Part shown: piece by piece, positions 1 to 64,000 of the stretch | Numbering within the stretch: position 1 is the stretch's first letter | Layout: each line of letters begins with the position of its first letter | NCBI GenBank assembly: GCA_024998625.1 | Contig: JACOEL010000002.1 | Location: forward strand, 1 to 64,000 | DNA length: 64,000 nucleotides | Source of the DNA: Nitrospira sp. | Lineage (GTDB): Bacteria; Nitrospirota; Nitrospiria; Nitrospirales; Nitrospiraceae | Direction: 5' to 3' | Translations under genes and position numbers: made by a program | The notes under the pieces: generated by a model | Told to the model about the DNA's origin: nothing | The model's database searches: none | What the model saw: only the letters and a program-made list of their open reading frames with translations

Positions 1-99
1 CGGGCGCATTATAGGGACTTCTCACATCGATACAACCATTTTGAGATAGGTTCTAAAACAAGGCTGGGTCCAGACCCTGCGCCCGAGCTTCTCGACATC

Positions 100-2853
100 G
101 TGCGCACCCTGTTCGCTGAACTTCACCGGCACACCGGACATGATAAGCCCATCACTCTGGACAACTCGCTGGATCGCGATCTCGGTTTCGACAGCTTGGC
201 GCGGGTGGAACTGATGGTGCGTATCCAGCGTGCGTTCGGCGTGGATCTGCCGGAGGACACGCTGGTTCGCGCCGGAACTCCCCGCGACCTGCTCGAGGCC
301 CTGCACAGGGGGGCACAAGGATCGGCACGTCGTGCGCCGAGACAGTCCGTGCCAACTTTAGAATCTGCGCAAGGCGAAGCTGTCGATGCCACCACCTTGC
401 TTGAAGTGATCGACTGGCATGTGCACCGGCAACCAAACCGCATCCAGGTCATTTATACCAGCGAAAGTGGCGAACAGCCCATCACCTGTCGCGATTTGGC
501 GCAGGCATCTGAACGGGTCGCCGCAGGTCTGCAACACCGTGGGCTTGAAGCGGGACAATCCGTGGCCATCATGTTGCCGACCTGTCCGGAGTATTTCCCT
601 GTCTATGTGGGCATCCTGCTTGCCGGCGGTATTCCCGTGCCCATTTATCCACCGGCGCATTTGGCCCAAGTGGAAGAACACGTCCGCCGCCATGTCGGCA
701 TCTTGTGCAACGCGCGCGCCATCCTACTGGTCACGATACCGGAAGCGCGAGCCGTGGCATGGCTGTTGCGGGTCCATGTGCCCTCCCTGGGTACGGTGGT
801 GAGCGCGCAGGAACTGCTGCGGTCACGAGAGTCCCTGACCCGGGTACCGGTGGCTGCGCAGGATGTGGCCTTTATTCAATACACGTCCGGCAGCACGGGC
901 GATCCCAAGGGCGTGGTGCTCACCCATGCCAATTTGCTTGCCAACATCCGTGCCATGGGCCAGGCGATCGGCCTCCGCCCCGATGATGTCTTCGTGAGCT
1001 GGCTGCCTCTCTACCACGATATGGGACTGATCGGGGCGTGGCTGGGTACGCTCTACTTCGGCATTCCATTGGTCGTCATGTCGCCTCTGGCCTTCCTCGC
1101 CCGGCCCGTCCGTTGGCTGCAGGCAATCCATGCGTACCGCGGTACACTCTCGGCGGCACCCAACTTTGCCTATGAACTGTGTGTCAAGAAGATTGGCGAC
1201 GAGGAGCTGGCTGGACTTGATCTCAGTTCGTGGCGGCTGGCATTCAACGGCGCGGAAACGGTCTTGCCGGAGACACTGACGCGTTTTGGAAAGTGTTTCG
1301 CTCAGTACGGCTTCCACTCCGAGGCACTCACGCCGGTCTATGGGCTGGCCGAGTGTTCCGTGGGACTTGCATTTCCGCCATCCGGCCGCGGCCCCCTCAT
1401 CGATCGTGTCCAGCGAGAATCCTTCACGCGTACCGGCCGCGCTGTCCCCGCCGCTCCCGACAATGCCTCTCCGCTGTGTTTTGTCTCCTGCGGGCGGCCG
1501 TTGCCCGGCCACGAATTGCGGATCGTGGATGCATTCGGTCATGAGCTGGGTGAGCGGCAAGAGGGCCGACTGGAGTTCAGGGGGGCGTCGGCCACGCGCG
1601 GCTATTTCAACAATCCCCAGGCCACGTCACAGCTGTTCCGTGACGGGTGGCTTGACAGCGGTGACCGTGGGTACATCGCCGGCGGCGAAGTGTTTCTCAC
1701 GGGGCGGGTCAAGGATATCGTCATTCGGGGCGGGCGCAACATCTACCCCCACGAAGTGGAGGAGGCGGTTGGCGAGATACCGGGGGTGAGAAAGGGCTGC
1801 GTGGTCGTCTTCGGCAGCCCCGACCCGGCCTCGGGCACCGAGCGGCTAGTGGTCCTCGCTGAAACACGCGAGAGCGACCAGCAGGAACGCCATCAACTGC
1901 GCGAGGCGATCAATGCGGCAGTCGTCGGGGTACTGGGCGAGCCTGCTGACCAAGTTGCGCTTGCACCGCCCCGTACCGTCCTAAAGACTTCCAGTGGCAA
2001 GTTGCGCCGCGCCGCCACGCGAGCGCTGTTCGAGGCGGGATTGGCCGGCGAGCACAGGCGTGTCGGGTGGTGGCAGGTAGCCAGCCTTGCCGCGGGAGCA
2101 GTGATTCCCCAGTTGCAACGCTGGGCGGCAAGGGCAGCGGATGTTTTTTTTGCGGCGTGGGCCTGGTTGGTGTTCTGGCTGGTGGCGCCGGTGATCTGGC
2201 TGGTCACCATCCTCACCCCGCGCCCTTCCTGGGCTTGGGCAGTCGGCCGCGTCGGGGCTCAGCTGTTAATTCGGTTAACCGCAATGCCCTTCACGATGAG
2301 GGGCCTGGAGAATCTGCCGCGCGGTACGCCTTGTGTGCTGGTGGTCAATCACGCCAGCTACCTCGACGGTGTCGTCCTGGTGGCGGCGCTGCCAGAACAG
2401 TTTGGCTTCGTAGCCAAGCGCGAATTGCTTGAGCCATTCATTCCGCGCGTCTATCTCCAGCGCTTGGGCGCGGAGTTCGTTGAACGCTTCGCAGCCCACG
2501 AGAGTGTGCAGGATGCTCGGCGGTTGGAGGGCGTGCTGCGCGCCGGACGTGCGTTGGTCTTCTTCCCCGAGGGCACGTTTACCCGTTTGCCCGGGGTGAA
2601 GCCATTCCGGATGGGGGCCTTTGTTGTGGCCGCCAACACGGGCATCCCGGTTGTGCCGGTGGCGATCTGCGGTACCCGGTCCATTCTGCGTGACGGCCAG
2701 TGGTGGCCACGGCACGGCGCGATCACAATCACGTTCGGGGCTCCGTTGCTGCCCGTTGCAGACGCGCGTGACGCCTTTGCCGCAGCGGTCGTGCTACGCG
2801 ATGCCGCCCGCGCTCATATTTTGCGCCACTGTGGCGAGCCGGACAGCCAATGA
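100..2853 (+). CDS. ACP - fatty-acyl-AMP ligase - PlsC acyltransferase fusion
   Basis: Three-domain lipid enzyme. Residues ~1-70 are an acyl carrier domain with the phosphopantetheine motif LGFDSL (Ser32). Residues ~95-640 are an AMP-forming ligase of the fatty-acyl-AMP ligase type, with YTSGSTGDPKG near 262 and a C-terminal KTSSGK lysine near 635. A hydrophobic stretch spans ~680-710. A PlsC-type 1-acylglycerol-phosphate acyltransferase follows, with NHASYLD at 750-756 and FPEGTF at 822-827. By family knowledge it would adenylate a fatty acid, load it on its own carrier domain and pass it to a lysophospholipid; this order is inferred. GTG at 100 is the first start in frame, but the frame is open to base 1 and the helix-I sequence of the carrier domain (ELLDI) lies upstream of it, so the real start may be outside the window. 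Confidence 0.85.
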   Translation: MRTLFAELHRHTGHDKPITLDNSLDRDLGFDSLARVELMVRIQRAFGVDLPEDTLVRAGTPRDLLEALHRGAQGSARRAPRQSVPTLESAQGEAVDATTLLEVIDWHVHRQPNRIQVIYTSESGEQPITCRDLAQASERVAAGLQHRGLEAGQSVAIMLPTCPEYFPVYVGILLAGGIPVPIYPPAHLAQVEEHVRRHVGILCNARAILLVTIPEARAVAWLLRVHVPSLGTVVSAQELLRSRESLTRVPVAAQDVAFIQYTSGSTGDPKGVVLTHANLLANIRAMGQAIGLRPDDVFVSWLPLYHDMGLIGAWLGTLYFGIPLVVMSPLAFLARPVRWLQAIHAYRGTLSAAPNFAYELCVKKIGDEELAGLDLSSWRLAFNGAETVLPETLTRFGKCFAQYGFHSEALTPVYGLAECSVGLAFPPSGRGPLIDRVQRESFTRTGRAVPAAPDNASPLCFVSCGRPLPGHELRIVDAFGHELGERQEGRLEFRGASATRGYFNNPQATSQLFRDGWLDSGDRGYIAGGEVFLTGRVKDIVIRGGRNIYPHEVEEAVGEIPGVRKGCVVVFGSPDPASGTERLVVLAETRESDQQERHQLREAINAAVVGVLGEPADQVALAPPRTVLKTSSGKLRRAATRALFEAGLAGEHRRVGWWQVASLAAGAVIPQLQRWAARAADVFFAAWAWLVFWLVAPVIWLVTILTPRPSWAWAVGRVGAQLLIRLTAMPFTMRGLENLPRGTPCVLVVNHASYLDGVVLVAALPEQFGFVAKRELLEPFIPRVYLQRLGAEFVERFAAHESVQDARRLEGVLRAGRALVFFPEGTFTRLPGVKPFRMGAFVVAANTGIPVVPVAICGTRSILRDGQWWPRHGAITITFGAPLLPVADARDAFAAAVVLRDAARAHILRHCGEPDSQ

Positions 2854-2984
2854 GAAGTGCGAAGTCAGACTACATGCAGTCTGCCATCGACTCAACGTGG
2901 CGTTGTGCGGAGGTCACAGCGAGATCACCGACGCGGTGACGCGTCCCGTCGTGGTGGGGACGGGGCACGTCGACCGTCAAACTG

Positions 2985-3221
2985 GTGTCCGGGGATCCTT
3001 TGATCGGCGACGTGCACTTTCGGAGCAGCAACGGCTGGCTCTTCGTCGTCTTCAGCGACGGTGGGGAATGGGACTACATCCATCGGGTTTCATCGCCGTC
3101 GGGAGAAGAACTGAAGGTCTGGCCCGATGCGACCAAGGGCGGTTCCGCCTGCATGCTCAAACTGAGCAACTATCGGCCTCCTGTCGGGCAATCGAAAACA
3201 ATCTGGCGCTTTATGGATTAG
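2985..3221 (+). CDS. Small conserved-looking hypothetical protein
   Basis: A 78-residue reading frame rich in W, F and Y in the middle (NGWLFVVFSDGGEWDYIHRV) and without a signal peptide or membrane segment. I do not recognise a family. GTG at 2985 is the only usual start after the in-frame stop at 2937, yet the sequence before it (TSTVKL) reads like part of the same fold, so the gene may be 5'-truncated. It lies between the lipid fusion gene and the convergent cytochrome gene. Codon use looks like that of its neighbours. Confidence 0.4.
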   Translation: MSGDPLIGDVHFRSSNGWLFVVFSDGGEWDYIHRVSSPSGEELKVWPDATKGGSACMLKLSNYRPPVGQSKTIWRFMD

Positions 3222-3246
3222 CAGGCCAACGCAGAGGCGGTCGTGG

Positions 3247-3684
3247 TTAATAGGGACTCTTGCCAGGGGAGGGCGCGCTTTGCCGGAGTGTCGCGAGGTA
3301 GGCGAGGACGTCGGTGATGTCCTGGTCGCTCAGCGTCTTATCAGGAAACATCCCGCTCCCCGAATGGCCTTCGCGTATCGCTCGAAACCGGGCTTTGTTA
3401 TCTTTTAGTTTCAGCATGGCTCGATTGCGCAGATCAGGCGCGGGGGCGGACAGCCGTGCGACGACCGACGCGGTCTCAGGCTCGAGCTTGGGTTTTTGGT
3501 CGATCATTCCGTCGAGGCCATGGCAGTAATGGCAAATGCCTTTGCCGTTGAACAGTGCTTTCCCCTGCGCGGCATCACCCTTCCTCGTGGCATTCCTGTC
3601 CGTCGGCTCGGCCCAGCTGATGGTGGCCGCCGTGAGCACAATGCCGGTTAGGACCATTCCAGAAAATAGAACTCGTGTGAACAT
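3247..3684 (-). CDS. Exported monohaem cytochrome c
   Basis: A 145-residue class-I-like cytochrome c. An N-terminal signal peptide (hydrophobic residues ~5-23, cleavage near SWA-EP) sends it to the periplasm. The haem-binding CHYCH motif is at 51-55 and the likely distal ligand is Met112 in SGSGMFPD. The C-terminal helix LSDQDITDVLAYLATL is typical of the family. Its electron partner is unknown. It is the last gene of a minus-strand cluster, 29 bases after the DUF1614 remnant, and has an AGAGGAC ribosome site upstream. Confidence 0.88.
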   Translation of the reverse strand: MFTRVLFSGMVLTGIVLTAATISWAEPTDRNATRKGDAAQGKALFNGKGICHYCHGLDGMIDQKPKLEPETASVVARLSAPAPDLRNRAMLKLKDNKARFRAIREGHSGSGMFPDKTLSDQDITDVLAYLATLRQSAPSPGKSPY

Positions 3685-3713
3685 GGCGTTATGTCCTCTT
3701 GAAGGAATCAGGG

Positions 3714-4159
3714 TTAGGCCAAGTATGCCGCGACGATGCCCGACAACACAATCCCGTCGAATGTCCCTGCGCCACCGATGCCCGCCACGCCGGTGTCGAT
3801 CTTTTCCATGTCGCGGAGATGAAAGAGATCCGCGCCGATCAGCGGAGCGAGTACGCCGGCGGGGAATGCCACGGGTGCGGCCTGGTCAGGTGTCACCGTG
3901 ACGGCACAGAGCGCGGCCACTATCCCGACAGGCCGAACAGCATCGGCGGTTTCTCCAGAGCGTCTTCGTCTCGCACGAGGCGTCGGATGGGAATGTTGAT
4001 GCCGCTGCCGATCAGCATGCCCAGGATTACGAGCAGGGCCGTACGGGGATCGAGGTGCAGCTTCATCAGCGCGGTGGAAAAGAGTTCTCCGAACACGAAG
4101 GGCAAAAGCGCAAGCAAGATGAGGAACAAGGGCAACGGCAGGCACCCGAGCAGCCTCAT
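3714..4159 (-). pseudogene. DUF1614 membrane protein, internally deleted and frameshifted
   Basis: Reading from 4159, the first ~79 residues match the start of the DUF1614 inner-membrane family: a hydrophobic N-terminus, then LIGSGINIP near residue 50. A stop follows at 3920-3922 just after MLFGLSG. The family's C-terminal part continues in another frame (about 3714-3926): PVAFPAGV, LIGADLFHL, GGAGTFDGI and a terminal AAYLA. The central segment that intact members carry between these halves, including an NVGG-type motif, is absent, so one base change cannot explain the break. A deletion with loss of frame is the simplest reading. The start codon overlaps the stop of the endonuclease V gene as ATGA. 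Family function is unknown. Confidence 0.75.
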
Positions 4160-4838
4160 GAGCGGGCCTCTCGTTTGGCCTGCTCCGCCAACAGATCAGC
4201 CTGTCGCGTTGGTTCGGGAATGCGATAGCCCTTTCCGCAGGCCAGCGTGAGGCGGACGGCATCGGTAAGACCGATCCGATGGCCGATCGAGACGAACACC
4301 GGCTTCACGCGATCGCGTGTCCGGACGACCGCTCCGATCACGCCCCATGTTCGTTATACAGCTTCGCCCTGGCCCCTCGATCCTGGCCCGGCTCGCGAAA
4401 CTCCCCGATGAGTCTGGATTTGGCACATCCGATCACCGGCCGATCCAGGCAGAGGCCGATATGGCAGGCGATCCCAGTTTGCCGCGGATGGGAATGGCCG
4501 TGACCATCGATGACGATCACGTCGGGATCATGCCGAAGTCGCTCGAACGCCCCCAGCAGGGCTGGAGCTTCCCGGAAGGACAGGAGACCGGGGATATAGG
4601 GAAAACGGAGGCGCGTTCGGTGGACGACGGTTTCCACGATCTCCAAGGCAGGAAAGGAGAGGACCACCAAGGCGGCGTAGATCTGGTTCTTCTCAAGGTC
4701 GAAGGCCGCGTCGGCGCCGGCGATCAATGCCGGTCGGCTGACCCGCCCGCGGGGGATGACCGCATCGCGCATGTGCGCTTGAATCATCAGGGCTTCCTGG
4801 GGCGTCACGTTCCATGGATGAAAACAGCGGACTTTCAT
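4156..4838 (-). pseudogene. nfi: Endonuclease V with a frameshift
   Basis: Endonuclease V cleaves DNA or RNA beside deaminated bases such as inosine. The 5' part (4838 to 4338) encodes most of the enzyme: IAGADAAF, then VIVIDGHGHSHPR, TGIACHIGL and CAKSRLIGE. It stops at LYNEHGA. The remaining C-terminal ~60 residues (IGAVVRTRD, PVFVSIGHRI, PEPTRQAD) continue in another frame from about 4341 to 4156. Adding one base in the G run near 4343-4346 would restore a single frame, so this is either a real 1-base deletion or a homopolymer sequencing error. ATG at 4838 overlaps the stop of the upstream Mut7-C gene as ATGA. Confidence 0.8.
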
Positions 4839-5353
4839 CGGGGCCTCGCGTTGCCCCTGCCGCGTTGTGTCACGGCTGCGATTCGACCGCTGAGATCCTC
4901 CCAATGGGTCCCCTGCCAAAAAACTCGGCGGCACCGCGGGCATTGGAGAAACTCTCGATATTGCTGTGCAACGAATGGAGGGACGAGGGGAACTGCTTCA
5001 TTATGCGAGAGAGGTGCAAGGACGACGTTGCAGTCTGCACAGCGATAGGGCCGCAAGGGGGAGAGGGTGAGGTCCAGGTGAAGGTCCAGCTGGAGTTGAT
5101 GCAGTTGGCCGCCGACGGCATCACTGAGGAGGAGCGTGTGATGGCCGCGGAGGAGCTTGCGCAGCACGAGACGGCGATCGCGGGTGAGGAGCCATCGACC
5201 TTCCTGCAACGAGCGCTCCACCAACGCCTGGTCGGTGATGACCTTCTCATAGGCGGTGTCGTAGCCGAGAATGCGCAGCCAGCGGGCGAGACGCCCGAGC
5301 ATGGCATCGGCAAAGAAGCGGGTGAGCTGAGCGGCCGGCTGAGCGTCATTCAT
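4835..5353 (-). CDS. Mut7-C RNase-fold protein with zinc ribbon
   Basis: A 172-residue protein of the Mut7-C (formerly DUF82) family, a PIN-like nuclease fold. The N-terminal half has the conserved acidic pattern: Asp16 in FADAMLGRLARWLR, Asp32 in LGYD, and Asp59 in LLTRDR. The C-terminal half is a treble-clef or ribbon-like zinc site with CADC at 105-108 and CPRC at 138-141. Family members are predicted RNases, with no substrate established here. It is translationally coupled (ATGA overlap) to the endonuclease V gene and lies downstream of the RNA cyclase gene, which suggests a nucleic-acid repair or processing cluster. Confidence 0.85.
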   Translation of the reverse strand: MNDAQPAAQLTRFFADAMLGRLARWLRILGYDTAYEKVITDQALVERSLQEGRWLLTRDRRLVLRKLLRGHHTLLLSDAVGGQLHQLQLDLHLDLTLSPLRPYRCADCNVVLAPLSHNEAVPLVPPFVAQQYREFLQCPRCRRVFWQGTHWEDLSGRIAAVTQRGRGNARPR

Positions 5354-5516
5354 GTGCGCAGGGCCTCGTCACCCATGTCCCCCAAAATGGTGCAACCGCG
5401 AAAGCTTCTTCCCTCGCCCCTCCTCACCCTTCCCCTCTCTCCACGAGACGGAGCGGGATCAAGAATGGGCCCGAAATGCGGCTGTGCGCCTGGATGGTCT
5501 CCGAATAGGATTGCCC

Positions 5517-6572
5517 CTATGGTCGAGAACGATTCGGCCAGAATCCCACTCCTTGAATCGCGAGCTGCTGTCCGTCGATATGGACCTGCGCGCCGAGAAA
5601 TTCCTGCGCGAGCCAGGCGCTGGTTCGCACATGGTCGGTCACCATGGGAATCAAGCAGCGGCTTTTACCTGCTGCCATCGCGGCGAAGGGAATGAGCTGG
5701 TCGGCGGCAAACCGGTCTATGGTCGCACCTGATCGAAGTTCGTCGAGCAACTGTCTGGCTCCGTACTTGCCGATGGATTCCGCACTCCTTCGCAAGGCCC
5801 CAGCCCGGTCGGCGCCGAGCCGCACGGTTCTTCCTCGATCTGCAAAGAGGGCTAGAGCGGCCCCACGCTGTAGCGATCGGGTGTCGTTGCGAAGCTCGAT
5901 CTCAATCCGATGCCCCTCCCTGGCGAGCACGTCTCGCGCTGTTTCCGCCATGCGCTCGTTCACTCGGCGTTTTTCGAGGTGAGAGGAAAGGGCAATGCCC
6001 CAGATCCTGGTCACCGGGCTCAGCTCGTCGGCGGTGATGGCTTTAAAGGGAGCGGTGAGCGGGTTCACAGCAAGTCGGAGGATGCCGTCCCCACGGGGTA
6101 CATAACCGGGTCGTTCAATGTCCACCTCTGACTGCAGTCCCATTCTCTGCAGCAGGGGGAGCAGGACCTGTTGGAGATGAAAGGCCGACGGGGCAAAATC
6201 CTGGAAGAGGCCGCCGCGCAATTCGACTGTGACCCGGGAGCCCGCGAAGGCAAGGACCGGCAGGATGCCGAGGGCCAGCATGGTCGTGGAGCCGGCCGAG
6301 CCGATATCCCAGCTATAGTGCCGTCCGGTTTTAAGAGGGCCGGGGCTGAAAGTGAACTCCTGCGAGCCTTGCGTCAGCCCCTCCGTGCGACCGTGGACGA
6401 GCTCGGCAATGGCTTCCACGACGCGGATATGTTGCGGGCGCAGGCCCGGCTTGTCCCGCTTCGCGCGGGCATTGACCAGGTGGATCGGTCGGCCGGTCAA
6501 GGCGGCAAGCGCGACCGCTTGTCTGACAATGGTCCCGCTGCCGGAGTAACGGGAGCCGTCGATGGTTAGCAT
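5517..6572 (-). CDS. rtcA: RNA 3'-terminal phosphate cyclase
   Basis: RtcA converts an RNA 3'-phosphate to a 2',3'-cyclic phosphate using ATP through a covalent enzyme-AMP intermediate. The protein starts with the family signature LTIDGSRYSGSGTIVRQAV, continues with GLRPQH and has a histidine in VTDHVRTSAWL near the C-terminus where the family's adenylylated His lies. Length (~351 aa) is normal. I chose ATG 6572 because the family normally begins at this motif and AAGGT lies 8 bases upstream. An ATG at 6632 with AGGGGT before it would add 20 unrelated-looking residues. No rtcB or rtcR gene is nearby. Confidence 0.88.
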   Translation of the reverse strand: MLTIDGSRYSGSGTIVRQAVALAALTGRPIHLVNARAKRDKPGLRPQHIRVVEAIAELVHGRTEGLTQGSQEFTFSPGPLKTGRHYSWDIGSAGSTTMLALGILPVLAFAGSRVTVELRGGLFQDFAPSAFHLQQVLLPLLQRMGLQSEVDIERPGYVPRGDGILRLAVNPLTAPFKAITADELSPVTRIWGIALSSHLEKRRVNERMAETARDVLAREGHRIEIELRNDTRSLQRGAALALFADRGRTVRLGADRAGALRRSAESIGKYGARQLLDELRSGATIDRFAADQLIPFAAMAAGKSRCLIPMVTDHVRTSAWLAQEFLGAQVHIDGQQLAIQGVGFWPNRSRP

Positions 6573-6702
6573 GGGGTGTGACCTTGCGGCGGATGGCTCA
6601 CCTATCCTCTCTTCGGGCAGGTTTGCCCTCATGGTACTGACCCCTGTGCGATCTTAAGGCAGACTTCGTCTCTTGCATCTGCTTTGCCGGGGACGTCAAG
6701 AC

Positions 6703-7056
6703 TCAGAACGTCAACAGTTTGTCCGAGTCCACGACCCATTGGGCCAGCTGGCTCATGGTGCTGACCTCGATGCCTTCGATCAGGGCCACCTTGTCCAGTC
6801 CGCGCGCCTCAGCACAGGTGCCGCAAGCCTTGACCTGCCCCTGCTTCGCGAGAACCGCCTTCAACATCCGTTCGACATTGTAGTAACCCTGAGGCGTGGT
6901 TTGAGCGGGGAGTGCCGCTGTGACCGCCTCCGCCATCAGAAAGACACGGATCTCCGCGGTGGCCTGCTCCAGTTGCAATTTCATCGCGAGCCGGAGCGCG
7001 TTGTACACCTTCTCTGAACCATAGGGAGCATCGTTGAGAATGAACAGAACCTTCAT
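6703..7056 (-). CDS. DsrE family protein
   Basis: A 117-residue DsrE/DsrF-like protein. It starts KVLFILNDAPYGSEKVYNALRLA and carries two cysteines in ACGTCAEARG near the C-terminal third, a place where related proteins hold or relay persulfide sulfur. A role in sulfur trafficking is inferred from the family only. Start ATG 7056 has a strong GGGAGG site and overlaps the stop of the upstream methyltransferase as ATGA, so the two are translationally coupled. No other dsr genes are seen. Confidence 0.85.
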   Translation of the reverse strand: MKVLFILNDAPYGSEKVYNALRLAMKLQLEQATAEIRVFLMAEAVTAALPAQTTPQGYYNVERMLKAVLAKQGQVKACGTCAEARGLDKVALIEGIEVSTMSQLAQWVVDSDKLLTF

Positions 7057-7709
7057 AGGTGACCTCCCACTGTTGTCGTCTTTATCGCGTCGAGCACGAC
7101 AAACGCGCCCTCGCCATAGCCATCGCGGATTTCCAAGTCTCTGGGTGAGCAGTTTCCAGAATGACAAAACAATGTGTGAGAGAATCGTAGCGATCCGAAA
7201 CCGGCCGCTCTGCCCCAGTCAGCGACTTCTTCTGCCGAATAGAAACGCGCCTCCCGGTAAAAGGCGCTGGCTTCTTTCTGAGACTCGTAGATCCGGCCAG
7301 AGTTGCTGTTCCGGTTGAGGAAACCGATGACCAGGTCTCCTCCTGGCTTGAGCACGCGACTGAGTTCTCCCAGCAGAGTCGGCACGTCGTCCACGAAACA
7401 AATGACGGTCACGAGCAGTACAAGATCGAACGGCTCATCACGAAAGGGCAGCCGCTCCCCCATGGCCTGGCAGACCCGAAGGCAATGCTGCCGGGCGATG
7501 TTCAACATGCGTCGGCTCGGATCGATTCCAAATCGGATGCCAAGAGGAACCGCAAAGCGCCCGGTTCCCACGCCGACTTCAATGCCCAGGCCAGTCGTAG
7601 TAACAAACTTCTGGAGCGCTGCGATTTCGGCCTGATAGACCGGTTGGTGCGCATCGAACCACTCGTCGTATTCCTGCGCCTGTTGCTCAAAGACCGTTAT
7701 GACGGACAT
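7053..7709 (-). CDS. Class I SAM-dependent methyltransferase
   Basis: A ~218-residue Rossmann-fold methyltransferase of the Methyltransf_11/25 type. Motif I is IEVGVGTGRFAVPLG, the acidic loop FGIDPSRRML follows, then LPFRDEPFDLVL and LKPGGDLVIGF. The substrate cannot be read from sequence. ATG 7709 is preferred to ATG 7730 because GGAGG lies 7 bases before it. It sits in a three-gene operon after a membrane fatty-acid hydroxylase-type protein and before DsrE. Confidence 0.87.
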   Translation of the reverse strand: MSVITVFEQQAQEYDEWFDAHQPVYQAEIAALQKFVTTTGLGIEVGVGTGRFAVPLGIRFGIDPSRRMLNIARQHCLRVCQAMGERLPFRDEPFDLVLLVTVICFVDDVPTLLGELSRVLKPGGDLVIGFLNRNSNSGRIYESQKEASAFYREARFYSAEEVADWGRAAGFGSLRFSHTLFCHSGNCSPRDLEIRDGYGEGAFVVLDAIKTTTVGGHL

Positions 7710-7733
7710 GTGGGCCTCCGGAATGCACACTGG

Positions 7734-8552
7734 TTAGAGATCGCGGCTCAATGGATAGTCGCCAGGCGCTCCCGTAAAGGGAAGCAGGAGGATGCCGGTG
7801 ATGGTTAAACGTGTGGGATCCCTGAACTGTTCCAAACCGAGCGTCATCCCCTCGTGACCACTGGCTGGCTGGGGCCGATAGGTCCCAAGCAGCCGATCCC
7901 ACCAAGGCAGATTGAACCCGAAATTCGTGTTGGTCTCTCTCGGCAGGATCGAATGGTGCACGCGATGCATGTCGGGGGTCACAACAAACCACCGCAACAC
8001 ACGATCGACCGATGCCGGCATGCGCACGTTGCCGTGATTGAACATGGAAGTCGCATTGAGCAGCACCTCGAAGATCAGGACCGCCAGCGGCGACGGGCCC
8101 AGGACTGCGATTGCGGCGAGCTTGATGAGCATCGACAGGGCCACTTCAACCGGGTGGAACCGGAGTCCGGTCGTGACATCGCAATCCAGGTCCGCATGGT
8201 GCATCATATGGACGCGCCAGAACAGCGGGATGGCATGCAACAGGACGTGCTGCACATAGAGCACGAAGTCCATCGCGACGACCGCCAGCGTCACCTCGAT
8301 CCATTGCTGCCAGCCTACTTGGTTTAGGAGGCCCCAGCTGTGGTCAGCGGCCAGCATCGCCGCACCGACCGCGCCGGCAGAAAACAGCAGCCGGACGATG
8401 ATGGAGTCAAGGACGACAACCGAGAGGTTGGCGATCCAGCGTCTCACTTTGGAGGTGGTCAGGTGGCGTCGCGGGGCGATCATCTCCCAAGACGCCATGA
8501 GGCAGAGCACCGTGAGAAATCCTGATAGCCGGACAAGCACCTCTGGCGTCAT
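7734..8552 (-). CDS. Sterol desaturase / fatty acid hydroxylase family protein
   Basis: A 272-residue integral membrane di-iron enzyme. It has four or so hydrophobic segments and the family's histidine clusters: His102 and His106 in QHVLLH, His115/118/119 in HMMHH, and HRVHH at 196-200, with HGN at 183-185. Members insert hydroxyl groups or double bonds into lipids at the inner membrane; the substrate here is unknown. It heads the operon with the methyltransferase and DsrE genes, with a 24-base gap to the chosen methyltransferase start. Confidence 0.88.
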   Translation of the reverse strand: MTPEVLVRLSGFLTVLCLMASWEMIAPRRHLTTSKVRRWIANLSVVVLDSIIVRLLFSAGAVGAAMLAADHSWGLLNQVGWQQWIEVTLAVVAMDFVLYVQHVLLHAIPLFWRVHMMHHADLDCDVTTGLRFHPVEVALSMLIKLAAIAVLGPSPLAVLIFEVLLNATSMFNHGNVRMPASVDRVLRWFVVTPDMHRVHHSILPRETNTNFGFNLPWWDRLLGTYRPQPASGHEGMTLGLEQFRDPTRLTITGILLLPFTGAPGDYPLSRDL

Positions 8553-8685
8553 TCCGATAGCTCGCTACATGTGAGACCCATCGGCCGGCACGTGGAATTG
8601 GGCCCTTATGGCAACGTCCTCGGCCGCATCAGCCAAAATCGTTGATATAATGTGCTCGTTAATCTGCCGATAGTCAAAGGGGCTG

Positions 8686-9771
8686 GTGACCATAAGTATG
8701 TCCGCAGTGGCGGCAAAATACTGGCACAAACTTGCAGATGGCCGTGTTCAGTGCGATCTCTGTCCGCGATATTGCACGCTCCAGGAAGGGCAGCAGGGGC
8801 TCTGTTTCGTCCGGGCGCGGCAAGAGGATCAGATCGTCCTGACGACGTACGGGCGATCCAGTGGATTCTGCGTCGATCCGATCGAGAAGAAACCGCTGCA
8901 TCATTTTCTGCCCGGCACGCCGGTCCTGTCGTTCGGGACTGCTGGGTGCAACCTCGCCTGCAAGTTCTGCCAGAACTGGGACATGAGCAAGTCGCGTGAA
9001 ATGGACCGCTTGGCCGACGAAGCCTCGCCGGAGACGATTGCGCAGGCGGCCGTCGAAATGGGCTGCCGTAGCGTAGCCTATACCTACAACGATCCCGTCA
9101 TCTTCCATGAGTATGCGATCGATGTGGCACGGGCCTGTCGTGAACGGGGTGTCAAATCCGTCGCGGTGACGGCCGGGTATGTCTGCGACGAACCCCGCGC
9201 AGAGTTCTATCGGTACATGGATGCCGCGAATGTCGATCTGAAAGGGTTCACCGAGCGCTTCTATCATCAACTCACCGGTGCGCACCTGCAACCGGTGCTT
9301 GAGACGCTCGTCTACTTGAAGCGCCAGACGAGGGTGTGGTTGGAGATCACGACGCTGCTGATTCCGGGCGAGAACGATTCCGAGCAGGAACTGGAAGCGC
9401 TGACGCAATGGGTGGTCGAACAGTTGGGGCCGGATGTCCCTATCCACTTCACGGCCTTTCATCCGGACTATCGGATGCCGGATCGGCCACCGACGCCGCC
9501 CACCACTTTGGCGATGGCGCGTCGCATTGCCATGAAGAACGGCATCCGCTACGCCTACACCGGCAATGTCCACGACCTCGAAGGCGGCAGCACCTTCTGC
9601 CATCAGTGCGGACAGTCACTCATCGGCCGGGATTGGTATGAATTGAGCAACTGGAATCTGACTGCAGCGGGAACGTGCCGTTTCTGTGGCACCCATTGTG
9701 CCGGCATCTTTGTAGCTCAACCAGGCCATTGGGGGGCGCGGCGTCGGCCTGTGCTGCTGAAGGGGGCTTAA
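8686..9771 (+). CDS. amrS: AmmeMemoRadiSam-type radical SAM enzyme (AmrS)
   Basis: A 361-residue radical SAM protein with the [4Fe-4S] motif CNLACKFC (Cys88, 92, 95) and a pre-motif cluster of cysteines (23, 26, 30, 40). A C-terminal pair of CxxC-like sites follows (CHQCG near 305 and CRFCG near 328). This is the layout of the AmmeMemoRadiSam radical SAM component, often mis-annotated as pyruvate formate-lyase activase. The usual AMMECR1 and Memo partners are not adjacent, although fused or distant copies are possible. GTG 8686 has AAAGGGG just upstream; ATG 8698 is a possible alternative. Confidence 0.85.
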   Translation: MTISMSAVAAKYWHKLADGRVQCDLCPRYCTLQEGQQGLCFVRARQEDQIVLTTYGRSSGFCVDPIEKKPLHHFLPGTPVLSFGTAGCNLACKFCQNWDMSKSREMDRLADEASPETIAQAAVEMGCRSVAYTYNDPVIFHEYAIDVARACRERGVKSVAVTAGYVCDEPRAEFYRYMDAANVDLKGFTERFYHQLTGAHLQPVLETLVYLKRQTRVWLEITTLLIPGENDSEQELEALTQWVVEQLGPDVPIHFTAFHPDYRMPDRPPTPPTTLAMARRIAMKNGIRYAYTGNVHDLEGGSTFCHQCGQSLIGRDWYELSNWNLTAAGTCRFCGTHCAGIFVAQPGHWGARRRPVLLKGA

Positions 9772-9857
9772 GTCGGAGCTTGCTCGGAAGCAGCGCAGGC
9801 CACCTCAGAAAAGCAAAAGGTGGAGAGTCCAACTCACGATCAGGAGGGAGACAGGTC

Positions 9858-10259
9858 ATGAAAGCACGAAGAAAGGTGTCGAAGCGCGGAACGCCGCTGA
9901 AGGATGAAACATCCCCCAGCCCGTTGGTACGGAAGGCCCTGGCGGTAAAACGGCAACAGCAGAAGGAAGCAGTCATCGCGGCCATGGAGGAATCACAGCG
10001 GAAGGGAACGGGCGAAAACCCGTCACGAATTTCTGCCGCATTGGTGCGCACCGTCGAGGTCGCCAAGCTCCGGCGCAAGCAGCAGGCAATTGCGGGCGCC
10101 ATGGAGGAATCGCAACGGACAGGCGAAACTTCGAAGAAGCCGCCGTTATCGGAAGCGTTGGAGCGAACGGTTACCGCAGCCGGGCGTCTGCGCAAGAAGG
10201 CCGCCATCACTGCCGCCTTGGATGAATCGCAACGCCGATCGGGTTCACGGGGAACGTGA
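9858..10259 (+). CDS. Small basic protein with three ~39-residue repeats
   Basis: A 133-residue hydrophilic protein made of three imperfect repeats at residues 21-48, 59-87 and 98-126. The consensus is roughly LxRTVxxAxxLRKKxAI followed by xAMEESQR. The repeats should form charged helices. There is no signal peptide or membrane segment and I do not recognise a family. ATG 9858 follows a strong AGGAGGGAG site. It lies 86 bases after the radical SAM gene on the same strand, so co-transcription is possible. The repeat pattern and basic N-terminus suggest a nucleic-acid or protein scaffold, but that is speculation. Confidence 0.75.
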   Translation: MKARRKVSKRGTPLKDETSPSPLVRKALAVKRQQQKEAVIAAMEESQRKGTGENPSRISAALVRTVEVAKLRRKQQAIAGAMEESQRTGETSKKPPLSEALERTVTAAGRLRKKAAITAALDESQRRSGSRGT

Positions 10260-10526
10260 GCGTAAATGCCCGCCTTTGCGCGGCGGCGCCGAAATAATCT
10301 TGACCTGCGGGGGGAGCATCTCGGCAGGAGGCAGAGGAATACGCATACGGGGACATACCTATATGTAGCGGCGCGGATCAGGTAGCCCCCAATTGTTGTG
10401 TCGGAAGTTTTTCTTTATTGCCTCATAAACATTACTAGTGTGAAGTTTTTATGAATCTGATAGGGTTGAGCCGCATTCGATCAGAAATAGGTCGGCTATT
10501 GTCCGCTGCGATTCGGGGAGGTTACT

Positions 10527-10697
10527 ATGCGTAGTCCTCAACTCGAGCCCACCACGACACGGACACTCACTTGTCTCCACATGCGACTCATCGATCGTAT
10601 CCGCAGCGAGGATGAAACAGAACGACCTCTCTATCGATGCCTCGAATGCGGAGCCGTCATTCAGGACCCGCATCCTGTCGCTCAGACTTCCGCATGA
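10527..10697 (+). CDS. 56-residue zinc-site peptide, paralogue of the one at 14135
   Basis: A 56-residue reading frame starting at ATG 10527 after a strong GGGGAGGT site. It has a Cys-x-His and a Cys-x2-Cys spaced as in a small zinc site (C16, H18, C38, C41) and the segment RCLECGAVIQDP. The gene at 14135 encodes a peptide with the same cysteine/histidine spacing and the same RCLECGA core, which argues strongly that both are real. Function is unknown. The ~265 bases before it are AT-richer and include a plausible promoter zone around 10385-10460. Confidence 0.72.
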   Translation: MRSPQLEPTTTRTLTCLHMRLIDRIRSEDETERPLYRCLECGAVIQDPHPVAQTSA

Positions 10698-10731
10698 CCG
10701 TGCTAGTCCGGCGATTCGCGCGGGCCTCCGC

Positions 10732-11667
10732 CTAACGAAGCATTCCGCTCACGATCAGTTCGACCGCCTGCTCAGGATTCAGCCCGCGGGCCATCAGCGT
10801 TTCCAATTCCTTCTTGTCCACGCTTCCGATCGCTGCCTCGTGGGTGACTTTCGCTTCCGGGTGAAAGACCTTCACGATCGGGATGGCGCTGGCATGGGCC
10901 CGGCCCTGCACGATTTCCATACAATCCACGTGGCCGCGGGCTCCCTTCGCATGGGCTTCGGTGATGCCGGTGATCTCCGCGCAGGCGTTGCCCTCCAGCA
11001 CCACGCGTGTTTTGATGAGGCTGCGTGATCGTTCGCCTCGAAGGATCACCGATTCTTTCAGTGTGATGTGGTCGCTCTTGTGCCCAAAGATTTTCGCGCT
11101 GAGCTCGGCGAGCCCGCCCTCCTCCACTTCGACGAGATAGTCGATGTCCAGATTTCCCACGGAGCCGGAGAGCAGGGAGAAATCGGAGAAATAGCGGGCG
11201 CCCTTGCCGATCTTGATCGTGGCATGGGGCAGGACCTGCATGCCGCCGTGCAGGCCATGGTAATGGCCTTCGGTATAGGTCAGCGACGCGCCGGGACTGA
11301 TCGTCATCACGGCCTGCATGCGATGTCGAGCCGCTTGGGCGACGGGGAAGAGGCAATGAGAGAGCACTCGCGCCTGCGCCCCCGCCTTTACCTGCACGTC
11401 GATCGTGATCTGTTGTACCCCTGTGGGGTGGGTCAGGCCGAAACACATGTGAATCGGCTGAGCGATAGTGACGCCCGCCTCAACAACTATTTGCCCGATA
11501 AGGGCGTCCGGGGTTTCCTCCAGTTCGACGCGCAGGCCCGAGACCGTCCGACGGCTGAGGATGTGATGCCCTTGCGCGACGACATGGGCGGTGCCCATGT
11601 CGTCGAGGATTGCCGGCTCTGCGCCCACCATGGGCAAGACACGCATGAGTGCCTCAAGGTCGGACAT
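10732..11667 (-). CDS. sufB: SufB/SufD family Fe-S scaffold protein, short form
   Basis: A ~311-residue SufBD-family protein, which assembles or transfers Fe-S clusters with the SufC ATPase. Recognisable parts are VLSHCLFP, GHYHGLHGG, the beta-helix core, and the C-terminal HEAAIGSVDKKELETLMARG with the conserved His and Glu. It is shorter than the ~480-residue SufB of most bacteria and resembles the minimal archaeal-type form. ATG 11667 has GGGGAGG 9 bases upstream and overlaps the 3' end of sufC by 14 bases. No sufS, sufE, sufU or sufD is adjacent. Confidence 0.85.
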   Translation of the reverse strand: MSDLEALMRVLPMVGAEPAILDDMGTAHVVAQGHHILSRRTVSGLRVELEETPDALIGQIVVEAGVTIAQPIHMCFGLTHPTGVQQITIDVQVKAGAQARVLSHCLFPVAQAARHRMQAVMTISPGASLTYTEGHYHGLHGGMQVLPHATIKIGKGARYFSDFSLLSGSVGNLDIDYLVEVEEGGLAELSAKIFGHKSDHITLKESVILRGERSRSLIKTRVVLEGNACAEITGITEAHAKGARGHVDCMEIVQGRAHASAIPIVKVFHPEAKVTHEAAIGSVDKKELETLMARGLNPEQAVELIVSGMLR

Positions 11668-12382
11668 AACCGCAAACCTCCCCGTCGCATCGCACACAGG
11701 TTCGCCCGCGGAAATGATCGACGGCCTCGCGTGGACTGCCGGAGAAGATCATGCGCCCGGCGCAGAGCTGGGAAGCCCGATCGGCAATCAGAGCCACTTC
11801 CTCCTGGTGCGTGATCAGCAGGACCGATCCTCCGTCTTCTTTCAGTGCACGAATGATGTCGATGATGTGATTGATTGAGAGCATATCGATGCCCGCCGCC
11901 GGCTCATCGAGGATTGCCAGCTTCGGTTTCATCGAGAGGACGGACGCGAGCTCGATCCGGTGGCGCTCCCCGCCGCTCAGCGCCTTGTCCAGCCGACGGG
12001 TCAGGTAGCGGCCCGGATCCAGCCCCACCCCCTTCAGTGCTGGTTCGGGATCGCATTCCGGTTTGCCCAGGCTGAGATATTCGCGCACCGTCACGCCCTC
12101 GAATCGGGCCGGCTCCTGCCAGGCGAGCGTCAGTCCCAACTGGGCGCGTTCATGGATCTTGAGGGGCAGAAGATCCGTTCCGTCCAATCGTACCCGCCCG
12201 GCACTTGGTCTATACCCTTCGCAACCCATCAGGACATAGGCGAGTGTGGTCTTGCCGGAACCGTTTGCTCCGAGCAGGGCATGGATTTCCCCGGCTTGGA
12301 CCACGAGGTCCAGCCGATCGAGAATCGAATGCCGATCGACCTCAAAGGTCAACCCCTGAATGTCCAGCAAGGGAATGGGCAT
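11654..12382 (-). CDS. sufC: SufC-like Fe-S cluster assembly ATPase
   Basis: A 242-residue ABC ATPase of the SufC group. It has Walker A GANGSGKTT (38-46), signature LSGGER (135-140), Walker B LAILDEPAAGID (155-166) and the H-loop LITHQ. It would energise the adjacent SufB-like scaffold. Unusually, the C-terminal tail holds three cysteines (C229, C232, C237) in RTCVRCDGEVCGY, which could bind metal or a cluster; that is inference. It starts the sufC-sufB pair and lacks a strong ribosome site. Confidence 0.87.
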   Translation of the reverse strand: MPIPLLDIQGLTFEVDRHSILDRLDLVVQAGEIHALLGANGSGKTTLAYVLMGCEGYRPSAGRVRLDGTDLLPLKIHERAQLGLTLAWQEPARFEGVTVREYLSLGKPECDPEPALKGVGLDPGRYLTRRLDKALSGGERHRIELASVLSMKPKLAILDEPAAGIDMLSINHIIDIIRALKEDGGSVLLITHQEEVALIADRASQLCAGRMIFSGSPREAVDHFRGRTCVRCDGEVCGYVRP

Positions 12383-12769
12383 CGCAGCGCAGCCATTGAC
12401 CGGGATCGAAGTGCATCAGTTGTGCCCGTGGTGTGGCTGCGAAACGATGGCTTCCCGGTTGTCGCCAGGCCGGTGAACGTCGCCTTTTGCGGCAGGGCGG
12501 TCACGTCTGTTGGGGAGTTACTCCTCATCGTGTGAGAGCAGCGGTCGCGCTCGTGTGTGTTATCGGAACGGATGGGAGGAATGGCTGGTGCGCGTCGGTT
12601 CTGTCCACTCGCCGACTGCGAGAGAGGTCCCCGAACGAGGTCCGGTGGACGAACGGCCGGGCAGAGCGGTTGCAGGAAGGGGAGTCATCCAGTAGAGTGA
12701 AAGAGTCTGTTCCGCCACGTCTGTGGCCGGAGTCTCCTCTTCTCACACCACTTATCGGGAGAAACAACG
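12383..12769. other. Intergenic region between sufC and DUF2238 genes
   Basis: A divergent spacer of ~390 bases. Open frames exist here but have no ribosome site, no recognisable motif and poor codon use, so I call none. It should hold the promoters of both flanking transcription units; I see no clear operator or riboswitch. Confidence 0.5.
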
Positions 12770-13408
12770 GTGGGTTGTAACAAACTGATTTCGATCGGGC
12801 TGCTTCTGTGGTATCTGGCTGTGTCCGTCTGGATGGCGCAGGCGCCGGTGGATCCGCAATTCTGGTTGCTGGCGAGCATTCTGCCGGCGCTGTTCGTCGT
12901 GCTGTTGATTGCGACCCATCGCTACCTTCCCTTGTCCCATACCTCCCATGCGCTCATTACGGCTTTTCTCACGCTCCACACGATCGGCGTGCATTACACC
13001 TACGCCGAGGTCCCCATCGGGGTGTGGATGGACCAGGTGCTGCATCTCGGACGGAATCACTTCGACCGGATCGTGCACTTCAGCTTCGGGTTCTTGCTGG
13101 CCTATCCAATGGAAGAGCTGTTTCGACTGAGCGCGAGCATCCAGGGGTGGGTAGTGTACTACCTTCCCGTGATGACGATCCTTGGACTGAGCGGACTCTG
13201 GGAAATCATCGAATCGTGGGTGGCGCGCGCCGTGCATCCGGAATTGGGGGTGACGTATTTAGGTTCGCAGGGGGATATCTGGGATGCGCAGAAGGACATG
13301 GCTGCCGCACTCTACGGTTCGTTGTTGTGCATGACGTTGCTGTTGGTGGTGCGCGCCCTGCGAGGGGCGGAGTCGGCGCTGGAATCCGAAGCGGCGCTTT
13401 CCGAGTAG
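12770..13408 (+). CDS. DUF2238 (YjdF-like) membrane protein, copy 1
   Basis: A 212-residue multi-pass inner-membrane protein of the DUF2238 family. About five hydrophobic helices surround the conserved polar motifs HYTYAEVP, FDRIVHF, EIIES and GDIWDAQKDM. GTG 12770 has GGGAG upstream. The next gene, 3 bases after this one ends, encodes a second member of the same family, a tandem duplication. Molecular function is not established for the family. Confidence 0.85.
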   Translation: MGCNKLISIGLLLWYLAVSVWMAQAPVDPQFWLLASILPALFVVLLIATHRYLPLSHTSHALITAFLTLHTIGVHYTYAEVPIGVWMDQVLHLGRNHFDRIVHFSFGFLLAYPMEELFRLSASIQGWVVYYLPVMTILGLSGLWEIIESWVARAVHPELGVTYLGSQGDIWDAQKDMAAALYGSLLCMTLLLVVRALRGAESALESEAALSE

Positions 13409-13411
13409 ACG

Positions 13412-14053
13412 ATGGGGGTGAGGGCGAGGGATCACAGCGGAGTGAGACCGAACGATCGCCTGATCGTGACGGGGCTGCTCATCACCTATGCGCTGTTCTG
13501 GATCGGTCTGGCCATTGCGCCGGTGAATCGGCACGATTGGTTCCTGGAGAATCTGCTCGCGGTCGCGCTCGTGGCGGGGCTCGTCCTGACCTATCGGCGG
13601 TTCGCGTTTTCCCTCCCTTCCTATTATCTGATCCTGGCGTTTCTGCTGCTCCACGCGATCGGCGCCCATTACACCTATGCGGAAGTTCCTTTCGGGTTTT
13701 GGTTGAAAGATGCGCTGGCGTTGAGTCGAAATCCGTTCGATCGCCTCGTCCATTTCGCCTATGGGTTGCTCCTGGTCTATCCGCTGCGCGAAATGCTCAT
13801 GCGTCTGGCGGGCGTACGGGGGATGTGGGTGAGCTATCTGGCGATCAGCGGGATTTTGGCGCAGAGCGGTTTCTTCGAAGTGATCGAGGCGATCGTTGCG
13901 ATGATCGTCAGCCCTGAACTCGGCAGTTTGTATCTGGGAACGCAAGGCGACGAATGGGATGCGCAGAAGGATATGGCGGCCGCTTTTTTCGGTGCGCTTC
14001 TGACCATCACCGGCACGATGTTCCTGCGTCGGGATGAACGGCTCTCTACCTAA
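13412..14053 (+). CDS. DUF2238 (YjdF-like) membrane protein, copy 2
   Basis: A 213-residue paralogue of the preceding gene with matching landmarks: HYTYAEVP, FDRLVHF, VIEAI and GDEWDAQKDMAAA. It has a similar helix pattern, with a slightly longer hydrophilic N-terminus. The two copies have diverged clearly outside the motifs, so the duplication is not recent. They are probably co-transcribed and may form a heteromer (inference). Confidence 0.85.
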   Translation: MGVRARDHSGVRPNDRLIVTGLLITYALFWIGLAIAPVNRHDWFLENLLAVALVAGLVLTYRRFAFSLPSYYLILAFLLLHAIGAHYTYAEVPFGFWLKDALALSRNPFDRLVHFAYGLLLVYPLREMLMRLAGVRGMWVSYLAISGILAQSGFFEVIEAIVAMIVSPELGSLYLGTQGDEWDAQKDMAAAFFGALLTITGTMFLRRDERLST

Positions 14054-14134
14054 TGGAATCACTCGAATGATTCTGTTATGATCCGGAGCAGATTTGGGTC
14101 AGAGATGAGGCTCAGGCTCACGACGGAGGGCGCC

Positions 14135-14308
14135 ATGAATACTCCACGACTCGATCTGCCGCCCAAGACTTCCGCACCCGCTTCCCACTGCCTCCATAGC
14201 CGCCTCGTTGATCGCGTCCTCACGGACAAAGGCGAAGAAACCGGCACCGTCCGCTGTTTGGAGTGCGGCGCAATCATTCCCGATCCGATTCCTCCATCGG
14301 CGCGGTAA
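14135..14308 (+). CDS. 57-residue zinc-site peptide, paralogue of the one at 10527
   Basis: Starts at ATG 14135 after GGAGGG. It has C19-x-H21 and C41-x2-C44 with the same spacing as the peptide at 10527. The shared pattern is CLHxRLxDR, then RCLECGAxIxDPxP. The N-terminal ~15 residues are unrelated and probably disordered. It may bind one zinc ion and act as an adaptor or regulator, but function is unknown. It follows the DUF2238 pair by ~80 bases. Confidence 0.72.
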   Translation: MNTPRLDLPPKTSAPASHCLHSRLVDRVLTDKGEETGTVRCLECGAIIPDPIPPSAR

Positions 14309-14425
14309 GTTTTTCCTCGCTCGCTTCATCGACAGGGAGTCGCCCCGTCAGCTCATTCAGCGCGACTGCCTGCCGCTTCACGGCCGTGCTCACAGACATC
14401 CGTCGTTCCACCAGCTGGGTCGTTG

Positions 14426-14863
14426 TTACGGCCAATAGTTGGCGCGTGCTTTGACGTAGGCAAAGACGATATCCCGCCGCGCGACCATGCCGATGAGCTT
14501 CCGGTCTTTTACGACCGGAAGACGGATCAGATGCCGCTCCTGGAGGACATGAATCAGGTTCATCAGCGGCATCTCTTCGGTGGTAGTGATGACGTCGCGG
14601 GTCATGATCTCCGAGACCGATACTTCGCGAAGATCTCTCCCCTGCTCAACGGCTTTCAGCAGATCGAACTCCGTGACCAGCCCTCGCAAGGTGCCATCCG
14701 TTTCGGTGACCGGGACACTCCCGAAATTGTGCTCGCTCAAAAGTTCTGCCACGGCCATGGCGCTGGATGCCGGGCTGACCGTGACGACGGCATCTTCCAT
14801 GATCTGACGGACGATGAGTGTTTTGGGGTCGCAGGCGTGGACGAAATATTCTGTGGCTCTCAT
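14426..14863 (-). CDS. Two-CBS-domain protein
   Basis: A 145-residue stand-alone CBS pair (Bateman module), likely a soluble adenine-nucleotide sensor. CBS1 contains NFGSVPVTETDGTLRGLVTEFDLL and CBS2 contains LIRLPVVKDRKLIGMVARRDIV. ATG 14863 has GGAGGG upstream. It is a close paralogue of the gene at 27898: both begin with an HACDPKTL / QACDPKTL type segment and end MVARRD / IVARRD. No effector domain is attached. Confidence 0.88.
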   Translation of the reverse strand: MRATEYFVHACDPKTLIVRQIMEDAVVTVSPASSAMAVAELLSEHNFGSVPVTETDGTLRGLVTEFDLLKAVEQGRDLREVSVSEIMTRDVITTTEEMPLMNLIHVLQERHLIRLPVVKDRKLIGMVARRDIVFAYVKARANYWP

Positions 14864-15321
14864 AGGACCCTCCTTCCGTTCCACCGTGGAGTGAAGTGAC
14901 AGGACTCTATGATTCAGGTGAAAATTACCCGCTTCGCAGAGGAGCAAGCTTGGTGCCACTGTCCGTCTCCTCAAAACCACCAAGGCGGGAGAGGAATGAA
15001 CCGCGTGGATCTTGGAGTCGGTGAGTGAACCGTTTGAAAGGATGACGGTCCTGTCGGAAATGCGCGGATGGCGAGCGGAATCAGGGCGGGAAGGCAGTCG
15101 CGTCGGTCTTGGTTTGTAGGCAGGCGTTGTGGATATTTGCGCCAGCGTTCAGCACCGGTGCTGCGGAAATTCTCCGCAGTCGTATTCGGCTCCGAAGCCT
15201 CCGTCGACCTCTGAAGCCCCTGTGTCGTGCCCATTGCGACTGGAGGAATGTTGGCACGCCTGTTGCGCCCGATGGGGGAGGAGGGGTTCCAACAGCAAAC
15301 CGACGCATGTTGGAGGACATG
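14864..15321. other. Intergenic region, no gene seen
   Basis: A divergent spacer of ~460 bases between the CBS gene and a small lipoprotein gene. Several frames are open on both strands, but none has a ribosome site or recognisable sequence. I see no repeat shared with the rest of the window and no strong terminator. Confidence 0.5.
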
Positions 15322-15495
15322 ATGAATGTCGCATGGAACATCGTTGTTCTCGTCGTGTGTATGGGAGGTTGGTCGGTGGCTGCCTGTGCCCCGCCGACTC
15401 CGAAGGTCGCCCCATCGGTTGCGCCACCCATGATTGAGCGGGAACCGATTGCGCCGGTTCGCCAGCAGGACCAGTCATTCCATCCGATGGTGTAA
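15322..15495 (+). CDS. Small proline-rich lipoprotein
   Basis: A 57-residue peptide with a type II signal: hydrophobic residues 6-20, then SVAAC with Cys22 as the lipidation site. The mature ~36 residues are Pro/Ala-rich. GGAGG lies 6 bases before ATG 15322; ATG 15319 is also possible. It is upstream of the oxidoreductase gene on the same strand (28-base gap). Function unknown. Confidence 0.65.
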   Translation: MNVAWNIVVLVVCMGGWSVAACAPPTPKVAPSVAPPMIEREPIAPVRQQDQSFHPMV

Positions 15496-15522
15496 GGAGA
15501 CGCAGGGACTGGTGGAGGTACC

Positions 15523-16110
15523 ATGGGTAAATGTATCACCATCATTCAGGGCCATCCCGATGCGCAGACTCGACATTTTTGCCATGCCCTGGCGGACGAA
15601 TATGCCAAGGGTTGCGAAGACGGGGGGCATGAGGTGCGACGTATCGAGGTGGCCCGGCTGGAGTTCCCTTTGTTGCGGACGAAAGAAGAGTTTGAAAAGG
15701 GCACGCCGCCTGATTCGATCAAGCAGGCTCAGGATGCCATCCGGTGGGCGGATCATCTCGTCTTCTTCTATCCCCTCTGGCTGGGGTCGATGCCGGCGCT
15801 CCTCAAAGGGTTTCTCGAACAGGTCTTTCGTCCCGGCGTGGCCTTTGAGTATCAAGCGCAGGGGAAGACGGCGAAACAACTCTTCACGGGGAAGTCGGCG
15901 CGTATCGTCGTGACCATGGGCATGCCGGCGTTTGTCTATCGCTGGTTCTTTCTCGCGCACAGTCTGAAAAGTCTCGAACGGAATATTCTCGGCTTCTGCG
16001 GGATCAAGCCGACGCGGGCGACCTTGATCGGAGGGGTGGAAGGGATGACTGAGCAGCAGCGAATGAGATGGCTGGATGAAATGAGGGGATTGGGGGATGT
16101 GGGGAAGTGA
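15523..16110 (+). CDS. Flavodoxin-fold NAD(P)H:quinone oxidoreductase family protein
   Basis: A 195-residue protein of the Flavodoxin_2 (NQO1/MdaB-like) family that would bind FMN or FAD and pass two electrons from NAD(P)H to quinones or similar acceptors. It starts IIQGHPDAQTRHFCHAL (flavin-phosphate loop) and has the family motif FFYPLWLGSMPALLKGFLEQV at ~83-103. ATG 15523 follows GGAGG. It is the middle gene of a plus-strand run of small genes with good ribosome sites. Confidence 0.85.
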   Translation: MGKCITIIQGHPDAQTRHFCHALADEYAKGCEDGGHEVRRIEVARLEFPLLRTKEEFEKGTPPDSIKQAQDAIRWADHLVFFYPLWLGSMPALLKGFLEQVFRPGVAFEYQAQGKTAKQLFTGKSARIVVTMGMPAFVYRWFFLAHSLKSLERNILGFCGIKPTRATLIGGVEGMTEQQRMRWLDEMRGLGDVGK

Positions 16111-16165
16111 GCCTGCCCCGTTGATTTTCTGTGTTCTGGTTTGTGTCCAGGAGGGAGGAGGACTC

Positions 16166-16801
16166 ATGTCGCGGATCAAGGAACTCAGAGCCTCGATCGA
16201 GAAAAAAATAGATGCATTGGAGCAGCAGGCGCTGGCGCTGGAAGCGCAGCTCACGCAAACCAAGGATCAGGCCGTCCAGCGGTTGGAGCAGGGCAAACAG
16301 CAATTGCGCGAGGTAGTGATGTCCGTGCAAGCCGACCTCCGGAAGTCGAAGGACATTGCCGATCACGTGAAGGCTGACGTGCAAGCCAAGCTCGACCATC
16401 TGCAGGTGCAGTTGGCGCTGGGCAAGGCTGAGGCTCGTGATGCGTTCGACGAACAGCGGGAGAAGATCTTCAAAGCCCTGAACGAGTTTGAGACCATTGC
16501 CGATCAGAAACTGACTGGAGTGGCATTCGACTCGGGGCGGTTGTGGGAACAGCTTGTGGGACGGTCGAACAGCCTCGACGCGGAATTCGATGCCCTCAAA
16601 CACCGCCTGCTGGCTGAGGGCAGACAGCAGCTCACGATGGTCGAGGCAACCAAACAGGAGCTGCTGCAGCAATTGCGCGCCTATCGAGACGATCTGAGGG
16701 TGAAGCGGCAGATGGTACGAGCCAGGGCCGATACGTTTGATCTCGACTTGCGGGAAGGGTTGGAGCAGATCAAGACGGCATTTCGCAGGTTGTTTGAGTA
16801 A
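16166..16801 (+). CDS. Coiled-coil protein of unknown function
   Basis: A 211-residue, highly charged, Gln/Glu/Lys/Leu-rich protein predicted to be almost all helical coiled coil from residue 1 (SRIKELRASIEKKI) to the end. There is no signal peptide or catalytic motif. ATG 16166 has a strong AGGAGGGAGGAGG site. Codon use is like its neighbours. It may be structural or a membrane-associated scaffold; I do not recognise a family. Confidence 0.75.
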   Translation: MSRIKELRASIEKKIDALEQQALALEAQLTQTKDQAVQRLEQGKQQLREVVMSVQADLRKSKDIADHVKADVQAKLDHLQVQLALGKAEARDAFDEQREKIFKALNEFETIADQKLTGVAFDSGRLWEQLVGRSNSLDAEFDALKHRLLAEGRQQLTMVEATKQELLQQLRAYRDDLRVKRQMVRARADTFDLDLREGLEQIKTAFRRLFE

Positions 16802-16950
16802 GCGACGCTCTTCATGACCCTTCTCTCCTCCCTTCCGGGCTTGAACCTATCCGCCTTCCGATCAAGATACCGTGGCGCGTGAAGTATCAGGCGGCCGTCG
16901 CGGTGCGGCCCGCTCCTGCCCTGTGAAGCGAACGAGCTTGGGAGGTGACT

Positions 16951-17190
16951 ATGGGGCAGCCTGATTGTGCCGGACGGACGCGCGGCGCGCGCCTTGTGCT
17001 CGGCTTGTCGATACTCGTGCTGTGCGTCGGGCTGCTGCCCGGCTGTCAGACGGTCGGGTCGTTCAACGTGAATACCGTGTTGGATCTCCATGATGCCCAG
17101 GTTGGGGACGACGTCCGCAAAGATCTTGCCGCTTGCACGGGGAGGGAGAATGACGGCTATTGGTATGTTCGCGAGACGTACGAAGCATGA
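16951..17190 (+). CDS. Small lipoprotein
   Basis: A 79-residue protein with a type II signal peptide: hydrophobic residues ~14-29, then LLPGC with Cys32 as lipidation site. The mature part is short and acidic with one further cysteine. GGGAGG precedes ATG 16951. No family is recognised. It stands ~140 bases before the methyltransferase gene. Confidence 0.65.
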   Translation: MGQPDCAGRTRGARLVLGLSILVLCVGLLPGCQTVGSFNVNTVLDLHDAQVGDDVRKDLAACTGRENDGYWYVRETYEA

Positions 17191-17330
17191 ACCCCTGGCT
17201 GATCTGCTTCTCTCTCGATACGGTCTGTGAAGAAGAGATGCGCCCCCTGCGCTGGGCCGAGTTCAGTTGACACTGCGTCTTCACCCGCGTAGCCTCTTTT
17301 CATTTTTTCACTCATTGAAAGGACGACATC

Positions 17331-18344
17331 ATGGCCACTCGGCAATTGGTTCCTGATCGGATCATGCAACTCGGGTTCGGGTTTTGGGGGTCGAAGACCT
17401 TGTTGAGCGCAGTCGAACTCGGGCTGTTCACGGAACTCGCCAAACGGCCGCTCGATGCCAAGGCGCTTGCGAAACGGCTGGAACTGCATCCGCGAAGCGC
17501 GAAGGATTTTTTCGACGCATTGGTCGCCCTCGGGATGCTGAGGCGGGTGGGCACACGCTATGCGAACACCTCTGAGACCGCCCTCTTTCTGGATCGCGCC
17601 AAACCGTCCTACGTCGGCGGCATCCTCGAAATGGCCAACGTCAGGCTCTATCCGTTCTGGGGATCGCTTACGGAGGGGCTCCGGACCGGGAAGCCGCAAA
17701 ATGAGGTGAAGACGGGAGAGGATTTCTTCGGCACGTTGTACGCCGATCCGCAGCGGCTGGAAGGCTTTCTCAAAGCCATGACCGGACTCAGTCAGGGCAC
17801 GGCGCGGGCTATCGCTGCGAAGTTCCCTTGGAAGAAATATCGTTCCTTCGTCGACATCGGCTGCGCGCAGGGCGGTGTGGCGGCGGAGATTGCGCTGGCC
17901 CACAAGCATCTGTCCGGGCAAGGCATGGATCTGCCGGTCGTGCGTCCGATCTTCGAGGCCTATGCGAAGTCCAGGAAGCTGGAGCAGCGGCTCACCTTTC
18001 ATGCGGGAGATTTCTTCAAGGATGCGCTTCCGAAGGCCGATGTCCTCATCATGGGACATATCCTCCATGACTGGGATCTCGACGAGAAGCTGATGCTGCT
18101 GCGCAAAGCCTACGCCGCGCTGCCCACGGGCGGAGCGTTGATCGTCCATGAAGCGCTGATCGACGATGCGCGGAAACAGAACGCGTTCGGATTGTTGATG
18201 AGCCTGAACATGCTCATCGAGACGCCCGGCGGATTCGATTTCACCGGCGCGGATTGCATTCAGTGGATGAAGAAGGCCGGCTTCAAACGAACCAAGGTGG
18301 AAAAACTGGCGGGACCGGATTCCATGGTGATCGCGATCAAGTAA
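17331..18344 (+). CDS. O-methyltransferase family (Methyltransf_2) protein
   Basis: A 337-residue two-domain methyltransferase. An N-terminal winged-helix dimerisation domain (~1-90, [20 protein letters not shown]) precedes a SAM domain with motif [16 protein letters not shown] and the catalytic-type HILHDWD. Family members methylate small-molecule hydroxyls. It is a distant paralogue of the gene at 51070. A second methyltransferase gene follows 27 bases later, so both may act in one modification pathway (inference). Confidence 0.87.
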
Positions 18345-18371
18345 TGCCGTCGTGTCGGCGAAAGGAATGTC

Positions 18372-19190
18372 ATGACCGCACGTTCCCCGCGCGTGTCTCC
18401 ACGTTGGCCTCTTCCCGTGCAGGATGACTGGTCGACTCCCTTTGCCGAGGTCTTGCTGGGGCAGCTGGATCTGCGTCCTGGCCTGACGATCCTTGATATC
18501 GCTTCGGGACACGGCATTCCGGCCTTCTATCTGGCGGAGCAGGTTGGTGAGGCCGGCGCCGTGGTCGGTATCGATGCCAGCCGCAGCCAGGTCGCGAGCG
18601 CGCGCGCCATTCAAGGAACTGAACTGCCCTGGTTGCGGTTCGAATGTCAGGATATGCGTGCCATGCCCGCATCACTTTCCGCATTTCAACGTATCACCGG
18701 CAATCTCTCCGTCATGTTCCTGCGCCCGAACCGCTTTGAGGCGATGCGCGGATTGATCGACCATCTGGCGCCGGGCGGCCAGGTGGTCCTGACGTTCCCT
18801 TCCCTCGGCACGTTCGACTCCATCTGGCGCCGGATCGATCAGGAGATGGGGCGATACGGACTTGTCATCGAGCGGGAACGATTGGCGGCTCATGTGGCAG
18901 AGCGGCCTTCGGCGGCAGAGGCGCGTGGGTGGCTGGAGCGGCTTGAACTGGAGCAGATCGTCGTCGTCGAGCAGCCGTTGGAGGTTGTCAGCGGGTCCGG
19001 TCAACGGTTTCTCCGGCATCCGCTCCTCCGAGGCGGCTTTCTCGACGATGCCTATGAATGTTTCGACGATCAACGGCTGGCGGAGGAGGTGATGACCCAG
19101 GTGTCCCTCGACTTGGAGAGTATGACCCCGTTGATCGCCCAGCGATGTGTGCTGGCGGGCTGGAAACGGATAGAGATTAATGAGCCGTGA
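18372..19190 (+). CDS. Class I SAM-dependent methyltransferase
   Basis: A 272-residue Rossmann-fold methyltransferase. Motif I is ILDIASGHGIPAFYLAE, then VVGIDASRSQV and LAPGGQVVLTFPSLG. It has an unusually short N-terminus with a Trp/Pro-rich segment. The substrate is unknown. It ends 16 bases before the convergent TerC gene stops. Confidence 0.85.
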   Translation: MTARSPRVSPRWPLPVQDDWSTPFAEVLLGQLDLRPGLTILDIASGHGIPAFYLAEQVGEAGAVVGIDASRSQVASARAIQGTELPWLRFECQDMRAMPASLSAFQRITGNLSVMFLRPNRFEAMRGLIDHLAPGGQVVLTFPSLGTFDSIWRRIDQEMGRYGLVIERERLAAHVAERPSAAEARGWLERLELEQIVVVEQPLEVVSGSGQRFLRHPLLRGGFLDDAYECFDDQRLAEEVMTQVSLDLESMTPLIAQRCVLAGWKRIEINEP

Positions 19191-19206
19191 TCTCTGCGAG
19201 GAACGG

Positions 19207-19968
19207 TTACCGCTCGCCTGCATAGCGGCTGTGAAGTTTGACCGGCGAGGCTCGCTTTTTTCGCATGCGAATGTTGAGCATTTCGACCGTGACGGAGAAG
19301 GCCATGGAGAAGTAGATATAGCCCTTCGGCACATGCACGTCGAACCCTTCGACCATCAAGGTCACGCCCACGAGAATCAGAAACGAGAGGGCCAGAATTT
19401 TGATCGTGGGGTGTTCATCCACAAAATCCCCGATGGCTTTGGCCGCCATCAACATCACCACCACGGCGAGAATGATTGCGACCGCCATGATCGACACATG
19501 TTCGACCAGGCCGACCGCCGTAATCACCGAATCCAACGAAAAGACGATATCCAGGAGGGCGATCTGAACGAGCACCATCCCCAGGCTCGCAGCGGCGGTC
19601 GGGGCCTCGCCGCCCTCGATCCCCTCAAGGCTGTTGTGGATTTCGTGCGTGGCCTTGGCCATGAGGAACAGGCCGCCGCCGACCAGGATCAGATCCCGCC
19701 CGGACACGCCATGGCCCAGGATCGTCACCCAGGGATGGGTGAGTCCCATGACCCAGGAGATGGAAAACAAGAGCCCCAGGCGCGCCATCATGGCCAGGCC
19801 CAAGCCCACTTGGCGTGCGACGGCGCGTTGATGCTCGGGGAGCCGCCCGACGAGGACGGAGAGAAAGATAATGTTGTCGATTCCCAGCACGATTTCCAGC
19901 GCGGTCAAGGTTCCCAGGGCGATCCAGATTTGAGGATCGGCAAGCCAGTCCAACATCAGCGGCTCCAT
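19207..19968 (-). CDS. TerC family integral membrane protein
   Basis: A 253-residue TerC/Alx-type protein with seven or so membrane helices. It has the conserved acidic motifs LEIVLGIDNIIFLS (helix 1) and LLDIVFSLDSVITAVG (helix ~4). Family members are linked to tellurite resistance or Mn2+ export and sit in the inner membrane; the ion here is not known. The leader is short and I see no yybP-ykoY riboswitch, but a palindrome lies ~55 bases upstream. Confidence 0.88.
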   Translation of the reverse strand: MEPLMLDWLADPQIWIALGTLTALEIVLGIDNIIFLSVLVGRLPEHQRAVARQVGLGLAMMARLGLLFSISWVMGLTHPWVTILGHGVSGRDLILVGGGLFLMAKATHEIHNSLEGIEGGEAPTAAASLGMVLVQIALLDIVFSLDSVITAVGLVEHVSIMAVAIILAVVVMLMAAKAIGDFVDEHPTIKILALSFLILVGVTLMVEGFDVHVPKGYIYFSMAFSVTVEMLNIRMRKKRASPVKLHSRYAGER

Positions 19969-20021
19969 TCGTGAAAAAGAAGGCGAGCGGGTCGCTCTGT
20001 CATGCGAGGATGTGTAGCATA

Positions 20022-20033
20022 CGATACGTATCG
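20022..20033. promoter_or_regulatory. Perfect 12-bp palindrome upstream of terC
   Basis: CGATACGTATCG is a perfect palindrome 54 bases before the TerC start codon, within GCATACGATACGTATCGAGG. It could be an operator for a dimeric repressor; nothing identifies the protein. Confidence 0.25.
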
Positions 20034-20166
20034 AGGAAGTCTACCGTTCCAGGCGGGTCTGCGCAATGAAAACCCGTCGCTAGGCGGGGTGGCGTGAACG
20101 AATGGATCGAGCGCGGGGGTGGCTGCGGGAACGGCTCTCCGTCAGGAAGAATCGGGGTCGTGCCGG

Positions 20167-21231
20167 CTAGATTGGCTGTTCGGGGCGGGAAGCGCGGTGT
20201 TGGAGCGTTTCGAGAAACAGCAGGTTCAGGTCCTGAGTCATCAGGTTGACATGGGTCTTGAGCAGCCCCAGCATCTCGCCGCGATGGCGCAGTTCGTTGA
20301 TTCGATAGATCCCGCCTCTGCCAAAATACAGCTCGGTCAGACGCTGCTCTTCTTTCGAGCCCGGTTTGCCCAGACGGGTGCGCCAGGTCCCGATGATATT
20401 GTCTCGACGGCTCCGTTTGCCGTTCGGGCGGACCGGCCCGTTCAGGTACTGCCAGACCGGCTGCGGGAACTGGCGGCTGATGCTTCCGCCTTGCCACACA
20501 TCTGCCATGAGATTCCGCCCGTGCTTGAACTCATAGGCCTGGTCGCCGCCCAATGCGGCCACGCCGAACCCTAAGGCGGCCACGCTTCCCGACAAATCGA
20601 TCAGGCCGGAGAGAATCTCCGACCCCAGCAGCAGGAACGTTCCCGCAAAGACACCGGAAATGGAGTCGGCTAGAATGGCCATGATCGTCCGTCCCTGCTG
20701 GATGTCGTTGCGGACTTCCTCCAGCTGCGACGCCAGATCTTCGGTCCGCGCCTTCTCGCATTCCAATTCGGCGGCGATGCTGTTGGCTTCGAAGAGCGCG
20801 AGGAGCAGGCGATCGGACAATTCCTGTCGTACCGCCAGGGCGTGCAGCGAGGCGCCTTCCATTCCTCCCGCCGTCTCATCTTCCAGCAATTGAAATTCCA
20901 CGAGGAGGTCATGGACGCCGATGATGGCGGCAATTTCCCTTGCCCGTGGTGAGAACCGTGAAGGCGTGACGGGTTCGCTGAGCGAAGATTTTGTGAGGCC
21001 GTCGATTCGATAGGTCGCGCCCGTGGCCGGCAGGGTCACGACTTGGGTCGGCGGACTGGTCGTGGGGACGCAATGGCTTTCCGTGATGTCGTCATCGTCA
21101 TCGGCTGCCCGGACATGAAGTTCGCCGGCGCAGCCCTGCATCAGAGTGAGCAGCAGACAGCCCGCGAGGATGCCGGGGCGGGTTCGATACGACTGGGCTG
21201 TGTTCGCCGGCAGGGTAGCCATTCGCGTCAT
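20167..21231 (-). CDS. Large lipoprotein of unknown function
   Basis: About 354 residues from ATG 21231. A hydrophobic leader ends in LMQGC (lipobox), so it is probably lipid-anchored. An acidic DDDDD stretch follows. The middle (~115-190) is helical and charged, with ELECEKARTEDLASQLEEVRND likely coiled coil. A Gly/Ala-rich hydrophobic stretch (~200-240) could cross or dip into a membrane. I do not recognise a family. An upstream start (21336) is possible but would bury the signal peptide. Confidence 0.68.
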   Translation of the reverse strand: MTRMATLPANTAQSYRTRPGILAGCLLLTLMQGCAGELHVRAADDDDDITESHCVPTTSPPTQVVTLPATGATYRIDGLTKSSLSEPVTPSRFSPRAREIAAIIGVHDLLVEFQLLEDETAGGMEGASLHALAVRQELSDRLLLALFEANSIAAELECEKARTEDLASQLEEVRNDIQQGRTIMAILADSISGVFAGTFLLLGSEILSGLIDLSGSVAALGFGVAALGGDQAYEFKHGRNLMADVWQGGSISRQFPQPVWQYLNGPVRPNGKRSRRDNIIGTWRTRLGKPGSKEEQRLTELYFGRGGIYRINELRHRGEMLGLLKTHVNLMTQDLNLLFLETLQHRASRPEQPI

Positions 21232-21539
21232 GAACGGTGTCTGTCGAAAGGCCTGTCGCTCGGGACGCACGCATGCAATCAGCACTGCGCCTGCTCCGGC
21301 AGGCATGCCCGCCCGGGACCTTCTGTGTTCCGGCAACAGAACATGAGGCCCCGCGCGGATAGGTTCTCTTCCAGCCTGAAGGATGCAAAAATCCTGTCAT
21401 TGAGCGTACCGGACAAACATGAAGCGAGCATGAAGTGCGGATGAACAGTCGATGAATTCGGCACCGGATCGGGCGGCGGAGGGCTCGACGGCGGTAGGAC
21501 CAGGCAGGGCTGAGCGATGACGGCGCACGTCCGCGCCTA

Positions 21540-21697
21540 AGAGTTGATGGCATAGAACTCCCCGCGTATGGCCGGAAAGCGAGAGCGGGCGTCTCTACTT
21601 GCAGTGATACGCCACCGGCCATACGTTCTGCCCTCGACGAGATACGCTTCACAGAGGTCGAGAACGCCGCCGGCGGATTGTTTGCGCATCCTGCTAG
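21540..21697. repeat. Partial copy of a dispersed inverted-repeat element
   Basis: On the minus strand this stretch begins TAGCAGG (21696-21690). Within ~40 bases it contains an 18-bp segment (21676-21659) that matches the start of the element at 57497 with one mismatch. A perfect 11-bp inverted repeat, CGTATGGCCGG at 21565-21575 and its complement at 21615-21625, lies inside. It is non-coding and looks like a decayed member of the same family. Confidence 0.5.
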
Positions 21698-21700
21698 CCC

Positions 21701-21749
21701 GGATTATTCATGAATGCCGTCGCGAGGCGTTCGCGGCGGAAGCCCGCCG
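21701..21749 (+). repeat. 49-bp dispersed repeat, copy 1
   Basis: This 49-bp segment, starting GGATTATTCATGAAT and ending AGCCCGCCG, matches 39031-39079 at about 42 of 49 positions in the same orientation. Both copies are intergenic. It directly follows the partial element at 21540-21697. The rest of 21232-21858 holds no gene that I can support. Confidence 0.65.
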
Positions 21750-21858
21750 AGCCGGTGAGGCGGCCGGGCGGCCGAACGAGAACAGCCTCGCCGGGCGAGA
21801 GGATCGGACGACGGCGCAGGTAGTCATGAATGGTCCGGGCTAGGTGGCCATAACCAGG

Positions 21859-22713
21859 TTAAGTGGTCGATCCCCGCTTCAAAAAGTCCGGGCGATCCCG
21901 GATCGCGACCATCTTCACCAGGTCGCGGATCGACAAGACTCCGACGACCTTCTCATGTTCCGTAACGGCCAGGTGGCGGATTCGTTTCGCGGACATCCGT
22001 TCACTGGCATCGCGGATGGTGCGATTGATGTCGATGTCGAGTAACGGCGAATTCATGAGCGCACCCACGCGCAGGGCCTGCGGATCGAGTTGATAGGCCA
22101 GTAGTTTGCGCACCAGGTCGCCTTCGGTGATGATGCCCACGAGTTCCTCGGCTTCCATGACAAACAGCGCACCGATGTGTTTGTCCGCCATCCGTTGCGC
22201 CGCGTCGAGAGCCGTCTCGTCGCTCCCGATGGTTTCAATGGCTGTTTTCATCAGGACACTCAACGGCCGGTAGACATTCGTGAGGGCCTGCACCGGCCCG
22301 CCGTCTGCATCGACGAAGTGTCTCACCAGGTCGCGGATCGAAATGATTCCGAGCACATCCGTTCCTTCAGCGACCACGAGGTGTCGCACGTTCTTGTTTT
22401 GCATCAGATGACTGGCATCGACCATCGGACGATCCGGCGCGATTGTGATGAGCGGGCTGCTCATGATGTCGGTCATGCTGGTTCGAGAGGGGACGCGGCC
22501 CGGCGCCAGCACCTTGGCGACGAGATCGGTTTCGGTCACGATTCCCGCAATCCGGCAATCGTTGTGCGGACGATCGAAGCATTCGATCAGCACAGAGCCG
22601 ACGCTTCGCGTCCGCATTCTGGTGGCGACGGTCACGACGGAGGTATCTTGCGGAACGACCTCCAATTGGCGATGCATATAGTCGCTGACGTGCTGGCCCG
22701 ATACGGTCGTCAT
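21859..22713 (-). CDS. Four-CBS-domain protein
   Basis: A 284-residue soluble protein made of two Bateman modules (four CBS repeats). Repeats include MTDIMSSPLITI, VRHLVVAEGTDVLGIISIRDLV, IGALFVMEAEELVGIITEGDLV and IRHLAVTEHEKVVGVLSIRDLV. It probably binds adenine nucleotides. It is the third gene of the stress operon after the UspA tandem and the cation ATPase (92-base gap), which hints that it senses energy state for the pump (inference). Confidence 0.87.
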   Translation of the reverse strand: MTTVSGQHVSDYMHRQLEVVPQDTSVVTVATRMRTRSVGSVLIECFDRPHNDCRIAGIVTETDLVAKVLAPGRVPSRTSMTDIMSSPLITIAPDRPMVDASHLMQNKNVRHLVVAEGTDVLGIISIRDLVRHFVDADGGPVQALTNVYRPLSVLMKTAIETIGSDETALDAAQRMADKHIGALFVMEAEELVGIITEGDLVRKLLAYQLDPQALRVGALMNSPLLDIDINRTIRDASERMSAKRIRHLAVTEHEKVVGVLSIRDLVKMVAIRDRPDFLKRGSTT

Positions 22714-22805
22714 AGGATCTCCTTTTCTTCAACATGAATTTCGGTGGCTGGCATTACGAACGTGCACGATTGTCTCTCATCGGTTTCAATCGATCCAGGC
22801 ATAAG

Positions 22806-25604
22806 TCACGTCCCCCGGCCGGGTTGCAGCGGGAGTCGCATGCCCATTCGCCCGCGGACGAATTTCTGAAGTTCGTCTGCCAGGAGCAGGCCGACGGCTC
22901 CGAGCGCGAGCGGTCCGAAGATCCAGGCCGGAAGCGAGGCGGTGCCCAAGACCAGATGTCCGACCGAGCTGTAGGTCATGACGAGCAGGATGGTCAGTTC
23001 CACGACGACACCCGCCAGAATCAAGGGATTACTGAACCAGCCGAGCCGGAACGCCGAAATGCGGTCGGAGCGGCAGGCAAAGACGTTCGCCACCTGTGCC
23101 GCCACGATCCCGGCGAATGTGACCGTGGTCGCTTCCTTGTATAACGAAGAATTCCAGTCGACCGGATCTCCCCAACTCCAGCCGTGGCTCGTCAGATAGA
23201 GAAAAAACCCTCCCATGGCAATACCGGCTTCGATCAATCCCAGAAAGGCATAGGCTCTTAGGAGCACATCCCAGCTGAGGAGTCGTTCGGTGCGGGGTCG
23301 CGGAGGGTCGTCCATCACCCCGCCTTCCGGCGGTTCTGCGGCCAGTGCCAGTGCCGGGACCATGTCTGTTCCCAAATCGACGGCCAGAATTTGTGGGATG
23401 GTGAGGGCGAGCGGCATCGACGAAAGTCCGAATCCAAGGTACGGCACGATCTCCGGGACGTTGCTGGCCAACACATAGGTCACGAACTTGCGAATATTGG
23501 TATAGACGGCCCGGCCCTCTTCGATGGCGTGGACAATGGTGGCGAAGTTGTCGTCGAGCAGAATCATGGAGGCCGTTTCTTTGGCCACGTCCGTTCCGGC
23601 AATACCCATGGCGATACCGATGTCGGCAGTTTTCAGCGCCGGCGCGTCATTGACCCCGTCGCCTGTCACGGCGACCACTTCGCGCATGTCTTTGAGCGCT
23701 GTGACGATGCGCATTTTATGCCGAGGCGCCATCCGCGCGAAGATCGGATCCGGTTCATCGGGCGATGTCGGCGTGAGCAGTCGGCGCAGTTGATCGTCGT
23801 TCATGGTGTCGATGTGGGCACCTTCGATCACCGGCACGAAGCGGCCAGGCCCTGTCGGCACCGAGTCGGGTGCCAGGCCGATCTTCCGCGCGATGGCCAA
23901 GGCTGTGAGGGGATGGTCGCCGGTAATCATCATGACGCGGACCCCGGCCCGGCGGCATGTATTGATCGCGTCCGGTACTTCGCGGTGTGGCGGGTCCATC
24001 ATCGCCACGAGCCCGAGAAACGTCAGTCCCTGTTCTACCGTGTCGGCCTCCAACTGTTCCACGCCGTGTTTGACTTCCCGCATGGCCACGGCCAACACCC
24101 GGTAGGCCTGTTGGGCAAAGGCCTGACTCTGAGCCAGCACCTTTTTGCGTCCATCGACCGTGAGCTCGGCGGCGGTCGCCGATCCCTGCTGCATGGTGCA
24201 CAGGGGTAAGACCGATTCCGGCGCGCCTTTGGTAAAGGCGAGCAGCCGACCTTCGCTCCAGTGCAGCGTCGTCATCCGTTTGCGATCGGCATCGAAGGGG
24301 ATTTCGCCCATGCGCCGGAGCGGGGGGCGATGGAGGAGTCCGTGATCCGCGGCAAACTCCAGCAATGCCGTCTCAGTGGGATCGCCGGTGGTGCGGCTAC
24401 GCCCGTCCGGGTGGCGCGTGCGCTTGGCGTTGTTGCAATGGACGATGGCGTCGAACAGGGGCCGCCATCGCTCCGATTCGGGAGCGGTGATGAGGCGATT
24501 CCTGGTGAACAGACAGCCTTCCCGCGATTCGACGACGAGGTCGTCCACATAGAGCTTGTCGAGCCGCATCCGGTTTTCCGTCAGTGTCCCGGTCTTGTCG
24601 GCGCAGATCACGGTGGTGCACCCCAGTGTTTCAACGGACGCGAGGTGTTTGATGAGCGCTTTGCGCGCGGCCATGCGCTGGCTACCCATGGCAAGGGCCA
24701 GGGTGACGGTCGGCAGGAGCCCTTCAGGCACATTGGCGACGATGATGCCGATGCCGAAGATGGTGCTTGCCCAGAAGCCCAATCCCATCCCGACGCCGAT
24801 GGTAAAGAAGACCAGGCCCATCAGCAGCGAGAGCCCGGCGACGACATGCGTCACTTTGACGATTTCCTGTTGGAGCGGGCTCAACCCTGTTTGTACCGTT
24901 GTCGTCAGATGCGCGATTTTGCCGAATTCGGTATTGAGCCCGGTGGCAAAGACCACGCCCTGACCATGGCCGGAGAGGACCGTGGTTCCGGCGAAAACCA
25001 GATTCGCAATGTCGAGCGGATGGCCGTCGGTGATGGGATCGGTCGACCGTCGTTGCGGTTTCGATTCGCCGGTGAGGGAGGAGTTATCGACGCGCATGCC
25101 GACGGCTTCGGTGAGTCTCGCATCGGCGGGAATCTGCTCGCCTTCTTCCAGCACGAGCACATCGCCCGGTACCAGTTCGCTGCGGGCAATCTGTTGCTGT
25201 TGCCCGTCGCGAAGGACCCAGGCTTGGGCCGGCAGCATGCTGCGCAAAGCCTGAACCGCGCGTTCGGCCTTATACTCTTGCAGGAAGGCGAAAACGGCAT
25301 TGATCAGAATCACACCGAGGATGGCCCACCCCAATGTCGCCATACCTTCGCCGGAGTGGAGGGCGTCGGCGAGGAACGCCAGGCCTGCCGCCAGCCACAG
25401 GAGCAGCGCCAGAAAATGCGTGAATTGACGCGCCAAGCGGCTGATGAGCGGCATCCCGCGCAACGCCTGCAGACTATTCGGCCCGTACCGGAGGGTTCGT
25501 CGCCGGACGTCGTCCGACGAGAGGCCCTGCGGGGTGGTGGCGAGCGCGCGGTACACCTGGCTGGGAGCCAGGCGGCAGACGTCTAGCGCAGTCAGTTCAG
25601 GCAC
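22806..25604 (-). CDS. P2-type cation-transporting ATPase
   Basis: A ~932-residue P-type ATPase. N-terminal cation-ATPase domain GLSSDDVRRRTLRYGPNSL; actuator motif SLTGES; membrane helix 4 with NVPEGLLPTVTLALA; phosphorylation site DKTGTLT (Asp336); MITGDHPLTA; hinge TGDGVNDAPALK; C-terminal cation-ATPase domain. The NVPEGLLPT and DLGTDMVPALALA segments resemble the Na+/K+-type (P2C) branch more than Ca2+ pumps, but the ion is not proven. GTG 25604 with GAGGA upstream is preferred; ATG 25640 would overlap the upstream UspA gene by 44 bases. Confidence 0.87.
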   Translation of the reverse strand: MPELTALDVCRLAPSQVYRALATTPQGLSSDDVRRRTLRYGPNSLQALRGMPLISRLARQFTHFLALLLWLAAGLAFLADALHSGEGMATLGWAILGVILINAVFAFLQEYKAERAVQALRSMLPAQAWVLRDGQQQQIARSELVPGDVLVLEEGEQIPADARLTEAVGMRVDNSSLTGESKPQRRSTDPITDGHPLDIANLVFAGTTVLSGHGQGVVFATGLNTEFGKIAHLTTTVQTGLSPLQQEIVKVTHVVAGLSLLMGLVFFTIGVGMGLGFWASTIFGIGIIVANVPEGLLPTVTLALAMGSQRMAARKALIKHLASVETLGCTTVICADKTGTLTENRMRLDKLYVDDLVVESREGCLFTRNRLITAPESERWRPLFDAIVHCNNAKRTRHPDGRSRTTGDPTETALLEFAADHGLLHRPPLRRMGEIPFDADRKRMTTLHWSEGRLLAFTKGAPESVLPLCTMQQGSATAAELTVDGRKKVLAQSQAFAQQAYRVLAVAMREVKHGVEQLEADTVEQGLTFLGLVAMMDPPHREVPDAINTCRRAGVRVMMITGDHPLTALAIARKIGLAPDSVPTGPGRFVPVIEGAHIDTMNDDQLRRLLTPTSPDEPDPIFARMAPRHKMRIVTALKDMREVVAVTGDGVNDAPALKTADIGIAMGIAGTDVAKETASMILLDDNFATIVHAIEEGRAVYTNIRKFVTYVLASNVPEIVPYLGFGLSSMPLALTIPQILAVDLGTDMVPALALAAEPPEGGVMDDPPRPRTERLLSWDVLLRAYAFLGLIEAGIAMGGFFLYLTSHGWSWGDPVDWNSSLYKEATTVTFAGIVAAQVANVFACRSDRISAFRLGWFSNPLILAGVVVELTILLVMTYSSVGHLVLGTASLPAWIFGPLALGAVGLLLADELQKFVRGRMGMRLPLQPGRGT

Positions 25605-26502
25605 GCCATCCTCGTACGATGAGCACCGAACAGGGGGCATACTTCAGCAGCGTTTCCGAGACGCTGCCCAACTGAAGCCGTTCGGACCCCGTCAAGCCCC
25701 GTGAGCCTGCCACGAGCAGATCCATCTTGCCGGAGGCGGCTTGCTGGATGATCGTGTCGGTCACATGATCGACCTTCACCTGCGTCGTGACGGCACAACC
25801 TTCGGCCAGGAAACGATCGCGTAAGTTCTCTACGACCCGTTCGGCGGCTTGGCGTTTCGGGACCGAGATCTGCTCCACTTGGTCCTTCGACAGGTACTTG
25901 GCCGCCAGTTCCGTCATGGCCGGTTCGACGACCGACAGTACCGTGACGTGCGCGGACTCCGGAAGCAGGCGCTGGCACAGAAAGCGGCAGGCACCTTGGG
26001 AGTGTTTCGAGGCATCCGCCGCAAAGAGCACATGAGAGAGGGCTGTGAGCGGCCGTTTTACCACCAATACCGGGCAGGCAGCCAAGGCGCTCACTTTACG
26101 AGAGACGCTGCCCAGGAGGTAATGTTCTGCGTCGCTCAGGCCGCGCGAGCCGAGGACGAGCAGGTCGGCCTTTTTCTGCTTGGCCAGCTTCGTGATGGTA
26201 TCGGCCACGCGGCCATGGGCGAGGATCGTGTCGATAGCCGTGCGAGGCTTCGTCGTGGCCTGCTTCAACGCGATTTTTGTCAGACCTTCGAAGCGCCGTA
26301 GAATCTGATCGCCGGCCTTTGTCATGGCGGCGATGGCCTGTTTCGAGACAGCGGCCTGTTGGCGGGCGGAGGATTTCAGCGACGCACTGTCCACGACATG
26401 GACCAGCGTGACGGAGTCGGGCGGGCGGCTGGCGATCGCTTCCAGCATCTGCACGCTCCACTCGGCGAACTCGGATCCATCCACCGCGATCATCATCTTC
26501 AT
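25597..26502 (-). CDS. Tandem universal stress protein (UspA x2)
   Basis: A 301-residue cytoplasmic protein with two UspA domains (~1-150 and ~155-301). Each ends with the ATP-binding pattern G-x2-G-x9-GS: GSRGLSDAEHYLLGS and GSRGLTGSERLQLGS. The first begins MIAVDGSEFAEW. It heads the operon with the cation ATPase, overlapping it by 8 bases, so synthesis of both is probably coupled. It is paralogous to the tandem UspA at 56643. Confidence 0.9.
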   Translation of the reverse strand: MKMMIAVDGSEFAEWSVQMLEAIASRPPDSVTLVHVVDSASLKSSARQQAAVSKQAIAAMTKAGDQILRRFEGLTKIALKQATTKPRTAIDTILAHGRVADTITKLAKQKKADLLVLGSRGLSDAEHYLLGSVSRKVSALAACPVLVVKRPLTALSHVLFAADASKHSQGACRFLCQRLLPESAHVTVLSVVEPAMTELAAKYLSKDQVEQISVPKRQAAERVVENLRDRFLAEGCAVTTQVKVDHVTDTIIQQAASGKMDLLVAGSRGLTGSERLQLGSVSETLLKYAPCSVLIVRGWRA

Positions 26503-26808
26503 ATGCGTTTCTCCCAGGTTACAGGACCGTTCCGGGATAGGGTCTGCATCGGATATGCCTGAATGTGGTCCGATTACGATGTGATAATTGTGTGCGATGC
26601 CAGGCGGTTGACAGGTTTGGCGGGCAGTCGTGGTGGGCAGTTGCGGCGTTTTGCAGCAGTCGGCAGGGCGATATTGGGGTAATTGGCATCAGTGAGAGGG
26701 GAGATCTGACCGGCAATAGTTCGGGGGGCATACGCCTGCGCACGTTGGCTCATCGGTCGACGTTCAGGCATCACGATTGCGTGAGAAGGCCGCAGGGAGG
26801 GATGCGCA
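26503..26808. other. Divergent intergenic region
   Basis: About 305 bases between the stress operon and the secreted protein gene. It should contain both promoters. I see no hairpin with a T-run, no shared repeat and no coding potential. Confidence 0.5.
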
Positions 26809-27342
26809 ATGTTTGAGAGACGAGTCGTTGCGGTGATGAGTGGGATGGTGGCGTTGGGTCTGTGGATGGCCTGGGTGGAGCCGGTCGCTGCGGGGGTGAC
26901 GACGCGTATGCTTCCGAACGGTGACGCGATTGAACTGGAGTTCCCTACCGACGTCGGAACGCAGAAGGAAACCCTTCCGCTCTACCACAGCGGGAAGATC
27001 CCCTATTTCAGCGCCGGTATCGGTCAGGTCGAGCGCGAAGCGGCGTACCCTCCGTTTTCCTTGAAGCTGGTGTTTACGGCAGGCGGGAAGCCGTTCGTGA
27101 CGGGGGTGGAGGTCGTGCTTCGTCAGAGCAGGGGGGCGACGCTGTTGACGGTTCCGCGGGAGCAGGTGACGGGCCCCTGGCTCTTTATCGATCTGCCGGA
27201 TGGTACGTACGAGGTGGCGGCCACGCTGGGCGGCCAGATGCAACAGGTGAAGGGGATTAAAGTCCGGCGAGGACATGTCACCGCGCAACATGTTCGTTGG
27301 GCCGAGGACCGGAGTCCTGTCCTGCCTGCGCAGGCAGAGTGA
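26809..27342 (+). CDS. Exported protein with carboxypeptidase-regulatory-like fold
   Basis: A 177-residue protein with a signal peptide (hydrophobic ~7-27, ending PVAAG). The mature region is beta-rich, with GPWLFIDLPDGTYEVAATLGGQ near 125-146. This is the pattern of carboxypeptidase regulatory-like beta-sandwich domains, which bind proteins or sugars rather than catalyse. No catalytic residues are seen. It is followed 44 bases later by two CBS genes. Confidence 0.75.
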   Translation: MFERRVVAVMSGMVALGLWMAWVEPVAAGVTTRMLPNGDAIELEFPTDVGTQKETLPLYHSGKIPYFSAGIGQVEREAAYPPFSLKLVFTAGGKPFVTGVEVVLRQSRGATLLTVPREQVTGPWLFIDLPDGTYEVAATLGGQMQQVKGIKVRRGHVTAQHVRWAEDRSPVLPAQAE

Positions 27343-27386
27343 GCGGGGTCGTTGCGGACAGCATGGGTAGACAAGGAGGGAGCGGT

Positions 27387-27860
27387 ATGGTGAAGAAGCG
27401 GAAAGCCCCGGCGAGACGACCGGCCAGTGCGGGACGCAGGCGCGCGGCATTCGAAGACCTCACGGTCGGCGACATTGTGAATAGGCGCGTGCAAGCCGCA
27501 CGTCTCGATATGAAAGGCGACCGCGTGGCGAAGTTGCTTCTGAAAGAGGGCAGTCACGTGCCGGTCGTGGATCAGGCGAAACAGCTCACGGGGGTCGTGA
27601 GCGAACATGATCTGTTGTCGGCGCTCGATGAGGGGCAAGCCTGGAGTGGTCAGACGGCGAAAGATCTCATGACCGAAAATCCCTACTCGGTGCCGCCGGA
27701 AACCAGTTTGTCTACCCTGATACATGTTCTGACGGAGAGCGATCTCATGTCGGTGCCGGTCGTAACTGCGGAGAATCGACTCGTGGGGGTCGTGACGCGC
27801 CGTGATGTGGTGCGTGCCGCGCTTGGTCCCGGAGCGAAACGACGGGCGAAAGGCAGGTAG
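27387..27860 (+). CDS. Two-CBS-domain protein with basic N-terminus
   Basis: A 157-residue protein. A Lys/Arg-rich N-terminus (VKKRKAPARRPASAGRRRAA) precedes two CBS repeats: GSHVPVVDQAKQLTGVVSEHDLL and MSVPVVTAENRLVGVVTRRDVV. The basic tail could contact nucleic acid or membrane (inference). ATG 27387 has AAGGAGGGAG upstream. It is followed 37 bases later by a second CBS gene. Confidence 0.87.
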   Translation: MVKKRKAPARRPASAGRRRAAFEDLTVGDIVNRRVQAARLDMKGDRVAKLLLKEGSHVPVVDQAKQLTGVVSEHDLLSALDEGQAWSGQTAKDLMTENPYSVPPETSLSTLIHVLTESDLMSVPVVTAENRLVGVVTRRDVVRAALGPGAKRRAKGR

Positions 27861-27897
27861 GAATTGACCTATTGCATGTGTGGAGAGGGGGCGACCT

Positions 27898-28332
27898 ATG
27901 CGCCGTATCGATCTGATCACTCAAGCCTGTGATCCAAAAACGCTCACGGTCGGTCAGCTGATGCAGGATGCGTTGTTTACCTGTACGGCAAGGACGGACG
28001 CGCTGACGATCGGTCGGCTGATGACCAAGCAGAACTTCGGCGGCTTGCCTGTCGTGGCAGAGGACGACTCTCTGGTCGGGCTCGTGACGGAATACGATCT
28101 TCTTCAAGCCATGATCGAAGGCCGGGATTTGCGCAAGGTGCTGGCTTCGGAAATCATGACGACACAGCCCCTGACGGCTCGTGAAAACATGACGTTGGAG
28201 GAAGTCGCGAACCTGTTCCAGGACCGGTACGTGACGCGCCTGCCGGTGGTGCGGGGCAAGCAGCTGGTCGGCATCGTTGCCAGGCGGGACTTGTTGCACG
28301 GGTATATGAAGGCTTCAGCATATTGGTCCTAG
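27898..28332 (+). CDS. Two-CBS-domain protein
   Basis: A 144-residue Bateman module with NFGGLPVVAEDDSLVGLVTEYDLL and VTRLPVVRGKQLVGIVARRDLL. It is clearly a paralogue of the gene at 14426 along its whole length, including the N-terminal CDPKTL and the C-terminal aromatic residue before the stop. The stop codon TAG falls inside the left terminal repeat of the element at 28329. Confidence 0.88.
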   Translation: MRRIDLITQACDPKTLTVGQLMQDALFTCTARTDALTIGRLMTKQNFGGLPVVAEDDSLVGLVTEYDLLQAMIEGRDLRKVLASEIMTTQPLTARENMTLEEVANLFQDRYVTRLPVVRGKQLVGIVARRDLLHGYMKASAYWS

Positions 28333-28517
28333 GAGTCTGTCCGACATTGACCGTTCGGCTGCGGCAAACGATCCACGATCATCTGCGTCGTTCTCGGCCC
28401 GAAAAAATCCTCAACGTATTTCAGCGAATACGCTTCCGGTTTTTCCAGGCCTGCGGCCTCGCATCTGGTCGCGCCTCCTTGGCCTCGCTACGAAGGCCAT
28501 GTCGGACAGGCTCCTAG
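28329..28517. repeat. Short non-coding element with 19-bp terminal inverted repeats
   Basis: The ends CTAGGAGTCTGTCCGACAT (28329-28347) and ATGTCGGACAGGCTCCTAG (28499-28517) are inverted repeats with one mismatch in 19. The 189-bp interior encodes nothing convincing. The layout resembles a miniature inverted-repeat element. Its left end includes the stop codon of the CBS gene, and its right end stops one base before the start codon of the L,D-transpeptidase gene. I see no clear target-site duplication. Confidence 0.72.
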
Positions 28518-28518
28518 C

Positions 28519-29379
28519 ATGATGCCGGAACAGGCTGTGACCGCTACTGCGCAAGTAGTACGGCGGGTCGTCCTCATAGTTGTGTTGTTCGCTCCCGGCA
28601 CGTTGCCCGGGGAAGCGGCTATGCCAGGACGGGCGGCTGAAAGCCGTTCCCCCTGTGCCGTGCATCACCCGAGCGATGAGCGGATCCCCTGGCATTGCCG
28701 GCGCCTACAACGAGGGGAAACACTGGAGACGTTGTTCGGTCGGCGATGGGTTGATGTGGCGCGGTTCAACCGGATCGATCGCCGGCATGCGCAGCCGGGA
28801 CGGGAGATCAAAATACCGATTCGGCTCGACGACGTGGCGGAGTTTACCCCGTTGCCGGGCCGCTATCCTGCCGGAGAACAGGATCAACAACTCATTGTCG
28901 TGGATCTGACGGAACAGTTCATCGGTGCCTATGAATACGGGTTGTTGAGATTCTCCTTCCCGATCGCCTCCGGAGAGCCGGGAAACGAAACCCCTGTCGG
29001 AGAGTACCGAATTACCGCCGCCCACCGTACTCATCGATCCTGTCTCTACACCATCGAAGCGACGAATGTCCCCTATCCGATGCGGTACGCGTTGCGGTTT
29101 TATGTGAACGCGCAGGGAGTGAGTTATTGGATTCACGGCCGTGATCTGCCGGGATATCCTGCCTCTCACGGATGTATCGGCCTGGCTGATGAGCAGATGC
29201 AGCGCCGGTATTACGGCGTGCCGCCTGCCCCAGTACTGGAGGATGCCAAGCGATTGTATGAGTGGGCGATCGGAGATCGAGCGGATTCAGGAGCCCTCCT
29301 TCCTCTGTCGAACGGCCCGCGCGTCGTCATTCACGGTAATCTTGCGAAGCGAGGGGATGAGGGGGCATCCAATCCTTAG
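28519..29379 (+). CDS. L,D-transpeptidase (YkuD) with LysM-like domain
   Basis: A 286-residue periplasmic enzyme. A signal sequence spans ~14-34. A LysM-like segment follows at ~59-102 (RLQRGETLETLFG to IKIPIRL), for peptidoglycan binding. The YkuD domain (~125-278) has catalytic Cys219 in SHGCIGL and His206. Family members form 3-3 cross-links or anchor proteins to peptidoglycan. The start ATG at 28519 or 28522 has no ribosome site, because the repeat element ends right before it. Confidence 0.87.
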   Translation: MMPEQAVTATAQVVRRVVLIVVLFAPGTLPGEAAMPGRAAESRSPCAVHHPSDERIPWHCRRLQRGETLETLFGRRWVDVARFNRIDRRHAQPGREIKIPIRLDDVAEFTPLPGRYPAGEQDQQLIVVDLTEQFIGAYEYGLLRFSFPIASGEPGNETPVGEYRITAAHRTHRSCLYTIEATNVPYPMRYALRFYVNAQGVSYWIHGRDLPGYPASHGCIGLADEQMQRRYYGVPPAPVLEDAKRLYEWAIGDRADSGALLPLSNGPRVVIHGNLAKRGDEGASNP

Positions 29380-30581
29380 CCGGTTCGCCGCTGTTGTGTC
29401 ACGGGAGAGGACAGTGTCCCGATAATCGCGAGCGCAGCGAAGCACGTGCCCGCGTAAAATGTGAATGCCGCGCCGAGTCGGTCCCATAAGAAGCCTGCGA
29501 GGAGGCTGGCGATGAGCATCGCGAGCCCGCAGGCCAGGTTGAAGCAGCCGTAGGCTGTCCCGCGCAGATCGGTCGGTGCCACATCTGCGATCATGGTAGC
29601 CAGCAGGCCTTGTGTCATCCCCAGGTGAATGCCCCATAGCGCCACGCCTGCCAGAATCACGCCCCAATGATCGTTCATGGCCAGGACCAGATCGGCCGCA
29701 ACCAGCACCAGCAGACCGAGCGTAAGCAGTGTCCGGTGGTGCATCCTGTCGGAGAGCTGACCGAACGGATAGGCCGAGGACGCATACACCAGGTTCATGG
29801 CGACCATAACGAGGGGAATGAAGGCGATGGGAATCCCGCCTTGTTGTGCGCGCAGGACGAGAAAGGCCTCGCTAAAGCGCGCTAGCGTAAACACGGAGCC
29901 GATCCCGACGACCCACCAGTAGGCTGACCCTAAGCGCGCGAAATTGTCCCCGGTGATCGGATTGGCCCTCTTTGTCGTCTGGCGGGACTGGGGCTCCTGT
30001 ATGCCGAACAGTAGGAGCGCGACGGCCATCATGCCCGGCACGACGGCCACCCAGAAGACCGCACGAAAATCGTCGGCCCAGAGCAGCATCAATCCGACCG
30101 CGAGCAGGGGGCCTAGAAAGGCCCCCACCGTATCGAGCGATTGCCGCAAGCCGAACGCTGCGCCACGGAGATGCACCGGCGCAATGTCCGCTACCAATGC
30201 ATCGCGGGGCGCGCCTCGCACGCCTTTTCCCACTCGATCCAGCAAGCGCGCGGTCAACAACGTTCCGATGTCCGGCGCGATCGCGAAGAGCGGTTTGGTC
30301 AGCGCGCCCAAGGCATAGCCGAATAAGGCCAGCCCCTTTCGTCTGCCGAGATAGTCGCTCAACGTTCCTGAAAAGACTTTGACTACGAGTGCCAGGGACT
30401 CGGCCAGACCCTCCACAATGCCGACCGCGATCGTGCCGGCGCCGAGTGTCGTGACCATAAACAGCGGCAGCAAGCTGTGAATCATTTCCGAGGAAATGTC
30501 CATCAGCAGGCTGACAACACCCAGCACCCAGATGCCGGTCGGCATCCGCTGGAGCGACGGGTGTGGCGGGGAATGTAGCAT
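29376..30581 (-). CDS. MFS transporter
   Basis: A 401-residue major-facilitator protein with about 12 membrane helices. It has the loop 2-3 signature GTLSDYLGRRKGLALFGY and a second-half counterpart GQLSDRMHHR. The substrate is unknown. Its 3' end overlaps the convergent L,D-transpeptidase gene by 4 bases. Confidence 0.87.
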   Translation of the reverse strand: MLHSPPHPSLQRMPTGIWVLGVVSLLMDISSEMIHSLLPLFMVTTLGAGTIAVGIVEGLAESLALVVKVFSGTLSDYLGRRKGLALFGYALGALTKPLFAIAPDIGTLLTARLLDRVGKGVRGAPRDALVADIAPVHLRGAAFGLRQSLDTVGAFLGPLLAVGLMLLWADDFRAVFWVAVVPGMMAVALLLFGIQEPQSRQTTKRANPITGDNFARLGSAYWWVVGIGSVFTLARFSEAFLVLRAQQGGIPIAFIPLVMVAMNLVYASSAYPFGQLSDRMHHRTLLTLGLLVLVAADLVLAMNDHWGVILAGVALWGIHLGMTQGLLATMIADVAPTDLRGTAYGCFNLACGLAMLIASLLAGFLWDRLGAAFTFYAGTCFAALAIIGTLSSPVTQQRRTG

Positions 30582-30643
30582 GGTCGTCTACGAAGAGAGG
30601 CTACTCGTGAACGCAACCGCCTGAACGAGCCGCTGCCCTCCCG

Positions 30644-32074
30644 CTACTTACGCGGCCGCGGGCGTGACTGTGTGCAGGGCTTCGGCCTCTGGAGATCGGA
30701 CGGAATCCTGGTCGCCTCATCGAGGCAGGCTGCATCCAGCTGTGCCTGCACCAATCCCAGCGCGCCGCTCAGGTTCGCGCCTCGCAAGTCGGCTTGGCCA
30801 AGATCGGCGTTGTTCAGCAGGGCTCCCGTCAAATCGGACGCGCTGAGATTGGCTCCGCGCAGATTGGCTTCCTGGAGATTCGTCTGGACCAGGACGGCGT
30901 GGCTGATGTCGGCCTGACTCAGATCGGCCGCCACCAGATTCGCCAATTCCAGATTGGCTTCGCTGAGCCGGGCCTGCTGCAGATGGGCGTTCGGGCCGTA
31001 GATTTCGGTGAGGTCGGCTTTCCGGAGATCGGCTCGGGCGAGCTGCGTCCCGATGAGGACGGCATGATGCAGGTTGGCCCCGTGCAGATTGGCGGCCGAC
31101 AGGTTGGCCTTGTACAGCACGGTCATCGTGAGGGTGGCCGAGTCCAGCTTGGCTTTCACGAGATTGGCTCCCTCCATGTTTGCATTCTCCAGATTGGCTC
31201 GCTGCAGGTTGGCGCCGCCAAGATGCGTAAAGCGAAAATCCGCACCGCGAACGCTGGCCTCATGGAGGTCCGCATGCGCCAGCGAGGCATCGTCCAGGTA
31301 GGCGCTCTCCAGATCGGCTTCGACGAGGGATGCCCCGTCGAGGTTGGCGCTGTCCATCAAGGCGCCCTGCAGATTGGCCCGGCGTAAATTGGCCTGGCGC
31401 AAATTGGTCCGCCGGAGGTCGGTGCCGGCGAGGTCGGCGTCGGTGAGATTGGCCTTCGACAGATTCGCGCCATAAAAATAGCCGTCCAGGAGGGTGGCGT
31501 TGCTGAGATCAGCGCCCTGCAGATCCGCATCCTCAAAATGAGCCCGCTCCAGGAGCGCTTCCCGGAAGCGCGCGCCTTGCAGGTTGGCTCCGTAGAACGC
31601 GGCTTCGTCGGCGGCGATGCGATCGAGATGGGCCTTGAGCAGTACCGCCTTGCGCAGATCCGCGCCTTCAAGATTGGCATCGTCCAGTACCGCCTGAGAA
31701 AGGTCCGCGCCTTTGAGGTGCGCCTGCACCAGACTCGCGGTGCGAAGATTCGAGCCTTTCAGGATCGCCCCTTCGAGATTGATCCGTTCGAGGTTGGCAC
31801 CTACCAGTCGCAGTTGTCGAAGATCGGTGCGGCAGAGATTGGCCCGGCGGCCGTCGGGGGAGTCCCGGTCTTCCAGCCAGCGGGCATGGGACTGCAGCAC
31901 CTTATCCAAAATTTTTGACGCCGGACGGGTCTGCTTGAAGGCGCTCTCGCAGGCAGTCCCGGAGGAGGGTTTGGGCGCCGGCCTCGGCGCGGCGTCGGCA
32001 CCGGCCGGCAGGGAGAGTAACGCGGCCACCACCCAACCGGCGACGATGGCGCTGGAAACAGAATGCTGGTTCAT
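30644..32074 (-). CDS. Exported pentapeptide-repeat protein
   Basis: A 476-residue protein with a signal peptide (VAALLSLPAGADA) and then about 70 tandem A(D/N)Lxx pentapeptides from ~100 to ~455. These fold as a right-handed square beta-helix. Export is notable because many pentapeptide proteins are cytoplasmic. Function unknown. ATG 32074 has AAGGAGG 8 bases upstream, which decides it against a start at 32119. It may be the last gene of the long operon starting at 37641. Confidence 0.85.
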   Translation of the reverse strand: MNQHSVSSAIVAGWVVAALLSLPAGADAAPRPAPKPSSGTACESAFKQTRPASKILDKVLQSHARWLEDRDSPDGRRANLCRTDLRQLRLVGANLERINLEGAILKGSNLRTASLVQAHLKGADLSQAVLDDANLEGADLRKAVLLKAHLDRIAADEAAFYGANLQGARFREALLERAHFEDADLQGADLSNATLLDGYFYGANLSKANLTDADLAGTDLRRTNLRQANLRRANLQGALMDSANLDGASLVEADLESAYLDDASLAHADLHEASVRGADFRFTHLGGANLQRANLENANMEGANLVKAKLDSATLTMTVLYKANLSAANLHGANLHHAVLIGTQLARADLRKADLTEIYGPNAHLQQARLSEANLELANLVAADLSQADISHAVLVQTNLQEANLRGANLSASDLTGALLNNADLGQADLRGANLSGALGLVQAQLDAACLDEATRIPSDLQRPKPCTQSRPRPRK

Positions 32075-32141
32075 GAACGGGCCTCCTTCAAGAAGATTCG
32101 GTGCTGCGGTACATGGCATGGTTCCGGGAGCATCATGTGGC

Positions 32142-33476
32142 TCATGTGTATAAATCGACCTGTTCCGCCAATTCGGTGAGCGCCTTCGCGATCCGGACGT
32201 CGTAAGGATCGGCTCGCTCGATCCGGCGCAACGGGTCCGGCAGTTGTGTCAACGAGAGTCGGGCATATCTTCGAACGTCTTCCAGCGACGGAGGGGATGC
32301 GACGCGTTGACCTCCCTGCATCACATGGCCCAGCAGGGGCCGGCCTTCCCGGCAGTCGCCCTCGACCGTGATGATATCACCGTTCAGGCGTCCGTCGGTT
32401 CCGATCCGGCGGTAGACCTGTTTTCGCCCCGGCCAGGTGGCTTTGCCTTCGGAACGTTTGCGGCAGGGTCTACCGGCATATTCCTGAAGTTTGTAGGCGC
32501 AGTCCAGGTAGGGGGCATCGGACGACGTGGTCATGGCCGTGCCGATCGCAAAACTGTCGATCGGTGCCTGGGCCGTCACCAGCGCCTGGACACGTTCCTC
32601 GTCAAGATTTCCGCTGGCGAGGATTTTAGTGGATGCGAGGCCTCCGCGATCGAGGATGTGCCGAACCTTGCGCGCGTGATCGGCCAGGTCTCCACTATCG
32701 AGCCGGACGCCGTGGATCGAGATGCCCCGTGCTTTCAAGCGACCCGCCAGGGAGACCACCTTCTCCGCCGCGGCTTCCGTGTCATAGGTGTCGATGAGAA
32801 GCACGACGTTGCGCGGTTGCGCCTCTGCGATGTGGATGAACGCCTCCGCCTCGTCGAGATGAGCCTGGACAAACGAATGGGCCATCGTCCCGTAGATCGG
32901 GATGCCGAAGCGGGCGCCGGCTGATACGTTCGACGTACCCGCGAGTCCGGCGAGGTATGAAGCGCGGGCGGCGAGGAGGCCCGCTTCCGCCCCATGCGCA
33001 CGGCGCAGGCCGAAATCGATGAGGGGGTTGTCGCCGGCTACCAGGACCGACCGGCAGGCTTTGGAGGCCACCATCGTTTGGAAGTTCAAGAGATTCATGA
33101 CCCTGGTTTCCACGAGTTGCGCCTGTGGCAGGGGCGCGGTAATGCGGAGGATCGGCTCGTGTGGAAAAAAGAGGCTCCCCTCCGGCATTGCGTGGACCTC
33201 GCCGGTAAAGCGCATCGCGCGGAGCGCGTCGAGCGAGGACGCGCTGAATCCGCCGGTCTGATCGAGCCAGGCGATGTCGGCGTCTGAGAACTGAAACTCC
33301 TCCAGGTAACTCAAGACCTGCTCCAGTCCCGCGGCCATGAGGAAGTTGCGTTGCGGCGGCAGTTTCCGGACGAAGAATTCAAAAACGGCGATGTCCGTCA
33401 TTCCCTGGGCGAGATAGGCCTGCGCCATCGTGAGTTCGTAGAGGTCTGTGAGCAGGGCGTCCGAGGTGATGTTCAT
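32142..33476 (-). CDS. pncB: Nicotinate phosphoribosyltransferase
   Basis: A ~444-residue NAPRTase-family enzyme that makes nicotinate mononucleotide from nicotinate and PRPP. It starts ALLTDLYELTMAQAYL, the family N-terminus, and has FEFFVRKLP, GTMAHSFVQ, IHGVRLDSGDL and ILASGNLDE. ATG 33476 overlaps the nicotinamidase stop as ATGA. With the preceding gene it forms a complete two-step nicotinamide salvage route to NAD. Confidence 0.93.
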   Translation of the reverse strand: MNITSDALLTDLYELTMAQAYLAQGMTDIAVFEFFVRKLPPQRNFLMAAGLEQVLSYLEEFQFSDADIAWLDQTGGFSASSLDALRAMRFTGEVHAMPEGSLFFPHEPILRITAPLPQAQLVETRVMNLLNFQTMVASKACRSVLVAGDNPLIDFGLRRAHGAEAGLLAARASYLAGLAGTSNVSAGARFGIPIYGTMAHSFVQAHLDEAEAFIHIAEAQPRNVVLLIDTYDTEAAAEKVVSLAGRLKARGISIHGVRLDSGDLADHARKVRHILDRGGLASTKILASGNLDEERVQALVTAQAPIDSFAIGTAMTTSSDAPYLDCAYKLQEYAGRPCRKRSEGKATWPGRKQVYRRIGTDGRLNGDIITVEGDCREGRPLLGHVMQGGQRVASPPSLEDVRRYARLSLTQLPDPLRRIERADPYDVRIAKALTELAEQVDLYT

Positions 33477-34054
33477 GCGGCCAATCGCTCCAAGCAAAGG
33501 GGAATCGCGCCCGCCAACACCATCGCTTCTTCGGCGCGCCGGCCGTCATCGGGAAGCACATTGACCGGGCGGATTGCATCGACTAACAGGTAGACCTCAT
33601 ACCCGAGTGTCCGGGCATCCCGCACGGTTTCGAGCACGCAATAGTCTGTGGCCAGTCCTCCGATGAACAACCGGACAATGCGGGCTGTCCGGAGCCGATC
33701 GTGCAACGGAGTGTCCTGGAAGCCGGAGTAGGCTTCGCGCGTGGGGTCGGTGCCTTTCGAGATTACAATGGCCGATGGGGGAAGCCGGAGGTCCTCAGGA
33801 AATTGTGCCCCTGGCGTGTGTGCGACGCAGTGTGGCGGCCAAGGCCCTCCCTGTGCGTGAAAAGAGCGATGGTCGGGCGGGTGCCAGTCCCGCGTGGCAA
33901 ACACCGGCAGGCCATGTTCGGCAAACAGGGCCAGATACCGCCGCAATGCAGGAATCACTTCTTGTCCGCCGGGCACCGCCAGCGCGCCATTCGCGATAAA
34001 ATCGTTCTGAACGTCCACGATGAGGAGCGCATCGCCTGGCTGAAGAGGTTTCAT
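33473..34054 (-). CDS. pncA: Nicotinamidase
   Basis: A 193-residue isochorismatase-fold amidase that hydrolyses nicotinamide to nicotinate. The catalytic triad is visible: Asp14 in LIVDVQNDF, Lys100 in VISKGTD and Cys139 in ATDYCV. The metal site is DWHPPDH at 66-72. Its direct coupling to pncB confirms the assignment over other isochorismatase-like hydrolases. Confidence 0.93.
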   Translation of the reverse strand: MKPLQPGDALLIVDVQNDFIANGALAVPGGQEVIPALRRYLALFAEHGLPVFATRDWHPPDHRSFHAQGGPWPPHCVAHTPGAQFPEDLRLPPSAIVISKGTDPTREAYSGFQDTPLHDRLRTARIVRLFIGGLATDYCVLETVRDARTLGYEVYLLVDAIRPVNVLPDDGRRAEEAMVLAGAIPLCLERLAA

Positions 34055-34090
34055 ACGGAGTCCCTTCGCGGAACTCGTCCGCCCGGCATC

Positions 34091-34471
34091 CTATCGGCCC
34101 TGTTGCACGAGCAGGCGGATGTAGGCCAGCACGTCCACCCTCTCCGTTTCGGTCAGTTGTCCCTGCCAGGAATGCATCGGGCTGAAGACGATGCCGTGCT
34201 CGATCGTTCTGAGCAACTCCTCGTCGGACTTGAGGAAGGACTTGAACCGGTGGAAGTTGGCCGGCGGAACCGTCAATGCGGCGGCATCGGGGCCGTCTCC
34301 CCATCCGCCATGGCCATGGCAGGCGAGGCAATGCCGCTCGTAGACCGCCTTCCCTCGGGTGACGTCCGGCGGAAAGTCCTGTGCCGTCGCTGAGCTGCAG
34401 GCGGCCGCGAGGGTCACGACAAGCAAGACGACGAAGGAATATGGGGCGCCGGCGGTCATGACGATCTGCAT
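34091..34471 (-). CDS. Monohaem cytochrome c, possibly lipid-anchored
   Basis: A 126-residue cytochrome c. The signal segment VVLLVVTLAAAC ends in a lipobox-like LAAAC (Cys25), so it may be a lipoprotein. The haem motif is CLACH (48-52) and Met99 in FSPMHSW is the probable axial ligand. The terminal helix TERVDVLAYIRLL is typical. It lies between the FmdB and pncA genes in one operon, with 18- and 36-base gaps. Confidence 0.87.
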   Translation of the reverse strand: MQIVMTAGAPYSFVVLLVVTLAAACSSATAQDFPPDVTRGKAVYERHCLACHGHGGWGDGPDAAALTVPPANFHRFKSFLKSDEELLRTIEHGIVFSPMHSWQGQLTETERVDVLAYIRLLVQQGR

Positions 34472-34488
34472 GCGTCTCTGTGTCTCCT

Positions 34489-34653
34489 TCAGCTTTTCTT
34501 GGTCGTGTGCGCGATGAACGACGAAAAATGTTGCTGCAGTTTGGTGCTGCCGCAGGCGGGACATTGGACCTCACCTTTTTCATGTTGCTTCAGCGTCACG
34601 ATGATCAGCGATTCTTTTCCGCAGTCCAGACAGGTGTAGTCGTACATGGGCAT
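34489..34653 (-). CDS. FmdB-type zinc ribbon peptide
   Basis: A 54-residue peptide starting PMYDYTCLDCGK, the signature of the FmdB/CxxC_CxxC_SSSS family. Zinc ligands are C8, C11, C31 and C34, and the tail is Ser/Lys-rich. The role is unknown. ATG 34653 has GAGGT upstream and lies 16 bases after the LonB-like gene. Confidence 0.88.
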   Translation of the reverse strand: MPMYDYTCLDCGKESLIIVTLKQHEKGEVQCPACGSTKLQQHFSSFIAHTTKKS

Positions 34654-34669
34654 AGGGACCTCGTTCTGT

Positions 34670-37084
34670 TTACCCCTTGACCTTTTCCGGCTCTTCTTCG
34701 CCTTCTCCCCAATTCGCGACAATCTGCGCCATTTCGTCCAGGCGCGCGGCGGTTCGACCGTAAATGCTCTCAGCAGGGAAGGTTCCTTCCGGTCCGCGTT
34801 CCCCGGCGGGGACGCCGATGAGCAGCTCAAGCGCCTGTTCGACGTGATCCACGCCGTACACAGCGAACTTTCCCTCTTCCACGGCCGCGACGACTTCCCG
34901 GTTCAGCGCCAGGTGTTTCGTGTTCCGGGCGGGGATGATCACCCCTTGTGTGCCTGTCAGGCCATGTCGCTTGCATGACTCAAAGAACCCTTCGATTTTC
35001 TCGTTGACCCCGCCGATGGGCTGGATTTCACCAAGTTGGTTCACCGAGCCGGTGACGGCCAGCGATTGCCGGACGGGAAGGTCGGCGAGGCTTGAGAGGA
35101 CGGCCGTGAGTTCCGCTACGGCGGCACTGTCTCCCTCGATTTCGGAGTAGGTCTGTTCGAAGGTGAGGGTGGCGCTGAGTGCGAACGGCTGCATCCCCGC
35201 GAATTTCCCCGCCAGGAATCCGGCCAGCGTCATGACCCCCTTGCTGTGGATGTTTCCCGCGAGTTCGACTTCGCGTTGAATATCGATCACGCCCTTGGTC
35301 CCGACATAGGTGCGGGCGGTGATCCTGGTGGGACGGCCGAAGGCATAATCGCCCAGCTCATAAACGGACAGCCCGTTGACCTGACCCACGACCTCGCCCT
35401 GCAGATCCACCATCAAGGTCCCTTCGCGGATTTCATCCTGGATCCATTGCTCAGGCAGATCGGCACGGTGTCGCTGGTGCGCCAGGGCCGATTCGACATC
35501 CGCGCGTGTCACGAAGGAGTGCCCGTCTTTCCTGGCCCAATAGCCGGCTTCGCGAATGAGGTCGCTGACCAGGCTGAATCGCAAGGACAGCCGATCGTGC
35601 CGGTCGGCATAACGAAACCCCTGGCGGATGACTTCCGCCACGGCGTCGGCGCCGAAGTGCGGCAGTCCTTCCTCTTTGCACAATTTAGCGACGAAGCGCG
35701 CATACTGCCGCTCCTGCCGCTCGTCGTGCGGGACCTCCACATCGAAATCAGCCTTCACCTTGAAGAGTTTGGAGAAGTCCTCTTCGTAGGCCTGCAGCAA
35801 GTGATAGATGCCCGCTGTGCCGACCAGGATGACTTTGACCGAGACGGGAATCGGTTCCGGTCGCAGGCCCGCCGTGGCGAATCCATAGAACTCGGCCGGG
35901 TCCTCGATGGTGACGGCGCCGGTCTTGATGACGCGTTTCAGGGCGTCCCATGAAAACGGCTGGCGGAGGAGATCCAGCGCCTGCAGAATCAGGTAGCCGC
36001 CGTTGGCCTGTAACATGGCCCCGGCCCGGATTTCGGTGAAGTCGGTGTACATCACTCCTAGGTGCGCCCGGCGCTCGATTTTTCCGATGAGGTTGCTGTA
36101 GGTCGGGTGGGATTCATCCACAACCGGTGCTCCGGCGGTGGCTTCTCTCGCCACGATGAGGTTGACGGCGAACCGGGTCATGTCCGGACGACGGGTTTGT
36201 TCCAGCCCGGGGATCGGCAGCACCGGGCCGCTGTGAGGCAGGAAGTCTTTGTACTGGTGAATGATGTCGTGATGGACCCGCTGCAGGTACGTCGTCACGG
36301 GCCGTAGGTCTTGATAGGTCCGCTGCAGCGTTTCGTAGGCTCCCTGCATGACGTTGGCGACGATCTGGTGGTCGAGATGATGCAGGGCCTGCTCGGCTTC
36401 CCGTTCGAGGGTGTGCATCCGGACGTGAAACTCACGCAGGTCGCTCTCCAGCGACTGTCGTCGTTCAGTGAATTCCTGCTGAACCTGTTCAGAGAGGTCC
36501 TCCATTTCCTTTTCTGTCATCGGGCGGTCGTCTTTCAGCGGCACCAGCCCGAAGCCGACCGGCGTTTCTTCGAATCCGAATCCGCGCTGGTGACAGAGCG
36601 CGGTGAGGTCGTGGAAGAGGGCCTTCTTTTTTCCTTCCGTCTCCTCGATGATCTTCGCCTTGGCATCGAGGTATTTCTTGCCTTCGAAGGCCGCGGGAAT
36701 GTCCCGGCGGAGGCCCTCGATGAAGGTGCTCATCTCGCGTTTAAACGATGCGCCCTGCCCGGCCGGAAACGAGAGGCAGGTCGGGCGCGACGCGTCCTGG
36801 AAGTTGTGGACGTAACACCAGTCGGATGGAGCCGGTGCCGTTTGGGCCAGCCGCTTCACCATTTGCCTGACGAGTGTCCCCTTGCCCGTCCCGACCGGTC
36901 CGGAGACGAAGATGTTGAAGCCGGGGCTTTTCATCTGGAGGCCGAATTCCAAAGCCTCGACCGCCCGCTCTTGTCCGATCGTGTCATCGAGCGGTTCGAC
37001 CTCGCTCGTATCATCGAACCCCAGGCGACCGGGGTCCACCTGTGGAGCCAACAGACTGACGGGAAGCTTCTGTTTGTCCGACAT
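34670..37084 (-). CDS. LonB-like ATP-dependent protease
   Basis: An 804-residue single-chain protease of the bacterial LonB/YcbZ-like group. The AAA module starts with Walker A GPVGTGKGT (62-70). A long helical insert follows (~110-300). The C-terminal Lon protease domain has catalytic Ser653 in EGDSA and Lys696 in NEKIEG. It lacks the N-terminal Lon substrate-binding domain. It is encoded 11 bases after the hibernation-factor fusion, suggesting a joint stress role (inference). Confidence 0.9.
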   Translation of the reverse strand: MSDKQKLPVSLLAPQVDPGRLGFDDTSEVEPLDDTIGQERAVEALEFGLQMKSPGFNIFVSGPVGTGKGTLVRQMVKRLAQTAPAPSDWCYVHNFQDASRPTCLSFPAGQGASFKREMSTFIEGLRRDIPAAFEGKKYLDAKAKIIEETEGKKKALFHDLTALCHQRGFGFEETPVGFGLVPLKDDRPMTEKEMEDLSEQVQQEFTERRQSLESDLREFHVRMHTLEREAEQALHHLDHQIVANVMQGAYETLQRTYQDLRPVTTYLQRVHHDIIHQYKDFLPHSGPVLPIPGLEQTRRPDMTRFAVNLIVAREATAGAPVVDESHPTYSNLIGKIERRAHLGVMYTDFTEIRAGAMLQANGGYLILQALDLLRQPFSWDALKRVIKTGAVTIEDPAEFYGFATAGLRPEPIPVSVKVILVGTAGIYHLLQAYEEDFSKLFKVKADFDVEVPHDERQERQYARFVAKLCKEEGLPHFGADAVAEVIRQGFRYADRHDRLSLRFSLVSDLIREAGYWARKDGHSFVTRADVESALAHQRHRADLPEQWIQDEIREGTLMVDLQGEVVGQVNGLSVYELGDYAFGRPTRITARTYVGTKGVIDIQREVELAGNIHSKGVMTLAGFLAGKFAGMQPFALSATLTFEQTYSEIEGDSAAVAELTAVLSSLADLPVRQSLAVTGSVNQLGEIQPIGGVNEKIEGFFESCKRHGLTGTQGVIIPARNTKHLALNREVVAAVEEGKFAVYGVDHVEQALELLIGVPAGERGPEGTFPAESIYGRTAARLDEMAQIVANWGEGEEEPEKVKG

Positions 37085-37095
37085 CGTCAGGGCTC

Positions 37096-37641
37096 CTACA
37101 GTTCCCGCGCGTGGGGTGGTTGAACGATGGTGGCGTGTAGGCCCTTCTCGCCCGGTTCGCTCTCGAAGATGACCTCCTGTCCGTCTTCCATGTCGTTGAA
37201 CGGGATGCCCTTCACGGCATTCTTGTGAAAATACACTTCGCCGCCGCCGTCCTTCAGGATGAAGCCATAGCCGAGGTGAGGGAATACTTTGCTCACCACG
37301 CCGCGGAGTTGGGGCAGCGGTTCGATGCGCAGGACTTTGTCGGCTCGTTTCTCACGATATTTCCGCAGTTCGATCGCTACGGCGTCAAAGGCGGCACGGA
37401 TTGCCTCCTCGAATGTTTTGTCTTCTTTGCGGGAGGTAATGGTGTGACGGGTCGGCACTGTGACCAGCACAAGCGCCTCTGCCACGTTGTCCAATTTTTT
37501 ATGATGGCGATTTTTCGTCAGGGTGACGCGTCCATGAATAATGTCGTCGTGGCCACGCTGCAAGGCGGCCATCCGCTCTTCGATCTCGGTTTTCCAGCGC
37601 GGGGTCATGGCGATATTGCGGCTCTCAACTTCCAGGTTCAT
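37096..37641 (-). CDS. Ribosome hibernation factor (S30AE) fused to cold-shock domain
   Basis: A 181-residue fusion. Residues 1-~100 are an HPF/RaiA-like S30AE domain (LEVESRNIAMTP, then TFEEAIRAAFDAVAIELRKYRE) that in the family binds the 30S subunit. Residues ~112-175 form a cold-shock domain with RGVVSKVFPHLGYGFI and VYFHKNAV, an RNA-binding OB fold. ATG 37641 has AGGAGG 5 bases upstream. It heads the operon with the LonB-like protease. The arrangement suggests stationary-phase or stress control of ribosomes. Confidence 0.9.
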   Translation of the reverse strand: MNLEVESRNIAMTPRWKTEIEERMAALQRGHDDIIHGRVTLTKNRHHKKLDNVAEALVLVTVPTRHTITSRKEDKTFEEAIRAAFDAVAIELRKYREKRADKVLRIEPLPQLRGVVSKVFPHLGYGFILKDGGGEVYFHKNAVKGIPFNDMEDGQEVIFESEPGEKGLHATIVQPPHAREL

Positions 37642-37925
37642 GCGGCCTCCTCTCATCTCAGATGAACAGTCTCTGCACCTGCTGTCTCAGCAAAGCACAT
37701 GCCCTTGCTGATGATGGGAACGCCAGGCGAGGAGAGAGCTGAACCAGCTGAAAGTGGGGCATTTGCACGACTTCAGCCGGCGGGATGATGGTGGCCTTTC
37801 GGGGCACTGGCGCATAATTCCTCACTGCCTCCGGGGTGGCTGAAGCTCAATGCGCCAGTTGCAGGCGCAACGGCGGGCTGAAGCAGGCCTATTGTCGGGA
37901 ACATGTCTTGCGTCGGAAGACCGGT

Positions 37926-39011
37926 ATGCCGGTGTTGAAGAAATCTGCCCTGGAGACCTATCTCAAAGCCCGGTTCGGTCCGAGCGCGGAATTGTTGGCC
38001 TATGGACCGATCGGCAAGGAGACAAGCGGGGCGCGGTATAAGCAATACGGCTATGGCGCGCCTGTTCGGCTGACCTTCCGTCAGGGGGGCAAGACCCGCC
38101 GGGTGGTGTTGGGCACGATGAGTCCCGGCCCATTCGGCCATGAGCATCCGGCCGACCGGGCTCAGGCGATGTTGTGGGACTACGACTGCTATGGCCGTCT
38201 ACCGGGACATGTCGATGCGCTGGATGTGGGGGCCTTCACCGCGCGTGGCGAGTTGATGTCCGTGGCGGCGGCCAAGGAATTCTTTTTACTCACCGAATGG
38301 TCAGAGGGAGCGACCTATCACAAGGATCTCGAACGCATGGCAGGGGCGACCAAGCCGACTGCGCTCGACCGGAAGCGGACCGGAGCGTTGGCCGGATATC
38401 TGGCCGGCATTCACCGAGTGAAGCAGACCGATCCGCAACTCTATCGGCGGCGGCTGCGGGAATTGCTCGGTCATGGCGAGTGTATCATGGGGCTCACCGA
38501 TAGTTACCCCGACCGGTTTGCCTTCATCACGGAAGACCTTCTACAACGCATCGAGGTGGCCTGCAACGTATGGCGATGGCGATTGCGCAGCCGGCATGCC
38601 AGACTGTCCCAGGTGCATGGGGATTTCCATCCCTGGAATGTGCTGTTTCGCCAGGGGACGGAGTTTTCCGTGCTGGACCGGTCACGCGGGGAGTGGGGTG
38701 AGCCGGCGGATGACGTGACCTCGATGTCGATCAACTATCTGTTCTTTTCACTGTGCCGACATGGGACGTTGAAGGGCGCGCTGGAAGTGGCCTTCCATTT
38801 ATTCTGGGAGACCTATCTCGACCGGACCCGTGATGACGAGGTGTTGGAGGCGACGGCGCCGTTTTTCGCGTTTCGCGGGTTGGTACTGGCGAGTCCGCTC
38901 TGGTATCCGAAACTCACCGTAACGGTGCGGCGAAAAATCTTCCGGTTCATCGAGAATGTCCTGGCGACGCCGCGCTTCGACCCGGCGGAGGTGAACCGCT
39001 ACTGCGGATAG
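37926..39011 (+). CDS. Aminoglycoside phosphotransferase-fold kinase
   Basis: A ~361-residue APH-family kinase. The catalytic loop is HGDFHPWNVLF and the metal-binding Asp lies in VLDRSRGEWGEPADDV, where most members have DFE or DWE. The N-terminal lobe is less typical. Family substrates range from aminoglycosides to choline and sugars, so none is assigned. The next gene is an APS-kinase-like P-loop kinase; these two types are often adjacent or fused. ATG 37926 is chosen by domain start; GGAAGA precedes it. Confidence 0.78.
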   Translation: MPVLKKSALETYLKARFGPSAELLAYGPIGKETSGARYKQYGYGAPVRLTFRQGGKTRRVVLGTMSPGPFGHEHPADRAQAMLWDYDCYGRLPGHVDALDVGAFTARGELMSVAAAKEFFLLTEWSEGATYHKDLERMAGATKPTALDRKRTGALAGYLAGIHRVKQTDPQLYRRRLRELLGHGECIMGLTDSYPDRFAFITEDLLQRIEVACNVWRWRLRSRHARLSQVHGDFHPWNVLFRQGTEFSVLDRSRGEWGEPADDVTSMSINYLFFSLCRHGTLKGALEVAFHLFWETYLDRTRDDEVLEATAPFFAFRGLVLASPLWYPKLTVTVRRKIFRFIENVLATPRFDPAEVNRYCG

Positions 39012-39030
39012 TGACGGCACAGAGTACCCA

Positions 39031-39079
39031 GGACTATTCATGAATACTGCGGCGAGGCGTTCGAGACGGAAGCCCGCCG
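39031..39079 (+). repeat. 49-bp dispersed repeat, copy 2
   Basis: It matches 21701-21749 at about 42 of 49 positions, same orientation, and lies in the 113-base gap between the two kinase genes. Some bases further on, GGAATATTCACC resembles a degraded reverse copy of the TATTCATGAAT end. Confidence 0.65.
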
Positions 39080-39124
39080 CGGCTCGCTCGGGAATATTCA
39101 CCTCTGAGAATTGACGAGTGACGG

Positions 39125-39700
39125 ATGACGACTGACGATACCCCGCCTCCCTTCGCCATCTGGCTCACCGGTCTTCCCGCTTCAGGGAAAAGCTCGATTG
39201 TCGCGCGGTTGGTACCCAAGTTTAAATCGTCGGGACGGCCTGTGGAAGTGCTGGAGTCCGATGCCGTCCGGCGCGTGTTGACCCCGGAGGCCAGCTATTC
39301 ACACGAAGAACGCGACCTGTTCTATCGCGCCCTCGCCTTCATGGGATCGCGATTATGCGCGCATGGCGTGAATGTGATCTTCGACGCAACGGCGAGTCGG
39401 CGGGAGTATCGGGACTTTGCGCGCAGCCTGATTCCAAGCCTCTTGGAAATCTCCATCGAGTGTCCGCTGGAGGTCTGCATGCAGCGCGATAAGAAAGGAA
39501 CGTACAAGCGAGGGTTGGAAGGCGGGTCGTCGACGGTCCCGGGGCTGCAAGAGGCCTATGAGCCACCGCGCTTGCCGGCTCTGGCTATCGATACGACGGT
39601 CGTCTCTCCGGACGCTGCAGCCGAACGGATTTTCGAGTTGATCGATCCCGCCTTCGGACATGAGGTGTGGTTTCCTGTCCGCCCGCCACCCGGCATATAG
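39125..39700 (+). CDS. Adenylylsulfate kinase-like P-loop kinase
   Basis: A 191-residue P-loop kinase with Walker A GLPASGKSS (16-24), then VLESDAVRR, VNVIFDATASRREYRDFAR and ECPLEVCMQRDKKGTYKRGL. This is the order of APS kinase (CysC), which phosphorylates adenylylsulfate at the 3' position. No sulfate-activation genes are nearby, so a related substrate is possible. The upstream neighbour is the phosphotransferase-fold kinase. Confidence 0.8.
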   Translation: MTTDDTPPPFAIWLTGLPASGKSSIVARLVPKFKSSGRPVEVLESDAVRRVLTPEASYSHEERDLFYRALAFMGSRLCAHGVNVIFDATASRREYRDFARSLIPSLLEISIECPLEVCMQRDKKGTYKRGLEGGSSTVPGLQEAYEPPRLPALAIDTTVVSPDAAAERIFELIDPAFGHEVWFPVRPPPGI

Positions 39701-39830
39701 TCTTTCAGAGAATGTCTTATCGTGATTGGCGGTCAACCTCTCGTCCTCGACTCTTCAGCTGCCTCTTGCCGAGTTCGGCGGCCTTCTATAGGATGAGGCT
39801 GCTGTCGAGTTCCTCACCGTGAGGGCCTCC

Positions 39831-41741
39831 ATGCCCGCGTCACTCAACCACATCCATTCCGATACCCCGATGGGGGCCAATCTGATTGTCGGCGGCGCGA
39901 CGTTCCGTTGCTGGGCTCCGCATGCCAAGTCCGTCCACGTGGTCGGCGATTTCAATCATCAGGTACGGAACGAAGCGAGTTTGCTGACGCGGGACGCGCA
40001 GGGGCATTGGCGTGGGTTCATTCCAGGGGTGAAAGACCGCCAGCGCTACATGTTCTACGTGGTCGGCGAGGGAAGTGAGGGGCTCAAGCGGGATCCCTAT
40101 GCCCGCGAGTTGGAATCGCCCTTCCCGAGCCAATGCATCATTCGCCATCCGGACTTTCCCTGGCACGCGTGCGGCTATGTCACGCCGCGTTTCCACGAAT
40201 TCGTGATCTATCAGCTCCACGTGGGGACATTTTTCACCCCGAACCTCCCGCAGAAAGGCGGCACCTTCCTCGATGTGGCTCGCAAGCTGCCCTATCTCGC
40301 CGACCTCGGGGTGAACGCGCTGCAGCTGATGCCCATTCAAGAGTTTCAGACCAGCTTCAGCCTGGGCTACAACGGCACGGATTATTTTTCTCCCGAAATG
40401 GACTTCGCCGTGGCGGATGCCGATCTGGCTCCCTATGTGGCGGTGGTGAACCGGCTGCTCGAAGAGAAAGGGTTGCGCCGATATCAGGTGAAGGAGCTAC
40501 GGGGGGAAATGAATCAGCTCAAGGCGCTGATTGATCTCGCCCATGTCTATGGCCTGGCGGTGCTGCTCGATGTGGTCTACAACCATGCGGGCGGAGACTT
40601 CGGAGACCAGAGCCTGTATTTCTTCGACCGCCAGGATTCGGCTGGCGGTCAGCGCAATTCGCTGTATTTCACCGACGTCGGCCATGCCGGCGGCCTCGTG
40701 TTCGACTATGCCAAGCCGGAGGTGCGCGACTTCCTGATTCAGAACGCCAAATTCTTCCTCACGGAATACCGGGTCGATGGATTCCGATACGACCAGGTGA
40801 GCGTGATCGATCACGACGGGGCGCCGGCCGGCTGGCGCTTTTGTCAGGACCTGACCTCGACGGTGCATGCGCAGCGGCCGGAGAGCTTGCACCATGCGGA
40901 ATATTGGGGGGTGAATCCCTTCATCGTCGCGCCCTTGCCTGTGGGGGCTGGTTTCGATACCACATTGACCGACGGCCTTCGAATTGCGATCCGCGATGTC
41001 ATCGGCAATGCGAGTGCGCCAGACGGGCGCCCGCTCAATATGACGGGGTTGGCGAGAAGCTTGTGGCCGGAGGGGTTCAACGAGTCCTGGCGATTTGTGC
41101 AGGGGCCGGAAAACCACGACATCGTCTACCGGGGGCGGGAACAGCGCATCGCCCGGCTTGGCGATCCGGACCACCCCCGATCCTGGTTTGCGCGCAGCCG
41201 TGCGCGGGTCGCGACCGGCCTCAGCCTCACGGCTCCCGGCATACCCATGCTGTTCATGGGACAGGAATTTCTTGAAGACAAGCAGTGGGCGGACGACTTC
41301 GTGACGCACCGCGAGCTGCTTCTGCATTGGGCCGGTCTCGAACAGGGCGACCGGCAGATGATCGACCATCTGCGGTTCACGCGGGAACTGTTGCACGTGC
41401 GCCGCCGATTGCCGGCGTTGCGTGGACAGGGGTTCCGCGCGGCGCATGTGCACGATCAGAACCGGGTCTTGACGTTTCATCGCTGGGTGGAAGGCGAAGG
41501 GCACGACCTGCTCGTGGTGGTGCACCTGGCCGATTTCACCCGCGTCGGGTATCGCCTCGGGTTTCCAGCAGGTGGAGATTGGCGCGAACTGTTCAACAGC
41601 GATGCCTATGAAAACTGGATCAATACCGGCGTGGCCGGCAACAGCGGGCGCGTGACCGCCGGTCCGCAACCCCTGCATGGCTTCGCCTATTCGGCCGCGG
41701 TGGTGCTCCCCGCCAATAGTATGCTGATATTTGCACGGTAG
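39831..41741 (+). CDS. GH13 alpha-glucan enzyme (branching enzyme-like)
   Basis: A 636-residue enzyme with an N-terminal CBM48-type beta domain (GGATFRCWAPHAKSVHVVGDF) and a GH13 barrel. Catalytic motifs are visible: DVVYNHA near 246, nucleophile Asp321 in DGFRYDQVS, acid/base Glu357 in HHAEYWG and Asp430 in PENHD. The layout fits 1,4-alpha-glucan branching enzymes, though trehalohydrolase-like activity cannot be excluded. ATG 39831 has GAGGG 6 bases upstream. No other glycogen gene is adjacent. Confidence 0.83.
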   Translation: MPASLNHIHSDTPMGANLIVGGATFRCWAPHAKSVHVVGDFNHQVRNEASLLTRDAQGHWRGFIPGVKDRQRYMFYVVGEGSEGLKRDPYARELESPFPSQCIIRHPDFPWHACGYVTPRFHEFVIYQLHVGTFFTPNLPQKGGTFLDVARKLPYLADLGVNALQLMPIQEFQTSFSLGYNGTDYFSPEMDFAVADADLAPYVAVVNRLLEEKGLRRYQVKELRGEMNQLKALIDLAHVYGLAVLLDVVYNHAGGDFGDQSLYFFDRQDSAGGQRNSLYFTDVGHAGGLVFDYAKPEVRDFLIQNAKFFLTEYRVDGFRYDQVSVIDHDGAPAGWRFCQDLTSTVHAQRPESLHHAEYWGVNPFIVAPLPVGAGFDTTLTDGLRIAIRDVIGNASAPDGRPLNMTGLARSLWPEGFNESWRFVQGPENHDIVYRGREQRIARLGDPDHPRSWFARSRARVATGLSLTAPGIPMLFMGQEFLEDKQWADDFVTHRELLLHWAGLEQGDRQMIDHLRFTRELLHVRRRLPALRGQGFRAAHVHDQNRVLTFHRWVEGEGHDLLVVVHLADFTRVGYRLGFPAGGDWRELFNSDAYENWINTGVAGNSGRVTAGPQPLHGFAYSAAVVLPANSMLIFAR

Positions 41742-41992
41742 CTTTTCAGCCTTCCCGTCTCCTCAGCTCCACTCGTTCGCCGTTCTATCTATGGGACCGT
41801 ACTTCACGCATCCGTCGCCGCATGCGCCATAAGAGTTCTTCGTAGAGCGGACGACTGCAGGCTGAGGTTATATCTCCGCTACAGAATGGCAGTAGGAGCG
41901 ACAGACTGCCGGAGCGCTGCGGCGTAGAGTTTCGATGTGCGTGACACGCCGTTCATGTTCGACCGTTCACCTGCGTTCGAGAGGAGGTGGCA

Positions 41993-42310
41993 ATGAACAT
42001 GCGTAGTCTGATGGTTTTCGCGCTGATCTGGATGGGGATGGTCGCACCGGTGCTCGGATTTCAGACCGCCGCAGTGTTTCCCGAGAGCTGGGTCGAGCAC
42101 GTGGATCTTCGCAATCATTTGTTGACCTTCAAGACCCAGGATGGCCAGTTGCGGATGTTGCGAGTGGCCGATTCGGTGGCGATGCGGCGTGAGTGGCTGA
42201 GTAAAGGGGATCTCGTCAGCATCGAAGTCGATCTCGACGACCAGATCGTGAACATCGTGAAAGTGGATCGGAGATCCGCGCCCGACCGACAGCTGTCACG
42301 GCGCAAATGA
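41993..42310 (+). CDS. Small exported protein
   Basis: A 105-residue protein with a signal peptide (hydrophobic ~5-20, VAPVLG). The mature part has the pattern VDLRNHLLTFKTQDGQLRMLRVADSV, consistent with a small beta-barrel. No named family is recognised. ATG 41993 has a strong GAGGAGGT site. It is convergent with the methyltransferase-like gene 16 bases away. Confidence 0.72.
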   Translation: MNMRSLMVFALIWMGMVAPVLGFQTAAVFPESWVEHVDLRNHLLTFKTQDGQLRMLRVADSVAMRREWLSKGDLVSIEVDLDDQIVNIVKVDRRSAPDRQLSRRK

Positions 42311-42326
42311 GGCGATGCAGCTTCTG

Positions 42327-43178
42327 TCAGGTCGTCCACCAGGAGACGACCGGAGGATGGGGCCGCGGACGCAATGGCCGCGGATGAACCCAGCGGCCTT
42401 GTGAACGAAGGCCCGCCTGTCGGCAGTATGCGGCAGCGACAGCCGCTTCATCTGTGCCTTGATTCACCATGAAGAAGGTTCCTCCTGCCGCCAGGTTACG
42501 CGCGATACGGGCAAAGAGCCGTTCAGGAGAAAACACGGTCAACGGGAGCCGCCAGGCTAGAACGGGTGCCGGCGTGACAAACTGAAACCAGGCCGTAATG
42601 ACATCCGCCTGTTCGTCCATCTCGCAGTAGTCGGCGGTCACAAATGAGGTCTGGGGAAGATCCGCGACGTATCCGGCGGCCGCGTCGTAGCGGCTGTAGC
42701 CGGTCGGATAGAGGCGGTAACCCTCGACATCTACGCCGGTCAGTCTCGCCGGTCGGAAAAACCGGTGCAGCGTCCGCGCATACCAGAAGTTGGCACAGCC
42801 CACATCCGTGACAAGACCGCCGGTGGGAACGGGCCGGTCCGCTGCCGTCCAGGCCTGGTCCAGCAGATCGAGATAGGCGTAGTTCGCCAGGGACGTGTGT
42901 CGTCCGTAGTGGGATTCGAAGCAGATGCCGTAGCGGGACTGCAGGGATTCGATACAAGTCTGCTGCCAGGTCGCCAGATCTGTGAGACGGCCGACCGGCA
43001 CTTCGTGGTAAGGCTTTCTCGACCAGCGCATTCGTTCCGAGAGGCGGAACCACAGCGCATGATAGAGCGACCGGCACCGTTGTCCGAGTGAGTAGCGGGG
43101 AGGTGATGGCTGCAGGCCGGGTGACGAATCCCGCAGTTCGCAGGCGGACCGGGATGCCGCCGAAGAGGTCGTGTCCAT
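42327..43178 (-). CDS. Probable SAM-dependent methyltransferase
   Basis: A 283-residue protein with a Rossmann-type core: TDVGCANFWYART (motif I), LTGVDVEGYRLY, FVTADYCEMDEQADVITAWF and LAAGGTFFMVNQG. The N-terminal ~75 residues are basic and aromatic without a known domain. Substrate unknown. It is downstream of the lytic transglycosylase gene on the same strand (64-base gap). Confidence 0.7.
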   Translation of the reverse strand: MDTTSSAASRSACELRDSSPGLQPSPPRYSLGQRCRSLYHALWFRLSERMRWSRKPYHEVPVGRLTDLATWQQTCIESLQSRYGICFESHYGRHTSLANYAYLDLLDQAWTAADRPVPTGGLVTDVGCANFWYARTLHRFFRPARLTGVDVEGYRLYPTGYSRYDAAAGYVADLPQTSFVTADYCEMDEQADVITAWFQFVTPAPVLAWRLPLTVFSPERLFARIARNLAAGGTFFMVNQGTDEAAVAAAYCRQAGLRSQGRWVHPRPLRPRPHPPVVSWWTT

Positions 43179-43242
43179 AGGAATCAGTGTCGCTCACCCT
43201 CCCGGCGCTGCCAATGAAAAGTTAAAAGGTCGCCGGGATTAC

Positions 43243-44133
43243 TCACTGAGGACGCACAAACCGGAGCAGGCTCTCGCCTGCAGCCAGCCGCGAAAATTTC
43301 CGCTTCAACTCATTCACTCGATCGAGGTAGGTTCTTGCGCTGTGATCGCCGCACCGTTGCTGCGGGGCCAGTCGAAAGCCGCGGGCGACGTACGCGTGAC
43401 CGGCACCGGCCCCGCAGAGATGAATCAGGGCGGCCAGATCCTGCTTCTGTTGGAACGTGGGGCGAGGCCTTCGATGCGGACCGATTGCGTTCGCCACGGC
43501 GTGGTCGAGCAGGGCGGAGGTCAACTCGATGGCATGGCTCGGCAGGACGCGGCTATAGAAGGCATTGAACCAGCAGGAGTGAGGATCGTTCCAGGGACCT
43601 TCCTGGACGACATGATGGTCATGAATGCAGTACCGCTTCCCTGCCTGAAACGTGGCGTCGGTGATTTGGAACATGCCGACCGCGCTCGACGCCGGCCGAT
43701 ACCATTCCAGCGGATTCCAGCTCAGCCGCCAGCGCCAGTAGGTACGCGCGACCGGATTGCCCGCGCTTTCGACCTGCGCCAGCGCGGCCAGCAGATCCGG
43801 CGTCACGACAGCGGTGGAATGCGTGCGGAACAGCGGACCGTATTCTTTCCACGTTTCGTAGGGGTGTTTGTCGAGCGCGTCGTCGAGCGCAAAGAACATT
43901 TCCGTCGGCTTGTGGATCGTGTGGTAGACCCAATTCACACCCGCGCCGAAGAGCAGAAGGGCGGCCAAACCGACCACGAGTCTGGCCGTGAACGGCAAGC
44001 GCCGCAAGGCGACGAGGAGGCCTCGATACCTCTGCCGCCAGACGCGCCCGCGTCGGCGAACGGCCACAATCGTGCTCCTGCGTCCGCGCCTCCTGCGACG
44101 GATCACAGCCTGCGGATGCGAACGGGAAGGCAT
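43243..44133 (-). CDS. Membrane-anchored lytic transglycosylase-like protein
   Basis: A 296-residue protein. A strongly basic N-terminus (~1-50) precedes one membrane helix (~52-68, LVVGLAALLLFGAGVNWVY). A goose-lysozyme-like SLT domain follows with LLAALAQVESAGNPVA (catalytic Glu) and SSAVGMFQITDATF. It would cleave peptidoglycan strands from the periplasmic side. ATG 44133 is used because the longer frame runs into the repeat region upstream. Confidence 0.8.
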   Translation of the reverse strand: MPSRSHPQAVIRRRRRGRRSTIVAVRRRGRVWRQRYRGLLVALRRLPFTARLVVGLAALLLFGAGVNWVYHTIHKPTEMFFALDDALDKHPYETWKEYGPLFRTHSTAVVTPDLLAALAQVESAGNPVARTYWRWRLSWNPLEWYRPASSAVGMFQITDATFQAGKRYCIHDHHVVQEGPWNDPHSCWFNAFYSRVLPSHAIELTSALLDHAVANAIGPHRRPRPTFQQKQDLAALIHLCGAGAGHAYVARGFRLAPQQRCGDHSARTYLDRVNELKRKFSRLAAGESLLRFVRPQ

Positions 44134-44208
44134 GGGCTCACTATAACTCAAAAAGGGGAGTCGGAAGCCTGGTGATCCTCTTGCTCGCGGAACGCGCGCC
44201 CTCAGAAG

Positions 44209-44291
44209 GGCCTCGTTCGACGCGCGCAGTTGAGGAACCACCAGGCCTCCTTGAGGAGGAAACGAGCAAGCTTGGAAGGAGTATTGGAGTG
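44209..44291 (+). repeat. Imperfect direct repeat, unit 1
   Basis: Shares with 44335-44427 the blocks GCGCGCAGT, CTTGAGGAG/CTTGGAGGAG, CAAGCTTGG, AGGAG and TTGGAGT in the same order. It contains the hairpin CCTCC-TTGA-GGAGG. It is non-coding; frames crossing it are artefacts of the repeat. Confidence 0.6.
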
Positions 44292-44334
44292 ATCGTCTGC
44301 CAGCGTATCTATGATCAATCACGTTTAGATCGAG

Positions 44335-44427
44335 GGCGGTGCTCGGTCGATGCGCGCAGTGGAGGGATAGCTCCAGTCCGCCCTTGGAGGAGAACGGTGC
44401 GCAAGCTTGGGAGGAGCATTTGGAGTC
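44335..44427 (+). repeat. Imperfect direct repeat, unit 2
   Basis: Second unit of the pair, ~43 bases after the first. The conserved blocks are kept but the spacing differs by a few bases. The whole gap from 44134 to 44439 is filled by this pair and short spacers. It could be a structured RNA or a decayed mobile remnant. Confidence 0.6.
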
Positions 44428-44439
44428 GGATGTGCAAAC

Positions 44440-44931
44440 CTAGCCACTCTGCAAAGAAGGCGTCGCTGTTTTCATCGGCTCGCGATATTTGGCAAAACAG
44501 ATGAGATCCAGATGGTGGTAGTGGTTGGGAAGTACTGTTTCTGCCTTGTAGCCTAGGTTCAGGAAAAACTGAATGTTTCTGGCTGTCCGCAGCATGGTGC
44601 AGGCATAGAACTTATGGGTGTCGGTCGTGGCTTGCTCAATTTCTCGGATCAGTGCCTTTCCCACTCCAAGCTTCTGGTGGGCGGGGTTCACCGATAACAA
44701 CCGGATGACGCAGACTCCGGCCACGGTCCAAAAGCGCACCGATCCGACAATGACCTCCTCTGCCTCCGCCACGAAGATACGTTTTTCCTTGGCATCTTCC
44801 CTGAGGCTGTCGAGCGTTTCCGTGGTCCAGGCGCTCACTTCGTAGACCGTCGCGTATTCGCCGAAAGCCTCCCGCTGAACCTGGAGGATCGCTTCGAAGT
44901 CTACTTCGGTGGCTGGTCTAATGAGAATCAT
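44440..44931 (-). CDS. GNAT family N-acetyltransferase
   Basis: A 163-residue GNAT fold: ILIRPATEVDFEAILQVQREAF (beta1-alpha1), VRFWTVAGVCVIRLLSVNPAHQKLGVGKALI (acetyl-CoA loop of the R/Q-x2-G-x-G/A type, here QKLGVGKA), and ARNIQFFLNLGYK. The acceptor is unknown. ATG 44931 has GGAG upstream and begins at the domain edge. Confidence 0.85.
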   Translation of the reverse strand: MILIRPATEVDFEAILQVQREAFGEYATVYEVSAWTTETLDSLREDAKEKRIFVAEAEEVIVGSVRFWTVAGVCVIRLLSVNPAHQKLGVGKALIREIEQATTDTHKFYACTMLRTARNIQFFLNLGYKAETVLPNHYHHLDLICFAKYREPMKTATPSLQSG

Positions 44932-45197
44932 GAACGCTGCTCCGATCGGATTCACCTCATCTTGCGAAGGTGAAGATAGCAGAGCCTGGCCGGCATCTTC
45001 CATCTGCGCCGGCCGCCTCGCCGAGATCAATGAACAGGGGAAAACATCTGAACGAAGAGAACCGGTTGTTGTGGCTCTTTCAAGGCGGTACAAAGGTTAA
45101 GGTTATGGGTCATCGAAGACTATTCTCGATCAGGACTTATGATAATCAGGCGTCGGTCGCTCATCGCTGAACGACTACAACTGTGGAGACGCAATCC

Positions 45198-45494
45198 ATG
45201 AAGCTCAAGGTCGCACCCTCAACCGGGAATGTGTTTCGCGATCTTGGATTCGGCCGCGAGGAAGCCGAGCATTTATTGGTCAGAGCGGACCTCATGATCC
45301 AGACCCAGACGCTCCTGGCCTCTCGGGGGCTTAGGCAGAAAGCCGCGGCCCAGGTACTGGGCGTGACGCAGCCACGTGTCAGCGATCTCCTCCGGGGGCG
45401 CATCGATCTCTTCAGTACGGATGCGCTCATCGACATGGTGGCTCGACTTGGCGCCCGTGTTCGCCTGACGGTCAAGGCCCATCCGGCGGCGTGA
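45198..45494 (+). CDS. XRE-family HTH regulator (antitoxin-like), no partner seen
   Basis: A 98-residue protein of the HigA2/NadS-like class. It starts with a SGNVFRDLGF-type segment, then the helix-turn-helix LRQKAAAQVLGVTQPRVSDLLRGR at ~47-70. Proteins of this type are usually the second gene of a toxin-antitoxin pair, but the ~260 bases upstream encode no toxin. ATG 45198 has GGAGA 8 bases upstream. It starts the accessory-looking stretch. Confidence 0.85.
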   Translation: MKLKVAPSTGNVFRDLGFGREEAEHLLVRADLMIQTQTLLASRGLRQKAAAQVLGVTQPRVSDLLRGRIDLFSTDALIDMVARLGARVRLTVKAHPAA

Positions 45495-45941
45495 GGATCG
45501 CACAACGACCGACCAGCTGCCATGAGCTATCCACATCAGCCTTGAGATCTGAGTCCTGGATCATTCGGCGGCCGATGCCTTGCTGCGAGTGAAACTTCCT
45601 ATCAGTTCATTCGTCCCCTTGTTTAGGACAGAAGCTGTCTGTGTCCTAATTCTCTCTTCCAGCACGTATCGTATCGACCCCCTCAGAATACGTGTAATTC
45701 TCTCGGTGGGAAGGTTGACAGCCTTTCAACTTGAGACCTTTGATGTACCAAGTTAGATACTGCTCCGTACCAGAATGGATACAGCGTCACACTTCGTATC
45801 TTCAACGATGTTGAAGGAAAGATGGATATTCTTGCCATTCGCGTATTTTAACTGCCTCGGCTCATATCTTGCTTGCTTCGCCCTGTTCAGTAGCATGCCC
45901 CTAAACTATACGTACGTAGAGTTTTGCAAGGGAGGTGCGAA
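45495..45941. other. AT-richer intergenic region with hairpins
   Basis: About 447 bases, visibly AT-richer than the chromosome around it. It holds the hairpin at 45624-45650 and a perfect 7-bp-arm hairpin CTTCAAC-GAT-GTTGAAG at 45800-45816. An open frame at 45775 has no ribosome site and overlaps the next gene, so I do not call it. Promoters of the secreted protein/patatin pair are probably here. Confidence 0.5.
45624..45650 (+). terminator. Hairpin, possible terminator or operator
   Basis: TTAGGACA (45624-45631) and TGTCCTAA (45643-45650) are perfect 8-bp inverted arms around an 11-base loop, followed by the pyrimidine run TTCTCTCTTCC. An inner GACAG/CTGTC pairing competes with it. It may end the HTH gene's transcript. 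Confidence 0.4.
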
Positions 45942-46670
45942 ATGCGAACAGTGGCATTATTGCTTTTGTTTTTGATTGGACTTGGGTCTCCAGCATCCTG
46001 GGTTGCAACTGCCAGAGCCGAATCCGTCGAGGTTCCAAAGATCTACTCCAGGGATCAGAAACCGCTTGTCCCCGCACCGAAGATACTTAGCGAAGAGCAG
46101 GAACAACTGATGCTTCGAGACAAGTGCCTTATGGCCAGACCGGCCTTTGGTGACCTGGGGAACTACTGGTCGGTAGGTGTGACAGCTTCAATCCAAGCAG
46201 TTAAGTACACTTTTGGAACGAAACAGGCTTCATCAGCAGCAAGCACGGGCGCCGGTGTTGCCTTCCGTTACTATGGGAAGTCGCCTCTTGGCACTGAAGA
46301 CGCCGCCAAGGAACTCGGGTTTAGGAAAGCAGACTTAGAGGCATTAGAAAAGTTGGAAGGCGGAAAGTTCTACGATCAGACCACCGGCAACTACTCCCTT
46401 CCCATAAACAAGATCTCTACGACATGTCGAGCAACAACAAGTGATATCGGTAAGGATCGCACCGAGAAACTCGCATCTTCTATCTTTTCGCTCACCCCCA
46501 CAGTGTTCTATGTCAAGCAGGCGTCCGAGAACGATATTTCTCTGCAGCCAGCACTGCTCATCGGATTTTTTGACGACATTGTTAGTGTCGGTCCAGGCTT
46601 TAACCTGACAGGCCCTGAAAAGGGCAAAGTGTTCCTTGTCTTAAGCCTCGGATATGGTTTCAAGTTTTAG
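45942..46670 (+). CDS. Secreted protein of unknown function, upstream of the patatin gene
   Basis: A 242-residue protein with a signal peptide (hydrophobic ~4-20, cleavage near ATARAES). The C-terminal ~60 residues look like beta strands (LQPALLIGFFDDIVSVGPGFNL, VFLVLSLGYGFKF) and end in Phe, as outer-membrane barrels do; the barrel idea is inference. No family is recognised. AGGGAGGT precedes ATG 45942. Codon use and base composition are AT-richer than the core genes. Confidence 0.72.
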   Translation: MRTVALLLLFLIGLGSPASWVATARAESVEVPKIYSRDQKPLVPAPKILSEEQEQLMLRDKCLMARPAFGDLGNYWSVGVTASIQAVKYTFGTKQASSAASTGAGVAFRYYGKSPLGTEDAAKELGFRKADLEALEKLEGGKFYDQTTGNYSLPINKISTTCRATTSDIGKDRTEKLASSIFSLTPTVFYVKQASENDISLQPALLIGFFDDIVSVGPGFNLTGPEKGKVFLVLSLGYGFKF

Positions 46671-46817
46671 CACAGGTGGTCGAACATTGGTTGTTGAAGC
46701 CGGACGAGACCCTGTCCTCGCCTTTGTCAACGCAAGACTTGTGTAGGAAGTCCGATTTGTAACTGGCGTTCTCTCCTGCTTCATTGACAGGGTCGGCCTT
46801 TGGGTCGGGAGGACCTT

Positions 46818-49800
46818 ATGAACAAGAGGGAGCTAGTCATTCATGCGGTCTTTCAGCTCACTCTCCTCACCCCCATAACCGTTATTGCACAAGTATCTGC
46901 CCCACATGCCATAGAGCCCCCCATCTTGGGCCTCTCTCTATCTGGCGGAGGAATTCGCGCTGCTGCCTTTGCATACGGCGTGATGATTGAGCTCGATAAT
47001 ATAAAGGTTATCCCTTCTGATGAGATCCGATCTGGGCAATGCGTTATCAACACGCAGGCTACCAAAAGGGAGATCGATACAGTTGTTCCCTCCAAAGCTC
47101 AAGCTGAAAAGCCAAATCCCACGTGCGAAAGTTCTTCTCTGCTGGAGTCCTTTGACTACATTTCTACCGTGTCAGGTGGAACGATGACGGCTGGATACTA
47201 CCTCACACATTCAAAGCGGCAGTTCATGAATAATCTGCGAGGCAGCCTAGAAGATATGGGCATCTTGAGAAGATTGTTCTTTGGAGACAAGCTCTCCTGG
47301 TCGAAGACCGTAGATATTCCGACTCTCTTGAGTCCCTTTCCAATGCTGCTGGCATCCTCGGTCGACATTGCCCTTGCCCCACTACGAATACCATTCAGTT
47401 ATTTTGATATCAGATTTCCGGAGTTAACTCCGATCACAAGTCTGTCCTTTGTAAAAAGTATTTTCAGGGGGAACCAGCTTGCTGCGATCTACGACAAGGC
47501 ACTGTTCGGAGATAGGGAGGTAGGCCTTGGGCAACTCGATGATCCTAAGCCCGGGAAAAAGCGAGCACAATTGTTAGTCAATGCAACAGACCTATCGAGC
47601 GGGAGGACCTTCACATTTAATGAGAAGACTTTTCGTTGCATGGGTGCACAAGGTGATTTCAAAAAATTTCCGCTCGCGATGGCAGCGGCGGCTTCAAGCG
47701 CGTTACCAGGCATATTTTCACCCTTGGACCTTTCCCAGTACCTCAGCACATACAATCCTGAGGGGAGAGACCTCAGCGATTGCGCGACGGTCGAATGGCA
47801 GAAAACGCGTCCAACCAGGCTGGTTGACGGAGGGATTTCCGATAATCTTGGCCTCCTCAGCCTATTAGGGAAAATCTTCGAAGACAAATCTCAACGGAAT
47901 GGAGGGAATGGTCCGAAAAAGCGAGCGTTCATCGTTGCAGTCAATGCAGCCATTTCTGAAAGCTCTACGGTTCCCTTCGAAATTGCAAAAAACATCGATG
48001 ACAGTTTCGATGTTTTGATGACCAACAAGACGGATCTCACGCGCACTCTGTTTGAGGAACGGTTAGCCAACTTCGGTATTGCCGTGGTGGAGTTTCGGCT
48101 CTCCGATGTCCTGAGAAACGAGAACATCATACATCGAATCGCCGCAAGCCTGAAGAACTCGCCTGGCTTGTCGATGGACGATGATAAAGTTCATGAAGTG
48201 ATGAACGCTGGTTTTGAGCACACTCAAATTGAGCAGCGGATCTTCAACGATCTCAATAAACTAGGCCTCTACCCGACCTCTCAAGAAGTCGAAACGTTGA
48301 TCGAAGCTGGTCGGGCCATTGTGCGTCAACGCGCAGACACCTTGTTGCAACGGTATGACCAGCTTCGAAAACGTCGATTTATCCCCAACTGTAACAACGT
48401 CATCACTCCAGAAACATCCTACTGTTGGCCGGCTCAATTCAACTTGGCCAATGTTCTCTCTGCGTCTACAGGCGTGATGCTGAAGGATTACATGGCCGTT
48501 ACAGAAGGGTTTTTTAAAACCAGTACGGAGAACCGACTTCGCTACATTAAAGAAATGCAATCCACAAATCGGGAGTGGCTGCGTCTGAAAAATTCGTACG
48601 GACATATGCCCATAAAGAAGTTCTTTTCCTCATTCGAAAAGAAAATCGCACAGGACGAGCAATACTATGATCTGACAGGTAACTCTGCAATGAAGGCAAG
48701 CATCAGTTCATTTTCAGCCTGTTATTTGCCCATTTTTGGAAAGAATAGGTCCAATCTCGAAACAGTCTTTAAAGATGCCCCAAAATCAGACGATCCACCA
48801 GATGAATTGTGCCGTCGTCATAAAGATTACTGCCGTGGACTGACCACGCTGCAAGAAGAGATCAAATCGACTTGCATGCCTTCCAGCCAAAATAGAGGTG
48901 TGGGATCACCATGGTTGTTCCGAGTCATCGGAAGACTCTCGGCTGCAGTGAATAGCTCCGACCAAGCGATTCGATATCTCGATCAGGGGCTGCAGCAGTA
49001 TCCGCACGACATGAACCTCAATGCCTTTATGGGCTATTACCGCATCATCTATCGAGCAGACTATTTGGCTGGAATCCGCTACATGCGTCGAGCTCTATCG
49101 ACTGCCGACTCACATCTGCAGGAACTAGAGCATCTCAAAATGTCAACTCTAGAGGGTACGTATGCTGACCTCAAGCAAAGATATGTGGAGGCAAGACAGA
49201 TCTTTATGGCAGCAATCGCTTATTACTCAGCCCTTTCATCCACTCCACTGCCAGGAGATGAATCGATCGTTTCCCACCAGGACGTTGAAGAATGGTTAGC
49301 CCAGCACTTTCCTCCCCTCACTGAATCAACACTGAGCCAACCAGGCCAGCGGATCTGTCTAGAAAGCGAAACTGTGAATTCCTTGAGGCTTACCCTCTTG
49401 ACTCCTGAACTCAAAAGTGTGTTTCGTCGTAAGATCGCACAAGAATTTATGAGGCATGATTCCAGTCCGTTGCCTGTCGACCAATGGCTTGCAAAGCCTG
49501 AAAATGAGGGGCGGGTTCAAACATGGATCGAAACGAACGTTGCGGAACTGTTCTCCCCGTCAACAGCTCGCTTGAATAGTTGGAGGAAAAATCCGTTCCC
49601 TCCTGAAGACGAATGGTTCTGTTTAGGCAGCCAACAAGGTACGGAACAAGATGCCACGCTGACCAAGTCCCTTATCTCTCTCTTACGTGAGGGCGCACGG
49701 AAGCACGTGGTTGATGTCTCAGGGCTTAAGCAGGCGGAAAGAATGGTTCAGTCACTGTATGCTGCCTCAACCCATTTGTCGAATGAGCATCGTCGGCAAA

Positions 49801-50066
49801 TCGCCGATGCGTACGGGTTAATTCTCTTGATCAGAAATGGAGAATTTGAATGCCCAAGACGTGAAGGGGCCATTAGGAATGCGTTGCGCTACTTCGAGGA
49901 AGCGCGGGAAGCGTTGCTTAAAGAACAGCCAGTCAATGGCGATGACCCTGATATGGAGTTAGAAATCGAAGAACTTGATCTTCATTCTCGCGCTGCAGCC
50001 TCGCTTGCCTGTTCCTTGCCGACTGAGCAGTCGGGCAAACAGAAGGAGGGCCAAGTCTTGTATTGA
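46818..50066 (+). CDS. Very large exported patatin-like phospholipase
   Basis: A 1082-residue protein. A signal-like N-terminus (~6-25) precedes a patatin domain to ~390: oxyanion loop SGGGIR (42-47), nucleophile Ser119 in STVSGGT and catalytic Asp337 in VDGGISDNLG. The Ser motif reads V-S-G-G rather than the usual G-x-S-x-G. The C-terminal ~690 residues are mostly helical, with a TPR-like part (~715-800) about repeated work units such as ALSTADSHLQELEHL. ATG 46818 has GGGAGG upstream. Likely a lipid acyl hydrolase acting outside the cytoplasm. Confidence 0.83.
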   Translation: MNKRELVIHAVFQLTLLTPITVIAQVSAPHAIEPPILGLSLSGGGIRAAAFAYGVMIELDNIKVIPSDEIRSGQCVINTQATKREIDTVVPSKAQAEKPNPTCESSSLLESFDYISTVSGGTMTAGYYLTHSKRQFMNNLRGSLEDMGILRRLFFGDKLSWSKTVDIPTLLSPFPMLLASSVDIALAPLRIPFSYFDIRFPELTPITSLSFVKSIFRGNQLAAIYDKALFGDREVGLGQLDDPKPGKKRAQLLVNATDLSSGRTFTFNEKTFRCMGAQGDFKKFPLAMAAAASSALPGIFSPLDLSQYLSTYNPEGRDLSDCATVEWQKTRPTRLVDGGISDNLGLLSLLGKIFEDKSQRNGGNGPKKRAFIVAVNAAISESSTVPFEIAKNIDDSFDVLMTNKTDLTRTLFEERLANFGIAVVEFRLSDVLRNENIIHRIAASLKNSPGLSMDDDKVHEVMNAGFEHTQIEQRIFNDLNKLGLYPTSQEVETLIEAGRAIVRQRADTLLQRYDQLRKRRFIPNCNNVITPETSYCWPAQFNLANVLSASTGVMLKDYMAVTEGFFKTSTENRLRYIKEMQSTNREWLRLKNSYGHMPIKKFFSSFEKKIAQDEQYYDLTGNSAMKASISSFSACYLPIFGKNRSNLETVFKDAPKSDDPPDELCRRHKDYCRGLTTLQEEIKSTCMPSSQNRGVGSPWLFRVIGRLSAAVNSSDQAIRYLDQGLQQYPHDMNLNAFMGYYRIIYRADYLAGIRYMRRALSTADSHLQELEHLKMSTLEGTYADLKQRYVEARQIFMAAIAYYSALSSTPLPGDESIVSHQDVEEWLAQHFPPLTESTLSQPGQRICLESETVNSLRLTLLTPELKSVFRRKIAQEFMRHDSSPLPVDQWLAKPENEGRVQTWIETNVAELFSPSTARLNSWRKNPFPPEDEWFCLGSQQGTEQDATLTKSLISLLREGARKHVVDVSGLKQAERMVQSLYAASTHLSNEHRRQIADAYGLILLIRNGEFECPRREGAIRNALRYFEEAREALLKEQPVNGDDPDMELEIEELDLHSRAAASLACSLPTEQSGKQKEGQVLY

Positions 50067-50279
50067 CACATTCACACTCGCTCCTCTCAGTCGCCGGAAA
50101 ATAATTCATGCTGACCGGCGCCGACCCTGGATAGAGATTGTGTGAAAGGAATGCTGCGCGGCCTGTGAACTTCGGCGGCAGATCTTCCTCCAAGTGTCCT
50201 GCTCTGGCATGTAGAATGGGTCGTCACGCACCGACGCCCATTGAACCTATCGGGTGCATGGCCTATCATGCAACCAGCG

Positions 50280-50516
50280 ATGAAGAACCTCCTTGATCGG
50301 ATCAGCATCAATCCTCGCATCTGCCATGGTCAGCCCTGCGTGAAAGGGACACGCATCATGGTCTGGCTCGTTGTCCAGTACCTTGCCCATGGCGACAGGG
50401 TTGAAGATGTGCTGGTTGCCTACCCAAGTCTCAGTCGGGAGGACGTCCAGGCCTGCCTTGCCTATGCCGCCGAAATGACCCGCGAACGGGTCATCCCGGT
50501 TGAGGTTACGACCTGA
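50280..50516 (+). CDS. DUF433 antitoxin
   Basis: A 78-residue DUF433 protein: LDRISINPRICHGQPCVKGTRIMVWLVVQYL, then SREDVQACLAYAAE. DUF433 proteins carry a helix-turn-helix and pair with PIN-like DUF5615 toxins. The toxin gene starts 2 bases after this stop. The ribosome site is weak. Confidence 0.85.
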   Translation: MKNLLDRISINPRICHGQPCVKGTRIMVWLVVQYLAHGDRVEDVLVAYPSLSREDVQACLAYAAEMTRERVIPVEVTT

Positions 50517-50518
50517 TC

Positions 50519-50889
50519 GTGCGGTTCAAACTGGACGAGAATTGCGATCCACGTTGGAAGGCGCCGCTCCTATCAGCCGGGTATGACATTGCTACGGTCT
50601 TTGATGAAAATCTTCAAGGTTCGGAGGACGAAACGATTGCCTCGGCATGGCGGCGCGAGGGACGCTGCTTGATCACGGCGGATCTGGATTTCGCCCAACT
50701 CCTGGATTTCCCACCACAGAATTACTCAGGTTTCATTGTGCTGCGTCATCCACGACCTACTCTTGCTGGGTGAAGGCCCTGATCGAACAAGTCGTTCTCG
50801 CCGTTGCGAAGGAATCGCCTTCCGGGCGGTTATGGATCGTTGAGCCGGGGCGCATCCGCATCCACCTGTCCGCTGCCGAAAACGAGTGA
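50519..50889 (+). pseudogene. DUF5615 PIN-like toxin, frameshifted
   Basis: The first 84 residues (from GTG 50519) match DUF5615: MRFKLDENCDPRW, acidic residues in TADLDFAQL, and SGFIVLRHPRP. A stop occurs at 50771-50773. The family's C-terminal segment continues in another frame to 50889: VKALIEQVVLAVA, then GRLWIVEPGRIRI. One added base near 50765-50770 would restore the frame. Loss of this C-terminus probably inactivates the RNase, unless the break is a sequencing error. Confidence 0.75.
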
Positions 50890-51069
50890 ATTTTATTGTA
50901 GGGAGCATGGAAAGGGTCCAGTCTCGTTTCCCACAGCGGTCACTCGTCTTGCGCGGTACAGTGGTACAGCGCCGCATCGCGCGCTCTCAGCCGGCAGTTG
51001 ACAGTATCCCCTCCGAACAGTAGCTTGTGCCTGTTCTCTGCTTCGAGCCCCAACCAGGAGGACGCAGTC

Positions 51070-52092
51070 ATGCCGACGCAGGATCAGGCCGGAGGGCCCA
51101 CGCCCCAATTGTTCTTTCAAACCGCCAATGCCTACCAACGGACTCAAGCGCTGAAGGCTGCCGTCGACTTGGATCTGTTCACCGCGATCGGCGGGGGGAA
51201 GGACAGCGTGGAAACGCTTGCGAAATGTTGTGGCGCGGCGGAGCGGGGCGTGCGGATGTTGGCGGACTACCTGACCATCCAGGGCTTCCTTACGAAAGAG
51301 GGAAGCAAGTACAAGTTGACGCCGGACTCCGCGCTGTTTCTCGATCGCCGGTCCCCGGCTTACATGGGGTCGGTCTTGGGGTTCTTGCATGCGCCGAAGT
51401 TCACCGAGGCGTTCCAGAATCTTACCGAGGCGGTTCGAAAGGGAGGCACCGTGGCGGGCGAGGCCGGCACCGTCGCTCCGGAACATCCCCTCTGGGTTGA
51501 ATTTGCGAAATCGATGATTCCCATGATGGCCAAGCCGGCGGAAGAGATCGGCATCTTCGTGCGACAGACCCAGCCGGGGGTGAAAAAGGTCTTGGACATC
51601 GCGGCGGGGCATGGACTCTTCGGGATCGACATCGCCAAACGGTGCCCGCAGGCCGAGATCGTCGCGCTCGATTGGCCGAACGTCTTAACCGTTGCCCAAG
51701 ATATGGCGCGTCAGGCCGGCATCCAGGCGCGTTACAGGACGATCGCCGGCGACGCGTTTCAGCAGGATTTCGGGACGGATTACGACCTGGTGCTGCTCAC
51801 CAATTTTCTCCATCACTTTTCCATGGCCACCTGCGAGGCGCTATTGCGCAAGGTCCATCGCGCTCTCGCCCCCGGCGGCCGGGTCATCACCCTGGAGTTC
51901 GTGCCCAATGAGGACCGCGTCACGCCGCCTCCTGTGGCCGAGTTCTGCCTGATCATGCTCGCCACGACACCGGAAGGGGACGCCTACACCTTCAAGGAAT
52001 ACGACCGGATGTTCCGCGCCGCTGGCTTTGCCCGCACCGAACTGCATCCGGTGGCCGGCTCGCTCGAGCAGGTACTCGTGTCTTCTAACTAG
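51070..52092 (+). CDS. O-methyltransferase family (Methyltransf_2) protein
   Basis: A 340-residue protein with an N-terminal dimerisation domain (QLFFQTANAYQRTQALKAAVDLDLFTAI) and a SAM domain: VLDIAAGHGLFGIDIAK (motif I), EIVALDWPNVL, NFLHHFS (catalytic His region) and LAPGGRVITLEFVP. It is a paralogue of the gene at 17331. AGGAGG precedes ATG 51070. Substrate unknown. Confidence 0.88.
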   Translation: MPTQDQAGGPTPQLFFQTANAYQRTQALKAAVDLDLFTAIGGGKDSVETLAKCCGAAERGVRMLADYLTIQGFLTKEGSKYKLTPDSALFLDRRSPAYMGSVLGFLHAPKFTEAFQNLTEAVRKGGTVAGEAGTVAPEHPLWVEFAKSMIPMMAKPAEEIGIFVRQTQPGVKKVLDIAAGHGLFGIDIAKRCPQAEIVALDWPNVLTVAQDMARQAGIQARYRTIAGDAFQQDFGTDYDLVLLTNFLHHFSMATCEALLRKVHRALAPGGRVITLEFVPNEDRVTPPPVAEFCLIMLATTPEGDAYTFKEYDRMFRAAGFARTELHPVAGSLEQVLVSSN

Positions 52093-52164
52093 ATGGTCGG
52101 TGACGGTCTGGAACGGAGCCGGCGCCGTTGAACGGCGTCTGGAGTGGCAGGTCGGAGTCAGCGG

Positions 52165-52671
52165 ATGAATCAGCGGGAAAACAAGACTGCAGGACCCCTC
52201 ACGCGATTTCTGGCGGATGACCACCGACGACTCGACATACAGCTGCGGGCGGCGGTTGTTGATGCCGGCCCTGTTGATCCGGGAGCCTACGCTCAATTTC
52301 GCGCCGGGCTTCTTCGGCACATTGGGATGGAGGAGAAGATCCTCCTGCCTGCCGTCCAGCGACTGCGCGTGGGGGAACCGCTTCCCATCGCTGCCAAGCT
52401 CCGCCTCGACCATGGAGCTTTGGCGGCATTGCTCATGCCGACGCCGACCGCCGCGATCGCGGCAACGATCAAGGCCATTCTCGCCGATCACAATGCGTTG
52501 GAGGAGGGAACGGGCGGCCTGTATGAAATCTGTGACCAACTGGCCGGTTCGGAAGCGGAATCACTTCTGGCCAAACTCCGGGCTGCACCGGAAGTCACGG
52601 TGATGCCGCACTCCGGCAGTCCTGCAGTGATGAATGTCCTGCGTCGGACGCTGGAGAGAGCCGGGTACTAG
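52165..52671 (+). CDS. Hemerythrin-like protein
   Basis: A 168-residue four-helix protein with the di-iron ligand pattern: His20 (DDHRRLD), His52 and Glu56 (RHIGMEEKILLP), His83 (LDHGAL), His109 and Glu113 (ADHNALEEG). Hemerythrin-like proteins bind O2 or sense redox or nitrosative stress. It lacks a sensor or signal partner. It is convergent with the restriction gene. Confidence 0.88.
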   Translation: MNQRENKTAGPLTRFLADDHRRLDIQLRAAVVDAGPVDPGAYAQFRAGLLRHIGMEEKILLPAVQRLRVGEPLPIAAKLRLDHGALAALLMPTPTAAIAATIKAILADHNALEEGTGGLYEICDQLAGSEAESLLAKLRAAPEVTVMPHSGSPAVMNVLRRTLERAGY

Positions 52672-52823
52672 CTGCGCGGCGTTGAAGGTGCGGAAGAGAC
52701 GAATTAACGGTACCGGCGATTCGGTTGAACGAGCGGGGATAACAGGCCTCGCCACACCGCCATCCTTCCCACGCGCAACCGGCTCATACGCGCAGTATCT
52801 CCAGATCTTTTGTCTGACTCATG

Positions 52824-53588
52824 CTACTGGCTTTGACTTCCGAGAAAGGTGACCACGTGACCTCTTAGTGCAGCCACGAAACGTTGAAACGTCAAATCCT
52901 CGGCTGGTTGTGAGATCCGTGTCTTGGTTGAATTCGTCGCCATCATGAAGCAGGCTGAGGTATATAGCCGTTCCAATACCAGTCGGCGACAGAGGATTTC
53001 GTATCGCTTGCTATAAGAAACTCCTTTATGCCGTCGGAGATTTAAAGTGCCTTTGAGTTCGGCATCGCCGCGGAACTCCGGATCAACTTGAAAATACGGC
53101 TCTTTGTTGGAGACCGGCGATTTGACGTTTTCACGATCTTCCAACAAGAACAAGTAGCCGAGAAAAGGGGGTGGACATTGGCCAAAACGGCCTTCTCGGA
53201 AGGCGGTCCATATATCCTTAGCACTGCCGACCGCTTCCTCGGTACGATTATTCAAATTGTTGCCGATCGATTTGCCGGCTTGAGACTTGAATTCCATCGC
53301 GAGCACCAATGCACCGTTGGATATCACGATGAGATCCCACTTTTTTGTGGCTCTGAAGTAACCCGGAAGCTCGAGGGCAGTCCTCGTGCGCACATCGAGT
53401 CTTTCTAAACCGGCTTCACAGAGGATGTCTGAAACCAACACTTCAAGCGCTCCCATTTGGGTGCCGCCTGTGACTTCGCCTCGCGTCCCTGCATCGATTC
53501 TTCCGGATTCGGCTTGCTTTGCTTTGTTTTTTCGTCGAGCGTTCCAGTAACTTTGAACAGCAGCTCGCAGTCTCCTGTCAATATCCAA
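52824..53588 (-). CDS. PaeR7I/XhoI-type restriction endonuclease
   Basis: A 254-residue type II endonuclease of the XhoI/PaeR7I family, near the usual ~245 residues. The nuclease core is visible: Asp85 in KKWDLIVIS, Glu99 and Lys101 in LAMEFKSQAGKS (PD-(D/E)xK type). Family members cut CTCGAG; the same target is inferred here. The start is TTG 53588, inside the 3' end of the methyltransferase gene (11-base overlap), so expression depends on the methylase gene. Confidence 0.9.
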   Translation of the reverse strand: MDIDRRLRAAVQSYWNARRKNKAKQAESGRIDAGTRGEVTGGTQMGALEVLVSDILCEAGLERLDVRTRTALELPGYFRATKKWDLIVISNGALVLAMEFKSQAGKSIGNNLNNRTEEAVGSAKDIWTAFREGRFGQCPPPFLGYLFLLEDRENVKSPVSNKEPYFQVDPEFRGDAELKGTLNLRRHKGVSYSKRYEILCRRLVLERLYTSACFMMATNSTKTRISQPAEDLTFQRFVAALRGHVVTFLGSQSQ

Positions 53589-55296
53589 GCGCTGTCTCCA
53601 TCAAGGAGGAGTTAATCCCATACAAGCGATAGGCTATTTCGGTTGCCTTTTGCCTGTCGCGACGACGGAAGGCGTCCCGTAATTCCTGAGACCGTACTTC
53701 GGAAAGGTCATTTGGGGCAGGGACTCGAATCCGACGCAGATACTGTGCCTGGAAGCGCAAGTAGCCTCCTCGCATTCGGACGCAATATGATTCCACAAAG
53801 AACTGTCCGACGGCCGACATGAGTAATCCGCCGAGTACCTCTAAGTCCCAATCATCGGACTGAATGAAGTAGAGATTGTGGTGCGGGTAGGTTTCGCCTC
53901 GATCCAACACCGGCTCCAGCACGTCCTTGATGTCCGGGATATAGAGTTTTGGTTTGGCAATGAGTGCAAGATTCACACGGTCGATGGTCTTATACCAACC
54001 GGCCGGGCTCTTTCCCGCCGTGTGGCGTTTTTTAAGGGCGACGGCATGGTGTTCGTAATAGGTCTTCAATTTGGGATAGGCCTCTAAATCCACCAGGCCA
54101 TCGGCATTCCAAGGGTTCACAAGGTAATGCCCTGACCATTCGAGCCTGCCTCCAGTCACGTCTTTTGCGAGAGCCAACTTCAGAAGACGAGAGCCTTCCA
54201 CAAGACTCTCATCGGCTGTAATGTACACACTGTCGTTTCCTGTGGCGACGCCGATTCCGACTTTGGCATTCGTCTCAAGGCGGGGGAACTCATCCTCCAA
54301 CCGTCGAAGGAGCGCCAGTTGCTCAGGCGAATGGCAAGGCCAAGGATCTGATCCTTTGAACCAAGTGTTCACTCTTGCCACATGGATTCCTTGGGGGAGA
54401 GTTGAACGTGCATCGTGATTTTTCCCAAGAAGTGTGGTCAACAATTGCGCGGGTTGGACCGTTTCAGCTTCCGGTTCGACCATTGCCACAACGGCAGGTT
54501 GTTGTTTCCTATGCCGGATGACGGTGATTGCAGGATAGGCATCTACTTCATTTTCAAAGGCATTCACTTTGTGCATGTTCAGGAGAAGTTCAAGGCTATA
54601 GGCGGAGGTAATCAGTCGGCGCAATTCCGTTCCGTATTGATTCCGCATCCACCGGTCGGCGCAAATGAAAGAGCAAACACCGTTGACTTTGAGCTGTCGA
54701 AGGGCGGCTTCAAAAAACGCCACATACAGGTCCGCCCTGCCGTACATCGTCGGGTACGCGCTACGGTAAAGTGAGGCGGTCTCTTCGGGAATGTCCTCCA
54801 TGCGCACATAAGGAGGATTTCCGATTATAAAATCTGCCTCTCTGGTGCTGGCATCGAAAAGGTAATCCTGCGTGGCGACCCATGCGCGAACCAACCGTTC
54901 TGCGATGGAGGGGCTGACGCCGTGATCTGCCAAGATACGCAGGGCAAGGGTTCTTGCAAGGGTTGCGCTGGTTTCATCCAACTCATAGGCAATGAGGGAG
55001 GATTCACAGTCCAACAAAGGCCGACCGAGCTTTCGACAGGACTCGAGGAGGCGTTCGATCATCGGCCCGAGGAATGCCCCATCACCCGCTGCTGGTTCAA
55101 TGGCTAGGGCATCCACCAGGTTCCGATCATCCGTATAGCCGCTCAAATCCAGGAGGAGCTCCACAACCCATTGTTTCGTATAGACGACACCCTTCGGCTC
55201 GATCACTGTTACAGGAGAAGGTCGGCTGGAAGGCGCCATTAACTGGAGCTGAATGCCTTGCGTCGCAATTGATGGGAGAATTTTGACTTCTTCCAC
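53578..55296 (-). CDS. N6-adenine DNA methyltransferase of the PaeR7I-type system
   Basis: A 572-residue Eco57I/PaeR7I-like adenine methyltransferase. The SAM-binding motif is EPAAGDGAFL (67-76) and the catalytic motif is NPPY (160-163). A long C-terminal target-recognition region (~280-570) has VRMRGGYLRFQAQYLRRIRVP near the end. It should protect the CTCGAG sites cut by the adjacent endonuclease. Start is GTG 55296 with GAGG upstream. No C (controller) gene is adjacent. Confidence 0.9.
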   Translation of the reverse strand: MEEVKILPSIATQGIQLQLMAPSSRPSPVTVIEPKGVVYTKQWVVELLLDLSGYTDDRNLVDALAIEPAAGDGAFLGPMIERLLESCRKLGRPLLDCESSLIAYELDETSATLARTLALRILADHGVSPSIAERLVRAWVATQDYLFDASTREADFIIGNPPYVRMEDIPEETASLYRSAYPTMYGRADLYVAFFEAALRQLKVNGVCSFICADRWMRNQYGTELRRLITSAYSLELLLNMHKVNAFENEVDAYPAITVIRHRKQQPAVVAMVEPEAETVQPAQLLTTLLGKNHDARSTLPQGIHVARVNTWFKGSDPWPCHSPEQLALLRRLEDEFPRLETNAKVGIGVATGNDSVYITADESLVEGSRLLKLALAKDVTGGRLEWSGHYLVNPWNADGLVDLEAYPKLKTYYEHHAVALKKRHTAGKSPAGWYKTIDRVNLALIAKPKLYIPDIKDVLEPVLDRGETYPHHNLYFIQSDDWDLEVLGGLLMSAVGQFFVESYCVRMRGGYLRFQAQYLRRIRVPAPNDLSEVRSQELRDAFRRRDRQKATEIAYRLYGINSSLMETALGY

Positions 55297-55461
55297 TGGG
55301 GCCTCAAGTCCTTGGTTGGATTCCGGAGAAATGGCAACGGATACTAGCTTGTCCGGTCACTTCGTTCAACACGGATGTTTGCAGTGTGGGGGAGTGCACA
55401 CCTAATTTCATCGACGGATTATGGACGAAACCAAAGCCGAGGATCGAGAGGAGGGGCGGGA

Positions 55462-55929
55462 TCATTGCCGTTCCGGACCAGTCTGTGGCAACAGCAGCTC
55501 CCTTTCCATCCTCCGATGCGGGATACCGGCGTCCATGAACGGTTCGCCGACCACGTGGAACCCGGCCCGTTCATAAAATCCAAGCGCATGGATTTGTGCG
55601 GATAGCGTGACGCGTGCGAGCCCCTGCTTAACCGCCAGATCCAGCAGTGTCTGGAGAAGGGCCCGTCCGACGCCGCGCCCTCGCCAGTCCTTGAGGACCG
55701 CCATTCTCCCGATGGTGCCATTCTGTTGCATGCGTGCCGTGCCGATGGCCTCTCCGCGGTCGTTCCACGCCAGCACATGGGCACAGGTCGGATCGAGTCC
55801 ATCCCATTCCAAGCCTTCCGGCACTCCCTGCTCGACAATGAACACCGTTTCGCGAATGGTCCTGAGGGCCGAGCTTGATTCGTCCCAGTCGGCCAATTCT
55901 ACCCGTCCTGTCTCCCATTGTTGCGTCAT
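55462..55929 (-). CDS. GNAT family N-acetyltransferase
   Basis: A ~155-residue GNAT protein similar to the ElaA/YjcF type. It has IRETVFIVEQGVPEGLEWDG, IGRMAVLKDWRGRGVGRALL (acetyl-CoA loop RGRGVGRA) and LSAQIHALGFYERAGFHVVGEPF. The acceptor is unknown. ATG 55929 fits the family N-terminus; starts up to 56040 are open but add unrelated sequence. Confidence 0.87.
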   Translation of the reverse strand: MTQQWETGRVELADWDESSSALRTIRETVFIVEQGVPEGLEWDGLDPTCAHVLAWNDRGEAIGTARMQQNGTIGRMAVLKDWRGRGVGRALLQTLLDLAVKQGLARVTLSAQIHALGFYERAGFHVVGEPFMDAGIPHRRMERELLLPQTGPERQ

Positions 55930-56108
55930 GATGTTATGACCCCATCGATCCATCCAGTATTCCGCCCCTGACTCCGAACGGTACGTCTCAAATGTAATTC
56001 TCTTTTGGAGGATCGGCAACCACATGGTACCGTTCATCATGATGGTCTGCCTGTGACGCGAAGCAGGCGCGCGCCGACTGGCCCCGGTTCACCGATGGGA
56101 GGTCATCC

Positions 56109-56372
56109 GTGAAAACTCAACGTCGAACCTATGATGTCGTGGCAGGGCGGAGGATCCGGTCCGGATTGTGGCATTCCTGGTGCCAGGCCGGTGGAAGGCC
56201 TGAAGCCCAGCGGGTGTTCGGCTGGTCGTTTCTGCGCTCGGTGTGGTCGTTACTTTGCAAAGTGACCTGGGGCCGGATCGGTCGTGAGCAGGAGGTTCGC
56301 TCCCCCTGGGGACACCAATCAATCGGTTGCTCCGCGCCGCGATCCACGGCCATCTATGGTCGCACGAACTGA
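56109..56372 (+). CDS. Doubtful small ORF
   Basis: An 87-residue frame from GTG 56109 after GGGAGGT. The composition is Arg/Trp/Ser-rich with no recognisable motif. It may be real, but the ~710-base gap from 55930 to 56642 otherwise holds nothing convincing, so I give it low weight. Confidence 0.25.
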   Translation: MKTQRRTYDVVAGRRIRSGLWHSWCQAGGRPEAQRVFGWSFLRSVWSLLCKVTWGRIGREQEVRSPWGHQSIGCSAPRSTAIYGRTN

Positions 56373-56642
56373 CCGGCGGCATCCCGTTCGGTTGATCGCC
56401 ATTCCGTCCCCTCGTTGTTCTGCCTTCTCTGTATCCGTCCGTTCTCGGTTCCCTCTCAAACCAATAGGCACTCGGCCCCGACGGCAACCTTCCTTTGACC
56501 TTCCCCAGAGTGAAGAAGGGCTAACCTTATTTCTGAGGAAAGAACCTATTGACCCGCCGATCCGTTGAGGCGAAGATGCGGCAACGTTGGCACAAAGCCT
56601 GCTACTTAAGTCTGTAACGGATTGAACGATGAGGGGCGACCT

Positions 56643-57497
56643 ATGAATGTCTTGATTGCGACCGATGGATCGAAATACGGGAAATGGGCGACGGAATGGG
56701 TGGCGCGGATGCCGCTCGCGGAGAAGCCGGATGTGAGCGTCTTGCATGTGACGGATGCCGAGGCCCTGCGCGCGCCGTTCATGTTTCAACCGGTGGTGAT
56801 CGGCAATGAGCCGTTTATTCAGGAAGAAATCAAGCGGATTGAAGCCCGTGGAAAGACGGCCATGGCCGAGGCCAAGGCCCAGATGGCGTCGCTGAAGTTA
56901 AAAGGTAAGCTGGTGTCTGAGCGCGGGGCTGCCGGTCCGACCATTCTCGCACGAGCGCCGAAGCGTGACGGACTGGTGGCCATCGGGAGCCGGGGGTTGG
57001 ATGCGCTCGACCGGTTCATGCTCGGGAGTGTCTCGACCCAAGTGACGCTGCATGCGCCCTGTTCGGTTCTCATCGTGAAGGAAGAACCGCGCCCGCTGAG
57101 CCGGATTCTGTTCGCCGCCGACGGGTCCAAGGCCTCGGACAAGGCCTTGCGGTTCCTGCTGACCAAACTGCAGCCGGAAGCAGGGGAGGGCCTGGAGCCG
57201 ATCGATGTGGTGGTGATGCACGCCATGCCGTTTCTGAAGTATCCGGAACTCAAAGAGGCCGGCGCCCGCCTGGTCGAGCGATGCGCGAACAAACTGATGA
57301 AGGCCGGGTATGTGGTCGATGAAGTGGTTCAGCTTGGAAAACCGGCCGATGAAATCTTGAAAGTGGCGACGAAGAAGAAAGTCGATCTGATCGTGACCGG
57401 GGCCAAAGGCATGGGCGCTGTCGCCAGGTTCCTGCTGGGCAGTGTCTCGACCAAGGTCGTGCAGCACAGTACCTGCTCGGTGCTCGTGGTCCGTTAG
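56643..57497 (+). CDS. Tandem universal stress protein (UspA x2)
   Basis: A 284-residue protein with two UspA domains. ATP-binding patterns are GSRGLDALDRFMLGS (~115-129) and GAKGMGAVARFLLGS (~255-269). It starts NVLIATDGSKYGKWA. ATG 56643 follows GAGGGG. It is a divergent paralogue of the gene at 25597. Its stop codon TAG forms the first bases of the element at 57497. Confidence 0.9.
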   Translation: MNVLIATDGSKYGKWATEWVARMPLAEKPDVSVLHVTDAEALRAPFMFQPVVIGNEPFIQEEIKRIEARGKTAMAEAKAQMASLKLKGKLVSERGAAGPTILARAPKRDGLVAIGSRGLDALDRFMLGSVSTQVTLHAPCSVLIVKEEPRPLSRILFAADGSKASDKALRFLLTKLQPEAGEGLEPIDVVVMHAMPFLKYPELKEAGARLVERCANKLMKAGYVVDEVVQLGKPADEILKVATKKKVDLIVTGAKGMGAVARFLLGSVSTKVVQHSTCSVLVVR

Positions 57498-57665
57498 CAG
57501 GCTGATGACAAAGGCCGCCAGCGGCGTTCTCGCGGCGTTCAGAGGCGCGACGTACCGCACGCGGGAAAACAGCCTGTCCCGGCAGGCTCGGGGTGGGTAA
57601 GAAAAATGTGGCCTCACCTCTTCGCTTGCTGCGGCCTTGCTGGACCGCCTTTCTCAACAGCCTGC
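57497..57665. repeat. Short element with imperfect 19-bp terminal inverted repeats
   Basis: Ends GCAGGCTGATGACAAAGGC (57497-57515) and GCCTTTCTCAACAGCCTGC (57647-57665) are inverted repeats with two mismatches in 19. The similarity extends inwards at lower identity (GCCGCCAGCGGCG against GCGGCCTTGCTGG). The 169-bp unit is non-coding. It begins on the UspA stop codon, like the element at 28329. The remaining ~205 bases to 57870 hold no gene. Confidence 0.7.
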
Positions 57666-57870
57666 GGTAGATTCTGGAAACGCCTGTGGTGTTGCTGTTT
57701 CCTCACGGGGCAAATAAGACCGATGTGGCATTTCACCCCGCTCTCAGGGCCGGTAGCGTAGCAAAACGCTGCTACGGGCATCCCATTCCTCTCGAAATTC
57801 GGACTCTCTCACGGCATGGTCCCTGCTGTTCTCAGGAGCGGCAGGGGCGCCCAAGGCAGATGATCGACGC

Positions 57871-59109
57871 ATGACAGAGCCAGCGGGGGTTTTCAGACGG
57901 AATTCCGACGGACAGCATCGGCGATCCGGTGACTGGCGTTCTCTTGCGGGACGATGCTTGGTGATCGGGCTGGCACTGATCTCGGCGGCTGCCTGCGATC
58001 GGGATGCGCCCGTGGCGCCGCCGGCCGGCAAGCCGGCGAGCAGAGTCGCCAGCGGGATGGTGCAGTTGACCGATCCTGAAATTGCCCGGGCCGGCATCGA
58101 GGTGATGAAGGTCAAAAAAGAGCCGTTTACCTTCCATCGCGAATTTCCCGCGACCGTGCAAGCCAACGAGAATGAACTGGCGGAGGTCACGACCCTTATT
58201 CGAGGGAGGGTCGTCGAGGTGCTGGTCGATGTGGGGAAAGATGTGAAGAAGGGTGAGCGTCTGGCTCTGCTCGACAGTACCGATCTCGGGATGGCCGAAG
58301 GCGCGTATCTCAAAGCGGCGGCGAGACAATACGAAGCGCAGCTGGCCTTTGAGCGGGCCGAAAATCTCCATCAGCATCGTGCGATTAGCCTGGCTGAGTT
58401 ACAACGCCGGGAAGCGGAAATGAAAACCGCGCGAGCCGATGCGCGGGAAGCCTCGCATCGGCTCGCGCTGCTCGGCGTGCCAGCCCAGGAAATCCAACGG
58501 CTCGAACGCGAGCAGACGATCCGTTCCGACGTGGCGATTCGAGCGCCTTTTGCAGGCCGTGTGATCATGCGTAATATCACGCGCGGAGAAGTGGTGGAGA
58601 CCTCGCGGAACTGTTTCACCATCGCCGACCTATCCGATGTCTGGGTGGTGGCCAATGTGCCGGAAAAGGACGTGCGCTTTATTCGTCCGAATGACCGGGT
58701 TCATGTGATGATTCCGGCCTATCCGCATGGGCTGTTCTCCGGCACCGTGACCTACATTAGCGATGTCCTCGACCCATCGACCAGGACGATGCGCGTCCGT
58801 GTCACCGTGCTCAACCCCGATCGGACCTTGAAGCCGGAGATGTTCGCCATGGTCCGTGTCTTCGCGTCGCCTCAGCCGGAGGCGCTGGCGGTGCCGCTTA
58901 CGGCCGTGCAGCAGGACGGGACGGGCAAATTACTGTTCGTGCGACAACCGGACAATCGATTTGAATCGCGCCGGGTTCTTCTGGGAGACGAGCTGGATGG
59001 GAAGGCTCTCGTCCTGGAGGGGCTGCACGAAGGGGAAGACGTGGTCGTCAAAGGGGCCTTCGCAATCAAGTCGGAGTTCGATATCCACAAAATCGAGCCC
59101 ACGCCATGA
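57871..59109 (+). CDS. czcB: RND efflux periplasmic adaptor, CzcB-like
   Basis: A 412-residue membrane-fusion protein. A basic N-terminus leads to a lipobox SAAAC (Cys42). Then come the lipoyl-like halves (LAEVTTLIRGRVVEVLVDVGKDVKKGE and RAPFAGRVIMRNITRGEVV), a coiled-coil hairpin (~150-215) and beta-barrel domains. It would link the RND pump to an outer-membrane channel for metal efflux. Its stop overlaps the next gene's start as ATGA. No outer-membrane TolC-like gene is in the window. Confidence 0.88.
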   Translation: MTEPAGVFRRNSDGQHRRSGDWRSLAGRCLVIGLALISAAACDRDAPVAPPAGKPASRVASGMVQLTDPEIARAGIEVMKVKKEPFTFHREFPATVQANENELAEVTTLIRGRVVEVLVDVGKDVKKGERLALLDSTDLGMAEGAYLKAAARQYEAQLAFERAENLHQHRAISLAELQRREAEMKTARADAREASHRLALLGVPAQEIQRLEREQTIRSDVAIRAPFAGRVIMRNITRGEVVETSRNCFTIADLSDVWVVANVPEKDVRFIRPNDRVHVMIPAYPHGLFSGTVTYISDVLDPSTRTMRVRVTVLNPDRTLKPEMFAMVRVFASPQPEALAVPLTAVQQDGTGKLLFVRQPDNRFESRRVLLGDELDGKALVLEGLHEGEDVVVKGAFAIKSEFDIHKIEPTP

Positions 59110-62100
59110 TTGCCTCACTGTTGGAGTTCTCGCTCCGCCAATCGATCCTCGTCATCGGACTGGCCTGCATGTTCTCCGTGGCCGGCCTGTTTGCCTTTCA
59201 ATCCATTCCCATCGATGCCTATCCCGACGTGACCAATGTGCAGGTGCAGGTGTTGACGGAAGCGCCGGGCCTCTCTCCAGTTGAAGTGGAACGCTTCATC
59301 ACCTATCCGATCGAACTGCAGATGAACGGGCTGCCGGGCCTGACGGAAATCCGCTCGTTGTCCAAGTTCGCGCTCTCTCAGCTGACGGTGGTGTTCGAAG
59401 ACGATGTGGATGTGTACTTTGCCCGCCAGTTGGTGCTGGAGCGGATCATCGCGGTCAGGGAGCGGTTGCCGGCGGGTATCGATCCGGTCTTGGCGCCGGT
59501 CACGACCGGGCTGGGAGAGATCTATCAATATTATCTCGAAGGCCCGCAAGTCCATGAGACCGATACCGCGAGAGTGGAGGCGGAGCTGACGAATCAGCGG
59601 ACGGTACAGGACTGGGTGCTCCGCCCGTTGCTGAAGAGCGTGCCGGGCGTGATCGATGTGAACGGCCTGGGCGGATTCGTGAAGCAGTTCCAAGTGCTGG
59701 TGGATCCCGACAAGTTACGCAAATACAGCCTGACGTTGCACGACATCTATGAGGCGGTGCAGAAGAACAATGCCAATTCCGGCGGCAATGTGCTGGAGCG
59801 GCATGCGGAACGCGCCATTGTGCGGGGGCTGGGACTTATCAAAACCTTGCCCGACATCGAGCGCATCGTCGTGAAGGAAGCGGGCGGCACACCCGTATTC
59901 GTCCGTGATGTGGCAGAGGTGCGTATCGGTCATGCGGTGCGCCATGGCGCGGCTGTGTTGAACGGCCAGCGGGAGGTGGTGGCGGGTACGGTGCTGATGC
60001 TGCGCGGGGGCAATGCGCGTGAAGTCGTCCAGGCCGTGAAACGCCGGGTCGACAGGATTCAGCAGGACGGCCTATTGTCTGAAGGCCTCAAGATCATCCC
60101 GTTTTATGACCGGATCGAGCTCGTGACGGCGGCCATCAATACCGTGCGCGATGCCTTGATCGAGGGCATCGTTCTGGTGACCGTCGTGTTTTTCCTGTTT
60201 CTGGGCCATGTGCGGAGCGCGATCGTCGTCACCGTGTCTCTGTTGGTCACGCCGCTGATGACGTTCCTGGTGATGCAGCGCCTGGGGCTCTCGGCCAACC
60301 TCATGACCTTGGGTGGTTTGGCGATCGGGATCGGTGAAATTGCCGACGGATCGCTGGTCGTGGTGGAGAATGTCTATCGCCATCTCTCCGAAAATCACCC
60401 GCATCAGCGATCCCGGCTTGAGGTGATTTTCAGGGCCACCAGCGAGGTGGGGCGGCCGATTGTGTTCGGGATCCTGATCATCAGCGTCGTCTTCCTTCCC
60501 CTCATGACTCTGCACGGCATGGAAGGGAAAATGTTCGCTCCGTTGGCCTATACGCTGGTGATTTCGCTGCTGATGTCGGTGGTCGTCACCTTGACCCTCT
60601 CGCCGGTTCTGGCGTCCCTGATCCTGCGCGGCGACCATCCGGAGGAGACCCGGCTGACCAGGTGGATGAAGGCCCGCTATCAGCCGGTGCTCCGTTGGAC
60701 GCTCGACCATCGCGTGCCGGTGTTGCTGGGATCGACGGCGGTGGTGCTGGCAAGTCTGACGCTGCTGCCGTTCGTGGGGCGGGAATTCATTCCGATTCTG
60801 GAGGAGGGCGCGTTGACGCCGCAAATCGTGCGGCTGCCGAGTGTCTCGTTGCCGGAGTCGATCGCGATTGAGAAGCAAACGCAGAAAGCCATGCTGGAGT
60901 TTCCGGAAGTGCAGATGTCGGTGAGCAAGATCGGACGCCCCGATATCGCCGTCGGTCCGGAGGAGCCGAATGAGAGCGATCCGATCGTGACGCTGCGTCC
61001 GCGCAACACCTGGACCACGACACAGACCCAATCGGGATTGGTCGATGCGATCCGGCGGCGCCTTGCGGAGATTCCCGGTATCTCCGTGCTGATGAGTCAG
61101 CCGATCCAGGAGCGGGTCGATGAGTTGATCTCCGGCATCCGGACTGAATGCGCCATCAAGTTGTTCGGGGACGATCTCGACCTGCTGTATCAGAACGCCG
61201 AGATCATTGCGGGCCTGATGCGGACCGTGGAAGGCGTGAAAGACGTCAAGGTGGAACAGGTTGCCGGGCAGCCGTATTTGACGATCGACATCGATCGTCA
61301 AAAGATCGCTCGTTACGGGATCAATGTGTCGGAGGTACACGACATCATTACGACGGCGGTGGGCGGCAAGCCGGCTACGCAGGTGTATGAAGGGGAGCGT
61401 CGATTTCAGTTGACCCTGCGTTTCCCGGAGCCCTCTCGCAACAGTATCGGGGCCATCGGGGATATCCGGGTGCGATCCGCATCCGGCGCACCGATTCCCT
61501 TGAGCGAGCTCGCGACCATCGAGATGCGTGAAGGTCCCGCCCGCATCAGCCGTGAGCAGGCGAAGCGACGGATCTACATCGGTTTCAATGTGGTGGGGCG
61601 CGACATCGGCAGCGTCGTGGATGAGGGTCGGAAGCTGTTGGCCGAACGGATCCGGTTACCGCAAGGGTATACGGTGGCGTGGGGCGGGGCGTTCGAGAAT
61701 ATGGAACGCGCGAATGCGCGGCTGCTGGTGGTGGTGCCCATCACGCTCGGGTTGGTCTTCTTTCTGCTCTTCTGGGCGTTTCATTCACTGCGTTATGCCA
61801 GCTTGATCATTTTGAATCTGCCGTTCGCCTTGATCGGCGGCGTCGTGTCGCTATGGCTCAGCGATCAGTATCTGAGTGTGCCCGCCTCGATCGGGTTTAT
61901 CGAACTGTTCGGGTTGGCGGTGGGAAACGGCATCGTGCTTGTCTCCTACATCAATCAGTTGCGGAATGAGGGGCAGCAGACGGAGGCGGCGATCATGACG
62001 GGCTGTGTCTTACGGCTTCGCCCGGTCGTGATGACGATGATGACGACGTTGCTCGGCCTGCTGCCGCTGGTCCTGGCTCAGGGTATCGGCGCCGAAGTGC

Positions 62101-62234
62101 AGAGGCCGCTGGCTACCGTGGTTGTCGGCGGCCTGTTCACTTCGACCGCGTTGACGTTGCTGGTCCTCCCGGCCCTGTATCGGACCTTTGCCGAACAGGA
62201 GGTCGCGAAGGAACATGCCCCGGAATGGGTGTGA
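59106..62234 (+). CDS. czcA: CzcA-type heavy-metal RND efflux pump
   Basis: A 1042-residue RND transporter with 12 membrane helices and two large periplasmic loops. It starts SLLEFSLRQSILVIGLACMFSVAGLFAFQSIPIDAYPDVTNVQVQV-like family sequence and has the helix-4 motif IADGSLVVVENVY, whose acidic residues relay protons. It exports divalent or monovalent metal cations with the CzcB-like adaptor; the ion is not defined. Length is typical of the HME-RND group. Confidence 0.9.
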   Translation: MIASLLEFSLRQSILVIGLACMFSVAGLFAFQSIPIDAYPDVTNVQVQVLTEAPGLSPVEVERFITYPIELQMNGLPGLTEIRSLSKFALSQLTVVFEDDVDVYFARQLVLERIIAVRERLPAGIDPVLAPVTTGLGEIYQYYLEGPQVHETDTARVEAELTNQRTVQDWVLRPLLKSVPGVIDVNGLGGFVKQFQVLVDPDKLRKYSLTLHDIYEAVQKNNANSGGNVLERHAERAIVRGLGLIKTLPDIERIVVKEAGGTPVFVRDVAEVRIGHAVRHGAAVLNGQREVVAGTVLMLRGGNAREVVQAVKRRVDRIQQDGLLSEGLKIIPFYDRIELVTAAINTVRDALIEGIVLVTVVFFLFLGHVRSAIVVTVSLLVTPLMTFLVMQRLGLSANLMTLGGLAIGIGEIADGSLVVVENVYRHLSENHPHQRSRLEVIFRATSEVGRPIVFGILIISVVFLPLMTLHGMEGKMFAPLAYTLVISLLMSVVVTLTLSPVLASLILRGDHPEETRLTRWMKARYQPVLRWTLDHRVPVLLGSTAVVLASLTLLPFVGREFIPILEEGALTPQIVRLPSVSLPESIAIEKQTQKAMLEFPEVQMSVSKIGRPDIAVGPEEPNESDPIVTLRPRNTWTTTQTQSGLVDAIRRRLAEIPGISVLMSQPIQERVDELISGIRTECAIKLFGDDLDLLYQNAEIIAGLMRTVEGVKDVKVEQVAGQPYLTIDIDRQKIARYGINVSEVHDIITTAVGGKPATQVYEGERRFQLTLRFPEPSRNSIGAIGDIRVRSASGAPIPLSELATIEMREGPARISREQAKRRIYIGFNVVGRDIGSVVDEGRKLLAERIRLPQGYTVAWGGAFENMERANARLLVVVPITLGLVFFLLFWAFHSLRYASLIILNLPFALIGGVVSLWLSDQYLSVPASIGFIELFGLAVGNGIVLVSYINQLRNEGQQTEAAIMTGCVLRLRPVVMTMMTTLLGLLPLVLAQGIGAEVQRPLATVVVGGLFTSTALTLLVLPALYRTFAEQEVAKEHAPEWV

Positions 62235-62251
62235 AGGGAGTTCACGAGACG

Positions 62252-64000
62252 ATGGAGAATGGACGACCCTTTTGGGCCTGTTCTCCGGATGAGGTGCTTC
62301 GCGGCTTGCGTGTCGTGCCGGAGGGGTTGAGCAGCGGCGAGGCCGAACAACGGCAAGCCGTTTCCGCGTCTGTCCGGCTCAAACCGCAGCGAGATAGTCA
62401 GCCGTTCCGCCTCCTCCTGGCCCAATTCCGAAGTCCCATCATCCTCATCCTGCTCTTCGCATCCGGGGTGTCGTTTTTTCTCGCAGAACATAGTGATGCG
62501 CTCATCATCCTGGCCATCATTCTGGTCAGCGCCCTGTTGAGTTTCTGGCAGGAATACAGCGCGGCCCGCGCCGTGGCCGGCCTGTTGGCGCTCGTGCAGA
62601 TCACGGCCCGAGCATGGCGGGACGGCATGTTGCGCGAGGTGCCTGCCGACGACATCGTGCCGGGCGATATCGTGGAGCTCTCGGCAGGGTCGAGTCTCCC
62701 CGGGGACGCGCGGCTGCTTGATGCCAAGGATCTGTTCGTCGATGAAGCGACCTTGACGGGAGAGACCTATCCGGCAGAGAAATCGACAGGAACAGTTACG
62801 GCCGCAGCCCCCTTGCAGAAGCGGACGAACAGCCTGTTTCTGGGAACCCATGTGGTGAGCGGGCAGGCGCGGGCCGTGATCGTGGCAGTGGGCAAGGACA
62901 CGGAATTCGGCCGCATCGCCCATCGGATGCAGGTGCGGGCGCCGGAAACGGAATTTGAGCGGGGCGTGCGCCGATTCGGGTATCTGCTGCTGGAAGTCAC
63001 GCTGTTGCTGGTGTTCTCGATTTTCGCGGTGAACGTGTATTTGGAGCGCCCGGTTCTTGAGTCTTTTCTGTTTTCCATGGCGTTGGCCGTCGGCCTGACG
63101 CCGCAACTGTTGCCGGCCATCATCAGCGTCAATCTTTCCCACGGCGCCAAGCGAATGGCGCAACAGAAGGTGGTCGTCAAACGTCTGACCTCGGTTGAAA
63201 ACTTCGGCAGCATGAATGTGTTGTGCTCCGACAAAACCGGCACCCTGACCATGGGGTCCATGCGGCTGCACGCGGCACTGGATCTTCAGGGCGGGTCGAG
63301 CGAGAAGGTGTTATTTCTCGCCCAGCTGAACGCGATGTTCGAAACCGGATTCCCGAATCCGCTGGATGAAGCGTTGCGCCGCCACCGGTCGATCGATCTC
63401 ACCGGTTATCGCAAGCTGGAGGAAGAGCCGTACGATTTCGTCCGTAAACGGCTCTCGATCCTGGTGGCGACCCCACAGACGCACGTGTTGATCACAAAGG
63501 GGGCCGTGGACAGCATGCTGACGGCCTGTCTCGATGCTGAACGGTCGGACGGCACCGTGGTACCGATCGGTGAGGTTCGGGATTCCGTTCGAGAGCAGGT
63601 TCGCGATCTGAGTGCGCAAGGATTTCGCACGCTCGGGTTGGCCTGCCGTGACATGGGCGCCGCTGAGCGTGTCTCCAAGGAGCATGAAACGGCGATGACC
63701 TTTCTGGGCCTAGTGGCCTTTGCCGATCCTCCGAAGCCCGGCATGGCCGAGACCATTGCGACGCTCAAGGGCCTCGGGGTCTCGTTGAAAATGGTGACCG
63801 GGGATCAGGCGCCGGTGGCGGCTCACGTGGGGCGGCAGGTCGGTTTGGCGGATCCTCGGCTGCTGACCGGCAGCGATCTGCGCGGCATGAGCGACGACGC
63901 GCTACGCACGCGCGCGAACAGTATCGATATCTTCGCGGAAATCGAGCCCAATCAAAAGGAACGCATCATCCGTGCGCTGCGCGCATCGGGGAATGTCGTC
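62252..64000 (+). CDS. MgtA-like Mg2+-transporting P-type ATPase (3' end outside window)
   Basis: The open frame runs off the right edge. Visible parts: a short N-terminal cation-ATPase domain, actuator motif TLTGET, membrane helix 4 with GLTPQLLPAII, the MgtA-like NLSHGAKRMAQQKVVVKRL, phosphorylation site DKTGTLT (Asp327) and MVTGDQ. These favour the P3B Mg2+ importers over Ca2+ pumps. ATG 62252 has AAGGGAG 11 bases upstream; GTG 62231, overlapping the czcA stop, is also possible. It is probably co-transcribed with czcBA. Confidence 0.87.
   Translation, partial: MENGRPFWACSPDEVLRGLRVVPEGLSSGEAEQRQAVSASVRLKPQRDSQPFRLLLAQFRSPIILILLFASGVSFFLAEHSDALIILAIILVSALLSFWQEYSAARAVAGLLALVQITARAWRDGMLREVPADDIVPGDIVELSAGSSLPGDARLLDAKDLFVDEATLTGETYPAEKSTGTVTAAAPLQKRTNSLFLGTHVVSGQARAVIVAVGKDTEFGRIAHRMQVRAPETEFERGVRRFGYLLLEVTLLLVFSIFAVNVYLERPVLESFLFSMALAVGLTPQLLPAIISVNLSHGAKRMAQQKVVVKRLTSVENFGSMNVLCSDKTGTLTMGSMRLHAALDLQGGSSEKVLFLAQLNAMFETGFPNPLDEALRRHRSIDLTGYRKLEEEPYDFVRKRLSILVATPQTHVLITKGAVDSMLTACLDAERSDGTVVPIGEVRDSVREQVRDLSAQGFRTLGLACRDMGAAERVSKEHETAMTFLGLVAFADPPKPGMAETIATLKGLGVSLKMVTGDQAPVAAHVGRQVGLADPRLLTGSDLRGMSDDALRTRANSIDIFAEIEPNQKERIIRALRASGNVV

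What the first reader, a model, noticed from the sequence alone, without database searches (positions are those of the whole stretch)
46818..50066. Giant exported patatin paired with a secreted barrel-like protein
A 1082-residue patatin with a signal-like N-terminus, a non-canonical V-S-G-G nucleophile elbow and ~690 residues of helical C-terminus follows a gene for an unknown secreted protein (45942). Both have strong ribosome sites and AT-richer composition than neighbours and lie in a stretch with toxin-antitoxin and restriction genes. Known autotransporter patatins fuse the lipase to a barrel; here the two might be split. A two-gene lipase secretion or inter-bacterial effector system is an inference.
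Basis: partly seen in the sequence, partly recalled or inferred. Interest (0 to 1): 0.6.

Follow-up and report, generated by a model that had tools for sequence, protein, structure and literature searches.

The report
Exported lipase with outer-membrane partner
A large exported fat-splitting enzyme (patatin) sits directly after the gene for a small outer-membrane barrel-like protein whose relatives in other bacteria almost always sit next to exported lipases of other kinds, so the two form one version of a mix-and-match lipase cassette; what the barrel does for the enzyme is not known.

Summary
Window 46818-50063 encodes a 1082-aa exported patatin (oxyanion GGGIR, Ser119, Asp337). 45942-46670 encodes an exported 242-aa protein ending in a textbook outer-membrane beta-signal. 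The exact pair is unique to this genome: in 175 genomes of the family the patatin occurs in 7 and the barrel in 8, and only this genome has both. The generalisation survives and is stronger. The barrel family (15 of 235 genomes of the order) is directly next to an exported lipolytic enzyme in 10 of 13 readable loci, and those enzymes have unrelated folds. The other six patatin relatives all follow three small lipoproteins (A-B-C). The same block precedes an alpha/beta-hydrolase in one genome and another patatin in a second. The window is the missing combination, barrel plus patatin, in an AT-rich variable island between conserved genes. A two-partner secretion role is not supported: the barrel is too small, has no POTRA or Omp85 match, and the patatin C-terminus looks TPR-like. 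Most likely it is an exported lipase with an outer-membrane docking, lipid-handling or self-protection partner; which of these is open.

The parts
45942..46670 (+). Small exported outer-membrane barrel-like protein, 242 aa
   Evidence: ORF and translation; family in 15/235 genomes of the order; AF2 pLDDT 80.5, strands 76-90,102-110,182-192,199-209,214-220,230-240; VIA best rows NspA Z 5.0, OprF-N 4.9, PagL 4.8
45930..45935 (+). Ribosome site GGGAGG of the barrel gene
   Evidence: sequence
45942..46019 (+). Signal-peptide-like N-terminus of the barrel protein
   Evidence: MRTVALLLLFLIGLGSPASWVATARA; h-region mean hydropathy 2.94
46629..46667 (+). C-terminal beta-signal (FLVLSLGYGFKF)
   Evidence: strict pattern met by 4 of 304 background ORFs, namely three members of this family and one FadL
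46671..46817 (+). 147-bp gap, no terminator-like site on either strand
46807..46812 (+). Ribosome site GGGAGG of the patatin gene
   Evidence: sequence
46818..50066 (+). Exported patatin with TPR-like C-terminus, 1082 aa
   Evidence: PF01734 E 4e-10; alignment A2
46818..46889 (+). Signal-peptide-like N-terminus of the patatin
46944..46958 (+). Oxyanion-hole motif GGGIR (residues 43-47)
   Evidence: G43-G45 and R47 invariant in six
47169..47180 (+). Nucleophile elbow V-S119-G-G
   Evidence: invariant in six
47826..47834 (+). Catalytic D337-G-G
   Evidence: invariant in six
48615..50060 (+). Helical TPR-like C-terminal region (best modelled at residues ~600-830 and 970-1060)
   Evidence: AF2 pLDDT mostly 60-86 in those blocks; VIA top rows are TPR proteins, Z up to 14.8
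44440..56040 (.). Variable island between the conserved transglycosylase-like gene (43243-44322) and the conserved GNAT/UspA/RND genes (55462 onward)
   Evidence: nearly empty in G008 and short in G015 and G010

Best explanation
This is one version of an exchangeable exported-lipase cassette. SHOWN by sequence: the patatin is exported and keeps its catalytic residues; the upstream protein is exported and carries an outer-membrane beta-signal; its family recurs next to exported lipolytic enzymes of unrelated folds; the patatin's family normally carries a three-lipoprotein block instead. INFERRED: the patatin is sent through the inner membrane and hydrolyses phospholipid or other acyl ester in the periplasm or at the outer membrane. 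Its TPR-like tail docks it to a partner in the envelope. The small barrel is the outer-membrane partner that holds the enzyme there, and handles its lipid substrate or product or shields the producer. It does not work as a pore that secretes the whole enzyme.
For: Barrel family in 15/235 genomes. Next to an exported lipolytic hydrolase in G057, G060, G101, G194, G270 and G371 (alpha/beta-hydrolase lipoprotein, gaps 3-95 bp where both ends can be read), G328 (Lipase_3), G410 and G411 (start of a lipoprotein 32% identical to the giant hydrolase-like protein of G270), and G000 (patatin). In G416 a Tle1-like enzyme lies two genes away (E 2.3e-71). Chance for a random gene to adjoin the alpha/beta-hydrolase family is about 7e-5. 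Partner swap: A-B-C lipoproteins precede the patatin in 6/6 relatives, an alpha/beta-hydrolase in G283, and a different 747-aa patatin in G016. FadL, a known outer-membrane channel, lies directly before the same hydrolase family in G032 and G319. Beta-signal. No match to the B/C lipoprotein profile and no such hydrolase in G000.
Against: The exact barrel-patatin pair is seen once. The barrel model does not show a closed barrel: Foldseek has nothing below E 0.1 and the best VIA Z is 5.0. The gap is 147 bp, so co-transcription is not proven. The loci share ancestry, so they are not all independent. No genetic or biochemical evidence separates docking, lipid handling and protection.
Confidence: 0.5

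Rival explanations
1. Lipid scavenging: the enzyme releases fatty acids at the cell surface or in the periplasm and the barrel, like FadL, is the way in for the product.
For: FadL (PF03349, E 7e-34) is the gene directly upstream of the same exported hydrolase family in G032, and a split FadL precedes it in G319; the barrel occupies the same place in other genomes.
Against: Only two FadL cases; the small barrel shows no FadL similarity and a barrel of 6-8 strands has little room for a channel.
Confidence: 0.25
2. Antagonism: the exported lipase is a weapon (delivered by an unknown route) and the barrel or A-B-C lipoproteins are immunity proteins, as with Tle/Tli pairs.
For: Sporadic, AT-rich island with R-M and toxin-antitoxin genes; several lipase folds paired with small envelope proteins; a Tle1-like gene near the barrel in G416; Tli1 and Tli3 are outer-membrane lipoproteins (PMC9860674).
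Against: The patatin has a signal peptide, which T6SS effectors lack; one barrel family would have to neutralise enzymes of unrelated folds; no VgrG or PAAR gene noticed nearby (not searched systematically).
Confidence: 0.2
3. Secretion pair: the barrel exports the patatin across the outer membrane (split type Vd or two-partner secretion).
For: Barrel plus exported patatin; type Vd proteins fuse the same enzyme to a barrel (PMC5724010).
Against: Type Vd uses a 16-strand Omp85-type barrel with POTRA; here ~170 aa of beta region, no Pfam match, no POTRA. The patatin family works elsewhere without this barrel.
Confidence: 0.07
4. Chance neighbours in an island that collects unrelated cargo.
For: Pair unique to G000; the hotspot carries mixed cargo; 147-bp gap.
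Against: The barrel family's neighbours are exported lipases in 10/13 readable loci and the patatin family elsewhere always has envelope partners upstream; given both genes, chance of this order and strand is about 1e-4; near-equal GC and codon-position GC.
Confidence: 0.15

Closest known systems
Type Vd autotransporters PlpD and FplA
   Same: Exported patatin phospholipase tied to an outer-membrane beta-barrel
   Different: There one chain with POTRA and a 16-strand Omp85-type barrel; here two genes, a small barrel and a TPR-like tail
Type VI lipase effector and immunity pairs (Tle/Tli)
   Same: Lipases of several folds paired with small envelope proteins in variable loci
   Different: Here the enzymes have signal peptides or lipoboxes and no T6SS part was noticed; the same partner family is reused for unrelated enzymes
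FadL/TodX outer-membrane channels
   Same: Lie at the same place, directly upstream of the same exported hydrolase family, in two genomes
   Different: FadL is a large characterised channel; the window protein has no sequence similarity to it
Small 8-stranded outer-membrane barrels (NspA, OprF-N, PagL, OmpA, Ail, OmpX, PagP)
   Same: Size, C-terminal beta-signal, weak structural match
   Different: No sequence match; about six long strands modelled, with a long helical insert, and variable N-terminal Ig/PKD/BACON-like domains in relatives
Patatin-like phospholipases (PF01734)
   Same: Catalytic core with Ser-Asp dyad and oxyanion motif
   Different: Divergent (27-30% to its nearest full-length relatives), exported, long TPR-like tail, genes for envelope proteins directly upstream

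Membership tests
Patatin-like phospholipase (PF01734) | Profile match above curated cut-off | tested here: met
   40.7 bits against 27.7; all six members of A2 match
Patatin-like phospholipase (PF01734) | Oxyanion GGGxR, Ser in GxSxG-like elbow, Asp in DG[GA] | tested here: met
   GGGIR, TVS119GG (first Gly replaced), D337GG; the catalytic positions are invariant in six
Patatin-like phospholipase (PF01734) | Phospholipase or acyl-hydrolase activity | not testable with these tools
   needs an assay
Type Vd autotransporter | Patatin, POTRA and 16-strand Omp85-type barrel in one chain | tested here: not met
   No POTRA or PF01103 match; C-terminus helical, TPR-like; definition from PMC5724010
Two-partner secretion (type Vb) | TpsB partner of Omp85 type with POTRA domains | tested here: not met
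   45942 protein is 242 aa with no Pfam, NCBIfam or PADLOC match above cut-off
T6SS lipase effector/immunity pair | Effector without signal peptide, linked to VgrG, PAAR or T6SS genes | tested here: inconclusive
   Patatin has a signal-like N-terminus; T6SS genes were not searched genome-wide
Outer-membrane beta-barrel protein | Signal peptide and C-terminal aromatic beta-signal | tested here: met
   strict pattern in 4 of 304 background ORFs, all barrel family or FadL
Outer-membrane beta-barrel protein | Closed transmembrane barrel fold | tested here: inconclusive
   AF2 pLDDT 80.5 with six long strands; VIA best Z 5.0 to NspA, rmsd 4.1 over 103 residues
TPR solenoid (patatin C-terminus) | TPR profile or fold match | tested here: inconclusive
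   TPR_14 E 0.055, below cut-off; VIA Z 14.8 to LGN TPR, rmsd 4.3 over 226 residues, but mean pLDDT only 42.7

The most novel reading that the evidence does not exclude
Bacteria of this order carry a general envelope module for exported lipases in which partner sets (small barrel, or A-B-C lipoproteins, or FadL) and enzyme folds (patatin, alpha/beta-hydrolase, class-3 lipase, perhaps Tle1-like or zinc phospholipase) are freely recombined, so that one docking or protection principle serves unrelated enzymes; the window is the barrel-patatin recombinant.
Probability: 0.35. Interest if true: 0.72.

Novelty: new variant of a known kind. Interest (0 to 1): 0.52.

Why it matters
It gives an uncharacterised outer-membrane protein family, without any match in Pfam, NCBIfam or the PDB, a testable job: partner of exported lipases. 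If one partner family serves enzymes of unrelated folds, it points to a shared mechanism for docking, for passing lipids or for protecting the producer, which differs from one-to-one effector-immunity pairs and from single-chain patatin autotransporters.

Tried and rejected
Searches of PLSDB plasmids with both proteins and with the hydrolase found nothing. Genome-contig scans found no relatives of the patatin or of the G194 barrel, and the alignment A1 had no stretch conserved enough to scan with. The idea that the barrel is a remote relative of lipoproteins A, B or C was rejected for lack of signal (hhalign probability under 1%). Neither family has a PDB relative by sequence. The AF2 model of the full patatin is too poor outside the helical tail, so no structural claim is made for the catalytic domain. 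The barrel's fold search did not show a significant match to any known barrel family. A residual copy of the alpha/beta-hydrolase or of lipoproteins B/C in the window's genome was looked for and not found. A split type Vd system was considered and rejected: no POTRA, barrel too small.

Full report
OBSERVATION. The gene at 46818-50066 is real: one open frame of 1082 codons with a GGGAGG ribosome site five bases before its ATG. It matches Pfam Patatin well above the curated cut-off. Each of the six has a hydrophobic, signal-like N-terminus. The gene at 45942-46670 encodes a second exported protein, 147 bp upstream on the same strand, with no terminator-like site found between them. Both genes have GC of 0.49-0.50 against 0.61 in the flanks.

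THE UPSTREAM PROTEIN. It has no match above cut-off in Pfam, NCBIfam or PADLOC, and its family profile finds nothing in the PDB. A family alignment of ten shows cysteines at 62 and 162 (162 invariant; 62 kept in most), glycine-rich alternating strands and an aromatic C-terminus. The last residues FLVLSLGYGFKF follow the outer-membrane beta-signal rule (established knowledge: C-terminal Phe or Trp, hydrophobic or aromatic at every second position before it). With a strict pattern only 4 of 304 background reading frames pass: three members of this family and one FadL, a true outer-membrane barrel. The AlphaFold2 model has mean pLDDT 80.5 and six long strands in residues 76-240. Foldseek finds no significant PDB match. 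The second look by VIA-align puts NspA, OprF N-domain, PagL, OmpA, Ail, OmpX and PagP, all 8-stranded outer-membrane barrels, among its best rows, but at Z 4-5 only. I take it as an outer-membrane beta-protein, probably a small barrel; closure of the barrel is not shown.

CO-OCCURRENCE. In 175 genomes of the same family the patatin occurs in 7 and the barrel in 8; only the window's genome has both. One overlap is what chance could give (expected 0.32). In 235 genomes of the order the barrel occurs in 15.

WHAT THE BARREL SITS NEXT TO. I read all 15 loci. In six (G057, G060, G101, G194, G270, G371) the direct neighbour is an exported alpha/beta-hydrolase lipoprotein of about 580 aa with V/I-H-G-G and G-H-S-x-G motifs; in G101 it is flanked by two of them and in G057 the order is reversed. 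In G328 the next gene is a class-3 lipase lipoprotein (PF01764). In G410 and G411 it is the start of a lipoprotein 32% identical to a giant hydrolase-like protein of G270 (G410 fragment compared). In the window it is the patatin. In G416 a Tle1-like enzyme (E 2.3e-71) lies two genes away. In G336 the neighbour is a weak, below-cut-off match to zinc phospholipase C/DUF6765. G330 has no lipase nearby, G351 ends at the contig edge, and G425 is degraded. That is 10 direct neighbours in 13 readable loci, with one more two genes away and one weak. In G371 the cluster goes on with a Het-C/zinc-phospholipase-like protein and two exported patatins. The chance of a random gene adjoining the alpha/beta-hydrolase family is about 7e-5. 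The loci share descent, so the formal tail probability overstates the case, but several unrelated enzyme types and both gene orders argue against mere inheritance.

WHAT THE PATATIN SITS NEXT TO ELSEWHERE. All six relatives (G004, G007, G023, G028, G227, G277) are the last gene of an operon with three small lipoproteins that I call A, B and C (in G004 and G007 protein B was located by the family search). In G283 the same A-B-C block is followed by the alpha/beta-hydrolase of the barrel loci, in G209 by another exported hydrolase-like protein with a G-H-S-F-G motif, and in G016 by an A-like protein, B, C and a different 747-aa lipoprotein patatin. The FadL channel lies directly upstream of the alpha/beta-hydrolase in G032 and, split in two frames, in G319. 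Partner sets and enzymes are thus exchanged. The window supplies the combination barrel plus patatin. Its genome has no match to the B/C lipoprotein profile or the hydrolase profile.

THE ISLAND. The left flank (43243-44322) and the right flank (55462 onward) are conserved in relatives. In G008 they lie about 140 bp apart; in G015 and G010 one and three other genes lie between them. At the same place, on the same side of the left-flank gene, G001 and G007 carry an exported class-3 lipase, G005 the alpha/beta-hydrolase, and G016 the A-B-C-patatin set. The window's pair is accessory cargo at a hotspot that repeatedly carries exported lipases.

MECHANISM. Shown by sequence: export, intact catalytic residues, outer-membrane signal, recurrent neighbourhood, partner swapping. 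Inferred: the patatin acts on acyl lipids of the envelope; its helical C-terminus (best modelled at 600-830 and 970-1060; VIA top rows are TPR proteins with Z up to 14.8) docks it to an envelope partner; the barrel is that partner and handles lipids or protects the producer. A secretion pore is unlikely, since type Vd uses a 16-strand barrel with POTRA (PMC5724010). Antagonism stays possible: the immunity proteins of Tle1 and Tle3 are outer-membrane lipoproteins (PMC9860674), but Tle effectors are delivered without a signal peptide (own knowledge) and each has its own immunity protein. FadL at the equivalent place favours lipid uptake. I put 0.5 on the docking/handling/protection reading as a whole.

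LIMITS. The searches covered one phylum; named collections gave nothing. The patatin's catalytic domain could not be modelled well. Nothing here is experimental.

Noticed in passing
window 43243-56040; loci L156-L169: Chromosomal hotspot between a transglycosylase-like gene and GNAT/UspA/RND genes: nearly empty in one relative, filled with lipases, R-M genes or other cargo in others.
   Followed up: partly
window 52824-55296 (-): XhoI-type restriction enzyme with an adenine methyltransferase; close homologues of both (68-85% identity) sit in the same hotspot in G007 and G006 (L162, L168).
   Followed up: partly
window 45183-45494 (+): HTH_37 antitoxin-like gene for which I saw no obvious toxin partner beside it.
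   Followed up: no
window 50241-50773 (+): DUF433-DUF5615 pair, antitoxin plus PIN-like toxin, directly downstream of the patatin.
   Followed up: no
L080 719-1849 (-), L053 389-1486 (-): Barrel relatives with N-terminal PKD or BACON-like domains, which suggests variable adhesion-type domains in front of the barrel.
   Followed up: partly
L131 4749-7891 (+); L143 6016-8544 (-): FadL outer-membrane channel directly upstream of the exported alpha/beta-hydrolase (split into two frames in L143).
   Followed up: partly
L056 775-8431 (-): Cluster of two exported patatins, a Het-C/zinc-phospholipase-like protein, a peptidase-like protein, an alpha/beta-hydrolase and the end of a barrel gene.
   Followed up: partly
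L127 5774-7556 (-), L124 5710-6974 (+), L125 5823-7417 (+), L139 473-2184 (+): The A-like/B-C lipoprotein pair is more widespread than the lipases and sometimes sits beside a membrane protein; function unknown.
   Followed up: partly
G000:C25:128744-128890 (locus L153): A second very long open frame (1341 codons) in the same genome with a partial patatin match.
   Followed up: no
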